Shown: piece by piece, positions 1-54,622 of the stretch | Numbering within the stretch: the first letter of the stretch is position 1 | Layout: each line of letters begins with the position of its first letter | Virus record (IMG/VR): IMGVR_UViG_3300017751_000023 | Location: 1-54,622 of that record | DNA length: 54,622 nucleotides | Origin: a virus | Reading direction: 5' to 3' (one strand) | Translations under genes and position numbers: made by a program | The notes under the pieces: generated by a model | The model's database searches: none | Told to the model about the DNA's origin: nothing | What the model saw: only the letters and a program-made list of their open reading frames with translations

Positions 1-123
1 AGATGGCATATACATAGATGACGAGGGATTGTACGCAGAGAAGAAACATCTGTGGTCTTTCAAAGGTATTCTCCACAAGAATCATCTGTTTAACCTCGTC
101 AACAAAGGACTTGTGTTAGGCAC
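1..123. repeat. Terminal direct repeat, left copy
   Basis: Bases 1-123 are identical to 54500-54622. The repeat lies inside one open reading frame that starts at 54372 and continues past the join to 199, so it is most simply the overlap of a circular or circularly permuted assembly. A true short terminal redundancy in the virion DNA cannot be excluded from sequence alone. Confidence 0.95.
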
Positions 124-199
124 GAACATTGAGGGAGACAGTATCGAACCTGACCTATCACTAAAAGATATACAGAGGAGAGTTGTATGGCATTGGTAA
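2..199 (+). CDS. DUF3846-like phage protein, C-terminal part
   Basis: This is the 3' part of a gene whose start lies at 54372 at the other end of the window. Joined across the repeat it encodes about 108 residues. The visible part includes IYIDDEGL and a later NKGLVLGTNIEGD stretch. This pattern, an acidic strand pair followed by Gly-Leu-Val-Leu-Gly, resembles small phage proteins of the DUF3846 type, recalled by motif only. No enzymatic residues are evident and the function is unknown. The stop overlaps the next gene, whose ATG is at 187, which suggests translational coupling in the early operon. Confidence 0.75.
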   Translation, partial: DGIYIDDEGLYAEKKHLWSFKGILHKNHLFNLVNKGLVLGTNIEGDSIEPDLSLKDIQRRVVWHW

Positions 200-378
200 A
201 GTATGCAGTAATGTTTGAACCCTTTGAGACAGAAGGTATGGAGTATGTCAAACAGGGTTGTGGTTCTATGTGGGACGATAAAAGTCCTATCAAAACCTTT
301 GATACTAAAGAACAGGCAGAGGTGGAACTAAAGAAGTGGAACACAGGAATAATAGTGGAGTATGGATATTATGGATAA
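187..378 (+). CDS. Small conserved-type phage protein, function unknown
   Basis: 63 residues. The ATG lies inside the end of the preceding gene and follows an AGGAGAG sequence at 176-182 that serves as ribosome binding site. The protein has no membrane segment. It is mixed charged and aromatic, with a compact beta-alpha look (start MALVKYAVMFEPFE; TKEQAEVELKKW later). The next gene starts before this one stops, so it sits in a tightly packed early operon. No family recognised. Confidence 0.7.
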   Translation: MALVKYAVMFEPFETEGMEYVKQGCGSMWDDKSPIKTFDTKEQAEVELKKWNTGIIVEYGYYG

Positions 379-640
379 GAATATGAAAACAATTAGTATA
401 GACCCTAAGGATAGAATAGAGTTACTCAGATATGTTAATATGCTGAGAGAATTAAACTGTAATACATCAGAGAAGATACCTATCTACTATGAACATGTTT
501 GTGAGTTAGAAACTCTCATGTACAAGCTATCACAAATGCTAGAGTTTGAACAACCAAAGGGGACGCATGGTGGTTGGTACACAGACTATCAACTCAAAGA
601 AGATTTACCAGAGGAGAAATCTAATGACAAGACCCACTAA
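362..640 (+). CDS. Small phage protein, function unknown
   Basis: 92 residues if started at 362. An in-frame ATG at 371 (MDKNMKT) is better spaced from the GGAG at 356-359 and may be the real start. The protein is soluble and mostly helical, with a predicted helix around RIELLRYVNMLREL and another around ELETLMYKLSQML. It overlaps its neighbours on both sides by 17 bases, as is usual in this operon. No domain recognised. Confidence 0.65.
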   Translation: MDIMDKNMKTISIDPKDRIELLRYVNMLRELNCNTSEKIPIYYEHVCELETLMYKLSQMLEFEQPKGTHGGWYTDYQLKEDLPEEKSNDKTH

Positions 641-1082
641 AGCAGACAGGAAGAAGTATGACATCGACTTTGCAGGAGACCTAAACTTTGGTCTAGGCAT
701 GGAAGATGAAGTCATAGACATGTTTAAAGGCAAGAAGATAGAGGTGAAGTCAGAGAAAGGTATGTGGCAGCGTACTGGAAATATAGCTGTGGAGTACGAA
801 TCATGGGGGAAACCTTCAGGTATCAATGCTACTGAGTCCGACTTCTGGTTTCACAATCTGTGTATCAATGGGGACATATATGCCACACTTGTATTTAAAA
901 CTGAGACACTCAGGAAAATAGTTGACTCACTTGATTTTGTTAAGACGGTGAGTGGTGGAGACCACAACGCATCCAAGATGTACCTTGTAAACATTAAGAA
1001 ATTATTCTCCAGTGATGTCATCAAGGCATACAAGGGTGTTGCAGAAATGCAGCAAGAAAATAAATCTGAGAAAGGGGATTGA
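624..1082 (+). CDS. PD-(D/E)XK nuclease-like phage protein
   Basis: 152 residues from the ATG at 624, preceded by GAGGAG at 611-616. An upstream in-frame ATG at 546 lacks a ribosome binding site and is mostly buried in the previous gene. The core reads DFAGDLNFGLGMEDEV, then KKIEVKSEKG, then NIAVEYESWGKPSGI and DFWFH. The Asp...Glu-Val-Lys arrangement followed by a conserved Glu-Tyr-Glu strand matches small phage proteins of restriction-endonuclease fold. It may process DNA during replication or recombination. Catalytic activity is inferred from the motif alone. The gene ends next to a strong promoter. Confidence 0.65.
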   Translation: MTRPTKADRKKYDIDFAGDLNFGLGMEDEVIDMFKGKKIEVKSEKGMWQRTGNIAVEYESWGKPSGINATESDFWFHNLCINGDIYATLVFKTETLRKIVDSLDFVKTVSGGDHNASKMYLVNIKKLFSSDVIKAYKGVAEMQQENKSEKGD

Positions 1083-1106
1083 CAGCATTTTTTATTACTG
1101 TATAAT
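1079..1106 (+). promoter_or_regulatory. Near-consensus sigma-70 promoter
   Basis: TTGACA at 1079-1084 and TATAAT at 1101-1106 are separated by 16 bases. Both hexamers match the consensus exactly. The promoter drives the DUF3310-integrase segment. It shares spacing and downstream sequence with the late promoter at 49616-49643. Confidence 0.85.
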
Positions 1107-1138
1107 ATTACTTTATGTAATACTTAAAGTTAACCTTA
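1107..1138 (+). promoter_or_regulatory. Operator-like block after the promoter
   Basis: Directly after the -10 box is an inverted repeat, ATTAC-5-GTAAT (1107-1121). The 16-mer CTTAAAGTTAACCTTA (1123-1138) follows, and it recurs exactly downstream of the late promoter (49587-49602, minus strand). The position over the start site suits a repressor or activator site. No binding protein was identified in the window. Confidence 0.55.
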
Positions 1139-1176
1139 ACTCCTTCTACTTTAAGTTAATTATTTAAGAGGTGAAG

Positions 1177-1518
1177 ATGAAGAAAGATTATTGTGAACAT
1201 TGTGGTAACTTAGTAGATGACAATGGTGTTTGTTTCGAATGCCAGATGGAAGCAGAACAGATGGAAGACATGGTGAATAGCCCTTCACACTACACTAAGG
1301 GTGGTATCGAATGCATAGATGCGATGAAGTCAATGATGCATGGCGCTATCGTGTCTGCTTTCATAGCGTATTGTTGGGGAGCATCGTTTAAATACCTGTG
1401 GAGGTGGCACTACAAAGGTAAGCCTATCCAAGACTTAGAGAAAGCTAAGTGGTACATAAACAAGATGATTGAAAAACTGAAAGAAGAAGATGAAGTACAC
1501 AATAAAAACAAAACTTAA
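1177..1518 (+). CDS. DUF3310 protein with N-terminal zinc ribbon
   Basis: 113 residues from ATG 1177, which sits at good distance from AGAGGTG; a GTG at 1171 is the alternative start. The N-terminus holds CEHCG (Cys 6 and 9) and CFEC about ten residues later, a likely zinc ribbon. The rest, from VNSPSHYTKGGIECIDAM to FKYLWRWHYKG and DLEKAKWYINKMI, is the DUF3310 pattern found in many phages. That family is described as distantly related to nucleotide kinases; its role is unknown. It is the first gene after the promoter at 1079 and overlaps the integrase start. Confidence 0.85.
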   Translation: MKKDYCEHCGNLVDDNGVCFECQMEAEQMEDMVNSPSHYTKGGIECIDAMKSMMHGAIVSAFIAYCWGASFKYLWRWHYKGKPIQDLEKAKWYINKMIEKLKEEDEVHNKNKT

Positions 1519-2575
1519 AGACGGCTCTACTGTCTACCGTTTTATTCCCCCAAAGGACGCTAAGTTATCAGGTGTCGTTAAGAATAAAACATTTCAAGAT
1601 GGTAGGACAGCACGATACGAGATACCAAAACTAATTAAGGTGGTCGAAGACTTTAGGAAAGGTAAGATACTGGCAGGTAACATAGACGTTAACAGTAACC
1701 TGCGTCAAGTTCTTGCTCACTACTACAAGACAGGTCAGTTTAATTCGTTATCTTTGCACACACAGAAGACATACACCTACGGCTTCAATAGAATATGTGT
1801 GACAAAGATGTTCGGCAGAGAGTTGGGAGATATAACCCTAAAATACCTCACTCCCACTCACTGCACCGAACTATATGAAACTTGGGCGAAGCAGGTGAGT
1901 GTTGATAATGCTAATCAACTCTCCAGAATCTTCTCTGTCCTTGTAAACTTCTGTATTTCGTTGGGTCTTATGGATAAAAACCCAATGTCTATGGTTAAAA
2001 AGAGGTCACACGAGCCACGTTCTGTCGTGTGGACACGAGAACAGGTTGAGTTGTTCATTGATACAGCCTTCTTACAGTTTAAATACAGAAACATTGGACT
2101 TCTTGCCCTACTTTGCTACGAATGGGGACAGAGACCTGTCGATATTCGCCTGTTAAAGTGGTCATCTATAGACTTTGACAACAAGATGGTGACAATCAAA
2201 CAGACTAAGCGTGGTGCAACGGTACAACTACCACTTGAGGATAAGATAGAGCAACTACTTCTCCAACAGAATGAGGATTGGGGATTCCAAGAATATGTAT
2301 TACCTTATCAGAGACCCTCAGACGGTGCGTACAGTGTCATTGAGCATTTCCAAGTGTCTGCCCTTGCGAATGAAGTAAAGGCTCTCTGTGACCTTCCTAA
2401 GGAGTTACAGATGGGAGACTTGAGAAAGACAGCAATAACAGAATTGATACGCAGTGGCGTTGACCAACTGGCAATCATGTCTGTGACAGGGCATAGGAAT
2501 GTGCAGAGCCTTAACCCTTACAACAAACATAACTTTAACACAGCAAAGTCTGCACTAGAAATGAGGAGAAAATGA
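1490..2575 (+). CDS. int: Tyrosine recombinase / integrase
   Basis: 361 residues, the usual length for a phage integrase. An N-terminal arm-binding-like part and a core-binding part (about 65-165) precede the catalytic domain. Visible catalytic positions are Arg215 (EWGQRPVDIR), Lys240 (QTKRG), Arg312 (GDLRKTA), His335 (VTGHRN) and the nucleophile Tyr344 (NPYNKH). The first His of the usual HxxR box is replaced by Gly, a substitution tolerated in this family. It should catalyse site-specific insertion and excision of the phage chromosome, which implies a temperate option. No excisionase or repressor was recognised nearby. The gene overlaps DUF3310 by 29 bases and is read from the promoter at 1079. 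Confidence 0.93.
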   Translation: MKYTIKTKLKDGSTVYRFIPPKDAKLSGVVKNKTFQDGRTARYEIPKLIKVVEDFRKGKILAGNIDVNSNLRQVLAHYYKTGQFNSLSLHTQKTYTYGFNRICVTKMFGRELGDITLKYLTPTHCTELYETWAKQVSVDNANQLSRIFSVLVNFCISLGLMDKNPMSMVKKRSHEPRSVVWTREQVELFIDTAFLQFKYRNIGLLALLCYEWGQRPVDIRLLKWSSIDFDNKMVTIKQTKRGATVQLPLEDKIEQLLLQQNEDWGFQEYVLPYQRPSDGAYSVIEHFQVSALANEVKALCDLPKELQMGDLRKTAITELIRSGVDQLAIMSVTGHRNVQSLNPYNKHNFNTAKSALEMRRK

Positions 2576-2790
2576 GTGACGATGTAAAAGAGGAAGCGTT
2601 GAAGCAAGCACAGGAAGCCTACATAATATTCCATAAGTTTCTTAAATACTTTGGATACACTATGTTGTTTCTGATATTCTTGCTATACTGCAATGACTTC
2701 TTCAATGACCCTACAGCAAGTAGGCATCTACCAGAAGAGATAGCAGACCAGTATGACCCAAAAGGATTAAACAAGAGGAAAGGAATATGA
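2572..2790 (+). CDS. Small single-span membrane protein
   Basis: 72 residues. A charged helical N-terminus is followed by one hydrophobic span at about 26-44 (YFGYTMLFLIFLLY). The C-terminus is soluble and charged. It overlaps the integrase stop by ATGA. It is the first of a run of tiny membrane proteins leading to the SleB-type hydrolase, so a role in lysis or envelope modification is plausible but unproven. Confidence 0.65.
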   Translation: MSDDVKEEALKQAQEAYIIFHKFLKYFGYTMLFLIFLLYCNDFFNDPTASRHLPEEIADQYDPKGLNKRKGI

Positions 2791-3023
2791 ACAAACCATA
2801 TCACAACAAAGGCTTTGGAACTGCCTTCTTCTACGTGTTCCTAATACTTATACCACTCCCTATATTTGCACTGTGGATAGTAGATGGACAAGATTGGGCA
2901 GATAGATTTGCCACAAAGTATTTCTCACCTTGGCAATCTGAGTGTTGGGAAAATGCAAAGCATGAGAGAGTCTGTAAAGGGGATAACAACTGTAAATTTT
3001 GGAGGAACTTTTGTGATGGATGA
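2787..3023 (+). CDS. Membrane-anchored Cys-rich protein
   Basis: 78 residues. One span at about 12-32 (FFYVFLILIPLPIFALWIV) is followed by a probably periplasmic tail with four cysteines (ECWEN, VCKGDNNCKF, NFCDG) that could form two disulfides. It overlaps the previous gene by four bases. A longer frame beginning at 2884 overlaps it in another phase; only the short end of that frame (from 3016) looks real. The function is unknown. Confidence 0.65.
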   Translation: MNKPYHNKGFGTAFFYVFLILIPLPIFALWIVDGQDWADRFATKYFSPWQSECWENAKHERVCKGDNNCKFWRNFCDG

Positions 3024-3108
3024 GGGACACGTATTATTTTTGTTAATGATGTTAGCAGTAGTAATGACACTAGCATTAAATGTAGTAGTACAGGGATTTA
3101 TAGGATGA
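3016..3108 (+). CDS. 30-residue membrane peptide, possible holin component
   Basis: Starts at ATG 3016 after GGAGGAA at about 3000-3006 and overlaps the previous gene by eight bases. The peptide is almost entirely one hydrophobic helix (HVLFLLMMLAVVMTLALNVV). The next gene, a cell-wall hydrolase, begins four bases before its stop. Size, topology and position suit a small holin or regulator of lysis. No family assignment is possible at this length. Confidence 0.55.
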   Translation: MDEGHVLFLLMMLAVVMTLALNVVVQGFIG

Positions 3109-3530
3109 TATTAGAAACAGCATTAATGTGTATGGCAGCAAACATTTACTTTGAAGCAAAGAACGAATCAAAGTTAGGTCAATTTGCTGTGGCTCAGGTA
3201 GTTATGAACCGTATGTATGACCACAGATATCCAGATACTATCTGTGATGTAGTCAAGCAGGGACTCACCTATAAGAATGGAAAGGTTGTACTTGGTAAGT
3301 GCCAGTTCAGTTGGTATTGCGATGGTAAGTCTGACCAACCCAACATGAAGAGTAAACAGTGGGGAAACGCAATACGATATGCGTCCATAGTAATGTCTGA
3401 GAGTATAAACATAGACGTTACAGATGGAGCAACACACTACCATGCTACCTACGTGAGACCTGCATGGGCGAAGACGAAGACAAAGACTACACGAATAGAC
3501 AGACACATATTTTATAGATGGGAGAAATGA
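3105..3530 (+). CDS. SleB-type cell wall hydrolase
   Basis: 141 residues that form nearly the whole Hydrolase_2 (SleB/CwlJ) domain: AANIYFEAKNE with the likely catalytic Glu17, GQFAVAQVVMNR, YPDTICDVV, CQFSWYCDGKSD and DGATHYHATYVRP, ending in RHIFYRWEK. The family cleaves peptidoglycan glycan strands. No signal peptide is visible, so export would depend on a holin, and tiny membrane genes flank it on both sides. It lies on the early strand, far from the M15 endolysin at 44806-45273, so it may serve release, entry or superinfection functions. Confidence 0.9.
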   Translation: MILETALMCMAANIYFEAKNESKLGQFAVAQVVMNRMYDHRYPDTICDVVKQGLTYKNGKVVLGKCQFSWYCDGKSDQPNMKSKQWGNAIRYASIVMSESINIDVTDGATHYHATYVRPAWAKTKTKTTRIDRHIFYRWEK

Positions 3531-3531
3531 T

Positions 3532-3648
3532 TTGAAAAACATATTTAAATTTTTAGATGATACAGAAACAAGACTGTTTGTATTAGAAGTATTAACAGTT
3601 ATTGCAGTTTTTATGTCAGGAGTTGTATTAGGACTTGTGATAGCTTGA
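3532..3648 (+). CDS. 38-residue membrane protein with TTG start
   Basis: The frame starts at TTG 3532, seven bases after GGAGAA, and its stop overlaps the TTG start of thyX (TTGA). The protein is MKNIFKFLDDTETRLF followed by one hydrophobic helix of about 20 residues. Position just after the SleB-type hydrolase and close coupling to both neighbours support a real gene. It is a holin or antiholin candidate, but that is only inference. Confidence 0.55.
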   Translation: MKNIFKFLDDTETRLFVLEVLTVIAVFMSGVVLGLVIA

Positions 3649-4265
3649 TAGAAGTACAGTACATAACTCACATGGGAGATGACCTTACTGTAGTTAATGC
3701 TGCAAGAGTTAGTTTTGATAAACTCAGTACAAATTTATCTGACAAAGATAAAAAACTAATCAGCTATCTTGCAAAGCATAAACATATGTCACCGTTTGGT
3801 CATTGCTTTGCAACATTTCTTGTGTCTGCTCCTGTGTTTGTAGCTAGGCAGTTAGTAAAACATAAATTTTTACGTTGGAACGAGGTTAGTAGACGTTATG
3901 TAGATAAAGACCCTGAATTTTATATACCTGAGGAATGGAGAACACGACCAGAGGGTAATATTAAACAGGGTTCAGGCGAGGGAACTGTGGACTACGAGAT
4001 TGGTGGTACTATGCAGTTTGTTAGGGAAACATACAACAACCTTCTCAAAGAAGGTGTAGCTCCAGAACAGGCACGTATGGTGCTACCACAGAACACTATG
4101 ACTGAGTGGTATTGGTCTGGTAGTCTTGATGCCTTTGCTGATATGTGTAATCTTAGGTTAAAAGAAGATGCACAACACGAATCAAAGTTAGTGGCAAAAG
4201 AAATATCTTTTGTTATGGACAGTCTATATCCTGTATCATGGAAGGAGTTAATGAATGGCAGATAA
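3645..4265 (+). CDS. thyX: Flavin-dependent thymidylate synthase ThyX
   Basis: 206 residues from a TTG start, needed to include the conserved N-terminus before HMGDDLTVVNAARVSF. ThyX makes dTMP from dUMP using methylenetetrahydrofolate, FAD and NADPH. The signature RHRX7S appears as KHKX7S (residues 72-82, KHKFLRWNEVS), followed by RRYV. C-terminal features include ARMVLPQNTMTEWYWSGSL and LRLKEDAQHE. Substitution of both Arg by Lys is conservative and appears, from memory, in other phage ThyX proteins. It lies between lysis-type and replication genes and supplies nucleotides together with nrdJ. Confidence 0.92.
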   Translation: MIEVQYITHMGDDLTVVNAARVSFDKLSTNLSDKDKKLISYLAKHKHMSPFGHCFATFLVSAPVFVARQLVKHKFLRWNEVSRRYVDKDPEFYIPEEWRTRPEGNIKQGSGEGTVDYEIGGTMQFVRETYNNLLKEGVAPEQARMVLPQNTMTEWYWSGSLDAFADMCNLRLKEDAQHESKLVAKEISFVMDSLYPVSWKELMNGR

Positions 4266-5853
4266 TCCACACCAAGCCTGTCCCTTTGAGGACTGTGGTT
4301 CTTCAGACGCATTCAACTGGAATGACGATGGCTACGGCTTCTGTCACAGTTGTGGTGAGTCCTATCCGAACAAGCATAGACTACCTGTGTTTGATTGGGC
4401 AAAGCAAAGTTATCCATTAAAGAGGAGAGAGAATGTTATGATGAAAGAAGTTAAGGGTGTCACCTACGATGACATCAGGGGAATAGACCCTGAGGTTTGT
4501 AAGCTGTATGGCATACAGATACAGACAGACGCAGACGGTAAGCCTGTGCGATATGCTTACAAGTACCCACACACTGTCAAATACAGAGCCTTTGATGATA
4601 AGTCTAAGACTTGGATAAAGGACAAGGGTGTAGGTATGAATCACTTGTTTGGTCCTGAGTTTAATTCTAACTCCTCTAATAAACTCTACGTGACCGAAGG
4701 GGAGTTTGATGCAGCAAGTCTTTACCAGATATTAGGTCAGAAGTTTTTTGTTAAGTCTCTCCCCTCTGCGTCTATCGGTGAGAAGTTCATCAAGCAAAAC
4801 TATAACTATCTTAACTCCTTCAAAGAGATTATCTATGCAGGTGAGTTAGATGATGCAGGACGCAGGAGTGCAGAGAGATTGTACGAATCTTTCCCAAGTA
4901 AACTCTACTATGTACCCATGTCCAAGTACAAAGATGCTAATGAGTTTCTCATGGCAGGTGACGCAGAAGAGTTGAAGTGGACTGCTTTGAAACCACAGAG
5001 GTATTCACCTGACAACTTCTTCTGTTCCGATGAGGAAGTAGCACAGGCGATACGCACAGAGAATCCCTACGACTATACTCCGACAGGACACACAGGTCTT
5101 GATGACAAGATTCGTGGTATAGTCAAGGGTGGCTTGACGTTCCTAAAAGCACCAAGAGGTACAGGTAAGACTGAGGTGATACGGTACTTTGAGACAGGAC
5201 TGCTGAAGAATCCAGACACTAGGATTGCTCTCCTGCACATGGAAGAAATGCGAAGCACAACCTATCGTGCTATGGCTACCTACCATCTTGGTGTGAACGT
5301 CAGGACAAAGGATGATGCACAAGAGAACAACGTGTCAGAAGAGGATGTAATCAAGGCTGCACTTGAAGCAACACAGGGAGAACGTACCATAGTATTTGAG
5401 ATGCGTTCACATGATGACCCTCTCAAACTACTGGAGTACACACGGCTTGCGTCCACCGTCTACGGTGCAGAGTATATCTTTGTTGACCACGTACAGAGAC
5501 TCGCCTACCTCAGTCAGACAGGAGTTGACGGTGCTACCTCTGTCCTTACATCTCTTGGTGCTAGGATGGCACAGCTTTCAAAAGAACTCAACATAGGTGT
5601 TGTATTTATATCACAGGTCAATGATGATGGACGCACCAAGTATGCGTCCTCTCTGGAAGAAGAAGCTATCATCTGCATCAAGATAGAGAGGGACGTAGAG
5701 AACGAGGACACTACAGTTCAGAACACTACGGACTTTATTGTGGATAAGAATAGACCTTTTGCTAGACTAGGCAGAGCAGGTAGTGTATACTATGACCCTG
5801 AGACAACACTCCTCACAGAGGATACAAGAGAAAAGGAGAGAAACGTAGCATGA
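4255..5853 (+). CDS. DNA primase-helicase (T7 gp4-like)
   Basis: 532 residues. Residues 9-33 hold a four-Cys zinc site (C9, C14, C30, C33). A TOPRIM domain follows, with LYVTEGEFDAAS (about 144-155) and YAGELDDAGRRSAERL (about 194-209). The C-terminal RecA-type helicase has Walker A APRGTGKTE (299-307), Walker B YIFVDHVQRLA and an ISQVNDDGR sensor stretch. The protein should synthesise primers and unwind DNA at the phage fork. It overlaps thyX by 11 bases and the polymerase by four, forming a coupled replication cassette. Confidence 0.93.
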   Translation: MADNPHQACPFEDCGSSDAFNWNDDGYGFCHSCGESYPNKHRLPVFDWAKQSYPLKRRENVMMKEVKGVTYDDIRGIDPEVCKLYGIQIQTDADGKPVRYAYKYPHTVKYRAFDDKSKTWIKDKGVGMNHLFGPEFNSNSSNKLYVTEGEFDAASLYQILGQKFFVKSLPSASIGEKFIKQNYNYLNSFKEIIYAGELDDAGRRSAERLYESFPSKLYYVPMSKYKDANEFLMAGDAEELKWTALKPQRYSPDNFFCSDEEVAQAIRTENPYDYTPTGHTGLDDKIRGIVKGGLTFLKAPRGTGKTEVIRYFETGLLKNPDTRIALLHMEEMRSTTYRAMATYHLGVNVRTKDDAQENNVSEEDVIKAALEATQGERTIVFEMRSHDDPLKLLEYTRLASTVYGAEYIFVDHVQRLAYLSQTGVDGATSVLTSLGARMAQLSKELNIGVVFISQVNDDGRTKYASSLEEEAIICIKIERDVENEDTTVQNTTDFIVDKNRPFARLGRAGSVYYDPETTLLTEDTREKERNVA

Positions 5854-7700
5854 TAATATTTGATGTAGAATCAAATGGACTTCTTGATGATGCAACAAGG
5901 ATACACTGTCTTTCGTATTTAGATACTCGTATTCCTGAATCGTACATTACGCTACACGATTACGATGATATGAAACATCTGCTTCTCACAGAGAGACATT
6001 TGATTGGTCACAACATTATACGGTATGACATACCGTTACTAGAAAAGATACTTGATATTAAGATAGACGCTAGACTATATGATACCCTGCCTATGTCTTG
6101 GGTATTAAACCCTACACGAAGCAAGCATGGACTAGACAGCTTCTTCCCTGACTTTGGTATAGAGAAGCCAAAGATAGATGATTGGGAGAACATGGCGATT
6201 GAAGACTACACAGATAGATGTGTTGAAGATGTTAAGATTACAGAAGCATTGTGGAATAATTTATTGGATAGATTTATGGTGCTGTATAAAGATAAGAAAG
6301 AACTAGATAAGTTTTTTAGATACCTACAGTTCAAGATGGACTGTGCTAGACAGGCTGAACACTCAGGTTGGAGGGTAGACATTGACCTTGCAAAGAAGTG
6401 TGTTGCTGAACTTACAGAGCTACAAGAAAAGAAAGTTACAGAACTCACTGAGGTAATGCCTATGCGTAAGCTGTATAGAGTACAGGGTAAACCTAAAGTG
6501 TGCTATAAGAAAGATGGCACTCTCTCCTCTCACGGTAGGAGATGGTTTGATTTGTTAGAAGAGCATGGTCTACCAGACACATACGATAAAGATGTAACAG
6601 TTGTTAGAGGTGCAGAGGAAGCAAACCCTAACTCTACTGACCAAGTAAAGGATTGGCTGTATTCTCTAGGTTGGAAGCCTTGTACACATAAGTTCAATAA
6701 GAACAAGGAGACAGGTGAAGAGAAGAAGGTAGAGCAGGTGAGAGTCAATGGTGAACTTACAGAGTCAGTCAAGCTACTGTCTAAGGAACACCCTGCTGTG
6801 GAAGTACTAGACGGTCTTACGGTCTTACAACATCGACTAGGAATACTTAATGGATTCGTTGAGTGTGAACACAATGGATACCTACGAGCAGAGATAGACG
6901 GACTTACAAATACCCTACGTTTCAAGCATAGAAAACCTCTCGTCAATCTTCCATCAGTAGAGAAGCCTTGGGGAAAGGAGATACGTAGTTGTCTTACAGC
7001 ACCTGAAGGTTCTCTCCTCTGTGGAGCAGACATGACTTCATTAGAGGACACGACAAAGAGACACTACATGAAACCCTATGACCCTAAATATGTAGAAGAG
7101 ATGTCACGTAAAGGCTTCGACCCACACCTTGACCTTGCAAAACATGCCAAGGTTATTACGCAGAGAGATATTGAAAGACACCACAGTGGTGAGGTTGACT
7201 TGAAGTCCCTGAGAAAAAACTTTAAGGTTGTTAATTACTCTGCCACCTACGGAGTTGGTGCTGCAAAACTTGCACGAGAAACAGGTATGAAGGTTAAGGA
7301 AGCTCAGAAACTATTGGATGCCTATTGGGAACGAAACTGGTCAGTCAGGAAGTTTTCTTCTGAGCAAAAGATTAGGAAGATTAAGGATGACATGTGGATA
7401 CAGAATCCTGTTAGTAAGTTCTGGCACTCATTGAGATATGAGAAGGACGCATTCTCCACCATCAATCAGAGTACAGGTTCATACTGCTTTGATAAGTGGG
7501 TTGCGTACTACAGAATGAAGAGACCAAACATCGTTGGTCAGTTCCACGATGAGAGTATAAACGTAATAAAAGAAGGAGAACAGAATGAACACACAAGTGT
7601 TTTAACGTGGGCAATCAACAAGTTAAACGAGCAACTTAAACTTAATGTGGACTTAGGTATTGACGTTCAATATGGAAAAACATATGCCGATGTACATTAG
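5850..7700 (+). CDS. Family A DNA polymerase with 3'-5' exonuclease
   Basis: 616 residues, shorter than T7 gp5 (about 700). The exonuclease domain has FDVESNGL (Asp5, Glu7), HNIIRYDIPLLE and a closing CVEDVKIT. In the polymerase domain, motif A is LLCGADMTSLED, motif B is KNFKVVNYSATYGVGAAKL and motif C is FHDES (His566-Asp567-Glu568). It replicates the phage genome with the adjacent primase-helicase. No cysteine-rich DnaJ-like insert is seen, unlike the one reported for phage HMO-2011. The start overlaps the helicase stop (ATGA). Confidence 0.94.
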   Translation: MIIFDVESNGLLDDATRIHCLSYLDTRIPESYITLHDYDDMKHLLLTERHLIGHNIIRYDIPLLEKILDIKIDARLYDTLPMSWVLNPTRSKHGLDSFFPDFGIEKPKIDDWENMAIEDYTDRCVEDVKITEALWNNLLDRFMVLYKDKKELDKFFRYLQFKMDCARQAEHSGWRVDIDLAKKCVAELTELQEKKVTELTEVMPMRKLYRVQGKPKVCYKKDGTLSSHGRRWFDLLEEHGLPDTYDKDVTVVRGAEEANPNSTDQVKDWLYSLGWKPCTHKFNKNKETGEEKKVEQVRVNGELTESVKLLSKEHPAVEVLDGLTVLQHRLGILNGFVECEHNGYLRAEIDGLTNTLRFKHRKPLVNLPSVEKPWGKEIRSCLTAPEGSLLCGADMTSLEDTTKRHYMKPYDPKYVEEMSRKGFDPHLDLAKHAKVITQRDIERHHSGEVDLKSLRKNFKVVNYSATYGVGAAKLARETGMKVKEAQKLLDAYWERNWSVRKFSSEQKIRKIKDDMWIQNPVSKFWHSLRYEKDAFSTINQSTGSYCFDKWVAYYRMKRPNIVGQFHDESINVIKEGEQNEHTSVLTWAINKLNEQLKLNVDLGIDVQYGKTYADVH

Positions 7701-7703
7701 GTG

Positions 7704-7731
7704 TTGCAATATAAATTTTATCTGGTATAAT
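7704..7731 (+). promoter_or_regulatory. Sigma-70-like promoter before ssb
   Basis: TTGCAA at 7704-7709, a 16-base spacer and TATAAT at 7726-7731, preceded by TGG, which makes an extended -10. The start site would fall near 7738, leaving a short leader with AGGAGA before ATG 7758. This gives the SSB and recombination genes an internal promoter. Confidence 0.75.
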
Positions 7732-7757
7732 AAGTCAAATTAAATAGGAGAAAATAA

Positions 7758-8273
7758 ATGGCTACACGAAAAGTTATTTTAACAGGCATTGCTGAATGGG
7801 CAAAAGTGTTTGAAGACAATCGAGACCTCAAGGGTTTTGAGGGTGCATACGAGGAGTTCGATGGTGCTTGTACTATTGACATGATTCTCGACAAAGATAG
7901 TATGGATAGACTGTCTGCATCTAAGTCTATGAAAAAAGGCTCACCAGATGCTGAAGGTAGAGGTACACGAGTACGGTTTATACGTAAGTTCAACACTGGT
8001 AGAGATTGGGACAGTGGGTCTCCTGTTGTCGTAAAGTCTGATGGTACTAAGTGGGACATGGACGTAGACGGTCTCATTGGTAACGGCTCTACAGTTGCAG
8101 TCACCTTATCTGTTTACGACACAAGCCGTAAGTCAATCGTGGGTACACGACTGGACAGAGTAAAAGTGTTGGAGCATGTTAAGCCACCATCTGATGATGA
8201 GGATGAGGTAGCAACAATGCCACCACCACAGAAGTTAAAGGTGGTACAAGGTGAAGAGGAAGTTCCCTTTTAA
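7758..8273 (+). CDS. ssb: Single-stranded DNA-binding protein (T7 gp2.5-like)
   Basis: 171 residues. A beta-rich body (residues 1-140) is followed by a disordered acidic tail (PPSDDEDEVATMPPP) and a terminal EEEVPF. An acidic tail closing in Pro-Phe or Phe is the protein-interaction tip of bacterial SSBs and of T7 gp2.5. Location between the polymerase and the nucleases agrees. It probably coats single-stranded DNA at forks and recruits polymerase and primase-helicase. It has its own promoter at 7704-7731. The fold itself is inferred. Confidence 0.8.
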   Translation: MATRKVILTGIAEWAKVFEDNRDLKGFEGAYEEFDGACTIDMILDKDSMDRLSASKSMKKGSPDAEGRGTRVRFIRKFNTGRDWDSGSPVVVKSDGTKWDMDVDGLIGNGSTVAVTLSVYDTSRKSIVGTRLDRVKVLEHVKPPSDDEDEVATMPPPQKLKVVQGEEEVPF

Positions 8274-8288
8274 AGTTTCTAAACCAAG

Positions 8289-8336
8289 AAACCTTCAGGC
8301 TATGGAGTTACGTACTTCAAAGTATAGCCTGAAGGT
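8289..8336 (+). repeat. Perfect 14-bp inverted repeat between ssb and nuclease gene
   Basis: AACCTTCAGGCTAT (8289-8302) and ATAGCCTGAAGGTT (8323-8336) are perfect complements around a 20-base loop. No T-run follows, so it is not a classical intrinsic terminator. It could protect or process the ssb message, or bind a protein. A weak promoter-like pair (TTGTCC 8335-8340, TAAATT 8357-8362, 16-base spacer) begins in its right arm and could serve the gene at 8396. Confidence 0.8.
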
Positions 8337-8395
8337 TGTCCCGGATAAGACTAAAAATAAATTTAGAAAACGGAAACATAAGTTAGGAACAACAG

Positions 8396-9250
8396 ATGAA
8401 AAAGATTGATACCCTTGTTAGAGACATTTATAAGACTGTAGAAGGTAAAGGCAGTTGGGATAGTGTCGTTGGTTCAACCTTTGGTAGTAACTTGTCCTCT
8501 GTCGCAAGTCAAAGGTTCTCCTCTCCTCAAGAACCACGAGGGTATCTTTCTCTTTCATCTGTGGGGACACCCTGTAAGAGAAAGCTGTGGTACAAAGTAA
8601 ACAAACCGAAGGAAGGTGAGTCTCTACGTCCTAGCACACTACTAAAGTTCTTCTATGGAGATATGATAGAAGAGTTGGTGCTGTCATTGGCTAAGGCTAG
8701 TGGTCACTCAGTAGAAGGAGAACAGAGTAAACTAAACGTACACGGTGTCAAAGGACACAGAGATGCTGTCATTGATGGTATGACAGTAGATGTAAAGTCC
8801 TGTAGTAGTTATGCCTACAAAAAATTTAAAGAAGGAAAACTAAAAAATGATGACCCATTTGGATATATCTCACAACTTAGTTCGTATGTATATGCAGGGA
8901 AGGATGACCCACTTGTCACTGACAAGACACACGGAGCTTTTTTGGCAGTTGATAAGCAGAACGGAAATGTTTGTTTGGATGTTTATGATTTCTCTGAAGA
9001 GTTAGCAGAAAAAGAAGAAGAGATTGTAAATATAAAAAAGATTGTAGAAGGAGATATACCTGAAGAAAAGGTTGACCCTGTTCCACAGTCAAAGACTAGT
9101 AACAATATGAAACTTAGTATGCAGTGTAGTTATTGTGACTTTAAGTATATATGTTGGAAAGACGTAAGAACTTTCATCTACTCTTATGGTCCTGAGTATC
9201 TAACAGAGGTAAACACAGAGCCTAAAGTTCCAGAGATATGGCATGACTAG
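8396..9250 (+). CDS. RecB/Cas4-like PD-(D/E)XK exonuclease with Fe-S cluster motif
   Basis: 284 residues. Nuclease motifs are the acidic helix GDMIEEL (about 88-94), GHRDAVID (His121, Asp123), VDVKS (Asp132, Lys134) and a Gln motif at QLSSYVY (160-166). Cys60 (TPCKRK) and Cys244, Cys247 and Cys253 (CSYCDFKYIC) form the one-plus-three pattern that ligates a 4Fe-4S cluster in Cas4 and AddB nucleases. It is probably a 5'-3' or bidirectional exonuclease for recombination or host DNA degradation. No cas genes or CRISPR array occur here, so a CRISPR role is not supported. Confidence 0.85.
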   Translation: MKKIDTLVRDIYKTVEGKGSWDSVVGSTFGSNLSSVASQRFSSPQEPRGYLSLSSVGTPCKRKLWYKVNKPKEGESLRPSTLLKFFYGDMIEELVLSLAKASGHSVEGEQSKLNVHGVKGHRDAVIDGMTVDVKSCSSYAYKKFKEGKLKNDDPFGYISQLSSYVYAGKDDPLVTDKTHGAFLAVDKQNGNVCLDVYDFSEELAEKEEEIVNIKKIVEGDIPEEKVDPVPQSKTSNNMKLSMQCSYCDFKYICWKDVRTFIYSYGPEYLTEVNTEPKVPEIWHD

Positions 9251-9620
9251 GAACGCAAAGGCTAAGGGTAGGCTTGGTCAACAGGAAGTAAGAGACAAAC
9301 TACTTGAAACATTTCCTGACCTAGAGCCTGACGATATTAAGTCTACTATCATGGGAGACTCAGGTGAGGACATACAGTTGTCACCTGCTGCAAGAAAGAT
9401 AATACCTCTCACCATTGAGGTGAAGAGAAGAAAGAATAATTTGAAGACTGTATACGACTATATGGAACAGGCTTCAAGTCATGCAAAAGGAGAGCCTGTT
9501 GTATTCTACCGTTCAGACAGGAAGCCTTGGGTTGTTATGATTGGGATGGAACACTACATGAATTTATTAAAGGTATGGGCTGATGAAAACAAAAAGAGTA
9601 AAAATTTGGGCAGTAACTGA
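9243..9620 (+). CDS. PD-(D/E)XK endonuclease, resolvase-like
   Basis: 125 residues. The order is a basic N-terminus with GRLGQQEVRDKLLETF, then GDSGEDIQLSPAARKIIP, LTIEVKRRK (Glu-X-Lys) and ASSHAKGEPVVFYRSDRKPWVV. This layout is typical of small phage nucleases annotated as Holliday junction resolvase or endonuclease. It probably trims branched replication or recombination intermediates before packaging. It overlaps the upstream exonuclease by eight bases and forms a two-nuclease unit with it. Substrate assignment is inference. Confidence 0.75.
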   Translation: MTRNAKAKGRLGQQEVRDKLLETFPDLEPDDIKSTIMGDSGEDIQLSPAARKIIPLTIEVKRRKNNLKTVYDYMEQASSHAKGEPVVFYRSDRKPWVVMIGMEHYMNLLKVWADENKKSKNLGSN

Positions 9621-9861
9621 AGGTCCTTACAATCTTGAGACCTTAACATCAAACTATCCTTATGAGATACCACCTGACTGTAATCATTTGGTAGTTTGCA
9701 AAGTAGAGAAGAGAAAGAAACTTGTAGATAAAGAATTTTGGTTTGAAAACGAAGAGGATGCACATAAATTTAAATCACATATTGACTCCAAGATGGAAGC
9801 CACTATAATATACGCACCACAGTTAGAAGAACCATTTGAATTAGAGTATGAGGATGAATAA
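9583..9861 (+). CDS. Small acidic phage protein, function unknown
   Basis: 92 residues. It overlaps the end of the upstream nuclease gene by 38 bases and the next gene by 14. The sequence has a basic start (MKTKRVKIWAV), a helix around EEDAHKFKSHIDSKME and an acidic tail (EEPFELEYEDE). No membrane span or metal site. No family recognised. Confidence 0.65.
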   Translation: MKTKRVKIWAVTEGPYNLETLTSNYPYEIPPDCNHLVVCKVEKRKKLVDKEFWFENEEDAHKFKSHIDSKMEATIIYAPQLEEPFELEYEDE

Positions 9862-10042
9862 AAATAATTATGAAATAAGTATGACGATAAAGGTTGACCC
9901 TACTGCTAACTTTCTTGAGGTGGGGGATAAACATACAGATGCTTCATGTATTAAACAAAGAGTATGTGAAGCGATTTATGACATTGATGATGTAGAAATA
10001 AAACATATAGAAATAACGAGGAGAAAAGATGATACCGACTGA
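9848..10042 (+). CDS. Small phage protein, function unknown
   Basis: 64 residues (62 if started at ATG 9854). It looks like a compact beta-alpha-beta domain: YEISMTIKVDPTAN, SCIKQRVCEAIYDIDD and VEIKHIEITRRK. It ends inside the nrdJ start, so it is translated just before the reductase. No known family. Confidence 0.6.
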   Translation: MRMNKNNYEISMTIKVDPTANFLEVGDKHTDASCIKQRVCEAIYDIDDVEIKHIEITRRKDDTD

Positions 10043-11921
10043 TTACCAAAACTTTATAGCAGTATCCAGATACGCACGATGGATGGAAGAAGAAGGACGC
10101 AGAGAAACGTGGGAAGAAACTGTAGACAGATATGTCGGATATATGTCACAGAAAGTTAAGGGACACCTCCCCCTCACACAAGTTAGGGACGCTATACTCA
10201 ATCTAGAAGTTATGCCTTCCATGAGAGCCTTAATGACTGCAGGGTCTGCACTTGAAAGAGACAATACAGCAGGGTACAATTGTAGCTATATGCCTGTCGA
10301 TGACCCAAAGTCTTTTGATGAAGCTATGTATATACTTCTTTGTGGTACAGGAGTTGGGTTCTCTGTGGAGAGACAGTATGTCAATCAACTACCAGAGATT
10401 CCAAAGAAGTTAGAAGATGTTAACACTGTCATAGAGGTGCAAGACAGCAAAGAAGGTTGGGCAAGAGCCTTACGTAAGCTAATAGGACACCTGTATATGG
10501 GTGAAGCTCCTATGTGGGATGTGTCGAAGGTTAGACCTGCAGGTTCTAGGCTAAAGGTATTCGGTGGTAGGGCATCAGGTCCTGCACCTCTCGTTGATTT
10601 ATTTAACTTCACAGTAGCCTTGTTCAGACAGAATGAAGGACGTAAGCTGTCTAGCTACGACTGCCATAATCTAATGTGCAAAGTTGGGGAAGTTGTAGTG
10701 TCAGGTGGTGTTAGACGGTCTGCCATGATTAGCCTGTCTAACCTCTCAGATGGACGCATGAGACATGCCAAGTCAGGTAAGTGGTGGGAGACTGCACCAC
10801 AGATGGCATTGGCTAATAACTCTGTGTGCTACACCGATAAGCCTGACGGTGAGACATTCTTGCGAGAGTGGGCATCTCTTGTAGAGTCTAAGTCAGGAGA
10901 GCGTGGTATATTTAATAGAACATCTGCAAAGGAACAGGCTGCTAAATACGGCAGACGAGACCCTGAGCATGAGTTTGGCACGAATCCTTGCAGTGAGATT
11001 ATCCTACGTCCCTACCAGTTCTGTAACCTAACAGAGGTTGTGATACGAGAGAAGGATAAGTTTGATGACTTGAAGAAGAAGGTTATGCTTGCCACAATAT
11101 TAGGCACAATACAGTCTACTCTCACCAAGTTTCCATATCTAAGAAAGATTTGGAATAAGAACACAGAAGAAGAGAGACTACTTGGCGTAAGTCTCACAGG
11201 AATAATGGATAATGAATTAACAAATGGGAGAAAGCATGGGCTTGAAAAAACCCTCACAGCACTCAGAGAAGTCGCAGTCGAAACAAACAGAGAGTGGGCA
11301 GAGGTACTTGGAGTCCCACAAAGCACAGCCATCACCTGTGTCAAACCAAGTGGTACAGTCTCACAACTCGTGGACTCAAGTTCTGGTATCCACCCTCGTC
11401 ATAGCAGTTATTATATCAGGACTGTTCGTGGTGATAATAAAGACCCTCTCACACAATTTCTAATTGACAGTGGTATACCTGCAGAAGCAGACTTTATGAA
11501 GCCTGATGCACAGACAGTATTTAGCTTTCCTATGAAGTCCCCAAAGAAATCGGTCAAGAGGGACGATATGACAGCCATACAACAGCTAGAGACATGGCTC
11601 ACATATCAGAGGTACTGGTGTGAACACAAGCCTTCAGTGACGATTTCTGTACGAGATGATGAGTGGATGGAAGTTGGTGCGTTTGTATTTAAACACTTTG
11701 ACGAGATGTCAGGTGTGTCATTTTTACCACACTCCGACCATACTTATCAGCAAGCACCATATCAGGAGTGTACAGAAGCCGTATACAATGATTTTAGCAG
11801 TAAGTTCGGACATATTGATTGGAATAAGTTTAGAGATTACGAGAAGGTAGATACAACTTCAGGCAGTCAAACCTTTGCCTGTTCTGGAGATAGTTGTGAG
11901 ATAGTGGACATAGGAGCTTAA
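10029..11921 (+). CDS. nrdJ: Class II (adenosylcobalamin-dependent) ribonucleotide reductase
   Basis: 630 residues. It reduces ribonucleotides to deoxyribonucleotides for phage DNA synthesis without oxygen dependence but with a need for vitamin B12. Cys85 (YNCSYMP) and Cys332 (FCNLTEVV) are the redox pair. Cys321 in NPCSE is the thiyl-radical Cys with its Asn and Glu partners, exactly 11 residues before Cys332 as in Lactobacillus NrdJ. CVKPSGTVSQLVDSSSGIHPRHS and the C-terminal shuttle pair ACSGDSCE are present. The monomeric triphosphate-reductase type is likely. It overlaps the upstream small gene by 14 bases. Confidence 0.94.
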   Translation: MIPTDYQNFIAVSRYARWMEEEGRRETWEETVDRYVGYMSQKVKGHLPLTQVRDAILNLEVMPSMRALMTAGSALERDNTAGYNCSYMPVDDPKSFDEAMYILLCGTGVGFSVERQYVNQLPEIPKKLEDVNTVIEVQDSKEGWARALRKLIGHLYMGEAPMWDVSKVRPAGSRLKVFGGRASGPAPLVDLFNFTVALFRQNEGRKLSSYDCHNLMCKVGEVVVSGGVRRSAMISLSNLSDGRMRHAKSGKWWETAPQMALANNSVCYTDKPDGETFLREWASLVESKSGERGIFNRTSAKEQAAKYGRRDPEHEFGTNPCSEIILRPYQFCNLTEVVIREKDKFDDLKKKVMLATILGTIQSTLTKFPYLRKIWNKNTEEERLLGVSLTGIMDNELTNGRKHGLEKTLTALREVAVETNREWAEVLGVPQSTAITCVKPSGTVSQLVDSSSGIHPRHSSYYIRTVRGDNKDPLTQFLIDSGIPAEADFMKPDAQTVFSFPMKSPKKSVKRDDMTAIQQLETWLTYQRYWCEHKPSVTISVRDDEWMEVGAFVFKHFDEMSGVSFLPHSDHTYQQAPYQECTEAVYNDFSSKFGHIDWNKFRDYEKVDTTSGSQTFACSGDSCEIVDIGA

Positions 11922-11922
11922 A

Positions 11923-12159
11923 ATGGGAGCAGTGGTAATATATGCAACGATAATTCTTAATAACGTAATTGGTGTTATTGAGTACAAGGGGGAATTATTT
12001 AAGGATAACCAAGAGTGTATCACCTACTTACAAACATACAACGACCACATAAATAAAACACTTAAAGAGCATTTGGATAAAAAAGAAAAGGGTTCTACTG
12101 TTCTTTACATTGGGTGTTCGGATAGAAGTAAATTTGTACAAGAAGGCACAGGAGCATAG
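11923..12159 (+). CDS. Small phage protein with hydrophobic N-terminus
   Basis: 78 residues, starting one base after the nrdJ stop. The first 20 residues (GAVVIYATIILNNVIGVIEY) are hydrophobic and may be a signal anchor or buried strands. The rest is soluble and charged, with two Cys (ECITYL, IGCSDRS). Translation is probably coupled to nrdJ. No family recognised. Confidence 0.6.
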   Translation: MGAVVIYATIILNNVIGVIEYKGELFKDNQECITYLQTYNDHINKTLKEHLDKKEKGSTVLYIGCSDRSKFVQEGTGA

Positions 12160-12160
12160 C

Positions 12161-12373
12161 ATGGCTAAGTGGGCAAACATAGAATCAGAAGCAAAGGATT
12201 TTAAGAAGAGAAAGGTAACGGCTAAGAGTCTAAAGCCATTGACGAGCAGACGCTACATGGCAGGTCAGGCTCTTTCTGGATTACTAGCGAGGAGTAATGG
12301 GTATGTTAATATGGAGTCTGTTAGAAGAGAAGCCTACGAGTGGGCAGACTTTATGTTAGATGACGATTATTAA
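12161..12373 (+). CDS. Small basic phage protein, last gene of rightward unit
   Basis: 70 residues from ATG 12161, preceded by AGGAG. An upstream in-frame TTG at 12110 has no ribosome binding site and lies inside the previous gene. The protein is Lys/Arg-rich (FKKRKVTAKSLKPLTSRRYMAG), then helical. It is the terminal gene of the rightward operon: its stop lies one base from the stop of the leftward operon. The function is unknown. Confidence 0.65.
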   Translation: MAKWANIESEAKDFKKRKVTAKSLKPLTSRRYMAGQALSGLLARSNGYVNMESVRREAYEWADFMLDDDY

Positions 12374-12374
12374 T

Positions 12375-15300
12375 TTACTGCATCCCTAATCTATCATCAC
12401 TTCTGTAGTTTTCCATGTAGATATTTATATTGTTTAAGATTTCTACAGAGTCATCTCTTTCTAGTATATCCTCTATTTTAGTAGAGCCTACTAGCTCTTC
12501 TATATCAAGAATATCTACGGCAAAATTATAAGCGTCTCTTCCTCCTGAAGTAACTTTTTTTAATAGGCTTAGAGTTGGAGGAGTCATAGAATCTAATCTA
12601 TCTAAAGTTAACTTTCTAAATCTATTTTTCATTTGATTTAAAACAAACCTTTTTTTCTCTAACGACTCGTTAAAAAAGTTTGGATTATCCACTAAATAGT
12701 CTACTGCTAACTGTTCAAATATTGGAGATGCTATTGCGTCCATAGCATTTTTAACTTTTGGGTCTCCCTCCCAACGATTCCATTTCCAAGTTCTTATACC
12801 TGCAGAGTCTAACATTCTTTCCCCCACAGTTTTTACATCAGAGTATCTTAAACCTAACGACTTTGCAATGTCAGGTCTTAGATTAAAACCTTCAGGAAAC
12901 ATAGCCCTTCTCTCTTCCTTCATACTAGAGACATCTTCAAAGGGTGTTAGCGTAAGGAGATTTCTTACATATTTAGTGGCACTGTTTAATCTTTTATTTC
13001 CCTGTCTTATGTCTGGTATTTTACCATCATTTACAAATAAATTTACTGCTAAGTCATATGGCTCAAGACTTCTTGTCGAACCCTGTAAAATTTTTCCACC
13101 TGCATCGCCTAGTATATTTAATCCAAACTCAACAGTACCCACAGCCGATTCTATTGGACCTTCCCTACCCTCAAATGCTTGTGGTATGTATGTCTCTAAA
13201 ATTTGTCTATTGATATATGCTGATAATTTATCAGGCTCTCTCAAAGCTGCAGCGCCAAGAGAGTCAAGTGCTGTTAAAACTAAATCAAAGGGGACATTTT
13301 TTGGGTCAAAATTTTCAATAATGTATGCAGGTATATCTTCAGGACTTAGATTAGCTATCTCCTGTTCTAAACTTTTACCTTTACCAGTTAAACCGTGGGC
13401 AATCATTTGGGCAGATAGGTCAAACTGATTTAGCGGCCAATCATAAGCTGTATCAAGCATAGCACCTTGCTCATTTTTATTTTCATTATACGCTCTACCT
13501 TCTTCAACTTTGTTAATAGCAGAATTAGGACCATCAAAAGTTCTATACATTACATATGTCCAACCTACACCTGCTTTTACTAAAGATTCCATATAATCTT
13601 GACTTTCAGGGTCTAGTGGTTTACCCCTAACTTTTTGAGCAGTAAACCTTAAAAAATTAAAACCACTGTAATCCCCAAAAGTTGCAAGAACCGTATTCAT
13701 AAAACTACCAAAAGGAACTACAAAGCCAAGACCTGCTCCTTTACTAGTATTTGTTATATCTTCAACTATTCTTGCACCATACCTAAAAAAATTATTCCCA
13801 TGCATCTTAGTTAGTCGTGACCAGTTCACAGATGCTGTCTGTCTCATAGTTCTATAAGTTGCTTTATCTAACACCTCTGCCTTAAACTTTTCACTGTGTA
13901 TTTCTAAACCTATATCTTCTCTAGAATAAAACTTAGTTGGAGTTTCACCATAAACTTTCATTATTCTTTGATTAACATTATTTCCGAATGCCCATAATTT
14001 TGTGACCTCATCCTGCAATCTCATTAAGGATAAAGTTTGTTGTCCTCTTGTTACAGCATCAACTGCTTTATATCCGATACTTGAAATACCACCTTTGTCT
14101 AAGTTAAACATGGCTAGACTGTCATTAGGTCCACCATCACCTGCAACATCTCTAAACAGTCTTTCTCTTACTTCAGGCTTTAACTCTAGTATTTTCTTAG
14201 CATATGCCATATCTAAATCTGGAGTTAAAACAGAAATACCTCTTCTTGCTTCTCCTAATAAACTTCCGTATGCTTGATTTGCATAAAAGGTTGCTTTTTC
14301 ATTTTTACCTAGAGCTTTATAGGGAACATATAATGCCATGTTCGTAACAGATGAAGTTATTTCTGAAGCTGCATCTAACAAAGTTAAAGCATTAAAACCT
14401 TTTAAGTTTGATACAGTGGTTGCAGGATGAGAGGTTAATAGTCTTTTATATATACCTAGTGTCCATTGAAATCTTTTTGGAGATGTATCTTCTACTTTTT
14501 TTGCTCCTGCAAATGCTCTTACTGCTGCACTCATATTTTCAGTTTCATTATTTATAGCTCTTATAGCTTGCTGAGGTACTTGCAAAATACCACCCCCAAG
14601 AGATACCTCCGTAATAAATTTAGAACCTGCCGCTTTAGATGTGTAGTTCATATTTAAAGATTTACCAGTCCTAGACTCGTAATTCTTCATAGCTTTTCCC
14701 ATAATTTCATCAGGTATATATTCTAGAGATTGACCAAGAACACCTGTTATTTTCATCTCCTCAATCATTTTTGGGTGAAATACAAAACCTGCTTCGTTTA
14801 GTGCTTGCAGATAACCTTTAGTAATAACATTACCTTGTTCATCTGCAGTACCAAAAAATAATTCTTTGTAAAATTGATTAAGATGTCCTGTGTCAGATTT
14901 AAGAGCTTCTTTTCCAAACTGTTCTACTAAATATTTTTTAGAATTTTCTTTAGCTTCTGCCCAAGCTTTCATCTTACTTGGGTCTCCTTTTATGCCACCA
15001 AATGTTTCATCAATAGCTTCAATTAAATTAGGTATATTTGGATTTACCCTATCATCTAAAAGTTTTTTTAAGTTAGCACCCTGTTTAAATGCTTTATCTA
15101 CATCTTCATAACCTATAAAACTATTTTTAAATTTATCTGACCTTCGTAGTTCTTTAAATCCATAAGACACACCTGTTATTGCAGGAACTAACATTGTCAT
15201 AAGAGCAGATAAACCAACTCTACCTTTATCAATCTCATCCTGATTGTCAACATTTATAAGTTGAGTCTGTTGAAGAATATCTAAACCAACATTAAAAGCC

Positions 15301-16277
15301 ATGTCAGGTAAGGCAAAAGCAGCAGTAGATAAAACAAGTTCTCTCCTAGCTAGTGCTTTAGTAATATTCTTTTTTGCTACCTCTTTAGAAATTCCTTTAG
15401 ATAGTTGGTCTTTGAAATAATTTTTCATTATTATCTTTGCGCCTTCTGCAGAAGCCTTAGCACCTGCACCAAATAAAAATTTACCAATACCTAAAGTAAA
15501 TAAATTTATTGGGTCAAGAATAGCACCTTTTGTATAATCAAATAATGCGTCTCCCATCTCTGCATATGTACCCCTACCTGTAAAAGCATTGTCCATTCTA
15601 TCAAATATTTTATAGGAAGCACCTAATCTCATTTTTTCTTGGGGTGTTGCAAATATACCTGCTGACACCTCATTAGCAATAGTTACAGAGTTTCCTACGC
15701 TAAAACTTCTCATCCAATTCTGCCAAGTTTCAAATACTTTTTCGTTTGACTGAGTATAATAATCTCTATCAAATACACCACCTGTAGCTCCACCTGCCAT
15801 AGCAGTAACAGCACCACCCAACTTACTTGTTAGATTGTCACTGTATCTTGCTGAAAGACCTTGCCTAATGACATCCATCAAAACTTTATCTTCTAGTATG
15901 TCTTCTTTAGTAAGAGTTTTTTTATAGAATTGCTCTGATACATCACCTGATGTACCTGCTTCTCCAAAGATTCCCCCTGTTAAAAACTTTGGGTCTCTCT
16001 GTCTTTCTGCCATGTATTTTGGGAAATTAATTGCAGTGCCACCATCTTCTCCGACAAATAAATAATTGTCAACTTCTGATGATTTTGATACATTTTGACT
16101 TAAACTATAGTCTGTATATTTTTCTGCACTGTCTTCTGCAAGACCTAAACTGTAATCTATATAATTACCTGATACAATTTCTTCTTGTTCTTCATCTACT
16201 TCTGGTATGTTAGTGGTGTCTACTCTTAAACTAGGTACACCTTTGGATAAAGAATAATCTATATATTCTTCAGCCAC
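12375..16277 (-). CDS. Giant internal-virion-type protein (1300 aa)
   Basis: The N-terminus carries three copies of a Tyr-(Ile/Thr)-Asp-Tyr-Ser-Leu motif (residues 5-10, 39-44, 54-59) in an acidic, probably disordered stretch. Helical regions follow, with short hydrophobic segments around 245-270 and 350-380 and an Ala/Gly-rich patch (GGAVTAMAGGATGG). Size, last position in the late operon and helical content resemble podovirus proteins ejected into the host to form a DNA-translocation channel. No lysozyme motif was seen. The assignment rests on position and size, not on a recognised domain. Confidence 0.7.
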   Translation of the reverse strand: MAEEYIDYSLSKGVPSLRVDTTNIPEVDEEQEEIVSGNYIDYSLGLAEDSAEKYTDYSLSQNVSKSSEVDNYLFVGEDGGTAINFPKYMAERQRDPKFLTGGIFGEAGTSGDVSEQFYKKTLTKEDILEDKVLMDVIRQGLSARYSDNLTSKLGGAVTAMAGGATGGVFDRDYYTQSNEKVFETWQNWMRSFSVGNSVTIANEVSAGIFATPQEKMRLGASYKIFDRMDNAFTGRGTYAEMGDALFDYTKGAILDPINLFTLGIGKFLFGAGAKASAEGAKIIMKNYFKDQLSKGISKEVAKKNITKALARRELVLSTAAFALPDMAFNVGLDILQQTQLINVDNQDEIDKGRVGLSALMTMLVPAITGVSYGFKELRRSDKFKNSFIGYEDVDKAFKQGANLKKLLDDRVNPNIPNLIEAIDETFGGIKGDPSKMKAWAEAKENSKKYLVEQFGKEALKSDTGHLNQFYKELFFGTADEQGNVITKGYLQALNEAGFVFHPKMIEEMKITGVLGQSLEYIPDEIMGKAMKNYESRTGKSLNMNYTSKAAGSKFITEVSLGGGILQVPQQAIRAINNETENMSAAVRAFAGAKKVEDTSPKRFQWTLGIYKRLLTSHPATTVSNLKGFNALTLLDAASEITSSVTNMALYVPYKALGKNEKATFYANQAYGSLLGEARRGISVLTPDLDMAYAKKILELKPEVRERLFRDVAGDGGPNDSLAMFNLDKGGISSIGYKAVDAVTRGQQTLSLMRLQDEVTKLWAFGNNVNQRIMKVYGETPTKFYSREDIGLEIHSEKFKAEVLDKATYRTMRQTASVNWSRLTKMHGNNFFRYGARIVEDITNTSKGAGLGFVVPFGSFMNTVLATFGDYSGFNFLRFTAQKVRGKPLDPESQDYMESLVKAGVGWTYVMYRTFDGPNSAINKVEEGRAYNENKNEQGAMLDTAYDWPLNQFDLSAQMIAHGLTGKGKSLEQEIANLSPEDIPAYIIENFDPKNVPFDLVLTALDSLGAAALREPDKLSAYINRQILETYIPQAFEGREGPIESAVGTVEFGLNILGDAGGKILQGSTRSLEPYDLAVNLFVNDGKIPDIRQGNKRLNSATKYVRNLLTLTPFEDVSSMKEERRAMFPEGFNLRPDIAKSLGLRYSDVKTVGERMLDSAGIRTWKWNRWEGDPKVKNAMDAIASPIFEQLAVDYLVDNPNFFNESLEKKRFVLNQMKNRFRKLTLDRLDSMTPPTLSLLKKVTSGGRDAYNFAVDILDIEELVGSTKIEDILERDDSVEILNNINIYMENYRSDDRLGMQ

Positions 16278-17395
16278 TATCTTCTCGCTTTTATTTTATT
16301 TATAGATTTATTATTTATCGTTACACCTTCTACTAAATTTACTTCACTTCCTTCTTCTATAATACCTTTACTCACTAAGTCTCTCAAAACACTTTCATTT
16401 TGAACAGTAAACGGAACTGTTGGATAGACTTTTGGTATGTTAAGCCTAGGTAGAATAGAAGTTTCTGGGTAAGTTTTTATTAAATCTGGACTAGATGTAA
16501 ATGACTTATACAAATTCTGTGTACCATATAGTCTAAATAAAGGTAGTTGATTAGTTTTATTATAGTTTACCTGACTTAATTTAAGAAACCTATTGTCTAG
16601 ATATTTTTTTAATTCGCCCTCTGGAGATGTTAGTGGAGATACTTTTTCCTTTTTTAATAATTCATCTAGTTCTCTTTTAACTGATGCAAGTTCGTTATTA
16701 TATTTTAAATCTAGACTGTTATATATTGAATTTGCAATATTTTCTGCACCTTCTATACCTGCTTTCTCCATTTTTACAGGCATACTTGGTACAACAAATT
16801 CGCTAAATATTCTTCCTGCATAATTACCTTTTAATTCTTGAATCCTTGGGCTTAATCCTTCTGGATACATTTCTTCAAAATTTGACCATATTGTATCTCC
16901 TGATACACTTGTCTTAGTAATCCTTTCAAAAAACTCACCAATCTCTTGATTTGTTACTCCTCCTTTATAGCCTTTTTTCTCAGCATCTGCTCTTGCTCTA
17001 GTTAGCTCTTTATATATTCTTTGAAATACATCAGATTGATTATTTGTTGCTGCAGAAAATTTAGTTAAAGATTCTTTTGATACACCAAAATCAGTCCTAA
17101 TAGCTGACATATATGTTGCATCACTAGCTTGTCCTCCAGTGCCTTTTTTACCAGTTCTTCCTATACCACCACCTGAACCAGTAAACATACCTGCACTTTC
17201 TAATTGTTTTAATACCTTAAATTGATTTTCAAAGTCAGCCTGTTCTTTTTGAAACTCTAATTTTTCTTTAGATAATGCAAAGTTTGCTTTTGATAATGCA
17301 AACTGTTCTTCTTTTAAAGCAAAAGCCTCACGATATTTTTTTTCTTCTTCAACTTCTCTTTGATACTGATTTAAACCTTGCCAAAATCCTGCCAT
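16277..17395 (-). CDS. Coiled-coil internal-virion-type protein
   Basis: 372 residues. Residues 10-70 are strongly helical with repeated FALKEEQFALSKANFALSKE segments, a clear coiled coil. A Gly/Ser-rich linker (GSGGGIGRTGKKGTGG) follows, then a mixed helical domain. It ends at the start codon of the 1300-residue protein, so the two are made together and are probably partners in the particle, for example as core or ejection proteins. No known domain. Confidence 0.65.
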   Translation of the reverse strand: MAGFWQGLNQYQREVEEEKKYREAFALKEEQFALSKANFALSKEKLEFQKEQADFENQFKVLKQLESAGMFTGSGGGIGRTGKKGTGGQASDATYMSAIRTDFGVSKESLTKFSAATNNQSDVFQRIYKELTRARADAEKKGYKGGVTNQEIGEFFERITKTSVSGDTIWSNFEEMYPEGLSPRIQELKGNYAGRIFSEFVVPSMPVKMEKAGIEGAENIANSIYNSLDLKYNNELASVKRELDELLKKEKVSPLTSPEGELKKYLDNRFLKLSQVNYNKTNQLPLFRLYGTQNLYKSFTSSPDLIKTYPETSILPRLNIPKVYPTVPFTVQNESVLRDLVSKGIIEEGSEVNLVEGVTINNKSINKIKARR

Positions 17396-17397
17396 AA

Positions 17398-17937
17398 TTA
17401 ACTCCTAGACATTAAACCTTTTACAGGTTCTTTTTCTTCTTCTACTCTAGCTTCATTAGCTACATCTTCTTGCATACTCTGCATCATTTCATCATCCATT
17501 AAAGTATCGTTTGAAATTTCAGAGTCTCCATCTTTTATTTTATTTAGTTCATTTTCTGCAAGAACTCTCAATCTTTGAAATCTTATATTATTCTTTTCAG
17601 GTAAGTTTTCTAAACCTTCATCATATTCCATTCCAGTGGCATCTAATCTACCAACTATAAATTCGTGAACAAGAGGAGCGATAATTATACTAACATCTAT
17701 GGAATGCACACCCTCTGCAACAGCACTTCTAAGAACACCCTCGGTTAAACTTTTAACATCCATACCTGACTGTGAAAAAAATATTATATCTTCAAGTGCT
17801 TCTTTTCTACTTAAATTACCAAAATGCTTTTCCAATGCTTTCTTAGGGTCTACAATCTCATAAGGATTCTCATAAGACATGTTCTTTGGGGGAGAAGCTA
17901 GGGACTGACCGGGAACTGGATAGTCAAACTGGGTCAT
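17398..17937 (-). CDS. Virion-region protein, function unknown
   Basis: 179 residues. A Pro-rich start (FDYPVPGQSLASPP) leads into a helical centre. The tail is acidic (DEMMQSMQEDVANEARVEEEKE) and ends VKGLMSRS. Packed between internal-virion-type genes and overlapping the upstream 77-residue gene by 14 bases, it is probably a structural or chaperone protein. No membrane span. Confidence 0.6.
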   Translation of the reverse strand: MTQFDYPVPGQSLASPPKNMSYENPYEIVDPKKALEKHFGNLSRKEALEDIIFFSQSGMDVKSLTEGVLRSAVAEGVHSIDVSIIIAPLVHEFIVGRLDATGMEYDEGLENLPEKNNIRFQRLRVLAENELNKIKDGDSEISNDTLMDDEMMQSMQEDVANEARVEEEKEPVKGLMSRS

Positions 17938-18157
17938 TCATTTTCTCCTTTAATTCTTTATTCTCTAACATTATTTGCAAAAACGCAGATTCTTGAAATT
18001 TTTGTAGTGGATTCTTATCGTCATCAACTTTTTCTTCATTGTTTCTTCTATTTATAAAACCTTTTGTTCCGTCACCTTCTTCTTTTTTATTAGCGTAGTC
18101 TTCCATATATTCTAGTCTACGCAACTCAATTAGTCTTTTTGTGTAATCTAACGACAT
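17924..18157 (-). CDS. Small charged helical protein
   Basis: 77 residues, almost entirely charged helix (TKRLIELRRLEYMEDYANKK; FQESAFLQIMLENKELKEKM). It is coupled to the next gene by overlap. Its location suggests a virion or assembly accessory protein. No family recognised. Confidence 0.55.
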   Translation of the reverse strand: MSLDYTKRLIELRRLEYMEDYANKKEEGDGTKGFINRRNNEEKVDDDKNPLQKFQESAFLQIMLENKELKEKMNDPV

Positions 18158-18175
18158 ACATCACCTATTAATTTA

Positions 18176-20524
18176 TTATAAAAACCCTAGTAATCCTTTG
18201 TCTCCAAAGAGATTTAAACCACCACTACCAAATAATAGTCTTGCAAAGAAACTAGTTTTTGCAGCTCCCTCAGCAGTATCCATTTGCTCTCTAACACTAT
18301 CTAATTTTTTATCTGCTAGTAGTAATCTTGTGGCTCTTTCCAAGGCACTTTCAGATTGTGCAACAGCAAACTGCATCAAGTCTCTTTCTCTTTGCCATAT
18401 TTGGTCTATTGCCTTATTAGATAAACCATTCACTTGTTTTGCAAACTCAAAGTTAGCTTGATTTTGTGTAGCAGTATTTATTGTATTTGTATCCTGTCTC
18501 CATTTTGCATTAGCCTGTGCAATAATAAGAGAGTTGTTAGCATTAAACATATCTCTTTGATTCTGTATTTCAGCGTTAAACTTACTTAATGCGTTTTCTT
18601 CATTTACATTAAACTGGCTCATAGCATTAAACTGAGCAGCATTAAACTGGCTTACTTGACTGGATAAATTTTTATCAAACTGAGCCATTTGATTAGCACT
18701 TGATGCGTTAAACTGCTCCGCTGCATTTTGGGATGCAGTATCTGATAGAAGAGCATTTGCATTTTGTTGTGCCTTAAATAATTCTGTTTGCTGTTCATTG
18801 GCTAAATTAGTCAAATCGAGTTGTAAAAAGTTTTTAGCATTCTCAACTTGAGCCTGTTGCTGATTGCTTAAACTTTCTAACTCAAGCTGTGAAAGTTGTG
18901 CAGCTTCTGCCATTATGAGAGCTTGTTTGTTATCAAGATTGGCAAGGTCAACAGTTTGTGCCATCTTAGCATTTTCTAGTGCTATCTGTTGGTCAGCATT
19001 AAAATTCATATTAGCTATTTCGCTAACCTTCGCAGCATTCCTCACCTTTGTTTCAAATGCTTGATTAAATTCTAGCTGTAAAAAGTTAGCTCTTTGCTCT
19101 GCTTTAAATAAAGCCATCTCTTGTTTATTACCTGCATCAATCTGTGCAATAGGTAGAGCAGCTTCCATAGCTGCCTGTATTACTGCCTGACCTGCCATAG
19201 ATGACGCACCAAGTCCTCTTGCAGCTAATATTTGTTGTGCCTTACGCATACTTCCTGCTGCCCATGCAGGTGTATCACCTTTCTCAAAGTCTTCCATGAG
19301 AGTAGACAGTTCATCTTTTACAGATGCAGCTTCAACTGGTCCTTCACCAAAGACCTCTTCAACTTTTTTTTGGTCTACTCCTGTACCCTCTATAAGTTCA
19401 CTAGGACCTTGTGGCATAGTCTCCAGTCTTTGATTAATCCTAGAGAGAGTGCTTTCTAATTGTGCTTTTATCCGTTCTTTAGTGGGAGGAGGAGGGGGGT
19501 CTCCAATAAACCTTCCTCTTTTTAGAAAATCTTGATACATTTCTTTTTGCTCTTGAAATGTTTTTTCTAAATTTTCCTCTTTGAGCATATCTTCAATTCT
19601 AGATTTGCCCTCTTTTAATCTAAGAGACTCTTCAGTTTCTCCTGTCTCAACAACACGAGTTGGAGCATCTTCTACTTTTCTGGCTTCATCTATTGTAGCT
19701 GCATCCAAATCAGATATTGCTGTATCAGTTTTAGTTTGACCAACAACTTCTTTTGTTAAATCATCTTTTGTTTTAGCTTCAACACCCTCTGTTAATTCCT
19801 TCATTTTTTCAGCAGAAGTAAACGTATCAGCAGTTGTTACATCTGTATCAGTAGGAGTCTGAGCCTGTGCTAGTTTGTCAACTGTTGCAACATCAGCAGT
19901 CGGTGCATCAGGTCCTACTTGACCTGTACCTTCAGCTATTGATGTCCCTGCTGCATCAGCATCTATATTTGTAACATCTGTTTTTTCTACAACTTTTGAT
20001 GGGTCAATAATAGCGTCACCAACTAACTGTCTCGTACCCTCTGCTATATCTTCTGCATAATAAGGTGTGTCTGTTTTTGTATTAGTAGCACCTGTTCCTG
20101 TATTAGCAGTAGGAGTATTTGTTGAACCAAAATTTACAACTTGTTTTTCTGCCATAGGTTGTGACCCTTGTGGAGAAACTTCAGGAATGCCATAAGTAAT
20201 TGGAGGAATACCCTCTTTTACTTCATTGTCTGTGGGAGAAAAAGGTTTACCTGTTTTCATAGAGATAAAATCTATATTTGGTTTTTTAGGAGCAGGTTTT
20301 TGAATCTTAATTTTTTTATTTTGCTCAGGGTCATAACCAAATTCCATAGTTTTTCCCTGAACAACTCCACCGGGTTGATAACCAACCATACCACCTCTAT
20401 TCTTAACAGCTATAGGAATATCTCTAGCATTTATAAAATTAGAGATAGCTGTTTTACTTTGAGGTCCTGTATATCCGTGTAGCTTACTTAGGATATCATA
20501 AGCTTCTTGTACTGTCATTGCCAT
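18176..20524 (-). CDS. Large low-complexity virion protein with Phe-Asn-Ala repeats
   Basis: 782 residues in three parts. The N-terminal 60 residues hold a helical domain (VQEAYDILSKLHGYTG) and a Gly-rich GGMVGYQPGGVV. Residues 60-330 are Thr/Asp/Pro-rich and disordered. Residues 430-700 are long Ala/Gln/Asn-rich helices with recurring (Q/E/K)FNA units spaced by about 7-11 residues. Such architecture is seen in internal or ejection proteins of marine podoviruses. Position between membrane and core genes agrees. The function is inferred from context only. Confidence 0.65.
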   Translation of the reverse strand: MAMTVQEAYDILSKLHGYTGPQSKTAISNFINARDIPIAVKNRGGMVGYQPGGVVQGKTMEFGYDPEQNKKIKIQKPAPKKPNIDFISMKTGKPFSPTDNEVKEGIPPITYGIPEVSPQGSQPMAEKQVVNFGSTNTPTANTGTGATNTKTDTPYYAEDIAEGTRQLVGDAIIDPSKVVEKTDVTNIDADAAGTSIAEGTGQVGPDAPTADVATVDKLAQAQTPTDTDVTTADTFTSAEKMKELTEGVEAKTKDDLTKEVVGQTKTDTAISDLDAATIDEARKVEDAPTRVVETGETEESLRLKEGKSRIEDMLKEENLEKTFQEQKEMYQDFLKRGRFIGDPPPPPTKERIKAQLESTLSRINQRLETMPQGPSELIEGTGVDQKKVEEVFGEGPVEAASVKDELSTLMEDFEKGDTPAWAAGSMRKAQQILAARGLGASSMAGQAVIQAAMEAALPIAQIDAGNKQEMALFKAEQRANFLQLEFNQAFETKVRNAAKVSEIANMNFNADQQIALENAKMAQTVDLANLDNKQALIMAEAAQLSQLELESLSNQQQAQVENAKNFLQLDLTNLANEQQTELFKAQQNANALLSDTASQNAAEQFNASSANQMAQFDKNLSSQVSQFNAAQFNAMSQFNVNEENALSKFNAEIQNQRDMFNANNSLIIAQANAKWRQDTNTINTATQNQANFEFAKQVNGLSNKAIDQIWQRERDLMQFAVAQSESALERATRLLLADKKLDSVREQMDTAEGAAKTSFFARLLFGSGGLNLFGDKGLLGFL

Positions 20525-20528
20525 TTAG

Positions 20529-20759
20529 TTAGTCCTTACTTAATACTCTGTCTAGCTTATCTTCTAGTCTGTGTAGTGCTTCCATTACTCCATGCATCTC
20601 TTGTTTTACCTCAGACCTTGATGCGTACTCTTCTCTCGTTTTATTTAGAAGTATATCTAGTCTCTTTACTTCTAGCATCATGTTACGAAATGTCCACAAT
20701 GCAGGAGCTATTACTAAAGTTAGTATCAAGTTCCAAAACATTACTGGCTCTATTTCCAT
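20529..20759 (-). CDS. Membrane protein with coiled-coil tail, holin/spanin-like
   Basis: 76 residues: one N-terminal span (VMFWNLILTLVIAPALWTF, about 6-24), then a long charged helix (EVKRLDILLNKTREEYASR; VMEALHRLEDKLDRVLSKD) that should form a coiled coil. Single-span-plus-coiled-coil proteins occur as phage holin accessory or inner-membrane spanin subunits. The neighbours are other membrane proteins. No definite family. Confidence 0.6.
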   Translation of the reverse strand: MEIEPVMFWNLILTLVIAPALWTFRNMMLEVKRLDILLNKTREEYASRSEVKQEMHGVMEALHRLEDKLDRVLSKD

Positions 20760-20761
20760 CG

Positions 20762-21232
20762 TTACCTCTTAAACTTATCGTTGAGTGAATCTACTACACT
20801 GTCTATGTTAGGTGGCTGACCATTTGGGTCATACTTGCAACGATACTCATTTGGGCAGTTACCTTCTACTACTAGCGTGTATGTATCGTTTGCTCCCTTA
20901 TATAAACAGACCTGCTGTCCGTTCTTTGCTTGTACTCTTTTGTATCTACGGCATGTGATATACTTTGGGTCTTCACGTATGCCTTTTCTTTTTTCTTGCT
21001 CCCATGTCCAGTCACTGAACTTTTTGAGGAAGCAGGTGTAACAGTTCTTGATATTGTCGGATTGTGCTAAAGTTATTGTACCATATTTGTCTGCACAAAG
21101 CCACTCAAACGTGTACTGCCCACCGTCTTTTCTTACGCAGTTACCACCATCCTCTGTCAACCCCCATAAGACCGTATACAAACCCACCCAGAACACCAGT
21201 ACCAACAGTAAGAACCACTGCCACAGCGACAT
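20762..21232 (-). CDS. Membrane-anchored Cys-rich protein
   Basis: 156 residues. The N-terminal span LWQWFLLLVLVFWVGLYTVL (3-22) is followed by an exported-looking domain with about ten Cys (GNCVRK, WLCADK, NCYTCFLKK, ITCRRYK, VCLYKG, NCPNEYRCKY). The start overlaps the previous gene by 92 bases in another phase. Losing the overlap would delete the span, so the ATG at 21232 seems genuine. It is possibly a periplasmic lysis or exclusion protein; the role is unknown. Confidence 0.65.
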   Translation of the reverse strand: MSLWQWFLLLVLVFWVGLYTVLWGLTEDGGNCVRKDGGQYTFEWLCADKYGTITLAQSDNIKNCYTCFLKKFSDWTWEQEKRKGIREDPKYITCRRYKRVQAKNGQQVCLYKGANDTYTLVVEGNCPNEYRCKYDPNGQPPNIDSVVDSLNDKFKR

Positions 21233-21635
21233 ATGTTATAACCTTTTCTCTGAATTGTTGTTTATCATATACTTCTTTCTGTCTTCTCTTGCGTATCTGC
21301 CCTTCCATTGCCAGTAGGTCATCCCAAGATTTTGAGCCGTGGGTAAACATCAGAAACTGTTTTAGCTCATACCTCTGCTCTTCTAACTTCTTCTTGGCAG
21401 TAAACGCTTCAATAGCTTCTTGTTCTATACTACCACCACCAAACATCTTGCGAACCATTGATGGGTTCTTGGCTGATTTGTGTGCGTTGTCTACATCACT
21501 GACTGCTCCCATCCACCGTGACAAGTCCTGTGACATTGCTTCCAAGTCTCGTCCTGCTGCAAATGCCCTCTTGATTCCGTTGAAGGCTGTGCTTGCTGTA
21601 GCAACAGCAGCAGAGATGGTGATGGGGTCAAACAT
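21141..21635 (-). CDS. Conserved-type phage protein with C-terminal membrane span
   Basis: 164 residues. A short N-terminal Ala-rich region (FDPITISAAVATASTAFNGI) resembles a small hydrophobic helix. A central charged helical part holds KKKLEEQRYELKQFLMFTHG, and a C-terminal span (VITYVAVAVVLTVGTGVLGGF) comes just before the end. The last 92 bases encode this span while also encoding the span of the next gene in a different frame. This type of protein recurs in marine phages by memory; the function is unknown. Confidence 0.65.
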   Translation of the reverse strand: MFDPITISAAVATASTAFNGIKRAFAAGRDLEAMSQDLSRWMGAVSDVDNAHKSAKNPSMVRKMFGGGSIEQEAIEAFTAKKKLEEQRYELKQFLMFTHGSKSWDDLLAMEGQIRKRRQKEVYDKQQFREKVITYVAVAVVLTVGTGVLGGFVYGLMGVDRGWW

Positions 21636-21636
21636 G

Positions 21637-21885
21637 TTACCCCACTACTGCAGTTTTAGCAGCTTTTTCTAAAATTTCCTTTGATTGTTGCTCTGATTTA
21701 TTTATGGAGTCGATGAGTATGTTTGTGAAATGCGTTAAGGCAGCACTCATCTGGTCAAGTTCAAACTTGTGTGTGTTACTCTTAGACTGCAGACTCTTTA
21801 TCTGAGCAATGATGTAGTTCTGCTCTTTGTTAAAGTTATCTGTCTTGTAGTCTTTACCATTTATTTGTATTACATTATCCGTCAT
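21637..21885 (-). CDS. Small coiled-coil protein (DUF6447-like)
   Basis: 82 residues. The beginning VIQINGKDYKTDNFNKEQNY resembles the short ING-K-(E/D)-Y strand pair of DUF6447-type phage proteins. The remainder is one long helix (IIAQIKSLQSKSNTHKFELD; ILIDSINKSEQQSKEILEKA). It is coupled by overlap with the small gene upstream. It is probably an assembly or regulatory accessory in the fibre region. Family match is from memory. Confidence 0.55.
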   Translation of the reverse strand: MTDNVIQINGKDYKTDNFNKEQNYIIAQIKSLQSKSNTHKFELDQMSAALTHFTNILIDSINKSEQQSKEILEKAAKTAVVG

Positions 21886-22061
21886 TCTGCATCCTTTATA
21901 GTTAACGTGCCTTCCTTTACTTGTTTAAGTATCTCTGCGTAGTGTCTGTTGTTTTCTTTTTTAGGAGTCCAATGCACTATTCCATCTATAGTAACTTTTA
22001 ATATCTTTGTATTTTCACTACCATCTGGGTTCTTAATCTTACTTACTTCTGTTATATTCAT
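21882..22061 (-). CDS. 59-residue protein at end of fibre cluster
   Basis: Starts at ATG 22061 and its stop overlaps the next start (ATGA). Sequence features are MNITEVSKIKNPDGSENTKI, VTIDGIVHWTPKKENN and a terminal helix YAEILKQVKEGTLTIKDAE. It resembles small phage proteins that follow fibre genes and may act as a fibre assembly factor. Preceded by GGAAGGTATTATT at a plausible distance. The function is inferred from position. Confidence 0.6.
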   Translation of the reverse strand: MNITEVSKIKNPDGSENTKILKVTIDGIVHWTPKKENNRHYAEILKQVKEGTLTIKDAE

Positions 22062-22073
22062 AATAATACCTTC

Positions 22074-23081
22074 CTATAACTCAGCATCTGCCGTAGCACC
22101 TGCATCCCAAATGGCGTAACCTCCCACTCTATAACACTGTGCATAATCAACAGAAATAGTTTGTGCAGTATTGCTTGAACCAACTCCTGTCATATCAGGG
22201 TCATGGTTCATTGTAACTGGAAAAGTCATAGTTGCATAATCTGCAGCACTTGAACTTCCATAACCACCATATTGTATCTCATCAGCTTTAAAAAAGTATC
22301 TCTGACACTTAGCCAATGTCCTATCATAAGGCTCATGCTCAAACTCTGTTGGGTTCTGCCCTACTTCTAACTGAACGCCTGCCATAGCCCAATCATTAGA
22401 GGTGCTAGACAATATATTGTTTGACATACCAACAGCTAAGTTTGCCAGTGTTTTACTTTGCCATGCACTTGCTATTGTACCAGAAGTAAAGTTAGTACCT
22501 GCTGCTAAAAAGAAGTGTAACACTAGGCTCATAGCATTATCGTTTGTAAATGCTCCTGTTGTGTCAGCAGGAAAACGTACTGTTTTAAACTCCCAAGTAT
22601 CAGCAGAAGAGATACTGTATGTACCTGCTATAGCCCTTGAGTTGTCTGTGTCCTCTAGGTACATATTAAACTGACCAGTAAGGTTTGATTTGACATAGAA
22701 ACTGCACACTAAAGGTTTAGCATCTGATGTTCCTTTAGCTACACCTTGAAGGTTCTGTCCTTCTATTCTTTGTTGCACTCTAATACTGTGGTCTGCTGCA
22801 ACAGATGTATCTGCTGTTGTACAATCTACTTTGAAACTCTTTGATAGACCAGAGCCTGTAGGCACACTTGAGTCTTGTGTAAGCGTAACCTGTCCACCTG
22901 TGCTTTCGTCTACGTACTTCCATCTGTCACAAGTGTAGTAACCATCTGCATCTACGGCTGTTGAGCTTGTTCCTCTTTGTGCAACTGCCATGTCACCATT
23001 GATGAGCAAGTTCCTGTTTACTCCACCACCCCCTGCATTGATGTTGCCTATAAGGTTTGCTAACTCTGCTGCTTTGCTCAT
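22074..23081 (-). CDS. Tail fibre / receptor-binding-type protein
   Basis: 335 residues. A short helix (SKAAELANLIGNINAGGGG) is followed by NRNLLINGDMAVAQRGT. This motif opens a lectin-like beta-sandwich module common in marine phage fibres: DRWKYVDES, VQQRIEGQNLQG, FYVKSNLTG, AGVQLEVGQNPTEFEHEPYD. The C-terminus (RYFFKADEIQYGG onward) is a second beta module. It probably binds a host-surface glycan. It starts within the stop of the preceding GDLA gene, whose final codons give its ribosome binding site. It is the last fibre gene before the membrane and internal-virion genes. Confidence 0.8.
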   Translation of the reverse strand: MSKAAELANLIGNINAGGGGVNRNLLINGDMAVAQRGTSSTAVDADGYYTCDRWKYVDESTGGQVTLTQDSSVPTGSGLSKSFKVDCTTADTSVAADHSIRVQQRIEGQNLQGVAKGTSDAKPLVCSFYVKSNLTGQFNMYLEDTDNSRAIAGTYSISSADTWEFKTVRFPADTTGAFTNDNAMSLVLHFFLAAGTNFTSGTIASAWQSKTLANLAVGMSNNILSSTSNDWAMAGVQLEVGQNPTEFEHEPYDRTLAKCQRYFFKADEIQYGGYGSSSAADYATMTFPVTMNHDPDMTGVGSSNTAQTISVDYAQCYRVGGYAIWDAGATADAEL

Positions 23082-23491
23082 GCTAAATCTCCGTGGTTAA
23101 TACAGTCTACGTCTTGACCATCAAGCAAAGAAGCATCGTTAAATTTAGTAGTGACAAATAGAGTTGTTGTTGTTGTTCTAGCGTTGTCATAATTTACACC
23201 TCTGTTGTAATTATCAGCACCACCATTCCAACAACTTCCTACGCTACTATAGTTTATGGATGCCATTGCATTAGTCATAGTTACAGTAACCTTTCCAGTA
23301 GCACGGTCTGTTATAGACCCTACGTTAAAGCTATCATCTATTGTATTCTCTGTATTCATATCTAAGTGACACCAGACCTTCGCTAACCCCTGTTGCAGAT
23401 TAGTCGTGGTGCTATTGCCTTCGCCTGTCACAGCGATTGACCCTGCTGTGGTGACACCTGTTAATGTATTAATTTTTAGTGTTGATGCCAT
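23078..23491 (-). CDS. GDLA-family fibre-type paralogue 5
   Basis: 137 residues from ATG 23491, which overlaps the stop of the upstream gene; a longer frame to 23500 adds MWI. It starts MASTLKINTLTGVTTAGSIA and contains TTTNLQQGLAKVW. It ends with NHGDLA. Four other genes (24510, 27453, 27869, 28285) share this plan. Beta-rich with no enzymatic motif, it is probably a short fibre or fibre-decorating subunit. The last codons (GGAGATTTAGC) act as Shine-Dalgarno for the next gene. Confidence 0.7.
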   Translation of the reverse strand: MASTLKINTLTGVTTAGSIAVTGEGNSTTTNLQQGLAKVWCHLDMNTENTIDDSFNVGSITDRATGKVTVTMTNAMASINYSSVGSCWNGGADNYNRGVNYDNARTTTTTLFVTTKFNDASLLDGQDVDCINHGDLA

Positions 23492-24510
23492 TATCCACAA
23501 TATAGTACGCAGGAGACTAACTTAACGTCTGTGCTACTATTCCCTATTGTTACCTTGCCTATTGTCTTGCTCCTTACGATATCATCTGACTGCACCTTTG
23601 CTGTGCCATCTCCGTTGCTCTCTAGTAAGTCACCCTTTTCACACTTGCCTGTTACACGCACAGAGCCAATGCCTACTGATGCTACGTTGACTTTGCCTTG
23701 TGTATTAAAACTACTTACAACTCCATAAACAGCACTATCTCCTGATGTACTTGACACTTCTACTTTAGCGTGGTCTTTTCTTGTTTGTCCTGCTTTTGGA
23801 TTGTCTTCTTCTTCTCCTGCTTCACCTTGCTTTGAAGCATATATATCGAGTTCATCTATGGTTGAGACAACTGTTCCTATAGGTGTGCTTGTAGCTACGC
23901 CTGAGCTTTCATGTAACCCCTGAAAACCAGATAAAGAAACTGTACTACCAGAAACACTTATTGAACCTTCTGAAGAACCATCTTGCCTAAAACGAATAAG
24001 TGCACCATCAGCAGAAATCCTATTAACCTCTATAGCAGGGCCTCCACTAACACTGAATTTTGCCTGTCCATTTAACTTCGTTCCACTAACATTATTGCCA
24101 GTAGGGTCTGTGTTAGTAGTGCCAATAAGCACATTACCACTACTATCAATCCTCATGCGTTCTGTATTGGCAGTGTGAAATCTTGTCGTTCCACTCTCTC
24201 TGTTTAATATGTATGTATCTACACCTTCAGTACCTATGAGTGTTCCATCATTTACACCAGTACCAGAAGTATTATTTGTAAAATGAATCCAAGGAGAAAG
24301 TCCTGCTCCATTAATTTCTAACACTCTGTTTGCAGCACCTATATTATCTACTGAGGTTGTTCCTAATCCCATGTTACCTGCTGAATCAACTACAACATGA
24401 TTAGTGTTTGCCGTTTTGATTTTTACTTCATCATTAGTCGCTAGGTCAATCCCAGTGTCATTATCTCCCCCTGCATTGACGATTGTATCTACTTTAATTT
24501 CACTTGCCAT
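23491..24510 (-). CDS. Tail fibre-type protein
   Basis: 339 residues from ATG 24510 (MASEIKVDTIVNAGG). The start overlaps the stop of the upstream GDLA gene and uses its GGAGA as ribosome binding site. Residues 35-125 contain VDSAGNMGLGTTSVDNIG and MRIDSSGNVLIGTTNT, the beta-helical fibre repeat MRIDSSGNVGIGT seen before chaperone domains. The C-terminal half (about 200-339) has EDNPKAGQTRKDHAKVEV and GKCEKGDLLESNGDGTAKVQ. It resembles a bacteriophage stalk/tip or self-assembly module. It is probably a long fibre; the receptor is unknown. Confidence 0.75.
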   Translation of the reverse strand: MASEIKVDTIVNAGGDNDTGIDLATNDEVKIKTANTNHVVVDSAGNMGLGTTSVDNIGAANRVLEINGAGLSPWIHFTNNTSGTGVNDGTLIGTEGVDTYILNRESGTTRFHTANTERMRIDSSGNVLIGTTNTDPTGNNVSGTKLNGQAKFSVSGGPAIEVNRISADGALIRFRQDGSSEGSISVSGSTVSLSGFQGLHESSGVATSTPIGTVVSTIDELDIYASKQGEAGEEEDNPKAGQTRKDHAKVEVSSTSGDSAVYGVVSSFNTQGKVNVASVGIGSVRVTGKCEKGDLLESNGDGTAKVQSDDIVRSKTIGKVTIGNSSTDVKLVSCVLYCG

Positions 24511-24899
24511 TATGCTAAATCTCCACAAATTTGAAAGTTCTGATACACAGCATCTTCTGCACTTCCGTCATGTTGATTTGTTACCAGAGTAAATGTGCTT
24601 GTTGTTGAGCCTGTTTCTATTCCAACAAAGTTGTTATCATTTGATGCTCCAGTAGTTGTAGAGTATCCCAGTGCCGTATAAGCTATAGTAAAAGTATAGT
24701 CACAGTGACCTGTTCCACCATCTGCTACTGAAGACACATTTATGCTGTCATAAATGGATGTACTTGATGTTTGTTTTGTAGATGCCCATGTATTGCATAA
24801 AGTTCTTTGAAGAACACTTGTGGTACTACCCTCAGTAATATTAATACTACCCTTTGTTGTTCTTCCCTCTATATTATCTACTTGTAATTTTGATGTCAT
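24510..24899 (-). CDS. GDLA-family fibre-type paralogue 4
   Basis: 129 residues. MTSKLQVDNIEGRTTKGSIN and SVLQRTLCNTW align with the TTTNLQQGLAKxW region of its paralogues but are the most diverged. It ends QICGDLA. Beta-rich, Thr/Ser-rich composition. It is probably a small fibre subunit. Its terminal codons give GGAGA nine bases before the ATG of the next gene. Confidence 0.65.
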   Translation of the reverse strand: MTSKLQVDNIEGRTTKGSINITEGSTTSVLQRTLCNTWASTKQTSSTSIYDSINVSSVADGGTGHCDYTFTIAYTALGYSTTTGASNDNNFVGIETGSTTSTFTLVTNQHDGSAEDAVYQNFQICGDLA

Positions 24900-25360
24900 A
24901 ATATTGTATAAAATCCATTAACTGTTAGCGTTGCTGATGCACCGACTGTAATAGGTCCTGCTGACAGTGCATTGGTTGTGCTACTGATTGTTATGTCACT
25001 GCTGATTGTCTGACCATTGGTTCGTATGATACTGTCGTTACCCAAGAATGGATACCGTGTGTCTGCTTCTGCCTTGGTGTAGCTGTTGGCTATACTAAAG
25101 ATGTCGTACACTATTATCTCTACTACATCGTTAGCTGATGCTCCTGTGACCAACACGACTGTTGTACCTGATGTGGCTGTATAGTCAGTGGCAGGTTTGA
25201 GCAGTATACCGTTTTGGTATACATCTACGTACTCACCGTCAGGGTAGGTGAGCGAAAGTGAGTTAGCATCTGAACCACTGAAGGACGTCTGCCCTGCTGT
25301 GGCTTGGTAGATGAACCTGTTACGGATACCTTGCTGTGGTGCTTTTCCTATGTATGGCAT
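24896..25360 (-). CDS. Fibre-type protein, paralogue of 28710-29159
   Basis: 154 residues. IGKAPQQGIRNRFIYQATAG, then a beta domain with YVDVYQNGILLKPATDYTAT, the common phage fibre repeat in which an amino-acid polymer strand precedes GxxLxxxxDY. The C-terminal RTNGQTISSDITISSTTNAL stretch aligns with RTNAQSMDSDVTIAATENAN in the 149-residue protein at 28710, so the two are duplicates. It is probably a virion fibre or adaptor between fibre and tail. Confidence 0.7.
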   Translation of the reverse strand: MPYIGKAPQQGIRNRFIYQATAGQTSFSGSDANSLSLTYPDGEYVDVYQNGILLKPATDYTATSGTTVVLVTGASANDVVEIIVYDIFSIANSYTKAEADTRYPFLGNDSIIRTNGQTISSDITISSTTNALSAGPITVGASATLTVNGFYTIL

Positions 25361-26607
25361 TAGCCGTCCTCCAACTTCTTGATACGAGCTTCTAGTGCAT
25401 CGTTCTTTGCTGATAACTCTTGTATGGCTTTGACCATTATAGGCATTAGTGAAGCATCACCTATGCGTTGTCTTCCACCATCAGCTTGACCATCTGTAGC
25501 CCACATATCAAAACCATCTTTAATTTCTGAATGAGCGTCAATAACAGCTTTGACTTCTTGAGCTACAAACCCATGATTTGTATAATTATTAATAGTTCTT
25601 TTTTCAGAATCTTCAACATAAGCTCTATGATTTTTAGGTAAATCTTTTTCTTTTTTCCACTTGAAAGTTACAGGACGTAAATCTTTTATAAAAGATAACC
25701 CTGCTGTAGAAGTTTCTATATCTTCTTTATACCTTTGGTCAGATGGTGCTGAAATAGAAGTTGCACCAAATGCTATATTTGAATCAGAATTACCATGCCC
25801 AATAGTAAAGTTGTCACTCCCAACTCCTGTCACCTGATAGCCTATGACAATAGATTGATTAGTATTATTAGCAGGTGTGTCAGCTTGATAACCTAAACAA
25901 ACATTACCAGAGCCAGTTGTCAGTGTCTCTCCACCTCTTACAGTAGCAACATTCTGGTCGCCCTCAGTTAAACTGGTTAGTGCATTAACCCCCAATGCAC
26001 TGTTATGTTCACCTGTTGTAATTGCATCGCCTGCTAAAGCTCCTATTAAAGTATTTTTCGTTCCTGTTGTAACTGCTCCACCTGCTCCATGACCTACAGC
26101 AGTATTCTGCATATCTGTAGCACTTGCAGGATTTTGTGAGTCTAAAGTTCCAGTTCCTACTGCAACAGATTTACTTCCTAAAACGTTAGCACCTAATGCT
26201 CCCCATCCTATACCAACATTAAAGTCTGCGTCAGTAATTGCATCACCTGCTGTAGCTCCCACTAAAACATTTTCTACGCCTGTTGTTATAGATGTACCTG
26301 CGTTATATCCAACTGCTGTATTTTGTGCATCTGCTCCTGCATTAAGTGTTTTTAATGCACGATAGCCAACTGCAACATTTTGTCCATTTGCATCCTCTGT
26401 AGCGAGTGCTTCAAAACCAACAGCTACGTTGGCATCACCTGTAGTTAAGGCTGTACCTGCTTTATCTCCAATACAAGTATTTTCATTACCCCCACTAGCA
26501 ATAGAGTCTCCTGCTGTAGAGCCTAATATTAGGTTGTTAGTACCTGCTGTTTCAGTAGATATAGTACCACCATCAACAGCACTTCCTCTAACTTTAGTTA
26601 AAGCCAT
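25360..26607 (-). CDS. Tail spike/fibre with peptidase S74 chaperone domain
   Basis: 415 residues. Residues 25-260 are trimeric beta-roll repeats of the form NxAVGxxAL/TTGxxNxxVG, like YadA-type heads. Residues 285-400 form an intramolecular chaperone: APSDQRYKEDIETS with the Ser289-Lys294 dyad, LRPVTFKWKKE, HGFVAQEV, ending in a coiled coil (AIQELSAKNDALEARIKKLE). In this family the chaperone guides trimer folding and then cuts itself off. It is probably a host-recognition fibre. It overlaps the next gene by one base. Confidence 0.88.
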   Translation of the reverse strand: MALTKVRGSAVDGGTISTETAGTNNLILGSTAGDSIASGGNENTCIGDKAGTALTTGDANVAVGFEALATEDANGQNVAVGYRALKTLNAGADAQNTAVGYNAGTSITTGVENVLVGATAGDAITDADFNVGIGWGALGANVLGSKSVAVGTGTLDSQNPASATDMQNTAVGHGAGGAVTTGTKNTLIGALAGDAITTGEHNSALGVNALTSLTEGDQNVATVRGGETLTTGSGNVCLGYQADTPANNTNQSIVIGYQVTGVGSDNFTIGHGNSDSNIAFGATSISAPSDQRYKEDIETSTAGLSFIKDLRPVTFKWKKEKDLPKNHRAYVEDSEKRTINNYTNHGFVAQEVKAVIDAHSEIKDGFDMWATDGQADGGRQRIGDASLMPIMVKAIQELSAKNDALEARIKKLEDG

Positions 26608-26616
26608 TTATTTACC

Positions 26617-26991
26617 TCATGCGTAAGGGCTGTCACCCAATGTGCTTGTATCCCAAGCTGCTTTTAGTTTAGCTATTGTGTCTGCACTAGAGATAGCAGA
26701 AGCAGCAGGAGCGTCCCTGAGTGCTTTCTTCTTAGCGACAGAAGCATCTTTTTTTGATGCATCACTAGCTTCCAATGCCATCATATAGGCTACATCTTCA
26801 GCTTCAAGAAGTGGCTTTCGCACCTCTCTTATTTTTTCTTGAAAGATTTTTTTAGCTTCAGTCATATCCTCAGCCATTACACTTCCATTTAGTTTCCAAG
26901 CATTTCTAAAATGCCTGTCAGATGGCATGGTTATAGTAGAAGAGTCTGCTACAGCACCATCTTTGTCAGTTACGTATGTTTTAGTTGCCAT
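26617..26991 (-). CDS. Fibre-associated protein with HxRNAWK motif
   Basis: 124 residues. TITMPSDRHFRNAWKLNGSV is followed by long helices (AKKIFQEKIREVRKPLLEAE; AKKKALRDAPAASAIS) and ends in a short loop. The RNAW motif recurs at the C-terminus of the adjacent 149-residue protein (HTWRNAWKIAA). Proteins of this layout lie beside fibre genes in marine phages and may be fibre assembly chaperones. That role is inferred. Confidence 0.6.
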   Translation of the reverse strand: MATKTYVTDKDGAVADSSTITMPSDRHFRNAWKLNGSVMAEDMTEAKKIFQEKIREVRKPLLEAEDVAYMMALEASDASKKDASVAKKKALRDAPAASAISSADTIAKLKAAWDTSTLGDSPYA

Positions 26992-27006
26992 GTTAGTTCC
27001 TCCTAT

Positions 27007-27456
27007 TTAAGCAGCTATTTTCCAAGCATTTCGCCATGTATGATGTTGTGGCAGTTGCTCTTTCTTACATATGATTAGTCTAGGTTTATTAGACTTCTCA
27101 TAATCTCTCCACACCTTTTCAGGTATATCTTTCTGTATAAGGTACTCTATTGCTTCTTCTTCTGTCATAGCCTTTACTGGCTCAGTGTTATGCAATAGAT
27201 ATCCTCGTGTATGCTTTACAAAGTCAGGCTTTGCTTCGTCCTTCTTGAGTTCCCAATAAACCCACACAGGTGGTAGTATCCCACCATTCAATGCACACGC
27301 CATCCAGTTAGGGTCAGGGTGTGTTACCTTTGCAGGTTCATCTAAGTTGTCAGGGTCTTCCCATACAATGCAATACTCACTTCTGTATGGCTCTAGGTTT
27401 TGCTTTGCCCACCCTAGTCTATCCCATAAATGTGTTCCTTGAAATTCTGGTGTCAT
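27007..27456 (-). CDS. Fibre-region protein, function unknown
   Basis: 149 residues from ATG 27456 (MTPEFQGTHLWDRLGWAKQN), which overlaps the stop of the upstream GDLA gene; the longer frame to 27471 has no ribosome binding site. The protein is rich in Trp and Pro (EYCIVWEDPDNLDEPAKV, NGGILPPVWVYWELKKDEAK) and ends in HTWRNAWKIAA. Unlike its neighbours it is not Thr/Ser-rich. It may be a fibre chaperone or a metabolic cargo gene. Its start is translationally coupled to the GDLA gene. Confidence 0.6.
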   Translation of the reverse strand: MTPEFQGTHLWDRLGWAKQNLEPYRSEYCIVWEDPDNLDEPAKVTHPDPNWMACALNGGILPPVWVYWELKKDEAKPDFVKHTRGYLLHNTEPVKAMTEEEAIEYLIQKDIPEKVWRDYEKSNKPRLIICKKEQLPQHHTWRNAWKIAA

Positions 27457-27872
27457 GCTAAATCTCCACAAAATGATTGATTCACTAAATCAGAGTCTCT
27501 AGCTGTACCACCACCATCAGTATTAGATGTAAATAAAGTTCGTATCTCACAATCAGTAGTAGCATAATCTGATTCAGCGTTGACAAAAGGAAGTGTTAAA
27601 GCAGTGCCTATGGTACAATTAATACTACTTACTACATAGTCATTATTATTAAAACTATTGGTAAAGTTAGTTTGATAAATCCCTGTCCCTGTATCAGTGA
27701 GACTGCCAACATTAAAAGAGTCTCTTATGGTTTGACCACTACTTTGATTTATAAAACACTTCGCTAAACCCTCTTGCACATTCGTAGTGGTAATATTCCC
27801 TGCACCTGCAACAATAGTGATGCTGTTCTTTGCGTCTACTCCCTCTAGGGCATTTGTTCTAAGTGTACTCAT
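27453..27872 (-). CDS. GDLA-family fibre-type paralogue 3
   Basis: 139 residues. MSTLRTNALEGVDAKNSITI, then TTTNVQEGLAKCF and RDSFNVGSLTDTGTG, ending SFCGDLA. It shares the same positions with its four paralogues (TTTNxQxGLAK, SFNxxSxxDxGTG). It is probably a small beta-rich fibre subunit. Its terminal GGAGATTTAGC leads directly into the ATG of the next gene. Confidence 0.7.
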   Translation of the reverse strand: MSTLRTNALEGVDAKNSITIVAGAGNITTTNVQEGLAKCFINQSSGQTIRDSFNVGSLTDTGTGIYQTNFTNSFNNNDYVVSSINCTIGTALTLPFVNAESDYATTDCEIRTLFTSNTDGGGTARDSDLVNQSFCGDLA

Positions 27873-28285
27873 GCCAAGTCTCCGTGTCCTAAAACATCTA
27901 TTTCACAATCATCAGCAGTTGAACTATTTGCATCTCCACCAGAATCACTAACACGAACTTCCCATTGACTTGAGCTATTCATAGTTATTCCTGATGCTCC
28001 ACTTAGGTTTCGTGTAGCAGTTCTTGCTGTTACTCCTGACATAACTCCTAATGCGTTTGACAGTCCATTTGTCATGTTCCAGTGATAATCTCCTGTTCCA
28101 TTATCTGCAATAGAAGCAGTGTTAAAGCTATTTGAAACAGTATTTTCTGTGTTCATATCTGCTTTAATCCAACACTTCGCCAACCCCTGCTGTAAGTTGG
28201 TAGTTGTAGAGTTACCCTCTCCTGTGACGGCAATAGACCCTGCTGTTGATGTGCCTGTGAGTGTGTTTGTTTTGAGAGTTGCCAT
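27869..28285 (-). CDS. GDLA-family fibre-type paralogue 2
   Basis: 138 residues. MATLKTNTLTGTSTAGSIAV and TTTNLQQGLAKCW are nearly identical to paralogue 5 at protein level but diverged at many third codon positions, so the duplication is old. NSFNTASIADNGTGDYHW follows, and the end is GHGDLA. It overlaps the next gene start by four bases, and its last codons form that gene's ribosome binding site. Confidence 0.7.
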   Translation of the reverse strand: MATLKTNTLTGTSTAGSIAVTGEGNSTTTNLQQGLAKCWIKADMNTENTVSNSFNTASIADNGTGDYHWNMTNGLSNALGVMSGVTARTATRNLSGASGITMNSSSQWEVRVSDSGGDANSSTADDCEIDVLGHGDLA

Positions 28286-28713
28286 TATGCTAAGTCTCCG
28301 TGTAAGGTCATGCCATATTCCGTGTCCTCTTGACCTGTGCTTCCTGTGTCATTTGTAACAAACTTACAAGCAGTTGTGCTTGTCATAGAAACTCCTCCAG
28401 TACCTGATATCTGTGCCGTACCACTTTGATAAGATGTGACTCCTGTTACTTGAAAAGCACTTGCCATAGCATTTGTAATATTTACAGAGCTTATACCTGC
28501 ACTTGTATCTGTAAGTGAAGCTGTATTGAATCCATTGTCTATGGCATTATCCGTTTTGTGGTCAACCCATGCAAAAGCTTTTGCCAAACCCTGTTGTAAA
28601 TTAGTAGTGGTTGCACTTCCTTCACCACGAATAGTTACCTGACCAGAGGTGTCAATAGCCATACTCGTAGTATTATTCGTATGCTTTATATTTTGTACTA
28701 GAAGATTGCTCAT
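28285..28713 (-). CDS. GDLA-family fibre-type paralogue 1
   Basis: 142 residues, the first of the array in transcription order. MSNLLVQNIKHTNNTTSMAI, ATTTNLQQGLAKAF and NGFNTASLTDTSAG, ending LHGDLA. It is probably a fibre subunit like the others. The stop TAA shares bases with the next ATG (TAATG). The GGAGA of the Gly-Asp codons lies nine bases before it. Confidence 0.7.
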   Translation of the reverse strand: MSNLLVQNIKHTNNTTSMAIDTSGQVTIRGEGSATTTNLQQGLAKAFAWVDHKTDNAIDNGFNTASLTDTSAGISSVNITNAMASAFQVTGVTSYQSGTAQISGTGGVSMTSTTACKFVTNDTGSTGQEDTEYGMTLHGDLA

Positions 28714-29159
28714 AGTATTGCTACGTTCCCTCCTGATTCTATTGTCAGCGTAGACCCACTTGCTATTGTCAAAGGTCCTGTAACATTTGCGTTTTCTGTA
28801 GCTGCGATTGTTACATCACTATCCATTGACTGTGCGTTAGTTCTGAACATACCACCATGTTTGAAGTTACCCTTGTTGGCTTCAGGTACTGTGACACCTG
28901 TATCCATTACACCAAGGTAATTTACAAAGATATTACCTGTTCCTGATGAAGGTGCTGCACTAAAGGTCAGTGTTGTACCGTCAGGGATTGTATAAGCACT
29001 GCTGTCCTGCACTACACCGTCTACAGATACTAAAACATCCTGAACATTAGAGATGGTCTGTGACAGCGTAAATGTGGTGTCAGAGCCATCACCGTTAAAC
29101 CTCTGTACGGAGGGTATAGCATGAAAGCCTGACTGTACTTGATTACCTACTAAGGGCAT
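28710..29159 (-). CDS. Fibre-type protein, paralogue of 24896-25360
   Basis: 149 residues. IPSVQRFNGDGSDTTFTLSQ and DVLVSVDGVVQDSSAYTIPD show the fibre beta motif in which a strand plus VSVDGVxQxxxxYT precedes IFVNYLG. The C-terminal part RTNAQSMDSDVTIAATENAN to the end matches the 154-residue protein at 24896. It is probably a structural fibre protein that starts each of two paralogous fibre blocks. Confidence 0.7.
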   Translation of the reverse strand: MPLVGNQVQSGFHAIPSVQRFNGDGSDTTFTLSQTISNVQDVLVSVDGVVQDSSAYTIPDGTTLTFSAAPSSGTGNIFVNYLGVMDTGVTVPEANKGNFKHGGMFRTNAQSMDSDVTIAATENANVTGPLTIASGSTLTIESGGNVAIL

Positions 29160-29545
29160 TAGGTTATCTCCATGATGCTTAGTGTACCTGACAGTTTATC
29201 TGCGACAGAACAGTCTATCGTAATCTGGTCAGTGCTTTCTAATACCACCTTGTTTCCTGCCATAAGTTCTAATGAACTACCTACAGGTATAGGTGCATCT
29301 TTTATTATGATACTTGTACCATTTGCTACGGTATTTGCACCTGAACTTAATGCTCCACCCCTTGCAGCTGTGTCACTTACTAACCTTACTGTTGCTGTAA
29401 CTTGTGATGTATGTATATTACTCAGTATTAATCCTAATACAACAGTTGTTGTAGTTGTAGCACTTGGTGCTGTATACATCACATACGGAGTACCACTTGC
29501 GTTTGGCTCTGCTGCAAAATTTACAACTTTAAATGTGTTTGCCAT
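29159..29545 (-). CDS. Small beta-rich virion protein
   Basis: 128 residues, Thr/Ala/Val-rich beta sandwich: VMYTAPSATTTTTVVLGLIL, GTSIIIKDAPIPVGSSLELM, DQITIDCSVADKLSGTLSI. The fold pattern resembles the 116-residue protein at 48297, although identity is low. Such proteins occur as head or tail decoration subunits. It has its own AGGAG-type site near 29552 and lies just after the giant fibre gene. Confidence 0.6.
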   Translation of the reverse strand: MANTFKVVNFAAEPNASGTPYVMYTAPSATTTTTVVLGLILSNIHTSQVTATVRLVSDTAARGGALSSGANTVANGTSIIIKDAPIPVGSSLELMAGNKVVLESTDQITIDCSVADKLSGTLSIMEIT

Positions 29546-29559
29546 ATTTTTCTCCTATA

Positions 29560-32500
29560 TCAACCCAAGGCGATGGCTAATGCCGTGGCTTCGTTAGCTA
29601 TAACTGTAGCTAGTGCTGTTCCATTTACTGTTATTGCGTCTGCTTCAAGTGTACCGTCAATGTCGGCATCACCTGATATATCAAGTGTGGCAGCGTCTAG
29701 TTCGCCACTAATAGTAATATTTCTACCACCACTGATGTCTTTATTTGAGTCTGTTATGATAGCTTTACTAGCTATTACTGTTCCGTTTGTAATACCATCT
29801 ATAAGATTAATATCTGCAGCACTTGCTGTAATAGATGTACCTGCTATTTGTAGCGTAGTAGCATTTACTTCACCTGAGCTACCGTAGATTACGGCTTTAT
29901 TGTTTACTATTGTACCAGAAGATGAACCATCTGTCAAGTTTAATTCTGCACCTGTTGCAGTTATTGCTGTTCCTGCGTAGTTTAAGTTAGCTGCAGCTAT
30001 GTTTACTTCTCCTGTTCCCTTAGGAGAAATGTCAATGTCTATATTAGTGTCATCACCAGATGCTCCTACTACTATTGAACCACCTGTAGCAGAGTTTGTA
30101 ACCTCTAGCTGATTGACTGCAGAAGATGCTGTCTGTAGCATAATAAGTTCATTGCCGTTAGCGTCAGCAATAAACCCACCATCTGCAAACTTAGGAGCAG
30201 TAAGAGTCTTGTTTGTTAGTGTCTTAGTTGTACCTGCAAAGTAAGTGTCTACTAGGTCTACATCAAAATACTTTGCAGCAGTAGCTGAGGTATCAAACAT
30301 AAGCATACCATCGTTATTGGCAACGGCTGTGCTTGTGTCTACACTTATAGCAGAATTATCAGCAACAGTGTTGAGTTCAGCACCTGTAGCATTTAACCCA
30401 GTTACATTTCTGTTATCATCTACATATGTCTTAATTGCCTTAGCTGACGCAAGTGTATCATCGCTACCTGATACTGAGCTTATGTCTGTGTCTATAGATG
30501 CTATACCATCTAATACGTTTAGTTCAGCAGCAGTTGATGTGACGTTTGTCCCACCTATGTCTAGTGTGGTTACAGATATTTCTCCTGCTACTGTGACAAG
30601 ACCGTTAGCTACTGTAATTAAATCAGTATCGTCTGTATGTCCTATCGTAGAACCGTTGATTAATACATCGTCTATATCAAGTGAGCCACCTGTAATTAGA
30701 CCTGTAGTTGTTATTGCAGAAGAACCTGTGTCTATTGTGCCAAAGCCAGAGGTAATACTACCTGAGTTCAATGCACCTACTGTAGTTACATTTGACAGTG
30801 TATCTAATGCTGACTCAAAGTATGTCTCAAAGTCAGTCAGTGCTACCTGCACCATTGTTCCGTTATCGTTTACAACAACTCTGTCAGCGTCAGCTAGTGT
30901 AGTAGAAGTAGCAGAAGTGTCACCATCTACTATGTTTATTTCTGCAGCAGTAGACGTTACTCCATCCAATATATTTAGTTCTGCTGTTGTTGATGTAACA
31001 CCATCTAATAAGTTTAACTCAGCAGGAGTAGATGTGATAGCTGTGTCACTGTCTGCAGCCAATACTGGTAGTGTACCTGACTGATTTGGTAGCTTGATAG
31101 TTCTGTCGGCTGTTGGGTCTGTAATAGTTAGTGTAGTTTCGTGGTCATCGGCTGTAGCACCCTCAAAGACTATAGCATTCTGTGCATTCATAGTTACAGT
31201 ATCTACTACTGTCTGTGTTCCACTTACAGTCAAGTTACCTGCAACAGTAAGATTGTCTCCTATTGTAACTTCTGATGTACCATGTCCTATTGTTATGGCT
31301 GTGCCTGAAATACCTGTACCAATAGATACAGACTCACTACTATTAGCTGTGTCTATTATTAAGTATGCGTCAGAGCCTTGCTTAATTGTAAAGGCTGTTG
31401 CTGAGTTATCGGATACTGCTACATTTATATCTGTTCCGTCTGCACTAATAGAGTCTAGAGCAATGTCACCTACGTTAGTTATAGCATTATCATTAAATGA
31501 TGTAGCACCAAGAGATACTGTGCCTGTAGCCGTGAGGTTACTAGAGCCTACGTCTATGTTACCAAAGCCTGATGATATAGCACCACTGTTTAGTGTACCT
31601 ACAGTTGTAGCTGCAGTAGTCACGAGGTTAGGCATTGCAGTTATTTCATCATCAAAGTAAGCAGCGAGGTCAGTAACAGCAACCTGAACCATAGTGCCAT
31701 TGTCGTTTAGCACCACTCTGTCTGCATCTGCGACAGTAGTAGAGGTAGCCGATGTATCTCCGTCTACTATATTAAGTTCGGCTGTAGTAGATGTAACACC
31801 GTCTATAAGGTTTAACTCAGTTGTAGTTGCTGTAACTCCGTCCATAATATTGAGTTCAGCAGTTGTGGCTGTTACACCGTCAAGTATATTTAATTCAGCT
31901 GCAGTTGAGGTTACGTTAGTGCCACCAATATCAAGTGTAGTCATAGAGACTTCACCTGCTGCAGTAATATTAGCACCACTAAATGTTAGTGCTGTTGTGC
32001 TACCTGATTTTATTATTAAGTTGCCTGAACTATTAGTAAGAGCAGCGTATTGAGTTCCTCCATCCTTTAGAAGCACATCTGCTCCATCTGCGTCTAGTAT
32101 TATATCCCCTGCCACATCAATTGTAAGGTCTCCTGAGGACAGGTCAATCTCTGTGCCATCAATGGTTATATTATCGACTACTACCCCTGCATTAGCCGTT
32201 ACAACGCCTGTGACACCCAATGTTCCTGCTACTGCAGCATTCTCATCTACATCAAGTGTATCTACGTGTGCAGTACCGTCAAGATACAGGTCTTTAAACT
32301 CTGTTCCTGACGCACCTAAGTCTATATCATTATCTGTTACTGGAAGTATTGCACCGTCTTGGATTCTTACTTGTTCTACTGCTGAGGAACTAACCTCACT
32401 AAAGAATCCTACACGATTATTGCTAGTGTCTATTACAACTTTGTTTAGTGCGTCTACATCAGCAATTAGTCCTACATACGCACCTTCTGTCGATGAACCA

Positions 32501-32628
32501 TCGTGATTGTGACCACCACTAAAAGCAAAGGCTGTAACAACAGCATTTAATTCAGCGTTAAGTGGTGCAGACTTAACAACTTGACCTGACTGAATATCGG
32601 CTGTATTTGTTCTTGCGTAACCTGCCAT
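29560..32628 (-). CDS. Giant repetitive tail fibre (1022 aa)
   Basis: The N-terminus (RTNTADIQSGQVVKSAPLNA, HNHDGSSTEGAYV) resembles fibre attachment domains. The remainder is a long beta-rich shaft. A unit TAAELNILDGVTxTTAELN occurs many times, in two blocks (about 245-340 and 525-620) that continue into ADADRVVxNDNGTMVQVA(V/L)TD. The repeats give near-identical DNA segments that invite recombination or slippage. It probably forms the main trimeric fibre shaft. It overlaps the neighbouring gene by one base. Confidence 0.85.
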   Translation of the reverse strand: MAGYARTNTADIQSGQVVKSAPLNAELNAVVTAFAFSGGHNHDGSSTEGAYVGLIADVDALNKVVIDTSNNRVGFFSEVSSSAVEQVRIQDGAILPVTDNDIDLGASGTEFKDLYLDGTAHVDTLDVDENAAVAGTLGVTGVVTANAGVVVDNITIDGTEIDLSSGDLTIDVAGDIILDADGADVLLKDGGTQYAALTNSSGNLIIKSGSTTALTFSGANITAAGEVSMTTLDIGGTNVTSTAAELNILDGVTATTAELNIMDGVTATTTELNLIDGVTSTTAELNIVDGDTSATSTTVADADRVVLNDNGTMVQVAVTDLAAYFDDEITAMPNLVTTAATTVGTLNSGAISSGFGNIDVGSSNLTATGTVSLGATSFNDNAITNVGDIALDSISADGTDINVAVSDNSATAFTIKQGSDAYLIIDTANSSESVSIGTGISGTAITIGHGTSEVTIGDNLTVAGNLTVSGTQTVVDTVTMNAQNAIVFEGATADDHETTLTITDPTADRTIKLPNQSGTLPVLAADSDTAITSTPAELNLLDGVTSTTAELNILDGVTSTAAEINIVDGDTSATSTTLADADRVVVNDNGTMVQVALTDFETYFESALDTLSNVTTVGALNSGSITSGFGTIDTGSSAITTTGLITGGSLDIDDVLINGSTIGHTDDTDLITVANGLVTVAGEISVTTLDIGGTNVTSTAAELNVLDGIASIDTDISSVSGSDDTLASAKAIKTYVDDNRNVTGLNATGAELNTVADNSAISVDTSTAVANNDGMLMFDTSATAAKYFDVDLVDTYFAGTTKTLTNKTLTAPKFADGGFIADANGNELIMLQTASSAVNQLEVTNSATGGSIVVGASGDDTNIDIDISPKGTGEVNIAAANLNYAGTAITATGAELNLTDGSSSGTIVNNKAVIYGSSGEVNATTLQIAGTSITASAADINLIDGITNGTVIASKAIITDSNKDISGGRNITISGELDAATLDISGDADIDGTLEADAITVNGTALATVIANEATALAIALG

Positions 32629-34415
32629 TACCTTACATCTCCTAGTCCGTGTGTTATTGTAAACCCTTGAATACTGTGTGACTCGTTTGTATCATCTGTC
32701 ACAAATGTCAAGGCTATTGCTTTACCTGAGCCTGAGAATGTAACTGATTCAACTGGTGATGGATTACCATCAAATATATCTGTTGTGTCAAATACAGCTA
32801 CATTTGTACCTCTATCAAAAAATGCTCCGGGACTTGTTGTTGATAGAGTTAAGTTGTCTGGTGTAGATATGTCTGTATTATCATAGTCGTAGGTTATAGA
32901 CAAAGCTACTGAAAAGTTTCCCTCTGCACTCATATATGTTGATGTGCTGTAGAATGTTTTTCTTTGCTCAGGATTTCCCATATAAATAAATGGAGTTTTA
33001 AATATACTCAGGATGTTACTTGAATCAAAAGAATTACCTGACTCCTGCTGAAAAACTTTACCACTTGATGCACCGTGTAATACAAACTCCTCTTGCTCTA
33101 TGTACCCACTGTCTGCACATGTACACTCTAATCCAAACGTCTGTGCAAACTCAAATCCTATATTACCCTGAGTCTCTCTTAATGCTCCTAGTATTCCTTG
33201 TGAAGAAGAAGTAGAAAACATGTACCTAAACTGTGATTTACTTCTTATTATTACTGACGATAGTGCATCTAAGTCTTCTGATGCTATCACATTTCTTACA
33301 GTGGACTGTATATTTTTAGATAAAGTTTCAAGGTTAACATCACCAATCTTGTTTGTACCACCAATAGGTCTTATACCGTCAGGTGCAAGGAATAGTAAAT
33401 CTCCCCCTAGTTCTATCACACTATCAGTAGAAAGGCAACCTAAATTTGAAGTAACTGACTCTAATACAAAGTTAGCTGAATTATCTCCTACAAGTCTCTT
33501 AATATTATTCTTGCCAAATATAAATAATACATTACGAAACTTCTTAATTGCTACTATCGCAAACCCTACGTTTATAACCCCACCACCATTTGCAGGACTA
33601 AAATCTGTCTCTGCTGTTGGTGCAGAGAAAAACAAATTACTTGGCTGTGCAGGGTCTCCTGCTAGAAACAAATGGTTCTGAAACTCTGCTCCTATCTTAG
33701 GGTCTGTTGGTGCATTTGAGTCTGTTATCTGCGTATATGTTGACCCATCGTAAGTGGCTGCAGGGTTTATACCGTCTGTTAATACTACCTTAGGTGTACC
33801 AAAGTTTATCTCTGTAAACCTGACCTTGCTTACACCTGTCATTGTAGGTGAGCCACTTGTTGATACGGCTGTCCACCCTATAACTGTTGGAGTAGAAGTA
33901 ACTGTTGTTGTAGCTGATGATGTACCACCTGTTAAAACATTGTCTGTATCAAATACAGAACTAGGCAGTCTACCAAAGTTTATTGTTAAAGAAGCAGAAG
34001 CTTTGGCTATTACAGTACCTGACACTCCTGTTGCTGTATCATCACTAGAACTTACTACGGCTGTAACTGTTTCTCCTACAGTAAAACTAGAACCTTGTCC
34101 TGATGTAACAACCACTGTGTAATAAAAGTTCCAGTGGTGTAGATAATTATTACCTGATGATGGTGTACGACAAGCAAGTATTCCTTGATTTACACCGTTA
34201 GCAACTGCTATACCTAATACTGACCCTGTGCCTGTAACTGTACCAAAATTATTAGCAAAACCAGTTAGTCTTCTGTAACCACCTTCTAGGTTTGGCTCAT
34301 AGTTTAGTAACTGTATTGCTGAACCGGGACTCTCTTCACCAAGAGATAAAACGTCTGCACCTGTATTTAAACCACCCCTGCAAACGGCTCTAAACGTGGA
34401 GACTGAATCAGCCAT
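32628..34415 (-). CDS. Tail protein, probable nozzle / tubular protein B-like
   Basis: 595 residues. The start FRAVCRGGLNTGADVLSLGE and YEPNLEGGYRRLTGF is typical of podovirus tail-nozzle proteins, in which the phage genome-end proteins report source and sink of a beta-propeller body. A variable Thr-rich insert (about 95-200) follows, then NHLFLAGDPAQPSNLFFSAP, FGKNNIKRLVGDN and FLAPDGIRPIGGTNKIGD. Adjacent to the adaptor gene, as in T7 gp11-gp12. The fold is inferred. Confidence 0.75.
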   Translation of the reverse strand: MADSVSTFRAVCRGGLNTGADVLSLGEESPGSAIQLLNYEPNLEGGYRRLTGFANNFGTVTGTGSVLGIAVANGVNQGILACRTPSSGNNYLHHWNFYYTVVVTSGQGSSFTVGETVTAVVSSSDDTATGVSGTVIAKASASLTINFGRLPSSVFDTDNVLTGGTSSATTTVTSTPTVIGWTAVSTSGSPTMTGVSKVRFTEINFGTPKVVLTDGINPAATYDGSTYTQITDSNAPTDPKIGAEFQNHLFLAGDPAQPSNLFFSAPTAETDFSPANGGGVINVGFAIVAIKKFRNVLFIFGKNNIKRLVGDNSANFVLESVTSNLGCLSTDSVIELGGDLLFLAPDGIRPIGGTNKIGDVNLETLSKNIQSTVRNVIASEDLDALSSVIIRSKSQFRYMFSTSSSQGILGALRETQGNIGFEFAQTFGLECTCADSGYIEQEEFVLHGASSGKVFQQESGNSFDSSNILSIFKTPFIYMGNPEQRKTFYSTSTYMSAEGNFSVALSITYDYDNTDISTPDNLTLSTTSPGAFFDRGTNVAVFDTTDIFDGNPSPVESVTFSGSGKAIALTFVTDDTNESHSIQGFTITHGLGDVR

Positions 34416-35147
34416 CTAACCACTCAGTCTTAACATTTGCGAGGTAAATCTAGGTCTATTTATCATAGAAGACCTAACAGACAATGGGTCATCTAATAAT
34501 AATCTACGCATGGCTTTTATACCTTCTTGAAACTTAGCCTGATGTATTTGTGCAGACTGTTCATTAGACCTAAATCGCATCATATACACCATAGCACCAT
34601 CTATTATTATATACTTAAATCTGTCTGGTATAATCATAGTGTCATCAAAGGCTGATAGGTCAGATGGAAATTTATAGTATACATATTCTATAACATAAGC
34701 TGCGTCAGGTAAAGGTGTTACACCAAACTTTTCTTCTGATGTTTGATAGACTAAATCAGGAGAAGACCTTGCTCCTGTTCCTGAGTTCTCTTCTATAGAC
34801 TTATATGTTCTAACATAGTCTTCAAATGGTATTGTAAAAAGAGAACGAGCAGAATTACCTGCACTTGACAAAGCTTGTAAATAAAAAGTATCCCAATCAA
34901 CACTAGCCATATCAGTAGGTAGGTCATATGTGCCTGTACCTGCTGTTAATGTCTGTGTAGTTGTGGTTTTAAGAAAGGGAAATTGATGACCATCTTGCAG
35001 TATTTCACGTATAGAATTGTTAATAGCATCCTTTGCTATAGCCTGTACGTTTTTGGCAGTGGAAAAGCCTTCACCTGAGGTAGTAAGTGTGACTTCATTC
35101 AACCTACGTAGAAGGTCATTTACGAGTGTAATGTAGGTTGTTGCCAT
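34416..35147 (-). CDS. Head-tail adaptor / tubular protein A-like
   Basis: 243 residues. An N-terminal helical pair (ITLVNDLLRRLNEVTL; VQAIAKDAINNSIREILQDG) leads into FPFLKTTTTQTLTAGTGTYD and a beta part. The C-terminal helix bundle contains RFKYIIIDGAMVYMMRFRSN. This alpha-beta-alpha layout matches T7 gp11 type adaptor proteins that join portal to tail. It sits between the capsid and nozzle genes, as expected. Confidence 0.75.
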   Translation of the reverse strand: MATTYITLVNDLLRRLNEVTLTTSGEGFSTAKNVQAIAKDAINNSIREILQDGHQFPFLKTTTTQTLTAGTGTYDLPTDMASVDWDTFYLQALSSAGNSARSLFTIPFEDYVRTYKSIEENSGTGARSSPDLVYQTSEEKFGVTPLPDAAYVIEYVYYKFPSDLSAFDDTMIIPDRFKYIIIDGAMVYMMRFRSNEQSAQIHQAKFQEGIKAMRRLLLDDPLSVRSSMINRPRFTSQMLRLSG

Positions 35148-35170
35148 TGTATGCCTTTGTTATATAGATA

Positions 35171-35194
35171 GAGGAGCAAGTTTCCCTGCTCCCC
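35171..35194 (-). terminator. Hairpin between capsid-decoration and adaptor genes
   Basis: In the minus-strand transcript GGGGAGCA pairs with UGCUCCUC (one G-U pair) around an eight-base loop. No strong U-run follows, so it is probably a weak terminator or an mRNA 3' stabiliser/processing site. It would let the capsid and decoration genes be expressed above the tail genes. Confidence 0.5.
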
Positions 35195-35209
35195 ATTTAT
35201 TAAATAGAC

Positions 35210-35764
35210 TTATACGTTGTCTCTGGCAGCGACAGCAGCTTCACGATGAGCAGCTGAAATGTCAGCGATAACAGCAAACACTCGTAACCTTCCAGTAGCT
35301 GCGGCAGCTCCTGCAATAGTTACATCAATAGTGTCGGCAGCCGTAACAGTCACTGGTGCAGTATTTGCATCGGCAGGAATAGTCTCACCGATTAAGTTTG
35401 CAGCACCTGTACTAACAATGTTAGTTTGACCGTTAGAACCTGCTGTTAAGTATGTACCTGCAGCAACGGCAAGTGAATCACCGTCAACGATGTCATCACC
35501 ACCTGCAAAGTCAATGTCAGCAGTACATGAAGCAGTAAACTGTTTCATTACTTCAGCACCTGCACAAAGAACAACAGACTCAGAAGGAACTTCAAGCAGT
35601 TGGAAAACATCTCCATCTGCTATAGTAGCACCTGCTGCAATCATTGCGTCAATGTCCAAGATTGCTTCGATTGTTTTGACAGGATGTCCAACGACAGTAG
35701 GAACTGCTAAAACATCTGCTCCTACACCTGCAGTAGCTTTTGCAGTTAAATCAAAAGTAGCCAT
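35210..35764 (-). CDS. Probable head decoration protein
   Basis: 184 residues of Ala/Val/Thr/Asp-rich beta structure: DVLAVPTVVGHPVKTIEAIL, FQLLEVPSESVVLCAGAEVM, VTAADTIDVTIAGAAAATGR. It has a strong ribosome binding site (AGGGAGGATAAAACT) and is immediately downstream of the capsid gene, the standard position for a decoration or head-fibre protein. It is followed by a hairpin. The function is inferred from position and composition. Confidence 0.65.
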   Translation of the reverse strand: MATFDLTAKATAGVGADVLAVPTVVGHPVKTIEAILDIDAMIAAGATIADGDVFQLLEVPSESVVLCAGAEVMKQFTASCTADIDFAGGDDIVDGDSLAVAAGTYLTAGSNGQTNIVSTGAANLIGETIPADANTAPVTVTAADTIDVTIAGAAAATGRLRVFAVIADISAAHREAAVAARDNV

Positions 35765-35778
35765 AGTTTTATCCTCCC

Positions 35779-36852
35779 TTAACCTGCGTTATATTTAGCA
35801 GTCACGATAGCTTCTGGTCGAAGTATCTTTCTGCCGTATAGGTGCATACCACGTACAATGTCTGCAAATGAGTCAGGGTCACGGTATGTTTCAGTTTTGC
35901 TGAGTTGTTCAGCCGTTGCAATCGCAGAGCCATGTCCTGCAACAATCGCTCCATAGTTGGAGTTCTGGTTTGCAGTACCTGAAGTACCCGGACCAGTTCC
36001 GACTGATGGCAGATTGCTTGAGACATAGAGTCTGAATCCTGCAAGGTTGTTAAGAACAAGACCATTTTGCAATTGTCCTGCTCCACCAAAATCAGCGTTC
36101 ATTAGCTTAGAGTTCTCATCTCCAAGTAGTTCCATAAACACAGGGTCTACTACTAGCCACCTGTCTTGTGTATCTACTTGCTGTTGATTCAACAGTCTAG
36201 CCATACGATTTACCACAACCATTGGTGTAACAGATGCAGTGCCTACTGAAGTAGCTCCACCTGTTAGGTTAACTACAGGAATAGAGTGGTCTCCTGCAGA
36301 TGAAGTTGTGATGCTTCCGAAAGAACTCTTGATGAGTTTCATTGAAGTAAGAAGCTCATCTGACCCTGCACTAGTGATAGACTTGCTACCATTAACTTGG
36401 TCATTCACAGTATCAGCTTTAGAGTGTAAAGAAGACTGCTTGTAACCTGCAAGATAACCAAGAACTTCTTGGTCATACTGGTCAGCTAAACGGTATGCAG
36501 CTCTGTCAGTCGCAAGTTGCATAAAGTTTATATGAGAGTGGGCTTCCTCAATGTCATCCATTTTAAAAGCGTAGTAGTTAGCCTTGTCAACAACAAGCTG
36601 AAAGTCATCGTCTTCAAGGTCTTGTGCAGTAACCTGAGTACCTCTGGCATATGCACTTACTGAGATTTCAGGCTCTTTGATAATCCTGACAGTATCGCCT
36701 TGTCCAGATATCTCACCGAAATAATCAGAGTTAGTTATGTCTCCAACAACAGTTGACTTACGAAATGCAAGCTGTACCTGTTTGGAATAGATTATTGGCG
36801 AAAAATTACCATTAGGTAAATTGCCATAACCTGAAGCAGTTTGAAAAGCCAT
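35779..36852 (-). CDS. Major capsid protein
   Basis: 357 residues. FQTASGYGNLPNGNFSPIIY and LAFRKSTVVGDITNSDYFG form the N-terminal arm; DTVRIIKEPEISVSAYARGT and DDDFQLVVDKANYYAFKMDD are the recognisable phage capsid core; WLVVDPVFMELLGDENSKLM follows. Between scaffold and decoration genes. It has its own near-consensus promoter, a hairpin-capped 195-base leader and an AGGAGG ribosome binding site, all consistent with the most abundant virion protein. HK97-like fold is expected but not proven. Confidence 0.88.
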   Translation of the reverse strand: MAFQTASGYGNLPNGNFSPIIYSKQVQLAFRKSTVVGDITNSDYFGEISGQGDTVRIIKEPEISVSAYARGTQVTAQDLEDDDFQLVVDKANYYAFKMDDIEEAHSHINFMQLATDRAAYRLADQYDQEVLGYLAGYKQSSLHSKADTVNDQVNGSKSITSAGSDELLTSMKLIKSSFGSITTSSAGDHSIPVVNLTGGATSVGTASVTPMVVVNRMARLLNQQQVDTQDRWLVVDPVFMELLGDENSKLMNADFGGAGQLQNGLVLNNLAGFRLYVSSNLPSVGTGPGTSGTANQNSNYGAIVAGHGSAIATAEQLSKTETYRDPDSFADIVRGMHLYGRKILRPEAIVTAKYNAG

Positions 36853-36897
36853 AGTTAAATCCTCCTATAATTGGCTTAATGAAAAGCTAAACTATCG

Positions 36898-37050
36898 TAG
36901 GAAGAGGTTATATTTTCTAGAGTGCATATAGTTATTTAGCAGCTAACTTCCTAACCTATGGGTCTATACTTATATAAGTAGTCTTTACTCGTTTAAACTT
37001 CGTAATTTACTAGAACACAAAGGTAGTCAAAAAGAGGCTTTATGTTCTAG
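36898..37050 (-). promoter_or_regulatory. Structured leader of the capsid mRNA
   Basis: The 13-base arms CTAGAACATAAAG and CTTTGTGTTCTAG (37038-37050 and 37010-37022, one U-G pair in RNA) enclose 15 bases. The predicted start of transcription (about 37048) falls at the first bases of this hairpin. A second inverted repeat, TAGGAAG/CTTCCTA, links 36947-36953 and 36898-36904. A 5'-terminal hairpin of this kind commonly protects bacterial mRNA from decay. Confidence 0.7.
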
Positions 37051-37054
37051 GGTA

Positions 37055-37082
37055 GTTATATTAATAAAATGTTTTTTGTCAA
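37055..37082 (-). promoter_or_regulatory. Promoter of the capsid gene
   Basis: On the minus strand TTGACA (37082-37077), a 16-base spacer and TATAAC (37060-37055). It lies between scaffold and capsid genes and would start transcription near 37048. Spacing matches the other promoters of this phage. Confidence 0.8.
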
Positions 37083-37086
37083 CACT

Positions 37087-37989
37087 TTATCTTCTATTTC
37101 CTGATACATCATAAATAAATTTACCAGAACGCATTGCTGTTTGTATTTTATCCTGATTTGCTTCATACTGTTTATCAGACATTTTAGCTACATCAGACTC
37201 TTTAATGCTGTCTGCTATTTCTTCAGCATCTACTTTAGTTCTAGAAGTTTTATTTACAAGAGAAGCAGCAGCTTTAGTCTTGTTTTTCTTGTCACCTGCT
37301 GTTAAACCTTTATCAATCTTATACAAATCAAGAACACGAATAACAGATTTAGCATCGTCAGTATTTTCGTAAAGAGCATTTTGTACCCATTTAGGTTGCT
37401 CCTCTACCCACTCGTGAAACTCGTCAGACTCACGTAGTTTGTCAAAGTCTTTGTGAGTTTCTTTAATTTCATTCTCGGCTGTTCTACGAGTCGTTTCTTC
37501 TTTAGCCTTGCTAAGTTCCTCTATTTGAATATTAGCTTTATCAAACATTTGTTTAGCTTTTTTCTCAGCTATTGTTTCTACAATACCTGCAACATCAGGA
37601 TATTTTTCTGCCCAAGACGCAATGTCTTCATCAGACTTAGGTGGCACAAGCTTTTCAGTGTTAGATAGTTTATTCTCTAACTCTTTTATTCTAGCGTTAT
37701 ACTCCTTCTCCTTTGACGCAAGATGTCTTCGAACATCCCCATATCTCGTCTTGAAAGATTTTTCCTCTTTACTGAGAGTCTCGTCAGATACCTCTGCTTC
37801 CTTTCCCTCTTCAGGAGGAGACACATCTTGGCTCTCCTCAGGGTTTTCTTGAACCCCTTCTCCTTGGCTCTCTGCAAGGAGTTCTTTAAGTTCCTGCTCC
37901 TCCTTAGCAATCTTGTCCTTGTACTTTGAACGAGTCCGACTTACAAATCCTGCAGTCTTCTGTGGTTCTACTGTTTCTAATTCTGGCAT
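37087..37989 (-). CDS. Scaffolding protein
   Basis: 300 residues, highly charged. The N-terminal half is Glu/Lys-rich with coiled coils (AKEEQELKELLAESQ; KEKEYNARIKELENKLSN). A middle part has DEDIASWAEKYPDVAGIVE. The C-terminus is basic (KKNKTKAAASLVNKTSRTKV) and may bind the capsid. Directly upstream of the capsid gene, this composition and location identify an assembly scaffold. It should direct procapsid formation and then leave the head. Not cleaved motifs seen. Confidence 0.8.
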   Translation of the reverse strand: MPELETVEPQKTAGFVSRTRSKYKDKIAKEEQELKELLAESQGEGVQENPEESQDVSPPEEGKEAEVSDETLSKEEKSFKTRYGDVRRHLASKEKEYNARIKELENKLSNTEKLVPPKSDEDIASWAEKYPDVAGIVETIAEKKAKQMFDKANIQIEELSKAKEETTRRTAENEIKETHKDFDKLRESDEFHEWVEEQPKWVQNALYENTDDAKSVIRVLDLYKIDKGLTAGDKKNKTKAAASLVNKTSRTKVDAEEIADSIKESDVAKMSDKQYEANQDKIQTAMRSGKFIYDVSGNRR

Positions 37990-38022
37990 ATTTTTCTCCT
38001 GTTATTGGGGTTGACATGATTG

Positions 38023-40326
38023 TCAAGTAGCCTTAGGTTTAGTGCCTAATCCTTTAGTATTCTTTTTTCGTTTTGCTTTAGCTTTGGGTTTAGATGCTAG
38101 TCCACCTTTATTAACAAAGAAAGGACCACTATCTGGTTGAGAAAATCCTCCTCCTCCTCCTCCAAAGCCAAAACTACTTGCACCAAATTGTGGTGCAGAC
38201 CCTGTATTACCTCCAACACCACCTCCTGATGTTCCTTGTGCTATATCTATAGCTTCCTGCATCTGTCGGTCAAAGGCTTCATTCTGTGCCACAGTATCTA
38301 AATCACCTCTACCTGCTTCTTCTTCTGCTCGTGTTATATCAACTTTAAGATTTTCTACTTCTTTCATATGATTATCTAAAGCATCCTTTTGTACTTTTTT
38401 CCTATTCTTTTCTATTCTTTTTAATGCTTCTTTACCTTCTTTACTATTAACATCTTTAAGACCTGTAACAGTATTAACTTGATTAACTCCATCTTTATTC
38501 TGTGTTATACCTAATAAAGCTTTATCTAGTCTACCCATAACTCCAAGTTCAGATATAGGAGTATTAGCTATTTCTTGAGTTGTTTTATTGGGACTGTCAA
38601 AAGTTAAAACTTCTCCAAGTCCTGTAAAAATATTTTTAGCTGCATTAGCTACTGCACCAACTACACCCCCACCTAATGCAGAAGCCAATGCTCCCAATAC
38701 TGTCGGATTATTAGCATTATCTATAATGGCTTGAACATTTTCTTTTTTCATGTTAATACCAAGTTCTGCAGGTATTAAACCAATTTTTGCAGAAAGAGGT
38801 AAATCTCTATATTCATCTATAGTTAAATCAAATCCATCAATATCTTTCAATCTATCAAAAGATACAGTTAAAGCATTTTTAGCTCTATCTCTATTTTCTT
38901 GCATAGTATCAGGTCGAACTGAAGAAAATGGGTCATCAGATGCTGATATCTCTCTGTCAGAAGATTCTCTTTCATTTCCTAGTGGTGCATCCTCTATATT
39001 AGTTTGTACTTGCTGTATATTAGGAGGTGTTTCAGACCACGGTGACTCTGTATATACTACATCATTAGGATTTGCAAGAGACCCATCAGCGTTATAACGC
39101 ACAACATATGTTCTACCATCTGGATGATAAAATGTTTTTTGTGTTGGCACAGGTCGTGATGGAAAACCTAGACTACCCCCTACAAATCCAAACTGACCCA
39201 AAGGGTCTTCACTTTTAGCTATGGCATCAGCCTGTATATCCGACTCTGTAAGAACTCCCTCAGCTGCATGAATCACTCCCCCCTTATTTACACCAATTAT
39301 CATATTTCTTATTTTTGCTTCATCTTTAGCATCAATAATATCTGCACTTTCTTCAATAGGTTCTCCTCCTATTCTTCCTGCATTTTCCATTTGAGCTAAT
39401 CCCATCTTGGCTTGCATACGCAAGTCTTCAAAAAATTTTACTCCAAAAAATCTAACAACATCTGCAGGTACTACATACTCTCCATCACTTAACTGTGCAG
39501 GTATATCATCTCTAACTTCTTCTGCTAGTGAACCAGATGGAACTTCATTACCACTTATAGGGTCTCTATCCATGCCATCATCTTTTAATCCCCCCTCTTG
39601 CATAAAAGACATTTCCATCTGTTTTTCCATAGCAGTACCACCCTTGTTAAATTTTAATTCCTCTGGTTTTTTAAGAGGAACTCGTGAAGATTTCATAGTT
39701 CCTACATTAGATGCAGGATTAAGTTCATCTGAATAAGGGGTCTCCCCACTTAATATATTTTCTTTATATCGTTTACGAATAGGCTCGTCTAATAGTCCCA
39801 AAGAAAGTTTAAGTTTTAATCCATCTACTTCAGGAGATTCTTTACCCTTTCTAAGGTCTTGAACAATATTTACAACTCTGTCTACAAAATCTTCTTCTGA
39901 AGGATTACCCTCAGCTATCATCTGTCTTCTTAAAGCAACACTAAATTTATTATTATTTACATCAATGTTACTTTCTTCTCCTGTATTTTCCAGAGCTACT
40001 AAATTTTTTATATAAGATTTTATACCTGTTTTATCTTCATCTTTTTTTAGGTTCATATAATTAAAACCTAATTTTTCAAACATATTCATCTTACCTTTTT
40101 CATTAAGTAAAAGACCATGAAATATACCATGCCTAGCTGTATCTTCTGCTCTTTGAAAATCATCACGATATTTTTCGCCTACTTCAATACCTACTGACTC
40201 AGCTTTTTTAGCTTCATCATAAGTTCCTAATAATTTTGCTCCAATATTTCTTGCTGTTAATAAATAATTAACTTTACCAGAATCATCTCTTTCTATAAGT
40301 TTATTTTTAGTTATATACTCAACCAT
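38023..40326 (-). CDS. Large virion-associated protein (767 aa)
   Basis: Residues 1-140 are helical and charged. A middle stretch LSDGEYVVPADVVRFFGVKFFEDLR recurs, from memory, in portal-adjacent proteins of marine phages. Disordered acidic parts follow, then a Gly-rich C-terminus (GGGVGGNTGSAPQFG; FGFGGGGGGF) and a basic end (KPKAKAKRKKNTKGLG). It lies between portal and scaffold, so it is probably a head-internal or portal-vertex protein. Its stop codon sits inside a TTGACA/TGTCAA inverted repeat (38011-38026). No enzyme motif. Confidence 0.65.
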   Translation of the reverse strand: MVEYITKNKLIERDDSGKVNYLLTARNIGAKLLGTYDEAKKAESVGIEVGEKYRDDFQRAEDTARHGIFHGLLLNEKGKMNMFEKLGFNYMNLKKDEDKTGIKSYIKNLVALENTGEESNIDVNNNKFSVALRRQMIAEGNPSEEDFVDRVVNIVQDLRKGKESPEVDGLKLKLSLGLLDEPIRKRYKENILSGETPYSDELNPASNVGTMKSSRVPLKKPEELKFNKGGTAMEKQMEMSFMQEGGLKDDGMDRDPISGNEVPSGSLAEEVRDDIPAQLSDGEYVVPADVVRFFGVKFFEDLRMQAKMGLAQMENAGRIGGEPIEESADIIDAKDEAKIRNMIIGVNKGGVIHAAEGVLTESDIQADAIAKSEDPLGQFGFVGGSLGFPSRPVPTQKTFYHPDGRTYVVRYNADGSLANPNDVVYTESPWSETPPNIQQVQTNIEDAPLGNERESSDREISASDDPFSSVRPDTMQENRDRAKNALTVSFDRLKDIDGFDLTIDEYRDLPLSAKIGLIPAELGINMKKENVQAIIDNANNPTVLGALASALGGGVVGAVANAAKNIFTGLGEVLTFDSPNKTTQEIANTPISELGVMGRLDKALLGITQNKDGVNQVNTVTGLKDVNSKEGKEALKRIEKNRKKVQKDALDNHMKEVENLKVDITRAEEEAGRGDLDTVAQNEAFDRQMQEAIDIAQGTSGGGVGGNTGSAPQFGASSFGFGGGGGGFSQPDSGPFFVNKGGLASKPKAKAKRKKNTKGLGTKPKAT

Positions 40327-40516
40327 CAGAACCGTTCATTTCTTCTCTAAGATATTTAAGTCTACGTAATGCACCTATTGCTCCCTGTAGTCTGTGAATA
40401 ACAACATGATTATCTGACTGCTCTAAGGCTGTATGATTTTTTGAAATAGCATCATCAAGGTATTCTACAAAATTATCCCACAAAGGTTTATCATTAACTA
40501 GTTGTTTTAGGTTCAT
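40319..40516 (-). CDS. Small helical protein next to portal
   Basis: 65 residues (LKQLVNDKPLWDNFVEYLDD, HRLQGAIGALRRLKYLREEM). It overlaps the portal gene by four bases and the 767-residue gene by eight. Small helical proteins at this location are found in other podoviruses, where the role is not established. It may be an assembly cofactor for the portal. Confidence 0.65.
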   Translation of the reverse strand: MNLKQLVNDKPLWDNFVEYLDDAISKNHTALEQSDNHVVIHRLQGAIGALRRLKYLREEMNGSDG

Positions 40517-42615
40517 TGTCTAGTTCCAGTAAATCCCGGCTCGTCAGGTGTTGGCACTGAACCTGTGCCTATAGTACCTCCTCCTGTACCCTGTGTATCT
40601 TGAGCCTGTACACCTGCAGGAATTTCTTCTGTTTCTCTTGGGGGTTTACCCTCATTAGGTGGTGGAGGTGGAGGTGGATTTTGTTCTTGAAATTTTTTGA
40701 GTATCTCAGCCTGAACTGCAGCTTGACCCATAGAGTTAGCCACTTTGTCAGGGTCTAAGTCCATAGACTTTGCTATCTCTCTAACAATATAATCCATTCG
40801 TGCAAAAGGAGCAAGAGCAGGATTAGATACTGTCTGCATAAATTGCATTAGCCTTTGACTACGTACTTCATTAGCCATAAGACTTTCTGTACCCTGTGCT
40901 TTAATTTCTAAATCACCTTTTATTTCAGAGTCAAAATCAAACTGCATATTAAAACTAAAAAAAGCTTTACCTAAAGGACCTAGCAGATAATCATCAACAT
41001 TTTTTATAACACTTCTAATAGAGTTATTAGCAGCGTTCATTAACATACTAATACCTGATGCTGTACGTCCTACTCCTGATATACCTGTCTGACCATGAGC
41101 AAAAGATGGAAAGCCTGTACTCTCGTCTGCTAACTGTCGTGCTTTGTCAAACATCTGCATGTTTTCATTCGACACATTAGGAAACTTTGTACCAAAGATA
41201 GCCTGTCCCGGTGCGCCGCCTTGTCTTCTAAATATTTTTCCCGGATACACAGATAAGTCTTGTCCCGGAACTAAATTTGTTTCATCTACTTCTATAATAA
41301 GATTACCTGACAGTGCAGCATTATCTACGGACATACGCATAAAACCATTCATCAGTGTCTGTGTATCATCCATGTTTTCTGCAATACCTACACCAAATAT
41401 ACTGTATGGGTTCATTTCGTAGGGTGTTGCATAGTAGGGTAGATAGGCAGGAGTAAACGGATTCATAACAAGTCTGAGAACATTGTTGTTACATATCCAA
41501 ATATTTACACTAACTTGTTCTACATCACCTAACTCTTCAGGTATATCAACATCATACTCTTCTATTATATCTCTATCAACAAATCCCCAAAACTCTAGAA
41601 CCTCAAACCTTTCGGCTCTGTCCTCTTGGTTATTGTCTTCCATAACATGTTCCCACCACTCTTTATTGTACATCTCTCCTTCATTAAGAGACTTATCAAT
41701 AGCATTTTCTCTAAAGAATGGTCTTTTCTTTAATGCACGTAACTGAGAACGAGACATCTTGTGTCTCTCTATAATAAACTCTGCTTCATCCATATTACTT
41801 GCATCAGGGTCTGGATAAAAATTCCAAATAGATACGTGAGAAGTTTGTGGTACAGTTTTAAAAAGTGGGCTATAGATTCCCTCTTCATTCCAATTAGGAT
41901 ACTCTTTATCTACAGCAAAAGGTCCTTTCATTATGCCTGTTCCAAAAAGAGCCGCTTCAAAGGCTGCGGCTCGTAGTTGTTTTTTAGCATTAGACTCTTC
42001 TAATTGGTCATGTATTTTCTTTTCCATCTTCTTGGCTGCAACCATTGCAGGATGAAAGTTAACAGACGTAGGACTACCTGTTGATTTAAAATCTATTTTA
42101 TCTTGAACAGGATTTAAATCATCTGTTAAAGGACCAACTCTTTCGTTAAACTCTGGAAGTGTTTCTCCTGCCAATAGTTTAGGTAGTTCTTTAGGTGCTG
42201 TACCTGCTTGTTCTGTAGCTTCTTTTAGCTGTGGATTTGTTTCTAAACTTACTGTATCTTCTACACCATCAGGTAAAATTGTAGGGTCTATACTGAGTGG
42301 AAACTTATTACCACCAAACAATACTTCTACAAGCTGTCCATAAGCAGCAAGAACTTTTGTTTTGGTTACTTTAACAAATACCTTTGATTTTTCTGTAGAA
42401 GTAAACTGTACATCAGGACTATATAAACCACGATAGTTTCTGTAAGCCTGTATCCATCGCTCTTCATCACCTCGTCTGTTTGTTTCTGCTTTGGAGTATT
42501 TACCTTTTACAAAACTAACTATGTCTCCTGCAGGTGCATCTGTTAGTGCATCCTGCTCCATATCCTCAATTGCTGATGCTTCTATTGAGTCAGGGTTTAT
42601 ATTATCTTCTTCCAT
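40513..42615 (-). CDS. Portal protein
   Basis: 700 residues. An acidic start is followed by KYSKAETNRRGDEERWIQAY and TKTKVLAAYGQLVEVLFGG, then a core with IWNFYPDPDASNMDEAEFII and a stem region HKMSRSQLRALKKRPFF. The crown-type C-terminus is rich in Gln and Pro (FQEQNPPPPPPPNEGKPP). This is the podovirus P22/T7-like portal size class. It forms the dodecameric DNA gate at the head vertex and lies directly after the terminase gene. Confidence 0.88.
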   Translation of the reverse strand: MEEDNINPDSIEASAIEDMEQDALTDAPAGDIVSFVKGKYSKAETNRRGDEERWIQAYRNYRGLYSPDVQFTSTEKSKVFVKVTKTKVLAAYGQLVEVLFGGNKFPLSIDPTILPDGVEDTVSLETNPQLKEATEQAGTAPKELPKLLAGETLPEFNERVGPLTDDLNPVQDKIDFKSTGSPTSVNFHPAMVAAKKMEKKIHDQLEESNAKKQLRAAAFEAALFGTGIMKGPFAVDKEYPNWNEEGIYSPLFKTVPQTSHVSIWNFYPDPDASNMDEAEFIIERHKMSRSQLRALKKRPFFRENAIDKSLNEGEMYNKEWWEHVMEDNNQEDRAERFEVLEFWGFVDRDIIEEYDVDIPEELGDVEQVSVNIWICNNNVLRLVMNPFTPAYLPYYATPYEMNPYSIFGVGIAENMDDTQTLMNGFMRMSVDNAALSGNLIIEVDETNLVPGQDLSVYPGKIFRRQGGAPGQAIFGTKFPNVSNENMQMFDKARQLADESTGFPSFAHGQTGISGVGRTASGISMLMNAANNSIRSVIKNVDDYLLGPLGKAFFSFNMQFDFDSEIKGDLEIKAQGTESLMANEVRSQRLMQFMQTVSNPALAPFARMDYIVREIAKSMDLDPDKVANSMGQAAVQAEILKKFQEQNPPPPPPPNEGKPPRETEEIPAGVQAQDTQGTGGGTIGTGSVPTPDEPGFTGTRQ

Positions 42616-42623
42616 ATTTTACC

Positions 42624-44180
42624 TCAGTATCCAAAAGTTGAGTCAGCCATTTGAAAACCAGAACGCTGCATATCTGGGTTGTAGTCAAACAAACTACTAC
42701 GTGGTCGTGTCATTACACCATACCGTAGTGCATCGTATAAGTGGTCTTCCGACTTTGTATCTACATCTTCCGAGTTGTTCTTGTCGAGTGGGATAGAAGG
42801 AAGTTGAGATATAATATTTGTACAAGTGTTAAAGAAGACAATGCGTGGTTCTTCGGTAAATTCATCAACTTGCAATCGTCTGTGTATTTCGTTCTTTCCT
42901 GCAATTCTACTTCCTTTACTTCTATCTGAAGGTCTCCAACGACAGCCTTTAATTATCATCTGCTCGGCTAGTGAAGGTCCTGTATCTCCTCGTTTATGCC
43001 ACAAAGAACTATCTAGTACACCGTAGCGTATCGTCCCATCTTCCTGTTCAGCTTCAAGCACCATATCAGCTAAGTCTGTTGCCAATACTTTTGATGCATA
43101 CAACTCTCTGTAGACTACTAGTTGCTCTGAGGGTGTTACAGCTATCCAAACAACTCCTGTATGACTTCCGTATCCATAGTCACAGGCTCTAAACTTTGTC
43201 CAACTGTTTGGTATACTATAAGGGTCAACAACGTGTATAGTCCTATTCCACTCTGGAAATGCTGCTCCTTCATTAACATCCCAATTACCCTCTAGTAGTT
43301 GCTTGCGTTGATACTCAGGTAAAGATAAAAGGTTTGCTTCATACATCCCATCTTCAGCTAGATACGGATTATCAAAAAGAGTAGCAGGAATAAATCGCCT
43401 TTTAAATAATGGTTTGCCTTCTTGACTGTGACCCTTAGGCATTTGAAGAATCTTGCCTGTCTCTAGGTCTGTTGCCCAAAAGGATGTGTTGTGTGGTGCA
43501 GGGTCAATAAACATTTTCTTTACCCAACTGTGTCCTGCTCCTCCGGGGTTTGATGTAGCTCTCTGGTATAAATCTAGTCCACTTCCTTTTGCTGTACGTA
43601 GTCTTGACCTCATGTAGTCAAATGGATAAGGACTTCCCCACTGTGTAAGTTCATCAAACCCTATCCAACTAAAAGCCTGTCCCTGATACCGTGTAACATC
43701 ATCATCTCTGTCTAGGTAAGACATCCAGAGCGTTGCTCCTGATGGTGCTACCCAAGTCTTGTCTCTTTCCATAAAGCGTATATTAGGTATTGCCTGTGGG
43801 TAGAGTTGTTTAGAAACAGAGATAAGTTCTCTTAGTTCCTCTGTTGTACGTCTTATTAATAGTCCTCTAAACTGAGGATTATTAAAGTAACGTACAGGGT
43901 CGGCTAACATTGCGTAAGACTTACCACCTCCTGCTGAACCACCGTATAACACTTCACGTTCTGTAGACGAAAGAAACTCTGTTTGTGGTCCTTTATTTGG
44001 TTGGAAGATAACATTTTGTGCTTCTTCCGTTTCTATCGGCTCAGGCTTCGGTTGTGCCTGTACCTTGGTCTCTTGCACCAAATCTTGTGGTTTCGATTTT
44101 TTCTGCCTTCTCAAGGGCTTCTTTGTACCTTTGGGCAAGGTAGCGTTGGTTTGAAGCTTCTCTCTTACGCTTTTGTTCAA
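42624..44180 (-). CDS. terL: Terminase large subunit
   Basis: 518 residues. Walker A GSAGGGKSY (81-89), arginine region LLIRRTTEELREL, Walker B WIGFDE (172-177) and coupling motif ATSNPGG give the packaging ATPase. The RNase H-like nuclease shows ACDYGYGSHTGVVWIA, YGVLDSSLWH and EDHLYDALRYGVM with its acidic residues. It pumps and cuts DNA at the portal. The frame overlaps the upstream gene by 140 bases. The basic N-terminal 50 residues lie in that overlap, so the true start may be a later non-ATG codon. Confidence 0.94.
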   Translation of the reverse strand: MNKSVREKLQTNATLPKGTKKPLRRQKKSKPQDLVQETKVQAQPKPEPIETEEAQNVIFQPNKGPQTEFLSSTEREVLYGGSAGGGKSYAMLADPVRYFNNPQFRGLLIRRTTEELRELISVSKQLYPQAIPNIRFMERDKTWVAPSGATLWMSYLDRDDDVTRYQGQAFSWIGFDELTQWGSPYPFDYMRSRLRTAKGSGLDLYQRATSNPGGAGHSWVKKMFIDPAPHNTSFWATDLETGKILQMPKGHSQEGKPLFKRRFIPATLFDNPYLAEDGMYEANLLSLPEYQRKQLLEGNWDVNEGAAFPEWNRTIHVVDPYSIPNSWTKFRACDYGYGSHTGVVWIAVTPSEQLVVYRELYASKVLATDLADMVLEAEQEDGTIRYGVLDSSLWHKRGDTGPSLAEQMIIKGCRWRPSDRSKGSRIAGKNEIHRRLQVDEFTEEPRIVFFNTCTNIISQLPSIPLDKNNSEDVDTKSEDHLYDALRYGVMTRPRSSLFDYNPDMQRSGFQMADSTFGY

Positions 44181-44457
44181 GTTTTACTCTTTTCATCAAA
44201 CCTACATGGGATATGTAGCGTCCAGACTGTTCACTCAACCAGTTCGATACATCTCTGTAGCTGTACTGTTTTAAATACTTCTTAGCCTTCTCTAACAAAT
44301 CTAATTCTTCTACTATTGGTAAAAGAATATCTTTGTCTTCTGCGTCTTGTTTGTAGCCAAAGGGTACAGTCCGTCCTACTCGTACAACAGGTTGCCAATC
44401 AAACCCATCTTCTGTTTCCTCTGGTACAGGCAGTTTCCAGTCTTTAGTCGTTCTCAT
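44041..44457 (-). CDS. Helix-turn-helix protein between terminase subunits
   Basis: 138 residues. VVRVGRTVPFGYKQDAEDKD is followed by an HTH-like segment (YSYRDVSNWLSEQSGRYISH; VGLMKRVKLEQKRKR). A charged helix completes it. The position between terS and terL suggests a DNA-packaging partner or recognition factor for the packaging site. It overlaps terL by 140 bases and terS by 14. It could alternatively be the site-recognition subunit itself. Confidence 0.65.
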   Translation of the reverse strand: MRTTKDWKLPVPEETEDGFDWQPVVRVGRTVPFGYKQDAEDKDILLPIVEELDLLEKAKKYLKQYSYRDVSNWLSEQSGRYISHVGLMKRVKLEQKRKREASNQRYLAQRYKEALEKAEKIETTRFGARDQGTGTTEA

Positions 44458-44806
44458 TATTCTTTGGTGGTAGGATGAACAGAGGACTAGCTGCCGTTAC
44501 CTCTACCTTATCCGTTTTAGTAAATCCACTACGGTCTAGTACATCCTTAGCTGCTACCATCTTTTCTTTATTACCTAAGTCTGTAGGACTGTGCATTACT
44601 TCATACATAGAATAGGCTGCTTTAGTAGCTGCAGAAGAAATAAATTGTTTAGTCAAGTCAGCTATTTGTTCTTTAAGAGCAGCAGTAACAGAGGAAGTAG
44701 CAACATTGTCACTGTATCCTGCAAGCTTCTTAGCCTGAAGAGGATTACCTCGTGCTTCTTCAAAGAGTACATCTAGAAACTTTTGTTGTTTTTCTGTAAG
44801 TGCCAT
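44444..44806 (-). CDS. terS: Probable terminase small subunit
   Basis: 120 residues. LTEKQQKFLDVLFEEARGNP and AKKLAGYSDNVATSSVTAAL form the N-terminal HTH typical of TerS. VMHSPTDLGNKEKMVAAKDV, then DRSGFTKTDKVEV, matches the oligomerisation and C-terminal end of that family. It recognises phage DNA and recruits TerL. It ends close before terL and is coupled with both neighbours by short overlaps. Confidence 0.8.
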   Translation of the reverse strand: MALTEKQQKFLDVLFEEARGNPLQAKKLAGYSDNVATSSVTAALKEQIADLTKQFISSAATKAAYSMYEVMHSPTDLGNKEKMVAAKDVLDRSGFTKTDKVEVTAASPLFILPPKNNEND

Positions 44807-45273
44807 TAGTTTAACTCAAAATGAGGACCATCAATAAATGGTCTTCTGCCTTGACTTCTTCTTACGTCTATGTAATTATTCATAGCGTCTTCCATTGGTC
44901 TTTCCCAATCAGTTATGCTGTCTATATTCCATGCTGCTCCCCAACGTATATTAGCTCCAGTTTCTTTAGCTGCGGCTTTCATTGCGTCTGCTATATCATC
45001 ATACATCACAATGTCCCAACTTGGGTTACTGCCATCGTAAGCCATTAAATCAACAGCGTGTGATGTTCCGTCATCCTGTATAAGGTGGCGAGACTTCATT
45101 GTTTGTGAGCGTCCTGCATTGTACAGCTTCTCCTGCTCTTCTAAAGAACGGACACCATAGATAACTCCAAAGTCCACTTTGCTCACTTCGATAGCACGTT
45201 TTACTGTATCCACTAGTACAGGATTTACACCCTCTAGTTTACCTAGACTTCTACTTGATAGTTTAAATGTCAC
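44806..45273 (-). CDS. M15-family endolysin (L-Ala-D-Glu peptidase type)
   Basis: 155 residues. GVRSLEEQEKLYNAGRSQTM and SRHLIQDDGTSHAVDLMAYD carry zinc ligands His72 and Asp75; IDGPHFELN provides His151. This is the VanY/CwlK/T5-endolysin layout, which cuts stem peptides of peptidoglycan. No signal peptide, so release relies on holin proteins, and two membrane genes lie just upstream. It shares one base with the terS start. Confidence 0.9.
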   Translation of the reverse strand: MTFKLSSRSLGKLEGVNPVLVDTVKRAIEVSKVDFGVIYGVRSLEEQEKLYNAGRSQTMKSRHLIQDDGTSHAVDLMAYDGSNPSWDIVMYDDIADAMKAAAKETGANIRWGAAWNIDSITDWERPMEDAMNNYIDVRRSQGRRPFIDGPHFELN

Positions 45274-45512
45274 GGCTTTACTCCTTTTGGTAAAAAATCA
45301 ACAAGTTTTGGTTTTGGAGGTTGTATAAACTTTGGTATAGTTTTCCAAAATTTAAGTTCTTTTGCTAGTTTATCCCTTGCTACAGATACAGCACCTTCAT
45401 TTATAAGAGCCTGTGTTTGTGGATTTAACTGTGCAGTCTTTTGCATTTCTTTAAATCCCATACCATTTGTTAAACGAGTTACTTTTTTACCATTACTTTT
45501 AGGTATAGACAT
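45270..45512 (-). CDS. Small basic protein in lysis cassette
   Basis: 80 residues, Lys-rich (PKSNGKKVTRLTNGMGFKEM; FIQPPKPKLVDFLPKGVKP). No span. It is coupled to the endolysin by ATGA and to the holin-like gene by one base. It may be a lysis accessory or a virion protein; no family recognised. Confidence 0.6.
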   Translation of the reverse strand: MSIPKSNGKKVTRLTNGMGFKEMQKTAQLNPQTQALINEGAVSVARDKLAKELKFWKTIPKFIQPPKPKLVDFLPKGVKP

Positions 45513-45874
45513 TATTTCTTTTTCATCCCATTAAAAAATTTACCTGCAGACCGTGTGGCAAAACTTGCAGATACAATAGCTCCTAAGGCTATCTGATACC
45601 ACTGTGGCATACCTGCCAAAGCCGTAAATCCGTCTGCTACTATACCCCTCCCCCATTCACCACAGAAGCTCAGTACTAGAGGAATGCTGAACAGTAGAGT
45701 CAGCCATTCATCTTTCCACGAAGACTGTGATGCCCTCATAGCAGCTAAGTCCCAATCTATCTCACCTGTGGCTTCTTTCATGCGAATGGTTGCTTCAGCC
45801 TTCTGAACAGCAACCTTACCATCTAGGTAAGAAGATGCTAAACTAGATACAGAACTTAGTAGTGTACCTAGCAT
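45512..45874 (-). CDS. Holin-type membrane protein
   Basis: 120 residues. An N-terminal amphipathic helix (LGTLLSSVSSLASSYLDGKV) precedes two clear spans: WLTLLFSIPLVLSFCG (about 57-72) and YQIALGAIVSASFATR (about 92-107), with a basic end (GKFFNGMKKK). ASQSSWKDEWLTLLF resembles the three-segment holin family of phages and prophages. It should make the lesion through which the adjacent M15 endolysin passes. Start and stop share bases with both neighbours. Confidence 0.8.
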   Translation of the reverse strand: MLGTLLSSVSSLASSYLDGKVAVQKAEATIRMKEATGEIDWDLAAMRASQSSWKDEWLTLLFSIPLVLSFCGEWGRGIVADGFTALAGMPQWYQIALGAIVSASFATRSAGKFFNGMKKK

Positions 45875-45948
45875 TATACGCAGTCACAATCTTCATGGCA
45901 TTTTTTATTTAACAATGCACACCATAATCTTTTTAAATATTTTCTCAT
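45874..45948 (-). CDS. 24-residue basic, Cys-rich peptide
   Basis: ATG overlaps the stop of the upstream gene (ATGA) after GAGGAAAGAAG, and its stop TAA overlaps the holin ATG (TAATG). The peptide is MRKYLKRLWCALLNKK followed by CHEDCDCV. Four Cys in 24 residues and tight coupling suggest a real gene, perhaps a metal-binding or lipid-linked lysis peptide similar to Rz1-like factors. That function is speculative. A longer frame to 46149 is a shadow of the neighbouring gene. Confidence 0.5.
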   Translation of the reverse strand: MRKYLKRLWCALLNKKCHEDCDCV

Positions 45949-46172
45949 CGTTCTTCTTTCCTCATCCCTTTTGTTTCTAATTTCTCTGCTCCCATCCAGA
46001 TTGCAAAGCTCCCTGTCATTGCTCCTGTAATCACGGATATTAGTCCTGCCTGTTGTGTGGTCAACTCTGGCTGACTCAAAGCCCATTCTATACAACGAAT
46101 GTAAACTCCTGTCATAACAAGCATCATAAGTCTTGGAAGTATTCGCCATCTGTCAAGTGTCTCTGGAGTCAT
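45945..46172 (-). CDS. Two-span membrane protein in lysis cassette
   Basis: 75 residues: DRWRILPRLMMLVMTGVYIR (span about 10-25), then ALSQPELTTQQAGLISVITGAM (span about 40-58), ending GAEKLETKGMRKEER. Phage holin-like or phage-inhibitor membrane proteins with this pattern are common in marine phages. Together with the 120-residue holin it may form a holin-antiholin pair. It overlaps the preceding zinc-ribbon gene by 20 bases. Confidence 0.65.
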   Translation of the reverse strand: MTPETLDRWRILPRLMMLVMTGVYIRCIEWALSQPELTTQQAGLISVITGAMTGSFAIWMGAEKLETKGMRKEER

Positions 46173-46290
46173 CTTTATCCTTTATAACTTCCTTTACCCA
46201 ATTACCGTTTTCCCCAGTCTTCTCACAATACTCACACTTGTCATCTTCAATGTGATGCCCACAGACTTCACAGGTAGGCTCATAAAGCAT
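46153..46290 (-). CDS. 45-residue zinc-ribbon protein
   Basis: ATG 46290 overlaps the stop of the upstream gene (TGATG). MLYEPTCEVCGHHIEDDKCE is followed by YCEKTG and an acidic tail. Two Cys-X2-Cys pairs (residues 7/10 and 19/22) would bind zinc. Similar mini-ribbons occur at 1177 and 52205. The role is unknown. Confidence 0.6.
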   Translation of the reverse strand: MLYEPTCEVCGHHIEDDKCEYCEKTGENGNWVKEVIKDKDDSRDT

Positions 46291-46559
46291 CAACTGTCTA
46301 CACTATTATTCTGTGCTATAAACTTATTAAGCACATCTTCGTTTACGCATATAACTCTTTCTACAGGTCTTTGCCTATAAAACTTCCATACAGTTTTTAC
46401 AAGGGGTTCAGGATTATTCTTTACAAACTCTTTACACTCAGTTACACTATGAAAGTGTCCGTGTTTTGGTTGCTTAAATACTAATATATCCTGCATACCA
46501 TTGTTATGGACTCCTAGCATTACAGCTACAGCAAACCATGCCTTAACTATCATTCTCAA
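46290..46559 (-). CDS. Small exported protein
   Basis: 89 residues (an alternative ATG at 46553 removes two). The start RMIVKAWFAVAVMLGVHNNG looks like a signal peptide or anchor. The remainder is soluble: FHSVTECKEFVKNNPEPLVK, VWKFYRQRPVERVICVNEDV, with two Cys that may pair. Found at the start of the lysis cassette. Possible superinfection or envelope role, not established. Confidence 0.6.
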   Translation of the reverse strand: MRMIVKAWFAVAVMLGVHNNGMQDILVFKQPKHGHFHSVTECKEFVKNNPEPLVKTVWKFYRQRPVERVICVNEDVLNKFIAQNNSVDS

Positions 46560-46570
46560 AGTATCCTATG

Positions 46571-46819
46571 TTATGTAACTTTTCTATAACTTCTTGTTTT
46601 TTTAGCGATGCTTTTAGGTTGCTTAACGAATTGCTTTCCTGCCTTTGTGCCTTTTCTTTTAGCTTTAGTTGTTGCTGCGTACTCTTTGGGTGATAGAGCT
46701 TTGATTGCAGCTTCTGGAAGATAGCGTTCTCCAGTTTTGCTACTGGGTTTACCACTCTTGGTTCTCCACTTTTGTTTTGACCATGATTTAAGACTTCTTT
46801 GACTTTTCTTTAGTGGCAT
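46571..46819 (-). CDS. Very basic small protein 1
   Basis: 82 residues with many Lys/Arg: LKKSQRSLKSWSKQKWRTKS, GERYLPEAAIKALSPKEYAA, KAKRKGTKAGKQFVKQPK. The pattern is a recurrent conserved protein in marine phages by memory; some are labelled DUF5872. Strong basicity suggests DNA binding in the head, but no direct evidence. It overlaps the next basic gene upstream by 32 bases. Confidence 0.7.
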   Translation of the reverse strand: MPLKKSQRSLKSWSKQKWRTKSGKPSSKTGERYLPEAAIKALSPKEYAATTKAKRKGTKAGKQFVKQPKSIAKKTRSYRKVT

Positions 46820-47102
46820 TATGTTTTCTCTTTAACGAAACTTTTGCTTGCTTGGCGAGTCTGGACTGTGTAGTTTTCCCTTGAACGGCTGCACGTTGCT
46901 CCAGAACGGTGAGGATTTGTGTTTTCCTTGCGTATGGTTTGCTAATTCTCTTAACTTTAGAAATAGTGTCTTTCGCATCTTGGATGGTTGCATACTTAAT
47001 ACTCACCGTATCTTTAGGATTCTCATCCGTGTATAGCCTTCTGCCTGTATTTTTAGGCTTCTTGCCTGTGCCAACTTTAGGGTCTTTAGCGATAACCACC
47101 AC
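46788..47102 (-). CDS. Very basic small protein 2
   Basis: 104 residues: KVGTGKKPKNTGRRLYTDEN, DTVSIKYATIQDAKDTISKV, KPYARKTQILTVLEQRAAVQ and a Lys-rich end. GRRLYTDENPKDTV is a recognisable conserved phage segment. It may bind DNA or RNA. It overlaps basic protein 1 by 32 bases and the 57-residue gene by 17, an unusually tight set of overlaps. Confidence 0.7.
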   Translation of the reverse strand: MVVIAKDPKVGTGKKPKNTGRRLYTDENPKDTVSIKYATIQDAKDTISKVKRISKPYARKTQILTVLEQRAAVQGKTTQSRLAKQAKVSLKRKHNATKEKSKKS

Positions 47103-47259
47103 CCTTAGCTTTGTACTGCTTGGCTAACATCTGAGCCTTTCTAGCACTCCACTGTCCGGGCTTCCCACCAGAAGAACCTGCTTTGATTCGGCTAAACAGG
47201 TTCTTTCGCATAGTAGGTTTGGTATAGTTACCTGCCTTATTAACGGTTGACTTAGCCAT
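47086..47259 (-). CDS. Very basic small protein 3 (57 aa)
   Basis: MAKSTVNKAGNYTKPTMRKN, then LFSRIKAGSSGGKPGQWSAR and KAQMLAKQYKAKGGGYR. This pattern (GKPGQWSARKAQMLAKxYK) is recalled from many marine phages. Start at 47259; stop at 47086 inside the next gene. Probably a nucleic-acid-binding virion or takeover protein. The function is unknown. Confidence 0.75.
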   Translation of the reverse strand: MAKSTVNKAGNYTKPTMRKNLFSRIKAGSSGGKPGQWSARKAQMLAKQYKAKGGGYR

Positions 47260-47263
47260 ATGA

Positions 47264-47575
47264 CTAGCCTTTCATTATCTTGTAGCCTTTAGCCTTAGCA
47301 GCAGCTCTGAGTTGACCAACAGACATGCCTCCTGCTGCGTAACCCTTCTTCTTCATAGTAGCTCCACCCTTAGCCATACCCTTCTTCTTTTTGGTCATAC
47401 CACCTTTGTTCATTTTGCCTTTACCGTCCATTGCAAACTTGGGCATCATCTTCCCTGTTTTAGGGTCTTTAGCCATAGGCATTTTGACTCCACCCTTAGC
47501 CATTCCTTTTTTCTTCATTGCAGCTCCACCACGAGCCATACCTTTTTTCTTCATCTTACCTTTTTGCATTGCCAT
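47264..47575 (-). CDS. Lys/Gly/Met repeat protein
   Basis: 103 residues made mainly of KKKGMA(K/R)GG units: at residues 9-17, 22-29, 63-71 and 75-82. A PMAKDPKTGKMMPKF middle and a C-terminal LRAAAKAKGYKIMKG helix complete it. It resembles histone-like or DNA-condensing tails, or a head-internal protein. DNA repeats make this gene prone to unit gain or loss. Confidence 0.7.
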   Translation of the reverse strand: MAMQKGKMKKKGMARGGAAMKKKGMAKGGVKMPMAKDPKTGKMMPKFAMDGKGKMNKGGMTKKKKGMAKGGATMKKKGYAAGGMSVGQLRAAAKAKGYKIMKG

Positions 47576-47577
47576 AG

Positions 47578-48258
47578 TTATTTCTCCTCTTTAGCATATA
47601 AGTTATTAAAGACTCGTTGAGTATCCCAAACATACTCAGTCTCTTGTTTTGAATGGAACACCCTCTGGTTCGGCATAAAGTCAGGTGGTCCTTCCCCTGT
47701 CTCAAACCATGCAGGGTGGGTTACTCGTACTCGATTGTTTGGTAACGCTACTATGTTACCAGTGTACTCTCCTGCTTCCATCAACTCTAACACATGACTT
47801 TGTTTATGTTGAGCCGGGTCATCTGCTATCTCACTGTTTGTATAGTCTACAGTAAAATAGTATTTCGCAGGGTAGAACTCTCCTTCTATCTTGGCTATCC
47901 AAGGAGCAGGAGTCGCTCTATTCAAAACGTAGACCGAGTGGTCATGCGACATGCAATCCCAAGGCTGTGCTACGTATGGTGGTAACTCTCGCGGCCATTC
48001 GTCATATGGTGTGTCACCAACCAATGCTGTGATGGGCATCCTAGCCCACATTGCTCCACCGTGTACGTTCTCTTCGTCTGTGTCATCCACTTCACAGCCA
48101 GTGAATATAACTTGAAAACTGAGTGACCTATTCGGTAAACTCGTTACGGCTATTACCATTGCGTGTAAAAACTCGCCATGATATCGTTGAAAGTTACAGG
48201 TGTATTCTCTTCTCACCCAAGTTTTAAAATAAGGTATGTTGCTTTGTAAATATGCCAT
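47578..48258 (-). CDS. Conserved-type virion protein with leaderless start
   Basis: 226 residues: YFKTWVRREYTCNFQRYHGE, VIFTGCEVDDTDEENVHGGA, MWARMPITALVGDTPYDEWP, MSHDHSVYVLNR and KYYFTVDYTNSEIADDPAQH. The repeated His/Trp/Asp-rich segments look like a folded enzyme-like or structural domain, conserved in marine phages by memory. No Shine-Dalgarno precedes ATG 48258, and a promoter (48265-48293) places the start of transcription at the ATG. The function is unknown. Confidence 0.7.
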   Translation of the reverse strand: MAYLQSNIPYFKTWVRREYTCNFQRYHGEFLHAMVIAVTSLPNRSLSFQVIFTGCEVDDTDEENVHGGAMWARMPITALVGDTPYDEWPRELPPYVAQPWDCMSHDHSVYVLNRATPAPWIAKIEGEFYPAKYYFTVDYTNSEIADDPAQHKQSHVLELMEAGEYTGNIVALPNNRVRVTHPAWFETGEGPPDFMPNQRVFHSKQETEYVWDTQRVFNNLYAKEEK

Positions 48259-48264
48259 GTGCTA

Positions 48265-48293
48265 ATTATAACACACCTTAAAAACAAAATCAA
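48265..48293 (-). promoter_or_regulatory. Promoter for a leaderless mRNA
   Basis: On the minus strand TTGATT (48293-48288), 17 bases, then TATAAT (48270-48265). Only six bases separate the -10 box from ATG 48258. Transcription would begin at the start codon or within a base of it. Confidence 0.65.
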
Positions 48294-48296
48294 GTA

Positions 48297-48647
48297 CTAA
48301 GCTGCAGTTGTTTTTGGTATTTCTATTATAGACGTAATAACATGCAACCTGTTTGCTGTACCTGCCGTTACCTTAATAATGTCACCAGACGTTAGTATTA
48401 AGTCTCTAGTGAATAACTCTACTGTTCCTTTAGAGCCTACAGCCTTATCCTTATACACGCTGAATACATCACTACCGTTTGTAATCGTAACCGTTATTGT
48501 ATCAGCATTAGCACTGTCCTCTGACACGAGCATAGACTGTACCACAGAGACTGTGAGGGCAGGACAGGTGTAGACGGTAGTAGCATTTGTAGTCGTTAAA
48601 TCCGTCTTTACATTCTTCAGCCGAGAGGTGCTGAGAACATTTGCCAC
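48297..48647 (-). CDS. Small beta-rich virion protein
   Basis: 116 residues: VLSTSRLKNVKTDLTTTNAT, VYTCPALTVSVVQSMLVSED, TITVTITNGSDVFSVYKDKA, IKVTAGTANRLHVITSIIEI. The beta-sandwich pattern resembles the 128-residue protein at 29159. It may be a decoration or head-tail protein expressed early in the late unit. The stop lies close to the leaderless promoter. Confidence 0.65.
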   Translation of the reverse strand: MANVLSTSRLKNVKTDLTTTNATTVYTCPALTVSVVQSMLVSEDSANADTITVTITNGSDVFSVYKDKAVGSKGTVELFTRDLILTSGDIIKVTAGTANRLHVITSIIEIPKTTAA

Positions 48648-48898
48648 TATCTACCTCTTCTCATCATTCCTCCACCGTAGAACATTCCCTTCTTACGGTA
48701 GTCTGTCATGCCGCCCTTGTTCATCGTTAGTCCAGTGGTGGGGTTTACTTTCCTGCTCAAACCATTCTGCATAGCAGACTGTGTTAGTCCTCCCACGTTC
48801 ATCTTCTTCTTCTTTTTCATTTTTTTTAACTCTCCCTTTGGAACTTTTGCTATGCCTATAGATAGCACCATTACATTTTCTTTTTCTTTTTTGCTCAT
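48647..48898 (-). CDS. Very basic small protein 4
   Basis: 83 residues: a hydrophobic strand VMVLSIGIAKVPKGELKKM, then KKKKKMNVGGLTQSAMQNGL, RKVNPTTGLTMNKGGMTDYR and a Gly/Arg-rich end GGGMMRRGR. Fits the group of Lys/Gly-rich proteins in this region. The ATG lies four bases after the 97-residue gene. Possible nucleic-acid binding, not shown. Confidence 0.65.
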   Translation of the reverse strand: MSKKEKENVMVLSIGIAKVPKGELKKMKKKKKMNVGGLTQSAMQNGLSRKVNPTTGLTMNKGGMTDYRKKGMFYGGGMMRRGR

Positions 48899-48902
48899 AT
48901 TT

Positions 48903-49196
48903 TTACCACTTTACTTTGTGTGACCAGTATCGTGCCGACATTATATCAGGCTTTGAGTCCTGTGCGTTGTGTCGTGCGTAATACGACTTCTTTCTTGCTT
49001 TATCTTTAGCAGTCGTAGGATTTTTACCTGCTCCCTTGACTCCCTGTTGCCCAAATCGTATTAGTCTTAACTCGTGACCCTTTTGTGCCAGAACCATGTG
49101 GGACTTTGTTTTATGGTCTGGTGTTCTTTTGGGTTTGTTTACCCCTTTTAGATTATGTTTCTTGAGGAGTGCTGCTCTTCTATTCTCATGTGCCAT
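48903..49196 (-). CDS. Very basic small protein 5
   Basis: 97 residues: ENRRAALLKKHNLKGVNKPK, LIRFGQQGVKGAGKNPTTAK, DKARKKSYYARHNAQDSKPD, and ends MSARYWSHKVKW. The segment KSYYARHNAQ and SARYWSHKVKW are remembered as conserved in marine phage genomes (function unknown). It overlaps the first late gene by 11 bases. Confidence 0.7.
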   Translation of the reverse strand: MAHENRRAALLKKHNLKGVNKPKRTPDHKTKSHMVLAQKGHELRLIRFGQQGVKGAGKNPTTAKDKARKKSYYARHNAQDSKPDIMSARYWSHKVKW

Positions 49197-49500
49197 AGTT
49201 TTTTCTCTTTACGTGTGGCTGATAAACATCTTTTGCTTCAAGCATTCCCTCCAAATACATTGCCCTCTCTACGTGGTCTAGTGTGTAGCGTACACCAGTG
49301 TCCTGAAATATCTTTTCACGGACGTAGAAGACATCTGACCTTGGGATGTGACACCTTCGTAGTCTTGATTCATCACCATCAGCTAAAGCTTTATAAAATT
49401 CGTGCAAGACATTATCGCTAACATACGTTTTTGTCTTTGGCATGACCCTAGTTATACTTTCTGCGTGTTCCTTGTCAAGAACAAACGACAAAAAATACAC
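49186..49500 (-). CDS. First gene of the late (leftward) unit
   Basis: 104 residues from a GTG at 49500 just after AAAGGGGAAG, or 85 residues from ATG 49443 (MPKTKTYVSDNVLHEFYKAL) with a weaker site. Helical, with HIPRSDVFYVREKIFQDTGV and YTLDHVERAMYLEGMLEAKD. Its arrangement of helices could bind nucleic acid, but no motif is definite. It is the first product from the late promoter, whose start lies near 49609. It may regulate or begin the late phase; the role is unknown. Confidence 0.65.
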   Translation of the reverse strand: MYFLSFVLDKEHAESITRVMPKTKTYVSDNVLHEFYKALADGDESRLRRCHIPRSDVFYVREKIFQDTGVRYTLDHVERAMYLEGMLEAKDVYQPHVKRKNYGT

Positions 49501-49532
49501 CTTCCCCTTTAATTTAATTTTTTGTTACTAGT

Positions 49533-49615
49533 ATACTTAAAGTATTCTTAAAGTAACTTTAAATATTAACTAAAGGAGTAGGAGACTAAGGTTAACTTTA
49601 AGATACTTTAAGTAT
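49533..49615 (-). promoter_or_regulatory. Operator cluster of the late promoter
   Basis: Odd palindromes ATACTTAAAGTAT (49533-49545) and ATACTTTAAGTAT (49603-49615) flank the region; the second touches the -10 box. Between them lie TAAGGTTAACTTTAAG (49587-49602), the complement of the 16-mer at 1123-1138, and further ACTTTAA copies. The clustering over the start site suggests cooperative binding of a regulator. Confidence 0.65.
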
Positions 49616-49643
49616 ATTATAATGTATACATAATGTATGTCAA
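49616..49643 (-). promoter_or_regulatory. Near-consensus late promoter
   Basis: On the minus strand TTGACA (49643-49638), a 16-base spacer and TATAAT (49621-49616). Both hexamers are perfect. It drives the leftward structural unit, about 37 kb, beginning with the gene at 49500. Confidence 0.88.
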
Positions 49644-50555
49644 TAGAAATCTTCCCTTTGTAGGGAAATAAATACAGATTGTGACATAAATGCTTAACAT
49701 TATCCATCAGGCTACTGATTCGTTAATAGTAGCACAAAGTTTAATCACAGTCAATACAAAATGTTTAAACTTTAGGCAATACTTTCGTTGCACCCCAGTC
49801 CTCCCCCTCCTCTGGAGTAATAATTAACAGAACTTTGTGTAAAAACTGTGCAAATGCTTAATATTTAGGCAGAATAATTGCTGCTGCTTAAAATATACGC
49901 TGCTGTATACAGTGGTTAACAGCCTAAAATTCCCCTCTCTGGCAGAGTACATACATATATACGTATGGGGGTGGGGTGGCACATGCCCTGCCCTGTAAAA
50001 CAGCACTAGTTATAATGGAAAAAAATAAAATTTATACATTCTCTGCGTATTTCCCTTATTTTATTGACGATTATACACAATAATACATTATCGAATGATG
50101 GACCAGCCCTGTAAATCATTGATTTTATTGAGTTTTTCATCGAAATTAAAAAAAGATGTACAAAAATGAAAAAAAAGCTTGTACTTTGTTTCGATATGTG
50201 CAGAATGATAATTGTTGCTACGGCAAGTCTTCAAATCTTAGAACATCGGGTTCGAATGATTTTACAGATTTAAAACTTGAGATACGGCAAGCCTAAATGA
50301 CTAAAATTTTTTACTTGACGATTTAACGATTTTTTGATTAACTGATTTTGACGATTACATAGACCGAACCATAGTAGTTCGCAGAGTGCGTGGGAGACCT
50401 CCAACATTACGAGTGTGTTGGCTGTAGGGAAATAAAATGCCACATGCTAGGGTCGGTTTGAGATTGAGAGGGCTAATCTTATTTCTCTTTAGATGGTGGT
50501 AGTAATATGGCTGAGATGCAAATACTCCACGGCAAATAAAATACCTTGCAAATGT
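49644..50555. other. Gene-free AT-rich region between divergent units
   Basis: No convincing gene is seen. Contents: hairpin TTCCCT-4-AGGGAA (near 49652-49667); the 14-mer TGTAGGGAAATAAA at 49659-49672 and 50423-50436; a G-run patch near 49966-49980; TATAC-6-GTATA near 49902; TATAAT without a -35 box (50011-50016); TTGACGATT three times (50064, 50315, 50348); TCGAATGAT at 50091 and 50252; TACGGCAAG twice (near 50219 and 50283); a tRNA T-loop-like GGGTTCGAAT (50248-50257). It plausibly holds the replication origin, attachment site and early promoter, none proven. Confidence 0.6.
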
Positions 50556-50660
50556 AGGGTTGTTTAAGACGAGCCAACTCGTTTATGAGTAATCATAGGA
50601 CAACCCTTATTTTGCCAGTAGTTTATACCATAGGTAGTACCTCACAATTTATGCGAGGTA
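50556..50660 (+). promoter_or_regulatory. Branched RNA leader with sequestered Shine-Dalgarno
   Basis: AGGGTTGT (50556-50563) pairs with ACAACCCT (50600-50607). Inside it are two hairpins: AGACGAG-type stem with CCAA loop (50567-50584) and ATGA-GTAA-TCAT (50585-50596), the latter with a GNRA tetraloop. Downstream, TACCTC (50638-50643) pairs with GAGGTA (50655-50660), covering the ribosome binding site of the gene at 50668. TACCT can alternatively pair with the AGGT just before it (50632-50635). Confidence 0.6.
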
Positions 50661-50667
50661 TTTAATT

Positions 50668-50901
50668 ATGAAAAACAATATATTCAACATTATCGGTTTT
50701 AGAAAATCACAGAAGATGGTATCGAATGATATCGCTAGAAATATGATTACAAATTTAGTTAGTAAGGATAAGAGTTATAAGTACATCTACGGTAAAAATG
50801 GTGAGATGCGTGGTTGGGTTATCGGCTTCATGCGACAAGGAAGCAAAACGCAACCATGGGGAGACAACAACATTAAATCTACTTTTGGTTTTCAAAAGTA
50901 A
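50668..50901 (+). CDS. First early gene of the rightward unit
   Basis: 77 residues. MKNNIFNIIGFRKSQKMVSN, then YKYIYGKNGEMRGWVIGFMR and QPWGDNNIKSTFGFQK. Basic and Gly-rich, with no clear motif. Its ribosome binding site lies in the 3' arm of a hairpin and a larger folded leader precedes it, so expression is likely controlled at translation. A host-takeover or regulatory role is plausible from position only. Confidence 0.65.
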   Translation: MKNNIFNIIGFRKSQKMVSNDIARNMITNLVSKDKSYKYIYGKNGEMRGWVIGFMRQGSKTQPWGDNNIKSTFGFQK

Positions 50902-50918
50902 TTGACAACAATCTTTCG

Positions 50919-50957
50919 AGGTGCTACCTATCGTATAAACTAGAGGAGTGATACGAT
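50919..50957 (+). promoter_or_regulatory. Palindrome and translational-operator hairpin
   Basis: AGGTGCTACCT (50919-50929) matches the AGGTNNNACCT form at 50632-50642. ATCGTAT (50930-50936) and ATACGAT (50951-50957) form a perfect 7-bp stem whose 14-base loop holds GAGGAG, and the ATG follows immediately at 50958. A TTGACA at 50902-50907 with a weak -10 (TACCTA at 50925-50930, 17-base spacer) may give a promoter overlapped by the palindrome. Confidence 0.6.
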
Positions 50958-51212
50958 ATGGGTAAATATAGTAGACGGCATTATCAAGATGTGGCTAGAG
51001 AGATAGCCATGGAGTATAGAGGGACTAAGGATTTTGATTGGATTAATCGAAATAGGAAAGTGACTCGTAATGATGTTTATGTTCGGACTATGAAGATAGA
51101 CACATTGAGAAATTTGGTATCTAAATTTGACGTAATCTTTAGAATAGATAATGAAAGATATAACAGCGATTTATTTATTAAAGCGTGTGGAATAGAGGAG
51201 ATGCAGAGATGA
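50958..51212 (+). CDS. Small basic early protein
   Basis: 84 residues: GKYSRRHYQDVAREIAMEYR, DFDWINRNRKVTRNDVYVRT, LRNLVSKFDVIFRIDNERYN, ending KACGIEEMQR. Helical and charged; it may bind nucleic acid. Its ribosome binding site sits in the loop of a hairpin whose stem ends at the start codon, so autoregulation by binding its own RNA is conceivable. Confidence 0.65.
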   Translation: MGKYSRRHYQDVAREIAMEYRGTKDFDWINRNRKVTRNDVYVRTMKIDTLRNLVSKFDVIFRIDNERYNSDLFIKACGIEEMQR

Positions 51213-51310
51213 TGGACTTAGGAACAATACTAATAGGTATGGTGTTTGGATATGCGATAATATTCATATTTATGTTATGGCTAATATGGAAGGATGATAG
51301 TATACTATGA
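51209..51310 (+). CDS. 33-residue membrane protein
   Basis: ATG at 51209 (or 51212) overlaps the stop of the previous gene, and its stop overlaps the next ATG at 51307. The peptide is one helix: DLGTILIGMVFGYAIIFIFM, then LWLIWKDDSIL. GAGGAG at 51195-51200 can serve as ribosome binding site. Probably a small inner-membrane protein with an envelope-related early function. Confidence 0.55.
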   Translation: MMDLGTILIGMVFGYAIIFIFMLWLIWKDDSIL

Positions 51311-51570
51311 GAGAATATAATGGACATAGAAGTTGGAATGCGTGGAATGTCGCATTGTGGCTGAGTAATGAATACAATCTTTATCAGGAGATTGTAGACA
51401 GGGTTAGAAAGAATGGATTGACTAAGGCTGTCAACATGATGTATAGAGATATCGGAGGGTATAAAACTCCTGATGGAGCAATATACAATAAGCTATCTAT
51501 AAAACTGGCAATAGAGGGAATGGCTGAAGATATGGATGTACCTGATGTAAGAAAGAGAGGAGAACTATGA
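51307..51570 (+). CDS. DUF7249-like early protein
   Basis: 87 residues: YNGHRSWNAWNVALWLSNEY, then LYQEIVDRVRKNGLTKAVNM, YRDIGGYKTPDGAIYNKLSI. The opening Tyr-Asn-Gly-His-x-x-Trp-Asn-Ala-Trp-Asn is typical of a small phage family I recall as DUF7249. The function is unknown. Coupled at both ends by ATGA. Confidence 0.7.
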   Translation: MREYNGHRSWNAWNVALWLSNEYNLYQEIVDRVRKNGLTKAVNMMYRDIGGYKTPDGAIYNKLSIKLAIEGMAEDMDVPDVRKRGEL

Positions 51571-52193
51571 TTGAGAATATAAAGGGAGTATACTATCTCT
51601 CCAAGGCATACGAGAAAAAGCATGGAGATGTATGGTATAAGTTAGCCAATAAAAGCTGTAGTGCGATAGCTAAAAAAGTAGGTATGCACTCGGCTATTGT
51701 TGTGGGTGTACTGTCGGCACTCTCTCCTAATAATAAATGGGAGAGGAATGTTATTGATGCAGAGAATATGTGTGTGGCATACAAGTCTGACATACCCTTG
51801 GATGAAGTGAAAGTGTGTACATACAATGCCAATAAACAAAAGGCAATAAAGATATTGGGCATACTCGACAAGGGTAGTATGGATTTAGAGAATGATATTA
51901 GAGAAATACTGAATGGCAATAAAGTAAAAGCATTCTTTAATTGTATACACAACTATGAGACCAACAAGACTACAGTCTGTATAGATGGACACGCAAAGGC
52001 TATCTATATCGGAGAGAAGTTTGCTCTGAGTAGTAACAGTAGTAGTATAACTAACAAGCAGTATAGGGTTATCTCTCAGGCATACATAGATGCCACAAAA
52101 GAGATAAACGAATCGGAGGGTACAAGCTACCTACCCTATCAGATTCAGGCTATAACATGGGTAGCATGGAGAAGAATACATAACATTAAATGA
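51567..52193 (+). CDS. DUF7178-like early protein
   Basis: 208 residues: VVGVLSALSPNNKWERNVID, NKVKAFFNCIHNYETNKTTV, CIDGHAKAIYIGEKFA, and near the end YLPYQIQAITWVAWRRIHN. The helical pattern with an invariant-looking Ile-Asp-Gly-His-Ala and a final ITWVxWR is familiar from phage DUF7178-type proteins. It loosely recalls helix-hairpin-helix DNA glycosylases, but no catalytic Lys/Asp can be fixed. Possible DNA-modifying role beside the C5 methyltransferase; inference only. Confidence 0.65.
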   Translation: MIENIKGVYYLSKAYEKKHGDVWYKLANKSCSAIAKKVGMHSAIVVGVLSALSPNNKWERNVIDAENMCVAYKSDIPLDEVKVCTYNANKQKAIKILGILDKGSMDLENDIREILNGNKVKAFFNCIHNYETNKTTVCIDGHAKAIYIGEKFALSSNSSSITNKQYRVISQAYIDATKEINESEGTSYLPYQIQAITWVAWRRIHNIK

Positions 52194-52204
52194 GGAGTAG
52201 GGTA

Positions 52205-52423
52205 ATGTATGAGATTATAAACGATATATATAAATGGAAAGACTGTCAGCATTGTGGAGATGAATGGGAGTACCAATGCTATGAGTGTGAGAAAGCAGAG
52301 GAAGAAACTAAAGAGCCACACTCTTGCAATGATAACGCAGTATACTATGAGTATGCTGAAAGTAATCACAGGTATCATGGCTATGAGTGTGGTATCTGTG
52401 GCAAGCTATTACAAACAGGATAA
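52205..52423 (+). CDS. Zinc-finger-like early protein
   Basis: 72 residues from ATG 52205, preceded by GAGGAG; an in-frame ATG at 52190 lies on the previous stop and precedes the binding site. CQHCGDEWEYQCYECEKAEE and, near the end, YECGICGKLLQTG give Cys-X2-Cys pairs for one or two zinc sites, with a central HSCND. Similar mini-ribbons occur elsewhere in this genome. Possible transcription or nuclease modulator; not established. Confidence 0.65.
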   Translation: MYEIINDIYKWKDCQHCGDEWEYQCYECEKAEEETKEPHSCNDNAVYYEYAESNHRYHGYECGICGKLLQTG

Positions 52424-52432
52424 GGAGTAGAT

Positions 52433-52606
52433 ATGTATAAAATTAGAGAAGCACGAATAAGTGAGGACGTTGTGGAGTACCAAGTGACTGATGGAGAAAC
52501 GTCCTATTCATATTTTTATTCAAGGGAAGAAGCACAGGAATGTGTAGACAATTTGAACAATAAGAGTATAATTACACCTGAACAATTAAGGGAGTTAGGA
52601 CTATGA
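52433..52606 (+). CDS. 57-residue early protein
   Basis: ATG 52433 follows GGAG. YKIREARISEDVVEYQVTDG, then SYSYFYSREEAQECVDNLNN, then IITPEQLRELGL. The beta-strand/helix pattern resembles small single-domain phage proteins with no known function. The stop overlaps the methyltransferase start (ATGA), so the two are co-translated. Confidence 0.6.
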   Translation: MYKIREARISEDVVEYQVTDGETSYSYFYSREEAQECVDNLNNKSIITPEQLRELGL

Positions 52607-53775
52607 GTTATGACGTAGCAGTAAGTATGTTCGATGGGTTGTCAGGCACGATGATTGCCTTACAGGAGAAGCTTGGCATTACACCAAAAGAATACCATGC
52701 CTTTGAGGTTGACCCATACTCTAGTGCCGTTAGTCGGTACAACTATCCTGACATTATCAGGCATGGTGATGCTAGGAACTGGAGAAATTTAGAGGGGAAG
52801 AAGATTGACCTATTCGTGGCAGGTTTTCCCTGTCAGAGTTACAGTGTGGCAGGACTACGGCAGTTCCAAGATGACCCACGAGATATGTCTAAGGTTTTAC
52901 TAGATGCCTTGCGAGGTCTCGCCATTGACAAAGTATTGATAGAGAATGTTGCGTCAATGCCTAGTGAGTGGCGAGATTACTTTACCAAGATATTCAAGGA
53001 GATATTCCCTGATATAGAGTGCCATCAATTAAATAGTGCCAATGATTCGGCACAGAATCGCAAGAGATTATATTGGACAAACATTAAGTTTAAGAGGTCA
53101 GATGACAAGGGTATTGTACTCAATGACATACTTGAAGATGGTGGTATGGCAGACAGAGACAAGTCATACTCTCTTGATGCCAACTACTTCAAGGGTGGTA
53201 ATCTCAACCACTACTACAAGAGAAAGAGGAGACAAGTAGTGTTCGATAAGAATGGCTGTAAGCAAGTCGGAGAAGCAGACCTAAAGGGTTACGATATAAT
53301 CAAGAGGGTATACAGTAGGCAAGGCAAGAGTCCTACTCTCACGACTATGCAAGGTGGGTGGCGAATGCCTAAGGTAGAGTGTGGTCAGATTATCAATCGC
53401 AAGATTAATCCTGAGACAGGTAAGAGAGATGACTACAACCCTAACATCAAGGCAGAGCCACGCATTGAGACTAGGAGTGACGGTAAGACAAACACACTCT
53501 CTACAGTACAGAAAGACAATGTGGTGGTTGACCACGAGCAAATGTATTGGAGAGCATTGACACCATTAGAATGTGAGAGGTTACAAACTATTCCAGATGG
53601 GTACACAAAACATGGTGTGTTCCCATTGTTAAAAGAGTTTGTTCCTGATGAGAGATACGCAGAGCCACCTACGACAGTTAAACCACTTAGTAACTCACAA
53701 AGATACAAGATGCTTGGCAACGGATTCTGTGTAGACACAGTTGCTGACATTTTGAAAGGGGAAGTACATGAGTAG
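52603..53775 (+). CDS. DNA cytosine-C5 methyltransferase
   Basis: 390 residues. Motif I MFDGLSGTMIALQEKLG (binding AdoMet), motif IV GFPCQSYS with nucleophile Cys77, motif VI ENVAS (114-118), motif VIII QNRKRLYW, and C-terminal motifs IX-X including LTPLECERLQTIPDGY and MLGNGFCVDTVADIL. It methylates C5 of cytosine in a target sequence set by its recognition domain (about 185-310). No partner restriction enzyme is seen, so it is an orphan that probably protects phage DNA from host restriction or marks it for regulation. Confidence 0.93.
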   Translation: MSYDVAVSMFDGLSGTMIALQEKLGITPKEYHAFEVDPYSSAVSRYNYPDIIRHGDARNWRNLEGKKIDLFVAGFPCQSYSVAGLRQFQDDPRDMSKVLLDALRGLAIDKVLIENVASMPSEWRDYFTKIFKEIFPDIECHQLNSANDSAQNRKRLYWTNIKFKRSDDKGIVLNDILEDGGMADRDKSYSLDANYFKGGNLNHYYKRKRRQVVFDKNGCKQVGEADLKGYDIIKRVYSRQGKSPTLTTMQGGWRMPKVECGQIINRKINPETGKRDDYNPNIKAEPRIETRSDGKTNTLSTVQKDNVVVDHEQMYWRALTPLECERLQTIPDGYTKHGVFPLLKEFVPDERYAEPPTTVKPLSNSQRYKMLGNGFCVDTVADILKGEVHE

Positions 53776-53848
53776 AGTTACCATATACTTCTTGGCAATC
53801 GTTACGTTCTGTTATATAATGGACGTAACATTTAACTATATATTTTAG
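53768..53848 (+). CDS. 26-residue membrane peptide
   Basis: ATG 53768 overlaps the methyltransferase end and follows GGGGAAG. The peptide SRVTIYFLAIVTFCYIMDVT ends NYIF and is almost all one hydrophobic span. It may be a small inner-membrane regulator. Short length keeps confidence low. Confidence 0.4.
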   Translation: MSRVTIYFLAIVTFCYIMDVTFNYIF

Positions 53849-53859
53849 AGGAGAAAGAT

Positions 53860-54237
53860 ATGACAATTAAATGGGAAAACAAATTGACGAGAGAGTGGGT
53901 AAAGCAAATAAGACAGGCTTTACAAGACTCCATAGAAGTAGATGGATTCGATATAAATGTAGGCAATGCGTCCTTTGATGACTCAGAGGTGACGTTCAAG
54001 TTAAACCTTAGGGTGAAGGGTGCAGAGACTAGGGAGCAGAGAGACCTGAAGACATACGCAGAGATGGACAAGATAGACACAGCCAAGATAGGAGAGATGA
54101 GAGGAGAGAAGTATTCCCTGATTGGTTATAGAGTAAAGGCAAAGACAAGACCTTACATAGTACAAAACTTACACAACAATAAGGAGTATATATTTACAAC
54201 GGCACAGGCTCAACAGTATTTTGGATTGGAGGTATAG
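53860..54237 (+). CDS. Small early protein, function unknown
   Basis: 125 residues. IKWENKLTREWVKQIRQALQ, VEVDGF-type acidic centre (DGFDINVGNASFDDSEVTFK), then LRVKGAETREQRDLKTYAEM and YIFTTAQAQQYFGLEV at the end. The N-terminal helix plus beta sheet is typical of phage auxiliary proteins. Strong ribosome binding site (GAGGAGAAAG). No known family. Confidence 0.65.
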   Translation: MTIKWENKLTREWVKQIRQALQDSIEVDGFDINVGNASFDDSEVTFKLNLRVKGAETREQRDLKTYAEMDKIDTAKIGEMRGEKYSLIGYRVKAKTRPYIVQNLHNNKEYIFTTAQAQQYFGLEV

Positions 54238-54264
54238 TGAGAGTAATTAGCTAAAACACTCTAA

Positions 54265-54350
54265 CACTCTTACGGTTTTGCTAATAAGATAATTAAAACA
54301 ACAACTTAATGCCGTAAGACCATTGTTAATCACTCTTACGGTGGTCTTAC
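54265..54350 (+). promoter_or_regulatory. Competing inverted repeats before the wrapped gene
   Basis: CACTCTTACGGT occurs at 54265-54276 and 54331-54342. CCGTAAGACCA (54312-54322) can pair with TCTTACGG of the first copy (54268-54275), with TCTTACGG of the second (54334-54341), or with TGGTCTTAC (54342-54350). These pairings exclude each other. A ribosome binding site (GAGGAG near 54360) follows, so this may be an attenuator-like switch or a protein site. Confidence 0.65.
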
Positions 54351-54371
54351 ACTATTACAGAGGAGTAACGT

Positions 54372-54622
54372 ATGAAAGCATATCTAATAGACCCTGATAA
54401 GCAAGAGGTGACAGAGGTAGACTACTCTGGTGACTACAAGGACATATACAAACTGATAGACTGTTCCACGTTTGACGTTGTGGGTATCACTCCTGAGGGA
54501 GATGGCATATACATAGATGACGAGGGATTGTACGCAGAGAAGAAACATCTGTGGTCTTTCAAAGGTATTCTCCACAAGAATCATCTGTTTAACCTCGTCA
54601 ACAAAGGACTTGTGTTAGGCAC
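54372..54622 (+). CDS. DUF3846-like phage protein, N-terminal part (continues at base 2)
   Basis: ATG 54372 follows GAGGAG. The frame is open to the window end and continues from base 2 to 199 across the 123-base overlap, about 108 residues in all. MKAYLIDPDKQEVTEVDYSG, DYKDIYKLIDCSTFDVVGIT and GIYIDDEGLYAEKKHLWSFK fit the DUF3846 pattern (short strand, helix with IYxLIxC, acidic strand). The function is unknown. Its leader contains competing repeats, which suggests regulated expression. Confidence 0.75.
   Translation, partial: MKAYLIDPDKQEVTEVDYSGDYKDIYKLIDCSTFDVVGITPEGDGIYIDDEGLYAEKKHLWSFKGILHKNHLFNLVNKGLVLG
54500..54622. repeat. Terminal direct repeat, right copy
   Basis: Identical to bases 1-123. 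See the left copy: both lie inside the same gene, so they represent one stretch of a closed molecule or the overlap of a permuted genome rather than two loci. Confidence 0.95.

Follow-up and report, generated by a model that had tools for sequence, protein, structure and literature searches.

The phage genome analyzed here (the window) is the full length of a 54,622-base virus record. Its minus-strand late genes reach to about 49,500 and its plus-strand early genes begin at 50,668, with about 1.1 kb between them that is free of genes. This locus raises the question whether the part of the gene-free region adjoining the early genes specifies a structured RNA, as suggested in a preliminary description of the sequence, and if so, what kind of RNA it is and how it might act. 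The structural proteins of the window match those of HMO-2011-type phages that infect hosts of the Roseobacter group and SAR116, and their homology with the structural proteins of the CRP phages and HMO-2011 meets the criterion for membership in this group. The early region of the window phage also includes a tyrosine integrase gene (1490-2575). Just before the late genes (49528-49620), there are repeated AAGTATACTTAAAGTA-type inverted repeats that produce spurious microRNA matches in Rfam and adjoin a perfect TTGACA-16-TATAAT on the minus strand. The early side of the gene-free region is framed by the following features:

50314-50343, plus strand: promoter-like site read from the sequence (CTTGACG, with the -35-like element at 50315-50320, then 17 nt, then TTAACT at 50338-50343)
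50620-50643, plus strand: left copy of a 24-bp inverted repeat that flanks the first early gene
50668-50901, plus strand: first early gene (77 aa, no known family)
50918-50941, minus strand: right copy of the 24-bp inverted repeat, overlapping a promoter-like TTGACA-17-TACCTA

The -10 match of the promoter-like sites is weak (mostly 3/6), and relatives of the first gene are confined to the window's own clade of five contigs. The 24-bp inverted repeat has two matches in the window and none in 100 shuffles; both copies contain AGGTNSTACCT palindromes and are conserved in two other representatives of the clade, L004 and L005. This repeat may be an operator pair or a long-range mRNA helix.

A structured 5' leader of about 310 nt (50355-50660) separates the promoter-like site from the first early gene. 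It has the following elements:

50361-50459, plus strand: 5' domain closed by helix P1 (50361-50367 and 50369-50376 with 50445-50459)
50390-50443, plus strand: P3, GTGG (50390-50393) with CCAC (50440-50443)
50401-50421, plus strand: P4, hairpin CCAACA/TGTTGG, longer in L004 (CCAATACACT/AGTGTTGG)
50460-50488, plus strand: P5, peripheral hairpin; the L005 sequence differs, with pairing still possible
50496-50530, plus strand: P6, hairpin GTGG..GTA / TAC..CCAC, with GCA/TGC in L004 and L005; one compensatory pair
50548-50615, plus strand: conserved core module (P7, P8 and three-way junction), a predicted fold shared by the relatives
50548-50552 / 50611-50615, plus strand: P7, outer helix, with GGCAA (50531-50535) as an alternative 5' partner
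50557-50565 / 50598-50606, plus strand: P8, enclosing the three-way junction
50566-50583, plus strand: P8a, hairpin GACGAG-CCAA-CTCGTT, preceded by TTAA (CTAA in relatives)
50584-50597, plus strand: P8b, hairpin TATGA-GTAA-TCATA, with a GNRA loop in the window and usually CTTGA in relatives
50638-50660, plus strand: hairpin TACCTC/GAGGTA that pairs the Shine-Dalgarno sequence of the first gene; window clade only

The pairings that had been read from the letters alone are present. These include CCAACA/TGTTGG (50401-50406 with 50416-50421) around a 9-nt loop, and the long-range pairing of TAGACCGA (50360-50367) with TCGGTTTG (50453-50460), which extends to 50376/50445 to give a helix of 15 pairs with support at least equal to that of a local GAAC/GTTC hairpin. 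The two enclosed hairpins (P8a and P8b) are found as described, and so is the stem over the Shine-Dalgarno sequence (50638-50643 with 50655-50660), for which ATAGGTA and the distant inverted repeat are other possible partners; the stem enclosing the two hairpins, given previously as 8 bp, consists of 9 pairs. The fold of 50340-50690 has a z-score of -2.6 relative to dinucleotide shuffles (1 of 100 equally stable), and that of 50487-50690 a z-score of -4.0 (none of 200 as stable).

The five contigs of the window clade carry three distinct versions of the leader: that of the window (the same as L002 and L003), that of L004, and that of L005 (the same as L006). These versions are at least 80% alike across the leader, whereas most of the adjoining gene-free DNA is not. 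Lack of compensatory changes in homologues had been named in the preliminary description as an observation that would refute a structured RNA; the homologues do show double changes in the stems, in a total of 11 base pairs. Eight of the 32 pairs of the 3' domain changed on both sides (0/500 shuffles), as did 3 of the 27 pairs of the 5' domain (19/500 shuffles), all three of them among the 15 pairs of P1. About 98% of the alignment cells pair in the three versions, the pairing is lost when the partners are slid, and the alifold z-score for the whole leader is -6.7 (0/200 column shuffles). Because P3 and the Shine-Dalgarno hairpin are invariant in the three variants, they are not subject to a covariation test.

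Exact and gapped DNA patterns derived from the window sequence retrieved the window clade only, plus chance matches, and a search via the neighboring phrog_7595 gene yielded 80 loci lacking the RNA, of which only about seven reach the leader region. A model of the 3' domain (R1) run with default filters missed the distant members, which were found by an unfiltered search of phage leaders; the two best hits were in the gene-free leaders of two phage isolates, CRP-9 of RCA roseobacter strain FZCC0023 (E 0.012) and CRP-207 of strain FZCC0040 (E 0.06), in both cases directly before the first early gene. These two leaders share the arrangement YTAA-stem-GCCAAC-stem, the second hairpin and the closing helix. 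In CRP-207, the leader is followed by a short unannotated reading frame (MFNVSTKKVGGIRFLKLGKLCLSFC...; L115:4487-4587), the DNA of which resembles the gp02-gp03 stretch of CRP-9 (record 836-936, in L109).

The search pattern CTAANNNNRGCCAACYNNNNYTTN{7,13}ATRGG, which fixed only apparently unpaired letters and the closing positions of P8a, returned 81 viral stretches against 21 in a larger bacterial collection. The P8a arms, whose letters the pattern left open, are complementary in nearly all viral matches but in no more than one or two of the bacterial matches. Three viral matches (L117, L123 and L163) were excluded as due to chance, leaving 78 stretches with the fold. The family-model scores are at most 21.5 bits for the bacterial matches and at least 41 for the phage members. 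The family model (R3) hits the window at 50540-50623 with 41 bits; since the window is among the training sequences of R3, the independent test of homology is R1, which was built from the window clade only and locates the motif site in all 16 of the other loci and gives two further hits over 78 kb. The window also meets the definition of the core family, namely YTAA, 5-bp stem, GCCAAC, stem, second hairpin, and ATRGG inside P8.

Some of the apparent conservation is a consequence of the selection procedure. For most members, the search pattern itself prescribed GCCAAC, CTAA and ATRGG; the invariance of these motifs (81 of 81 sequences for GCCAAC) is therefore partly built in, and a paired P8a was required for membership. 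No such bias applies to P7, P8 and P8b, or to the finding that almost all hits of the pattern have complementary P8a arms, whose letters it did not specify. In the R3 realignment of 67 distinct sequences, 96.9% of the cells are standard-paired, double changes occur in 21 of the 23 pairs, double-change cells number 413 compared to 107 in shuffles, and the covariation is 0.781 against 0.217 shuffled (0/500). This alignment was fitted to the structure; an unfitted MAFFT alignment gives 87.9% paired cells, 321 double-change cells and a covariation of 0.592 (0/500 shuffles). The cells represent sequences rather than independent events; nonetheless, as many as six standard pair types occur at a single pair. 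In the family model, all 13 pairs of P8 show double changes, as do 3 of the 4 pairs of P8b, and the P8a arms include up to 6 pair types; for P7, the native partners pair better than swapped ones (-9.47 versus -7.57, sd 0.26). Among the core cells, G.U outnumbers A.C 147 to 5, and therefore it is the plus-strand RNA that is under selection rather than a DNA cruciform. These sequence comparisons show that the core (P7, P8 and a three-way junction that holds the invariant G-CCAA-C hairpin) represents a conserved family of RNAs found in HMO-2011-type marine phages.

No Rfam 15 family reaches the gathering cut-off for the window, sensitive Rfam scans of L004 and L005 gave no match, and scans of the other phage leaders detected only a tRNA elsewhere, in agreement with the initial impression that the element belongs to no recognized class. 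The covariance models of group I and group II introns, RNase P and tmRNA did not match either. A stretch resembling a TPP riboswitch (GGCTGAGA), spotted by eye, is unsupported by cmscan. Our searches of the open-access literature brought up no description of this RNA; of the papers that deal with HMO-2011-type genomes, two are silent on noncoding or intergenic features. On this basis, we regard the core as a previously undescribed RNA family within a known kind, the structured leader RNAs of phages.

The module is single-copy in all 23 carriers that were searched whole and lies on the sense strand just before their first early gene. Eleven of these 23, including both isolates and all seven IMG/VR carriers of at least 50 kb, match the window major capsid protein at 54-81% identity, and the carriers possess at least two DNA polymerase types. 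Of 68 relatives, 43 have CTTGAC about 250 nt upstream of the core, where shuffles would give 2.5; the distance in the window is 250 nt. A divergent minus-strand gene is common to 43 of 59 loci. The first genes themselves fall into 28 unrelated clusters among 76 carriers. The distance from CTAA to the first start codon is 72-143 nt (median 81), with a second mode at 112-143 nt, and is kept although the upstream part differs in type.

We did not find the module in HMO-2011, CRP-1, -2, -3, -13, -212, -235, -345, -603, -738 and MW202701, where a divergent copy could be missed; altogether, it is absent from 10 of the 12 HMO-2011-type isolates and from the one uncultured genome searched. Most of the searched isolates lack it, and therefore it is not essential to the HMO-2011-type group and marks a part of that group. 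The model of the 5' domain (R2) has no match outside the window clade, and other clades bear other 5' modules upstream, for one of which the alifold z-score is -6.3 in 14 sequences; by these comparisons, the 5' domains upstream of the core are exchanged between clades.

CRP-345 (L013, L107) and CRP-1 (L112, L111) share a different structured leader before gp01, with a GTTACAC...GTGTAAC hairpin and an upstream domain with apparently covarying stems. This leader resembles the core family in being a structured region at the same place but has no match to the family model, and the RNA is apparently unrelated. In addition, TTTGTGATCACAAA palindromes, possibly operators, recur in the gene-free regions of CRP-1, CRP-2, CRP-13 and CRP-345 (L112, L114, L116 and L013).

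How the leader acts can only be inferred, transcription included, in the absence of transcription, probing or reporter data. The region would be the 5' untranslated leader of the early operon, folding as a modular, roughly 310-nt RNA that acts in cis on the expression of whichever early gene follows. The core could dock a host or phage factor, or simply insulate and protect the 5' end, and would present the Shine-Dalgarno region beside P7 for translation. The predicted exposure of the Shine-Dalgarno sequence exceeds that of the shuffled leader in 52 of 66 carriers (mean 0.51 versus 0.38), with controls that were shuffled for composition only. Indifference to gene identity, the kept distance to the start codon and the exposed Shine-Dalgarno sequence together favor a cis role at translation initiation or in protection of the mRNA 5' end, possibly with a bound factor as part of this role. 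For a cis-acting early-operon leader that operates at translation initiation, we would claim an even chance. What speaks against it is the second distance mode, the lack of the module in most isolates and the hidden Shine-Dalgarno sequence of the window clade. There, opposite to the other carriers, an extra hairpin closes this sequence (predicted unpaired probability 0.00 in the window and L004, 0.01 in L005), which could make the translation step switchable.

Indifference to the downstream genes also fits a put-like processive antitermination, in which the nascent leader would bind RNA polymerase and permit read-through of pauses and terminators whatever genes follow; this is the main rival, which we consider rather unlikely but cannot exclude. 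The module is promoter-proximal on the early transcript and present once per operon, and its unpaired nucleotides are invariant while its stems covary; in phage HK022, putR lies some 270 nt downstream of its start site (PMC9378689), a position comparable to that in the leader. However, antitermination does not need a fixed distance to the start codon, and terminator-like sites of the early region barely exceed those in shuffles and are mostly on the other strand. The HK022 put RNAs (putL and putR) are likewise structured RNAs close to the beginning of an early phage transcript that are indifferent to the following genes, but they are about 70 nt long, consist of two stem-loops and lie near the early promoter (PMC9378689), a criterion that the window fold does not meet: the module of about 70-105 nt has a three-way junction, sits inside a longer leader and is tied to the start codon, and there is no evidence of antitermination.

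A ligand- or protein-sensing switch, whether riboswitch-like or an autoregulatory leader, that gates translation of the early operon appears less probable still. Its 5' leader position, the multi-domain, aptamer-like architecture with exchangeable 5' domains and, in the window clade, the sequestered Shine-Dalgarno sequence with its alternative partners are all reminiscent of such regulators, but no ligand is known, no terminator was found in the leader and the downstream genes share no common pathway. Association with genes of one pathway is usual for riboswitches, if not strictly defining, and is not met here. The preliminary description of the region as a regulatory, riboswitch-like leader thus stands in its first part, with a structured leader of regulatory type that shows compensatory changes and has the conserved CTTGAC on one side and the first early gene on the other; the term 'riboswitch-like' loses support, since the gene behind the leader varies (28 clusters) and the Shine-Dalgarno sequence is predicted to be exposed in most relatives. 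A metabolite riboswitch is less likely, and ligand sensing has not been shown.

It is more doubtful yet that processing of the early mRNA releases the leader as a trans-acting noncoding RNA that binds a host target such as RNA polymerase, the ribosome or a nuclease. The structure is extensive, and large ornate phage RNAs of unknown function, GOLLD and ROOL, do exist (PMC12286853), but the leader contains no terminator that we could find, and in all tested carriers, the module lies close against the start of the first gene. GOLLD is often longer than 800 nt, and both RNAs often occur near tRNA islands (PMC12286853), unlike this leader of about 310 nt with its early-operon position and no Rfam match. 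A DNA element (operator array, origin or attachment site) with palindromes mimicking RNA stems is scarcely credible and was rejected for the core (50548-50615) on the G.U/A.C count, which along with the hairpins with conserved loops indicates strand-specific RNA selection, the integrase gene and the inverted repeat overlapping a promoter-like site notwithstanding (the inverted repeat alone is not covered by this argument).

We propose, only tentatively, that the new RNA class is a universal plug-in leader, used by phages of an abundant group in the ocean, in which a constant three-way-junction core binds a single host machine (the ribosome or RNA polymerase) and, together with exchangeable 5' domains, drives a hypervariable first early gene. 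HMO-2011-type phages are reported (PMC9038755) to be dominant and widespread in the ocean, and we found nothing in the literature on how they start their infection programme. A conserved, covarying RNA ahead of early genes that change from one phage to the next suggests that early expression relies on a common mechanism, and the two cultured carriers, CRP-9 and CRP-207, make the leader RNA directly testable.
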